Positions 1 to 9,590 are shown, numbered from the stretch's first letter. The stretch is DNA of 9,590 bases from Candidatus Poribacteria bacterium (GCA_016215705.1 JACRIR010000009.1:1-9590), one strand, 5' to 3'. The notes: generated from the sequence alone by a model not told the origin. Translations and numbers: made by a program.

Positions 1-645
1 ACCGACGAAGACCGCGCCTGTGATTCTGCGCGCCCACGACTCGAAAGCGGTGACCCTATCGAATACCTTTCCCACCGAATGGACGCCGGACGCTATGAGG
101 ACTGCGAACAGCGCCACCGGCACGGCTGTGCCTATCCCGTAGACCGACGGCAACAGAGCGGCAGAGCCCGAACTGACGGCGAGAGGAATAAGGCTGCCGA
201 AGAACAGCGCCGCCGATACCGGACAAAAGGAAAGCGCGAAGAAAATCCCCAGCAAAGCTGCCCCCACGATGCCCATTCCTTCTATACGACGCTTTATCGA
301 GTCGCTCAGGCCGATTCCGGGAAGCGAAAAACGGAAGACATTCAGCAAAAACAGCCCAACGAATATGAGAACCGGCCCAAGAATCTTGTTCATGTGTGTC
401 TGCAGCGCAAAAGAGATAGTCGGGGCCGAGAGAAGGCTCTTCGCGAGGAGGACGCCGAGGAGCAAGTAAGTGAATGCTCTTCCCACAGTATAGAGAATGC
501 CGCTCGCAAACACGTAGCGCGGACTGCCGACGCGTCTGCCGATGAACGACATCGCCGCGATATTGGTTGCCAGCGGGCAAGGGCTTATCGAGGTCAATAT
601 GCCGAGCCACAACGCTGAAAGCGCGCCCCAAAAGACTCCATCCAT
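1..645 (-). CDS. arsG: CcdA/ArsG-like membrane protein (3' end outside window)
   Basis: The frame is open for 215 codons from an ATG at 645 to the window edge, so the C-terminus is missing. It is a polytopic membrane protein with hydrophobic segments near residues 5-30, 45-70, 84-110, 128-155 and 160-190. SPCPLATN in the first segment carries Cys23 and LSFCPVSAA in the fourth carries Cys141. This is the cysteine arrangement of the CcdA/DsbD transmembrane family, in which the pair passes electrons across the membrane. The FCPVSAA form and the adjacent ArsF-like gene point to the ArsG family, described as an aromatic arsenical efflux permease. AAGGAG lies six bases before the start, inside the end of the preceding gene, and only three bases separate the two genes, so translation is probably coupled. 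Family membership is fairly sure. Whether it exports arsenicals or relays electrons cannot be settled from sequence. Confidence 0.85.
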   Translation of the reverse strand, partial: MDGVFWGALSALWLGILTSISPCPLATNIAAMSFIGRRVGSPRYVFASGILYTVGRAFTYLLLGVLLAKSLLSAPTISFALQTHMNKILGPVLIFVGLFLLNVFRFSLPGIGLSDSIKRRIEGMGIVGAALLGIFFALSFCPVSAALFFGSLIPLAVSSGSAALLPSVYGIGTAVPVALFAVLIASGVHSVGKVFDRVTAFESWARRITGAVFVG

Positions 646-648
646 GCT

Positions 649-1164
649 TCACTCCTTCATGAAGTCTGTCATCTCCGTTTGTACATAAGAGAAGAATGCC
701 TGTTTATTCCGGACAAGCTGCCACACTCTATCCAGGTTCTTCCATTTCGTTTGCTTCTCTTCCCGTACGGCAGAAAGAACAACTGATTGCGCATATAGCT
801 GATAATCATCCACAAAATGTTTATTCTTCGGAGCGGAGACGTCAATAGAACGCCAGACGAGCTTTCCCGTCGTAATCGCTTCCGCAAACTTCTCTTTCAA
901 TGCCTCTTCCGTGTAAGCCTCAATGGTGAGGCACGTCCTACACCGCCTGTCGCTGTGGAAGTAGTAAGCGACGACATGCTCCGATGGGCTGCTATCTTGA
1001 GATGCCGCTTTCTCCCCCGCCGGTCGGGTGTCCGCAGCCGACTTCGATTGAACCGATTGTTCGGCGGAAAAAACCTGTTGGCCCTCGCCCGAGAAGAACA
1101 TGCAGATGGCAATTATGCAGATAACCAGAAGAACGAGTATCGCTATTAGTTTTAATCTCATCAT
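649..1164 (-). CDS. arsF: ArsF-like membrane-anchored CxxC (thioredoxin-like) protein
   Basis: This is a 171-residue protein. Residues 6-24 form one hydrophobic segment after a short basic N-terminus, so it is either a signal anchor or an uncleaved signal peptide that places the rest outside the cytoplasm. A Ser/Ala/Gln-rich linker (about 25-62) leads to a domain beginning VVAYYFHSDRRCRTC, with Cys75 and Cys78 as a CxxC pair in a thioredoxin-like position. The length, the YYFHS...CxxC signature and the neighbouring CcdA-like gene match the family named nitrophenyl compound nitroreductase subunit ArsF. No flavin-binding motif is visible, so enzymatic nitroreductase activity is not supported by the sequence alone. 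The start is set by AAGGAG at 1172-1177, seven bases before ATG 1164. A second ATG follows immediately. The gene sits 83 bases after the Fe-S gene and three bases before arsG, in the same operon. Confidence 0.82.
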   Translation of the reverse strand: MMRLKLIAILVLLVICIIAICMFFSGEGQQVFSAEQSVQSKSAADTRPAGEKAASQDSSPSEHVVAYYFHSDRRCRTCLTIEAYTEEALKEKFAEAITTGKLVWRSIDVSAPKNKHFVDDYQLYAQSVVLSAVREEKQTKWKNLDRVWQLVRNKQAFFSYVQTEMTDFMKE

Positions 1165-1247
1165 GTGACTTCTCCTTTACAGCGACGGCCGCGCCCGAGC
1201 GGCATCCATACCACAAGCCAGCACTCGGCCGATTTGGTTTATGTCGA

Positions 1248-1784
1248 TCAATGTTGCCAGTCTACCTTTCCCAACATTCGGAGAATCTGGTCCCGTTTCT
1301 CCCTCATTGTCTCATGGAACAGTTCGGCGCACTTCTCGGTCCTTGTGTCTCCATTGGCGAGCGCTGCCGCAAACGCCATACACGTTGCAAAACCGCACTT
1401 CCCGCAGTTGTTCCTCGGAAGCAGCTTGAAAATGTCGAGCGGTTTCACATCCCCAATGCTCCGATCTGAAGGTTTTATCGTCGCTTTCCTCCCGGCTACT
1501 GAGTTGATCGTATCGCGAAGCCATTCAAAGACTTCCTTCGCCTCGCCCTCGTCGCGAAGCCCGGCGATGCCGATCTGTTTGGAGTATATGGCGATGACCT
1601 TCCCGTCTCGTCTAAACCGGAGAAACGGCAGAGTTTTGTCATACACGCAGGGGCCGAATTCCGCGTTCAAGTAAGGCAATAACTCAGTCAAATCGTCTTC
1701 AAATTCGATGGCGGCCGTCACGCTGATCTCGGACGGCAGGCACTCGGGCGGCGCCACATTCATCTGGTAACTCTCGAGAAGCAC
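1248..1784 (-). CDS. 4Fe-4S domain protein of the ars operon
   Basis: This is a 178-residue soluble protein read from GTG 1784. The C-terminal part holds a four-cysteine cluster in LLPRNNCGKCGFATCMAF and a later EKC: Cys127, Cys130, Cys135 and Cys152 (C-x2-C-x4-C-x16-C). This is the Fe-S motif (PF04060 type) found at the N-terminus of the corrinoid iron-sulfur protein large subunit and in related redox proteins. Residues 1-110 are an alpha/beta region I cannot assign. The open frame extends to an ATG at 1811, but that would overlap the upstream gene and has no ribosome site. GTG 1784 lies six bases after GGGAGG, which overlaps the upstream stop codon, so I prefer it. It lies between the ArsE-like and ArsF-like genes, which suggests it carries electrons for that pathway, but this is inference. 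No exact function is recognised. Confidence 0.85.
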   Translation of the reverse strand: MLLESYQMNVAPPECLPSEISVTAAIEFEDDLTELLPYLNAEFGPCVYDKTLPFLRFRRDGKVIAIYSKQIGIAGLRDEGEAKEVFEWLRDTINSVAGRKATIKPSDRSIGDVKPLDIFKLLPRNNCGKCGFATCMAFAAALANGDTRTEKCAELFHETMREKRDQILRMLGKVDWQH

Positions 1785-1790
1785 GGTGAA

Positions 1791-1796
1791 CCTCCC
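1791..1796 (-). promoter_or_regulatory. Ribosome binding site that sets a GTG start
   Basis: GGGAGG on the minus strand shares its first base with the stop codon of the ArsE-like gene and lies six bases before GTG 1784. It decides the start of the Fe-S gene in favour of GTG over the ATG at 1811, and it suggests coupled translation of the two genes. Confidence 0.75.
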
Positions 1797-2029
1797 TATT
1801 TCTTGAACCATTTCTCGATATCTGATGCCTTTGGGACTTTCCCCTCGATTTTTTTCTCACCATCGATGAAGACCGCGGGCGTGAACAGAACGCCCCGATT
1901 CACAATCGTGGTGATATCGGTCACATGATCAATGACGGCATCAATGCCGAGTTGTTTTGCAACCTTTTCAACTTCTTGCGAAGTCTTCTGGCACTTTGCA
2001 CAGCCCGGTCCGAGGATTTCGATTTTCAT
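1796..2029 (-). CDS. arsE: Small thioredoxin-like protein, ArsE-like
   Basis: This 77-residue cytoplasmic protein has the thioredoxin/glutaredoxin-like fold of the TM0996/MTH895 type. The active-site motif GPGCAKCQ places Cys10 and Cys13 in a CxxC pair after the first strand. TPAVFIDG supplies the cis-proline and following strand, and KVPKASDIEKWF is the typical C-terminal helix region. Such proteins are often encoded beside ArsP-type permeases and ArsR regulators and are thought to act in thiol redox chemistry. In arsEFG clusters a protein of this size is called ArsE, and I use that name by context. The start ATG 2029 is preceded by GGAGG at 2039-2043 with a nine-base spacer. Its stop overlaps the ribosome site of the following Fe-S gene. 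The fold is confident and the ArsE label is moderate. Confidence 0.83.
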   Translation of the reverse strand: MKIEILGPGCAKCQKTSQEVEKVAKQLGIDAVIDHVTDITTIVNRGVLFTPAVFIDGEKKIEGKVPKASDIEKWFKK

Positions 2030-2104
2030 GTTCTCTTTCCTCCTATCTCAAACCATACAGAGAGTGGAATCCGCAGATTCTCACAGACTCAGTTTGCAGT
2101 TTGT

Positions 2105-2142
2105 GGCTTACAATCTGCGAGAGTATCTCTCGCTTGGAAGCC
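2105..2142. repeat. Strong hairpin between permease and thioredoxin-like genes
   Basis: A nested inverted repeat has GGCTT (2105-2109) pairing with AAGCC (2138-2142), CAA with TTG, and GCGAGAG (2117-2123) with CTCTCGC (2127-2133) around a three-base loop. On the operon (minus) strand no T-run follows, so it is not a standard terminator. On the plus strand six Ts follow at 2150-2155, but no plus-strand gene ends here. It may stabilise or process the operon transcript. Confidence 0.6.
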
Positions 2143-2153
2143 AATCTGATTTT

Positions 2154-2178
2154 TTCACTCTTCACACTTCACACTTCA
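2154..2178. repeat. Tandem heptamer tract, TTCACAC type
   Basis: Three to four consecutive seven-base units (TTCACTC, TTCACAC, TTCACAC, then TTCATTA) fill the spacer just after the permease stop codon. Nearby (about 2068-2090) is a short stretch of the same AATCCGCAGATT-type degenerate repeat seen at 3430-3590. No gene is present in 2030-2181. Confidence 0.6.
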
Positions 2179-2181
2179 TTA

Positions 2182-3351
2182 TTATCCCACAATCAATCCG
2201 TATATCATCCCGGTGATGGTGGCCATTATCACGACAAGTGAACAATAGACAACCGTTTTCTGAGTGCCCATGACACTGCGCAGCACAACCATGCTCGGCA
2301 GGCTGAGCGCAGGGCCGGCCAGAAGCAGCGCCAAAGCGGGACCTTGTCCCATGCCATTGCCGATCAATCCTTGGATGATGGGCACTTCCGTGAGCGTCGC
2401 GAAGTACATGAATGCGCCGGCCACAGAGGCCAGAAGATTGGCCCAGACGGAATTCCCGCCGACTGCCGCTGCAATGTACTTTGCAGGAATCAGGCCGTTA
2501 TCAAATTCCGGACGGCCGGTCAACAGACCCGCGGCAAGCACACCGCCGAGCAGCAGAGGCAGGATTTGTTTCGCAAACCCCCACGTCGAGTCCACCCATT
2601 CCTGAAGCTCATCTTTCAAGAACCACCGCCAGATAACAAACGCCAGAATGAGCAGACAGAATATCGTCAGCGGCCAATGAATCCGATAAACGGCATCCCA
2701 GAAACCGACTGGTTGCGTCGGTTTTCCCCATGCTGCGAAAACCAGGATGAGAACCATCGTCAGAAAGTAGAGAACACTCTGACCGAGTGACCGGCCACCC
2801 TCTGTTGCGACAGCCAAATCGGCATTTGCCTTCTTCTCGCTCTCCTCCTTATGGTATATTGTGGCCATAATCAGGCCGATCACAACTGAGAAAACGACCG
2901 CGCCCACCGCACGCGCCAGGCCCAACTCCCACCCAAGCACGCGGGCAGTGAGAATGATTGCAAGCACGTTGATCGCGGGTCCGGAATAAAGAAAAGCTAT
3001 TGCCGGCCCAAGACCCGCTCCCCTCCGGTGAATTCCGGCAAACAGCGGTAGCACTGTGCATGAGCATACGGCCAGGATCGTTCCGGAGACTGAGGCGACC
3101 CCGTATGCCAGAACCTTGTTTGCCGCCGGGCCGAAGTATTTCATGACTGACGCTTGCGAAACAAAGCACGCGATTGCTCCGGCGATGAAAAACGCCGGAA
3201 CAAGGCAAAACAGGACGTGCTTCTGCGCATACTCCTTCGTCATATAGAATGATTCAATCACCGCGCTCTGAAAGCGAGGGTTTGTGACCGGCAAGAAATA
3301 GGCGATAAGGAATGCCCCGACAATCAAAGCGAGTTTAGTGCGTTCCTTCAT
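2182..3351 (-). CDS. arsP: ArsP/DUF318-type permease
   Basis: This 389-residue integral membrane protein has about eight to ten hydrophobic segments in two halves, split by a charged loop near residues 166-190. Each half carries a characteristic motif: AVCSCTVLPLFAGIHRRG (about 94-111, with Cys96 and Cys98), followed by AFLYSGPAINVLA, and in the second half FATLTEVPIIQGLIGNGMG followed by LLLAGPALSLPSM. These define the PF03773 permease family, which includes ArsP exporters of trivalent organoarsenicals and the SO_0444-type metal efflux proteins. The neighbouring arsR and ArsE/F/G-like genes favour arsenical export. The sequence does not exclude another thiophilic metal. The start ATG 3351 has purine-rich AAAGGGTGGGAGAG just upstream. 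It is probably the second gene of the operon, separated from arsR by a 318-base repeat-filled spacer. Confidence 0.85.
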   Translation of the reverse strand: MKERTKLALIVGAFLIAYFLPVTNPRFQSAVIESFYMTKEYAQKHVLFCLVPAFFIAGAIACFVSQASVMKYFGPAANKVLAYGVASVSGTILAVCSCTVLPLFAGIHRRGAGLGPAIAFLYSGPAINVLAIILTARVLGWELGLARAVGAVVFSVVIGLIMATIYHKEESEKKANADLAVATEGGRSLGQSVLYFLTMVLILVFAAWGKPTQPVGFWDAVYRIHWPLTIFCLLILAFVIWRWFLKDELQEWVDSTWGFAKQILPLLLGGVLAAGLLTGRPEFDNGLIPAKYIAAAVGGNSVWANLLASVAGAFMYFATLTEVPIIQGLIGNGMGQGPALALLLAGPALSLPSMVVLRSVMGTQKTVVYCSLVVIMATITGMIYGLIVG

Positions 3352-3669
3352 TCTCTCCCACCCTTTGCTTCCCTTCTATGCTACTCACGTTCAGAATCGG
3401 GAATCTTGTCGTGATTCCTCTTCTTTTTCCTAGAATCTGCGGAAATCAGTCTGAATCAGTGAACCTATTTCCTTTTCTTCTTCTCTTCGTGTTCCTTCGG
3501 TTTCTTGGTGTCCCTTCGTGGATTATGTCTCTTCTTCTTGCTTCTTCTCTTCAGAATCTGGGCAAATCTGCGAAATCCGCGGATTCTGACTGCTTCTTCT
3601 TTTTCTTTGGTTGCGGTCACAACGCGCGATGCAAATATGGCCCAAAGGCCGTAGAATACTGCAAAACAA
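3352..3669. repeat. Gene-free spacer filled with degenerate short repeats
   Basis: The spacer between arsR and the permease has no credible gene. It holds AATCTGCGAAATCCGCGG-type units at about 3430-3460 and 3552-3590, including a perfect seven-base inverted repeat CAGAATC (3552-3558) / GATTCTG (3582-3588). It also has a TTCGTGTTCCTTCGG / GTCCCTTCGTGGATT tract at about 3486-3524, and long CTTCTT pyrimidine runs (purine-rich on the operon strand). A weak GGCC-CAAA-GGCC hairpin at 3639-3650 lies just after the arsR stop, without a clear T-run. I recognise these as interspersed intergenic repeat types and see no promoter consensus for the permease here. Confidence 0.55.
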
Positions 3670-3996
3670 TCACCGCTCCGCAAGGACTTTCTGCTGCTCC
3701 TTCAAGTTCTCTTGCATTACACGCTCGATGCAGCCAAAGAAATCCATGACGCACGGGCGGGTCAAACGATAGAACGACTTCTGGCCCTCTTTACGATCTT
3801 CCACCAAACCAGCCTGTTTAAGAATCCCCAGGTGCTTTGACACGGTGGACTGGTCACTGCCGACGAGATCGACAAGATCGCAGACACATACCTCTCCGCC
3901 TTTGCTCATGGCGTCAATCATCATGAGGCGGCTTGGGTGAGCCATTGCCTTGAGAATGTTGGCTCGCATTTCGTAGATTTTCATCTTTTTATTCAT
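3670..3996 (-). CDS. arsR: ArsR-family arsenic-responsive repressor
   Basis: This 108-residue winged helix protein of the ArsR/SmtB family would repress the operon until trivalent arsenic or another thiophilic ligand binds. ILKAMAHPSRLMMIDAM (about 14-30) is the N-terminal helical region. EVCVCDLVDLVG (35-46) holds the metalloid-binding CxC at Cys37 and Cys39, directly before the recognition helix SDQSTVSKHLGILKQAGLV (47-65). The beta wing is EDRKEGQKSFYRL. The third Cys of the classical ELCVCDLC motif is absent (Val42). Cys82 and Cys89 in the C-terminal helix region could complete the site. The start ATG 3996 has GGAG 12 bases upstream, a rather long spacing. The next in-frame ATG (3984) lacks a better site. 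A promoter and overlapping palindrome lie directly upstream. Confidence 0.93.
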   Translation of the reverse strand: MNKKMKIYEMRANILKAMAHPSRLMMIDAMSKGGEVCVCDLVDLVGSDQSTVSKHLGILKQAGLVEDRKEGQKSFYRLTRPCVMDFFGCIERVMQENLKEQQKVLAER

Positions 3997-4011
3997 AGCT
4001 CTGTCGCGCTC

Positions 4012-4043
4012 CTATATGGTTACATGGTCATTTTACCATATAG
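4012..4043. promoter_or_regulatory. Candidate ArsR operator palindrome
   Basis: There is a perfect nine-base inverted repeat, CTATATGGT (4012-4020) and ACCATATAG (4035-4043), with a 14-base spacer containing a further ATGGT. It covers the -10 element of the arsR promoter and the arsR leader, a position suited to repression by the encoded ArsR. Confidence 0.7.
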
Positions 4044-4058
4044 CCATAGACCTGTCAA
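4030..4058 (-). promoter_or_regulatory. Promoter of the ars operon (sigma-70 type)
   Basis: On the minus strand, TTGACA (4053-4058) and TAAAAT (4030-4035) are separated by exactly 17 bases. The -35 is a perfect consensus and the -10 matches five of six. It lies about 35 bases before the arsR start codon. Confidence 0.78.
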
Positions 4059-4287
4059 GCCCATCTCTTTAAGCATGCGACGTCCATGGTGATCTCCCGC
4101 GATTTCCCGCGCCATTTTCAGTGTTTCTCAAAACGCCAATTCCTCTCACCGAAGGATGTTTAGTGAACACATCTATCATGGAACCCCCAGGGTAGGGGGA
4201 CGGCACGCAGTGCCCCTGCAGAAATTCTTGAGGACATCGTTGCCATCCTCGTCGCACACCCTCCTTGTCCCTGCTTGCGCCCGGAAC
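4059..4287. other. Gene-free stretch between the divergent ars and mod promoters
   Basis: No open frame here looks coding. Visible structure is limited to CCCCC (4184-4188) / GGGGG (4195-4199) around AGGGTA, and a small hairpin GGCAC-GCA-GTGCC at 4202-4214. The function is unknown. Confidence 0.4.
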
Positions 4288-4316
4288 TTGACAAACAGCG
4301 TTATGCAATATAGAAT
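4288..4316 (+). promoter_or_regulatory. Promoter of the molybdenum locus (sigma-70 type)
   Basis: TTGACA (4288-4293) and TAGAAT (4311-4316) are separated by exactly 17 bases. Transcription would start near 4323, leaving an untranslated leader of about 150 bases before the TTG start at 4477. No recognisable riboswitch was identified in that leader. Confidence 0.78.
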
Positions 4317-4324
4317 AACGCTGT
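4295..4324. promoter_or_regulatory. Candidate ModE-type operator
   Basis: A perfect inverted repeat has ten-base arms, ACAGCGTTAT (4295-4304) and ATAACGCTGT (4315-4324), around a ten-base AT-rich centre. The half-site cores CGTTAT and ATAACG match those I recall for ModE boxes, where the gap is usually 12 rather than 10. It spans the promoter spacer and the -10 element upstream of a modE-like gene, which fits autorepression. Confidence 0.65.
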
Positions 4325-4464
4325 CTGCCGCCACCCGCATTGCGAGCAACCAGTTGTAAAAAGCAGGAAAGTCAGATTCAAAGACATTGATTCATAAATC
4401 CGAGCGGCGGCCATCGGGCGGAGCGCACTCAAAGAGATCGCGCTAGCTCGATTAGCCCATAGTT

Positions 4465-4469
4465 GGAGG
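4465..4469 (+). promoter_or_regulatory. Ribosome binding site that sets a TTG start
   Basis: GGAGG lies seven bases before TTG 4477, supporting the TTG as the start of the ModE-like gene. No ATG in this frame gives a full-length domain. Confidence 0.7.
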
Positions 4470-4476
4470 GGAAATC

Positions 4477-4803
4477 TTGAGATTCAGATTCAAGGTGTGG
4501 GGCGAAATTGACGGTAAACCTCTTATGGGGCCGGGGAGATACCGCCTCCTTTCTGCTTTGCAGAAAACACGTTCCATCAATGCCGCAGCGAATGAGGTGG
4601 GCGTCTCATACCGGCGCGCATGGGCTCAGATAAGGGAAATGGAGAATCTTCTGGGATATCCGCTCATCATTTCGAATCGTGGCGGAAAGTCGGGAGGAGG
4701 AACCGCGCTAACCTCCGAAGCGATCAAGCTCATTCAGCAATACGAGAAGCTCTCACATAAGCTCAATGCAGCGATCAAAGCATCGGGGCGGCGGGTCCCG
4801 TGA
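4477..4803 (+). CDS. ModE-like winged helix regulator, DNA-binding domain only
   Basis: This 108-residue protein matches the N-terminal DNA-binding domain of ModE (LysR-like winged helix). FKVWGEIDGKPLMGPGRYRL (5-24) is the typical opening. A helix-turn-helix covers SINAAANEVGVSYRRAWAQ (33-51). The wing is NRGGKSGGGTALT (67-79), and a C-terminal helix follows for dimerisation. Classical ModE proteins are about 260 residues and bind molybdate through two C-terminal TOBE domains. This one ends at residue 108, so molybdate sensing is either absent or supplied by another protein. It starts with TTG behind GGAGG. It lies 54 bases before the FmdE gene and downstream of a palindrome-overlapped promoter, so it probably controls its own operon. 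A functional N-terminal-only regulator is more likely than a truncation, since the frame is intact and ends cleanly. Confidence 0.88.
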   Translation: MRFRFKVWGEIDGKPLMGPGRYRLLSALQKTRSINAAANEVGVSYRRAWAQIREMENLLGYPLIISNRGGKSGGGTALTSEAIKLIQQYEKLSHKLNAAIKASGRRVP

Positions 4804-4857
4804 AGAAGACCGGATGGTTTTTCTTTGATCCGATTCAATGCATGGAAAGGTGACATA

Positions 4858-5451
4858 ATGAATTTTGAAGCGCTGCTCGAAGAATCCGTGCGGATTCACG
4901 GACACCTTTGCCCGGGACAGGTTCTTGGCGTGAGAATGGCCATGGCTGGGCTGAGGGAAGCGGGTATATCCGATCCGAAGGGCGCCGACAGAAAGAATAT
5001 TATTGTATTCGTGGAAATAGACAGGTGCGCGACCGATGCGATTCAATCGGTGACGGGGTGCTGCCTCGGGAAGCGAACATTGAAATTCATGGATTATGGG
5101 AAGATGGCTGCCACTTTCGTCAATCTTCGCACCGGAAAAGCGGTGCGCATGCTTGCGCGAGAGGAATCTCGCGAACTCGCAGCCACCCGCTTTCCAGAAA
5201 TGAGTGACAAACACAAGGGGCAACTCGAAGCATACAAGGTTATGCCTGAATCCGACCTCTTCGAGGCAACCGAAGTGGAAGTGGACCTGGAGCCGGAGGA
5301 TATGCCAGGAAGGCCGGCTGGTCGCGTGAAGTGCCAGGAGTGTGGCGAGTATGTTCAGGACAAGAGGGAGATACTGGACGAGAGAAAAACACTATGCAGG
5401 CCCTGCGCACACGGCGGCTACTACCGTATCAGAGAGAAAGTCTGCTTATGA
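4858..5451 (+). CDS. FmdE-family protein with zinc-finger tail
   Basis: This 197-residue protein belongs to the FmdE family (PF02663), named after formylmethanofuran dehydrogenase subunit E. The core begins MNFEALLEESVRIHGHLCPG, with His14, His16 and Cys18 as putative metal ligands. It continues with VEIDRCATDAIQSVTGCCLG, containing Cys57, Cys68 and Cys69. The C-terminus carries KCQECGEY and CRPC (Cys159, Cys162, Cys180, Cys183), a treble-clef type zinc finger known from FmdE structures. Outside methanogens the role is unclear, but these genes often lie beside molybdopterin genes, so a part in molybdenum or tungsten cofactor handling is a fair inference. No dehydrogenase subunits are nearby. 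An in-frame start 33 bases upstream exists, but ATG 4858 follows AAAGGTG at the right distance and gives the family's usual N-terminus. Confidence 0.9.
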   Translation: MNFEALLEESVRIHGHLCPGQVLGVRMAMAGLREAGISDPKGADRKNIIVFVEIDRCATDAIQSVTGCCLGKRTLKFMDYGKMAATFVNLRTGKAVRMLAREESRELAATRFPEMSDKHKGQLEAYKVMPESDLFEATEVEVDLEPEDMPGRPAGRVKCQECGEYVQDKREILDERKTLCRPCAHGGYYRIREKVCL

Positions 5452-5460
5452 GGAGCATTT

Positions 5461-5511
5461 TGCCCCTAATTCGGGGACACCATGCGGCATGGTGTCCCCG
5501 AATTAAGGGCA
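5461..5511. repeat. Long palindromic repeat, copy 1
   Basis: This is a near-perfect inverted repeat with arms 5461-5485 and 5487-5511 matching at 24 of 25 positions around one central base. Its core is CGGGGACACCATG and its complement. It shares arms and a downstream AGTCGCC tail with a second copy at 7004-7050. It lies ten bases after the fmdE stop codon and could form a very stable RNA hairpin. Confidence 0.88.
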
Positions 5512-5541
5512 ACAGTCGCCGGTTTCTCGCCAGAAACATGG

Positions 5542-5561
5542 ATTCCTGCTTTCGCGGGAAT
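5542..5561. repeat. Small inverted repeat, ATTCCTGC/GCGGGAAT
   Basis: ATTCCTGC (5542-5549) and GCGGGAAT (5554-5561) pair around TTTC with one G-T wobble. The unit GATTCCTGCTTTCGCGGGAATGAC is a repeat type I recognise from intergenic regions of many environmental bacteria. A GTTTC/GAAAC pair lies just before it. Confidence 0.6.
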
Positions 5562-5590
5562 GACATAAGGTGATCGGTTGCTTTGTGATT

Positions 5591-5625
5591 GAACCGTAAA
5601 CCGTAAACTGTGAACCGTGAACCAG
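5591..5625. repeat. Tandem heptamers, RAACCGT type
   Basis: Five head-to-tail seven-base units are present: GAACCGT, AAACCGT, AAACTGT, GAACCGT and GAACCAG. They end eight bases before the ribosome site of the molybdopterin-binding gene. A related three-unit tract lies at 7171-7191. Confidence 0.8.
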
Positions 5626-5642
5626 TTCTTTCGGAGGCAGCA

Positions 5643-6725
5643 ATGTGTGAGCAAGATAGTGTGAGTACAGAACACTCGATGGGACACGCCTTCAAAACGA
5701 CGCCGGTCGCCGAGGCTGTGGGCATGGCGCTGGCACATGACGTCACCGAGATACGGCCGAGCGAGTTCAAGGGCAGGGCTTTCAAGAAGGGCCACGTCAT
5801 ACGCCCCGAGGATGTCTGTCACTTGCAGCGACTGGGCAAAGAGAAAGTGTTCGTCCTGAGCATTTCCGGGGACGATATGCATGAAGACGATGCGGCAAGG
5901 GAACTGGCAAGCTCGCTAATGGGCCCCGGAGTTGCTCTCAGCGGTGAACCCAAGGAAGGAAGAATTGATTTGCTGGCCGCGTGGGACGGACTCCTCAAGA
6001 TAAACGTTGCAGCCCTCGAGAGATTCAACATGCTTGGGCAGGTCATGTGCGCCACGCTGCACGACAGCACGGTAGTGCGAAAAGGTGACCGTGTGGCCGG
6101 CACTCGCGCCATCCCCCTTGTCGTCAAGCGAAGCCTTGTCGAGAATGCCGTCTCAATTGCCGGAGATGGGATTCTCGAAGTCATCAGAATGAGAAAACCC
6201 CGAACCGGCATTGTCATCACCGGAAGCGAAGTCTATCACGGCAGAATCAAGGACGGCTTTGCGCCCGTCATCCGGGAAAAGATAGAGCGGTTCGACGGAG
6301 AGATCGTGAAAATGAGCTGTGCGCCCGACGACGAGGCGGCGATCGAACAAAGGCTCCGGGAATGCCTGCAATCGGGAGCAGACCTTCTCATTACGACCGG
6401 AGGCATGTCCGTGGACCCGGAGGACGTGACGAGGTTTGCGATTCGGAAATTAGGGGCCGGGAATCTCGTGTATGGCTCGGCGGTTCTGCCCGGCGCCATG
6501 TTCCTTGTGGCATACATCGAAAGCGGCCAAGGAGGCGACTCCGTGCCCATACTGGGAGTGCCGGCCTGCTCGCTCTACCATAAAACGACTGTGCTCGATC
6601 TGGTCCTCCCACGAATTCTGGCAGGCGAGCGGATCGGCATGCCGGAGCTTGCCCGGCTCGGTCATGGTGGACTCTGCCTAAACTGCAAAGAATGCCGCTA
6701 CCCGGTCTGTCCCTTCGGAAAGTAA
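5643..6725 (+). CDS. MoeA/Mog-like molybdopterin-binding protein with C-terminal four-Cys motif
   Basis: This 360-residue protein contains a MoaB/Mog-type molybdopterin-binding domain at about 186-330. Key motifs are GIVITGSEVYHGRIKDGF (189-206), LLITTGGMSVDPEDVTRF (248-265) and PILGVPACSLYHKTTVLDL (302-320). The first 180 residues resemble MoeA-like N-terminal and SAF-like regions but are shorter than in true MoeA (about 400 residues). The last 16 residues hold Cys345, Cys348, Cys351 and Cys356 (C-x2-C-x2-C-x4-C), suggesting a metal or Fe-S site. It probably acts in molybdenum insertion or in handling of the cofactor, but activity is unproven. ATG 5643 follows GGAGG by five bases. An upstream in-frame GTG at 5610 falls inside a tandem repeat and is rejected. 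It lies 191 bases after fmdE, a gap made of repeats, probably in the same transcription unit. Confidence 0.88.
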   Translation: MCEQDSVSTEHSMGHAFKTTPVAEAVGMALAHDVTEIRPSEFKGRAFKKGHVIRPEDVCHLQRLGKEKVFVLSISGDDMHEDDAARELASSLMGPGVALSGEPKEGRIDLLAAWDGLLKINVAALERFNMLGQVMCATLHDSTVVRKGDRVAGTRAIPLVVKRSLVENAVSIAGDGILEVIRMRKPRTGIVITGSEVYHGRIKDGFAPVIREKIERFDGEIVKMSCAPDDEAAIEQRLRECLQSGADLLITTGGMSVDPEDVTRFAIRKLGAGNLVYGSAVLPGAMFLVAYIESGQGGDSVPILGVPACSLYHKTTVLDLVLPRILAGERIGMPELARLGHGGLCLNCKECRYPVCPFGK

Positions 6726-6778
6726 GCTCTTCCAAGAAGATGTGCAACTGATCGAGTCTTTCAGATGCCTCGCACAGA

Positions 6779-6815
6779 GAATCGGGAACATGACGCCGCA
6801 TCGAGTCCCCGATTC
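6779..6815 (-). repeat. Degenerate third copy of the long palindrome
   Basis: Perfect eight-base arms GAATCGGG (6779-6786) and CCCGATTC (6808-6815) flank a centre containing ATGCGGCGTCATG on the minus strand. Read on that strand, about 70 percent of positions align with the palindrome at 5461-5511, including the shared CGGGGAC and ATGCGGC blocks. The relation is probable but not certain. Confidence 0.45.
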
Positions 6816-6907
6816 CCCAGATCTTTACTAGGCTCACTTTTGTATCATAGAAAGATACGCTCTCCTCTTGCCGATTCCCCACCTTTTGCCGCGACGCTGA
6901 GAACCGT

Positions 6908-6936
6908 TTGACAAAACGTCTTTGGACGCTTAACAT
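6908..6936 (+). promoter_or_regulatory. Possible promoter upstream of the exporter gene
   Basis: TTGACA (6908-6913) and TAACAT (6931-6936) are separated by 17 bases. The -35 is a perfect match and the -10 matches four of six. It lies about 350 bases before the exporter start, with a long palindrome between them, so its assignment is tentative. Confidence 0.45.
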
Positions 6937-7003
6937 TGTTTGAGATTTACTCATTAGGAGCGCCTGACCCCGCACACCGCGGAGCTAACCGTGAAAGAAA
7001 TGG

Positions 7004-7050
7004 CCCTTTATTCGGGGACACCATGCGACATGGTGTTCCCGAACTAAGGG
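7004..7050. repeat. Long palindromic repeat, copy 2
   Basis: The arms at 7004-7025 and 7029-7050 match at 19 of 22 positions. The sequence shares the TTCGGGGACACCATGCG core of copy 1, and the similarity continues past the palindrome into AGTCGCC, so the repeated unit is longer than the hairpin. This copy is more decayed than copy 1. Confidence 0.85.
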
Positions 7051-7097
7051 AAAGAGTCGCCCGTTTATCAGTATCGAAGCGATTCCCGGTAAATACA

Positions 7098-7145
7098 GAT
7101 TGCTTCGTCGCCCGGGTCTGCGACCCTATGCTCGTCGCAATGACC
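7098..7145. repeat. Interspersed repeat, TTGCTTCGTCGC / GTCGCAATGACC type
   Basis: ATTGCTTCGTCG at the left and CGTCGCAATGACC at the right form imperfect inverted ends (ATTGC/GCAAT) around a GC-rich centre. I recognise this as a common intergenic repeat type in environmental genomes. No coding role is visible. Confidence 0.5.
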
Positions 7146-7170
7146 AAACAGTCTCGCGTTTTCGGGACGC

Positions 7171-7191
7171 AACCATAAACCATGAACCAAG
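7171..7191. repeat. Tandem heptamers, AACCATR type
   Basis: Three seven-base units AACCATA, AACCATG and AACCAAG are related to the five-unit tract at 5591-5625. In both places the heptamers follow a long palindrome by about 80-120 bases. Confidence 0.65.
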
Positions 7192-7272
7192 TTTGCCCGG
7201 AGCTAAGCGATCTTCCTGTTTTTCCGGATTCTTCCCTTTCGCCTTGCTCCTTTCGTCTTTCCCCTCTTTCTT

Positions 7273-7278
7273 AGGAGG
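7273..7278 (+). promoter_or_regulatory. Ribosome binding site that sets a TTG start
   Basis: A perfect AGGAGG lies six bases before TTG 7285, which supports that codon as the exporter start. Confidence 0.75.
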
Positions 7279-7284
7279 CGTTCG

Positions 7285-8937
7285 TTGGCATTACCGGTCT
7301 CAGAGGTGCAAACCGCACAACCATCTGCGTGGAGCCCGCTCCGACAGCCGCTGTTCCGCGCCCTTTGGACGGCTAACTTGGTATCCAATGTCGGAACGCT
7401 TATGCAAGGCATCGGCGCGGCATGGTTGATGACATCTCTTGATCCTTCGCCGGTGATGGTCTCTCTGGTCCAGGTGGCTACAACTTTTCCAATGTTCTTG
7501 CTCGCGCTTCCAGCGGGAGCCCTGGCCGACATCATTGACCGCCGTCTTTTGTTGCTGGTTGCTCAAACCTGGATGCTTGCGATCGCCGCTTTCCTGGGAG
7601 TCCTTACGGTTTGGCATATAACAGGCGCATGGACTCTGATTCTGCTCACGTTCGCGCTCGGTGTCGGCGCAGCTTTGAACGGTCCGGCGTGGCAGGCGAC
7701 GGTTCTCGACGTAGTCCCCCGGTCAGACCTATCGGCGGCCGTCTCACTGAACAGCGCGGGATTCAACGCCGCGCGCGCAATCGGGCCGATGTTGGGCGGC
7801 TTCATCATAGCGGCAGCCGGACCGGGCGCGGTGTTCCTGCTGAACGCCATATCATTTGTCGGGGTGATCGCTGTTCTCTTCCGATGGCGTCGCGTCGTGA
7901 GCGCCGGCACGCTCCCTGCCGAACGCGTTTTCGAAGCAATGCGAACAGGGGTGCGTTATGTGCGCCACGCGCCGTATTTGAGGTCAGTTTACGTTCGCAC
8001 GATTGTCTTCACCGTATTCGCGAGCGCCATGTGGCCCATGTTGCCTCTGATAGCTCGTTTTGAATTGAATGGCAGCTCGACCACGTACGGGATTCTCCTC
8101 GGATTCTTCGGCGTAGGCTCCGTCGCCGGAGCGGCCATGTTGCCGCAGATTCGCCGAAGACTGTCGGTAAACGCTTTGGTGGCAGCGGATACGCTCGTCT
8201 TCGCGGCATTCGCTCTTGTGCTCGCGTTCTCACGTAACTTCGCAGCGCTGTGCCTGACAATGTGCGCGGCCGGAGCTGCATGGCTCACCCTGCTGTCAAA
8301 TTTCAATTCAAGCACTCAGGGGGCCGTCCCGCTTTGGGTGCGCGGACGCGCAATGTCGGTTTATCTGCTCATATTCTTTGGCAGCCTGGCGGGGGGAAAC
8401 GCGCTTTGGGGAATGGTCGCCAAATATACGAGCATTCGTGTGGCGCTCGTGGCCTCCGCCGCAGGAATGATTATCGGTCTCCTCGCAACAATACGATATC
8501 GCTTGCCCGACGTGGAAACACTCGACACGACGCCCGCAACGGACCCGGAAACCCCGACTGCCGTGGGTGATTTCGACCCTGAACACGGGCCGGTCATAGT
8601 GATGGTCGAGTACCGCATCGATCCGGCAAAAACAAGAGATTTCCGGCAGTCAATGCGAGAAGTACGGCTGGTCCGAAAACGCGACGGTGCGATTCGCTGG
8701 GGTCTGACTCGCGACACGACCGACCCGACCCGCTTCGTCGAGTTCTATGTGACAGAATCGTGGATTGAACATCTCAGACAACATCATCGGCTCACTGTCT
8801 CGGACCGAGCCGTGTTCGACCGCGCGCGAGCATACCATGTAGACGCCGGGCCGCCAAAGGTTTCCCACTTCGTGTTCGCATATGAATCAAACGGAAATGG
8901 GGTGAAGGGGGAAACGGAGAAACGGGGAGAGGCTTGA
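7285..8937 (+). CDS. MFS_3 (EntS-like) exporter fused to an ABM-like domain
   Basis: This 550-residue protein starts at TTG behind AGGAGG. Residues about 20-405 form a major facilitator transporter of the MFS_3/EntS type. SPLRQPLFRALWTANLVSNVG (17-37) is the family's opening. LALPAGALADIIDRRLLLL (73-91) is the loop 2-3 signature, and about ten to twelve hydrophobic segments follow. After a Pro/Thr-rich linker (409-434), residues 436-522 form a soluble domain beginning VIVMVEYRIDP and including EFYVTESWIEHLRQHHRLT, which resembles the antibiotic biosynthesis monooxygenase-like (ABM) ferredoxin fold. This fusion recurs in proteins annotated as transmembrane secretion effector. The substrate is unknown. 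The last 12 or so codons derive from a purine-rich repeat that also provides the stop. No neighbour shows a related function. Confidence 0.9.
   Translation: MALPVSEVQTAQPSAWSPLRQPLFRALWTANLVSNVGTLMQGIGAAWLMTSLDPSPVMVSLVQVATTFPMFLLALPAGALADIIDRRLLLLVAQTWMLAIAAFLGVLTVWHITGAWTLILLTFALGVGAALNGPAWQATVLDVVPRSDLSAAVSLNSAGFNAARAIGPMLGGFIIAAAGPGAVFLLNAISFVGVIAVLFRWRRVVSAGTLPAERVFEAMRTGVRYVRHAPYLRSVYVRTIVFTVFASAMWPMLPLIARFELNGSSTTYGILLGFFGVGSVAGAAMLPQIRRRLSVNALVAADTLVFAAFALVLAFSRNFAALCLTMCAAGAAWLTLLSNFNSSTQGAVPLWVRGRAMSVYLLIFFGSLAGGNALWGMVAKYTSIRVALVASAAGMIIGLLATIRYRLPDVETLDTTPATDPETPTAVGDFDPEHGPVIVMVEYRIDPAKTRDFRQSMREVRLVRKRDGAIRWGLTRDTTDPTRFVEFYVTESWIEHLRQHHRLTVSDRAVFDRARAYHVDAGPPKVSHFVFAYESNGNGVKGETEKRGEA
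8899..8932 (+). repeat. Purine-rich repeat at the 3' end of the exporter gene
   Basis: GGGGTGAAGGGGGAAACGG followed by AGAAACGGGGAGAGG consists of degenerate GGRGAAACG-type units like those found between genes. Here it is read as codons for the charged tail GVKGETEKRGEA of the exporter. Confidence 0.55.
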
Positions 8938-8975
8938 TTTTTGATTACTGCTGTCCAAAAGAGTCTTCTTTTCTC

Positions 8976-9006
8976 ACCGCAAAGACGCAAAGGGCACAAA
9001 GAGAGG
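8976..9006. repeat. Short tandem-like repeat, CGCAAAGAC type
   Basis: Units CGCAAAGA, CGCAAAGGG and CACAAAGAG follow each other in the spacer after the exporter gene. This is a known-looking intergenic repeat type, with no coding signal. Confidence 0.6.
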
Positions 9007-9042
9007 CGAAAAGGAATGACCAGGCAGTACGAACCACCCGCT

Positions 9043-9147
9043 GTCATTCTGAGCGAAGCGAAGAATCCCTTTCTCATGATCAGAAATCTCGCTCTGATTC
9101 TACTGCAAACATCGGTAACAGAGATTCTTCACTACGCTCAGAATGAC
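9043..9147. repeat. Long inverted repeat with GTCATTCTGAGCG arms
   Basis: Arms at 9043-9067 and 9123-9147 match at 23 of 25 positions when one is reversed, separated by 55 bases. The terminal sequence GTCATTCTGAGCGAAGCGAA is a widespread intergenic repeat in uncultured bacteria. The layout resembles a small non-autonomous element, but no target duplication was identified. It ends 39 bases before the next start codon. Confidence 0.8.
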
Positions 9148-9186
9148 GTCCGCACGGCTGGGTGAGTCCTCTGGAAAGGAGTATCC

Positions 9187-9590
9187 ATGCTCATCAAGAA
9201 AGAACAGATTCCCATCCTGATCCTCAATGTCTGCGCAGTCATCTTCTACGCGGCTCTGTTCGCATCGCGGAAGAACTATGAGTTCCTGCTCTATATCGGG
9301 GTCATCATCTTCTTCCTGGTCGTCATTCTCGCAACAGACAAAAAAGTGAATTATCCGAATGACGTCCTCTGGGGATTGACATTGTGGGCGCTCTTACACA
9401 TGTCCGGCGGAGGTTTATATATCGGCGGCGTCAAGCTCTACGAGATCATTCTTGTTCCCATTTCGAACGAATACGAAATCTTTCGTTACGACCAGTTCGT
9501 GCACATCGTCGGCTTCGGAGTCGCGACACTCGTCATGTACCACCTGATAAGACCTAAACTCAGGCCTGACCTCAAGAAGTCGGTTGGGCT
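9187..9590 (+). CDS. DUF2238 (YjdF-like) membrane protein, 3' end outside window
   Basis: The frame is open from ATG 9187 to the window edge, giving 134 complete codons, so the C-terminus is missing. AAGGAG (9176-9181) lies five bases before the start. Hydrophobic segments occur at about 9-27, 33-50, 59-71 and 106-120. The motifs LHMSGGGLYIGG (70-81) and RYDQFVHIVGFG (100-111), with conserved-looking His70, Tyr101, Asp102 and His106, are typical of the DUF2238/YjdF family of inner membrane proteins, whose function is not established. Full-length members are about 200 residues, so roughly a third is missing. It is separated from the exporter by 249 bases of repeats, so it is probably not part of that unit. 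No promoter consensus was found. Confidence 0.75.
   Translation, partial: MLIKKEQIPILILNVCAVIFYAALFASRKNYEFLLYIGVIIFFLVVILATDKKVNYPNDVLWGLTLWALLHMSGGGLYIGGVKLYEIILVPISNEYEIFRYDQFVHIVGFGVATLVMYHLIRPKLRPDLKKSVG

Follow-up and report, generated by a model that had tools for sequence, protein, structure and literature searches.

The described systems closest to the locus analysed here are E. coli-type DsbD, CcdA, and the ArsEFG proteins. DsbD joins alpha, membrane and gamma domains in one polypeptide; in its relay, a thioredoxin of the cytosol comes first, the cysteine pair in the membrane second and a thioredoxin-like domain on the outside last. The arsEFG set follows the same order; it differs from DsbD in consisting of separate genes, in having no alpha domain, in having a donor encoded in the operon, and in having an outer domain that mostly lacks the cis-proline of thioredoxins. 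As its parts are encoded by three genes in our locus, and the fusions found elsewhere join two parts, the set is not itself a DsbD. CcdA (5vkv) and the DsbD membrane domain (PF02683) resemble ArsG in having a six-helix core with cysteines at helix breaks in helices 1 and 4, an N-out/C-out charge pattern, and in being paired with a thioredoxin in the cytosol and a protein of thioredoxin fold outside it. ArsG departs from them in its Pfam family, which is the sister family PF13386 (DsbD_2), in the order of Cys and Pro in helix 4 (C-P instead of P-C), in a conserved motif of its own (SPCPLAxN), and in having partners dedicated to ars. The ArsEFG proteins of Chen, Zhang and Rosen 2019, which we take to be from Shewanella putrefaciens, reportedly act in nitroreduction and efflux. 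Our locus shares with them the same three family names by profile, and differs in that its operon adds an Fe-S protein and an ArsP permease and in the relay role that we propose for it.

In PMC9144182, ArsG appears among efflux transporters, and ArsE and ArsF among organoarsenical resistance proteins. The LysE superfamily includes both carriers and DsbD (PMC4608589). In 2010, a DsbD homologue and two thioredoxin-like proteins were described in ars operons, and electron transfer was suggested; the authors linked these proteins to cytosolic ArsC and, because ArsC is cytosolic, rated transmembrane electron flow as less likely (PMC2963123). The general idea of a relay was thus partly anticipated; unlike that study, we add evidence from topology, fusions, selenocysteine forms and replacement of ArsG by CcdA-type proteins, all of which are new as far as our literature search reached.

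The window, that is, the whole stretch of DNA analysed (9590 bp), is the entire contig C188 of a 5.5-Mb assembly. On its minus strand it carries an operon in the order ArsR, ArsP_1 permease, ArsE, Fe-S protein, ArsF, ArsG (Table 1). ArsE and ArsF are not adjacent, as the gene for the Fe-S protein, which was absent from an earlier sequence-only reading of this DNA, lies between them; relatives of this protein occur within the same operon at five other loci (L005, L006, L007, L074 and L075), and it possibly provides electron input on the cytosolic side. Of the operon's products, the ArsP_1-type permease is the more likely exporter of arsenicals. The contig ends before the gene for ArsG is complete, so that ~16 residues are missing at the C terminus of the protein. 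Elsewhere in the window, consecutive genes for a LysR-type HTH protein, an FmdE-type protein and a protein with a molybdopterin-binding domain (4477-6725) form a probable molybdenum-linked cluster, and a 67-nt sequence with an internal palindrome (GGGGACACCATGCGGCATGGTGTCCCC) is present in two copies (5462-5528 and 7003-7069) and is likely a dispersed repeat.

Table 1. Genes of the ars operon in the window, with the profiles that they match
Feature	Coordinates	Strand	Profile match
ArsR-type metalloregulator, first gene of the operon	3670..3996	-	NF033788, E 5.3e-27
ArsP_1-type permease, 389 aa	2182..3351	-	PF03773, E 1.9e-75
ArsE, cytosolic thioredoxin-like, 77 aa, CAKC (C10/C13)	1796..2029	-	TIGR00412, PF13192
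Fe-S-domain protein, 187 aa, CGKCGFATC...C	1248..1811	-	PF04060, E 1.7e-12
ArsF, 171 aa, membrane-anchored, RCRTC (C75/C78)	649..1164	-	NF040494
ArsG, C23/C141, 3' end missing at contig end	1..645	-	NF040495, PF13386

All three proteins of interest scored above the curated cut-offs of their families: ArsE with TIGR00412, the MTH895/ArsE family (92.3 bits, cut-off 62, E = 1.9e-26), ArsF with NF040494 (117.9 bits, cut-off 60, E = 2.4e-34), and ArsG, despite its truncation, with NF040495 (270.7 bits, cut-off 200, E = 8.1e-81). ArsE also matched PF13192 (E = 1.6e-25) and MTH895 itself (1ilo, E = 7.7e-13). ArsG further belongs to PF13386 (52.8 bits, gathering cut-off 24.9, E = 6e-14), which was the sole Pfam family reported for it at E <= 0.001; there was no direct match to PF02683 (CcdA/DsbD_TM) at that threshold, and the kinship of ArsG to that family is one of profile-profile and structural similarity. 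Homologues came from a Prevotella plasmid and from the genomes surrounding loci whose titles name Fibrobacteres, Desulfobacteraceae, Victivallaceae and Planctomycetota, and the phyla sampled are those inferred from these titles; one plasmid row was left out of the alignments used for structure prediction.

The sequence-only reading had proposed a split DsbD-like relay with redox cysteines at ArsE C10/C13, ArsG C23/C141 and ArsF C75/C78, and had named loss of either ArsG cysteine across homologues as grounds for rejecting it. All of these residues are where it had placed them, and neither ArsG cysteine is lost. In a first set of homologues, every copy that could be read at the position had the cysteine (62/62 for C23, 61/61 for C141); in a second set of 52 further sequences from two other phyla, both were present in 51/51 readable copies. 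Apparent losses in L044, L045, L157 and L159 were rejected, these copies being frameshifted or truncated. The ArsG of the window has two cysteines in all, and both fall among the 10-12 invariant columns of ~230, so their placement is beyond chance. The other pairs are all but invariant as well: C75 and C78 of ArsF are invariant in the first set of homologues (64/64 and 66/66), and C10 and C13 of ArsE are kept in 47/48 and 48/48 homologues; two further ArsF cysteines, C16 and C21 of its helix, are not conserved. Both ArsG-type cysteines are also kept by copper-linked DsbD_2 relatives that occur without ArsF. Conservation alone is therefore no proof of a relay for arsenic; as these relatives show, the cysteine pair is a feature of a broader family whose members are likely to carry electrons. 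No relative of ArsG was found in the viral contigs that we searched.

Searches of the PDB by sequence returned a chance match for ArsG and, for ArsF, nothing better than weak redoxin-like matches, and we therefore turned to fold comparison. For ArsG, the model was built on the nearest complete orthologue, a protein of 231 aa from a genome of the same family that is 84% identical to the window protein. The model has six helices, two of which are interrupted (helix 1 at residue 21, by C23, and helix 4 at residues 139-141, by C141); the arrangement of six helices with one conserved cysteine in each of helices 1 and 4 is that of CcdA, and is borne out by more than 100 homologues. In a Foldseek search the top match was CcdA (5vkv, probability 1.00, E = 0.0057); the next match had a probability of 0.16, which leaves CcdA as the sole credible PDB match of the model. 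VIA gave a Z of 7.2 over 193 residues for the comparison with CcdA, a value that is not decisive because such values are common for helical bundles, and subunits of the NqrE/RnfA type fell in the same range; these are membrane redox proteins too. Profile-profile comparison by hhalign related ArsG to the CcdA/DsbD membrane domains at 99.3% over the full length; C23 aligned with its CcdA counterpart, whereas C141 was shifted by one residue (CP vs PC). This shift and the VIA Z value are the weaker sides of the match between ArsG and CcdA. The mean number of Lys and Arg residues per terminal or loop segment, from N to C terminus, alternates (0.0/2.7/0.3/3.6/0.7/4.2/0.2), which predicts an N-out/C-out topology, as in CcdA.

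ArsF has an N-terminal membrane helix (residues 2-24), a linker, and a domain (residues 61-170) that is predicted to adopt a thioredoxin fold. An AF2 model based on a 39-row alignment has pLDDT values of 96-99 over most of this domain and places C75 immediately before its first helix (76-92), such that the CxxC lies where that helix begins, as in thioredoxins. Comparison of the model with thioredoxins gave VIA Z values of 10-11, with best rows at ~2.1-2.8 A over 87-100 residues. The cis-Pro of thioredoxins is absent in 36/39 ArsF sequences, and the remaining 3/39 have Pro at that column; the gamma domain of DsbD has this residue, unlike most ArsF. The charge distribution about the helix (mean net charge +1.9 before it versus +0.6 after it, with 33 of 48 sequences biased in this direction and six against), leaders that by eye are signal-peptide-like (L006, L091) or lipobox-like (L005), and the natural fusions described below all lead us to predict that the CxxC domain lies outside the membrane. 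ArsF matched no Pfam family, and its model, being a thioredoxin fold, is not that of a flavin nitroreductase or other FMN protein. Two suggestions of the sequence-only reading, that ArsF is membrane-anchored with its CxxC facing outward and that it fits poorly with a cytoplasmic nitroreductase, are upheld by these predictions, and the topology predicted here is not the cytoplasmic one that it had named as grounds for rejecting the relay. In three loci (L112, L160 and L161), the ArsF domain is found at the C-terminal end of long frames (450-575 aa), behind a large N-terminal portion.

Natural fusions agree with the proposed topology, as judged from their sequences. In six genomes, ArsE is fused to ArsF in the order ArsE, Cys-rich linker, helix, ArsF, with Lys/Arg directly before the helix; such a polypeptide would place one thioredoxin inside the membrane barrier and one outside it, and the two would need a membrane carrier to exchange electrons. 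In one genome (L135), ArsF and ArsG form one continuous frame, with ArsF attached at the N-out terminus of ArsG. Long ArsG frames in L027, L042, L036 and L134 were not counted as fusions, as they are out-of-frame readings of the upstream gene. ArsE by sequence has neither a signal nor a hydrophobic leader.

When the first residue of a CxxC alternates between Sec and Cys, this usually marks a catalytic redox thiol. In two genomes, a UGA codon lies exactly at ArsF Cys75 (L039:2465 and L040:2499, minus strand), and both genes have a SECIS-like hairpin of 8 bp with a 3-base loop that starts at the 19th base after the UGA. As controls, hairpins of at least 7 bp at a comparable place were found in 6/103 fragments that match the Cys-ArsF motif, and an 8-bp hairpin was formed by 2-4% of synonymous recodings. 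Both genomes carry a tRNA-Sec gene, and on these sequence features their ArsF proteins are apparent selenoproteins. UGA is likewise found at ArsE Cys10 in seven genes (L192-L198), with SECIS-like hairpins downstream; tRNA-Sec was present in both of the two genomes checked of the seven. These copies were found by a search for ArsE and do not lie beside ArsF/ArsG. A 2026 catalogue of prokaryotic selenoproteins contains thioredoxin-like selenoproteins of PF13192, and NF040494 and TIGR00412 are absent from it (PMC13188914).

Among 47 loci examined, ArsF was present in 47, ArsG in 46, ArsE in 44, and an ArsP-type permease in 40, and ArsF directly precedes ArsG in 44. In a Desulfobacteraceae-centred sample of ~294 genomes, 29 have both ArsF and ArsG, three ArsF alone and one ArsG alone (P = 1e-35); two of the ArsF-only genomes (G008, G167) were discarded as cases of true ArsG absence, their loci being cut by contig ends. 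Only two intact ArsF loci without ArsG were found, and both have a CcdA/DsbD-type protein at the place expected for ArsG: in L203, from the same Desulfobacteraceae-centred sample, a PF02683 CcdA-type protein fused to a thioredoxin lies beside ArsF, and in L111, from the Victivallaceae-centred sample, a PF02683 CcdA-type protein does so. ArsE-type proteins are far more widespread, in 202 of 294 genomes of the Desulfobacteraceae-centred sample versus ~30 with ArsF/ArsG; because they are common without ArsF/ArsG and mostly lie beside a permease, ArsE may serve the permease.

Some operons contain further redox proteins. In L006 and L007, the gene just upstream of ArsF encodes a CoA-disulfide-reductase-type flavin NAD(P)H:disulfide reductase, and extracytoplasmic thioredoxins are added in L106, L109, L005 and L111. 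In L074, which is from a genome of the same family as that of the window, a single protein that combines multihaem cytochrome c and cytochrome b561-type parts (757 aa; L074:9316-11586) is encoded inside the ars operon, and a lipoprotein-like protein with the motif CPCTREQC and no Pfam match (L074:8111-8599; also present in L075) adjoins ArsF. A 932-aa open frame, also with no Pfam match, lies between a long ArsE and ArsF in L087 (8474-11269). HgcA/HgcB are the mercury-methylation pair, and in L111:2049-7952 the genes for ArsR, ArsP, ArsE, an anchored thioredoxin, CcdA and ArsF stand directly upstream of them, an arrangement that may connect the redox chemistry of arsenic with that of mercury.

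On the strength of these sequence and model comparisons, we consider it likely that ArsE, ArsG and ArsF form a dedicated outward relay for thiol electrons, resembling a DsbD split into pieces. The split relay put forward in the sequence-only reading is thereby largely supported, by the conserved cysteines, the predicted folds of ArsF and ArsG, the charge-based topology, the fusions, Sec at redox positions, the linkage of ArsF with ArsG, CcdA in place of ArsG, and the disulfide reductases upstream of ArsF in L006 and L007. We infer the electron transfer, its direction and its partners as follows. ArsE would draw electrons from the NAD(P)H/disulfide-reductase pool of the cell and reduce the C23-C141 disulfide within the membrane protein ArsG, which, as a CcdA-like six-helix protein of the DsbD_2 family, would hand them on to ArsF, whose thioredoxin-fold domain would receive them at its CxxC (or UxxC). 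From its anchorage on the outer face, ArsF would then reduce an external target. The likeliest candidates are a thiol-reactive arsenical, an adduct of such an arsenical, or the machinery for arsenical export on its outer side; export itself would be carried out by the ArsP-type permease of the operon. That the terminal step is extracytoplasmic reduction of organoarsenicals or of arsenical-thiol adducts is a tentative suggestion.

According to the annotation, ArsG would be the permease through which trivalent aminoaryl arsenicals leave the cell, and its substrate would be made in the cytosol by ArsE and ArsF as nitroreductase subunits. The two invariant cysteines of ArsG might also coordinate As(III), in the manner of known arsenical transporters, and since the LysE superfamily is also mixed, holding carriers as well as DsbD, ArsG could still be a transporter. 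The names given to NF040494 and NF040495 by NCBIfam, and the listing of the three proteins in PMC9144182, which cites Chen, Zhang and Rosen 2019, accord with such roles. ArsF, however, has a predicted thioredoxin fold, no flavin fold, and a predicted location outside; the closest solved fold to ArsG is CcdA, which takes its place in two loci, and most loci already have an ArsP-type permease. Nitroaryl arsenicals, moreover, are mainly synthetic, whereas the genes occur in ~7-14% of sampled genomes from four phyla. Taken as a whole, we find the annotated roles unlikely.

Two other possibilities retain parts of the relay. In one, ArsG would be a CcdA-type carrier that also passes arsenicals, and ArsF and ArsE would deal with both electrons and As(III) thiolates. 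The Cys-rich linkers of the ArsE-ArsF fusions could bind As(III), and the rarity of cis-Pro in ArsF is also in keeping with this, as a change of cis-Pro is reported to let thioredoxins bind metal; however, Sec at C75 and C10 points to redox use, and beyond its two cysteines, which are shared with the copper-linked relatives, we saw no conserved pattern in ArsG that could be assigned to As(III). We regard a dual function as improbable. The relay could also be real but serve general extracytoplasmic thiol repair or cytochrome maturation, hitch-hiking in ars operons. Its parts are generic redox proteins, and the cytochrome c/cytochrome b protein in the operon of the related genome (L074) would suit such a role; against this, the genome of the window has a DsbD of its own (G000:C229), so the arsEFG set is not its general one, and ArsF/ArsG loci are found mostly with ArsR and ArsP and often with Acr3 and ArsC. 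We hold such hitch-hiking, too, to be improbable, and favour the dedicated outward relay.

It is conceivable, and we put it forward with reserve, that ArsEFG, rather than being a nitroreductase plus a pump, is a transmembrane electron relay with Sec variants, present in several phyla, that reduces organoarsenicals outside the cytoplasm with electrons from cytosolic thiols. The fusions, selenocysteine forms and CcdA replacements are ready-made constructs for tests. If the relay interpretation is correct, the names of two database families (nitroreductase subunit and arsenical pump) would mislead for many bacterial proteins, and arsenic resistance would gain a step outside the cytoplasm that is driven by cytosolic thiols.
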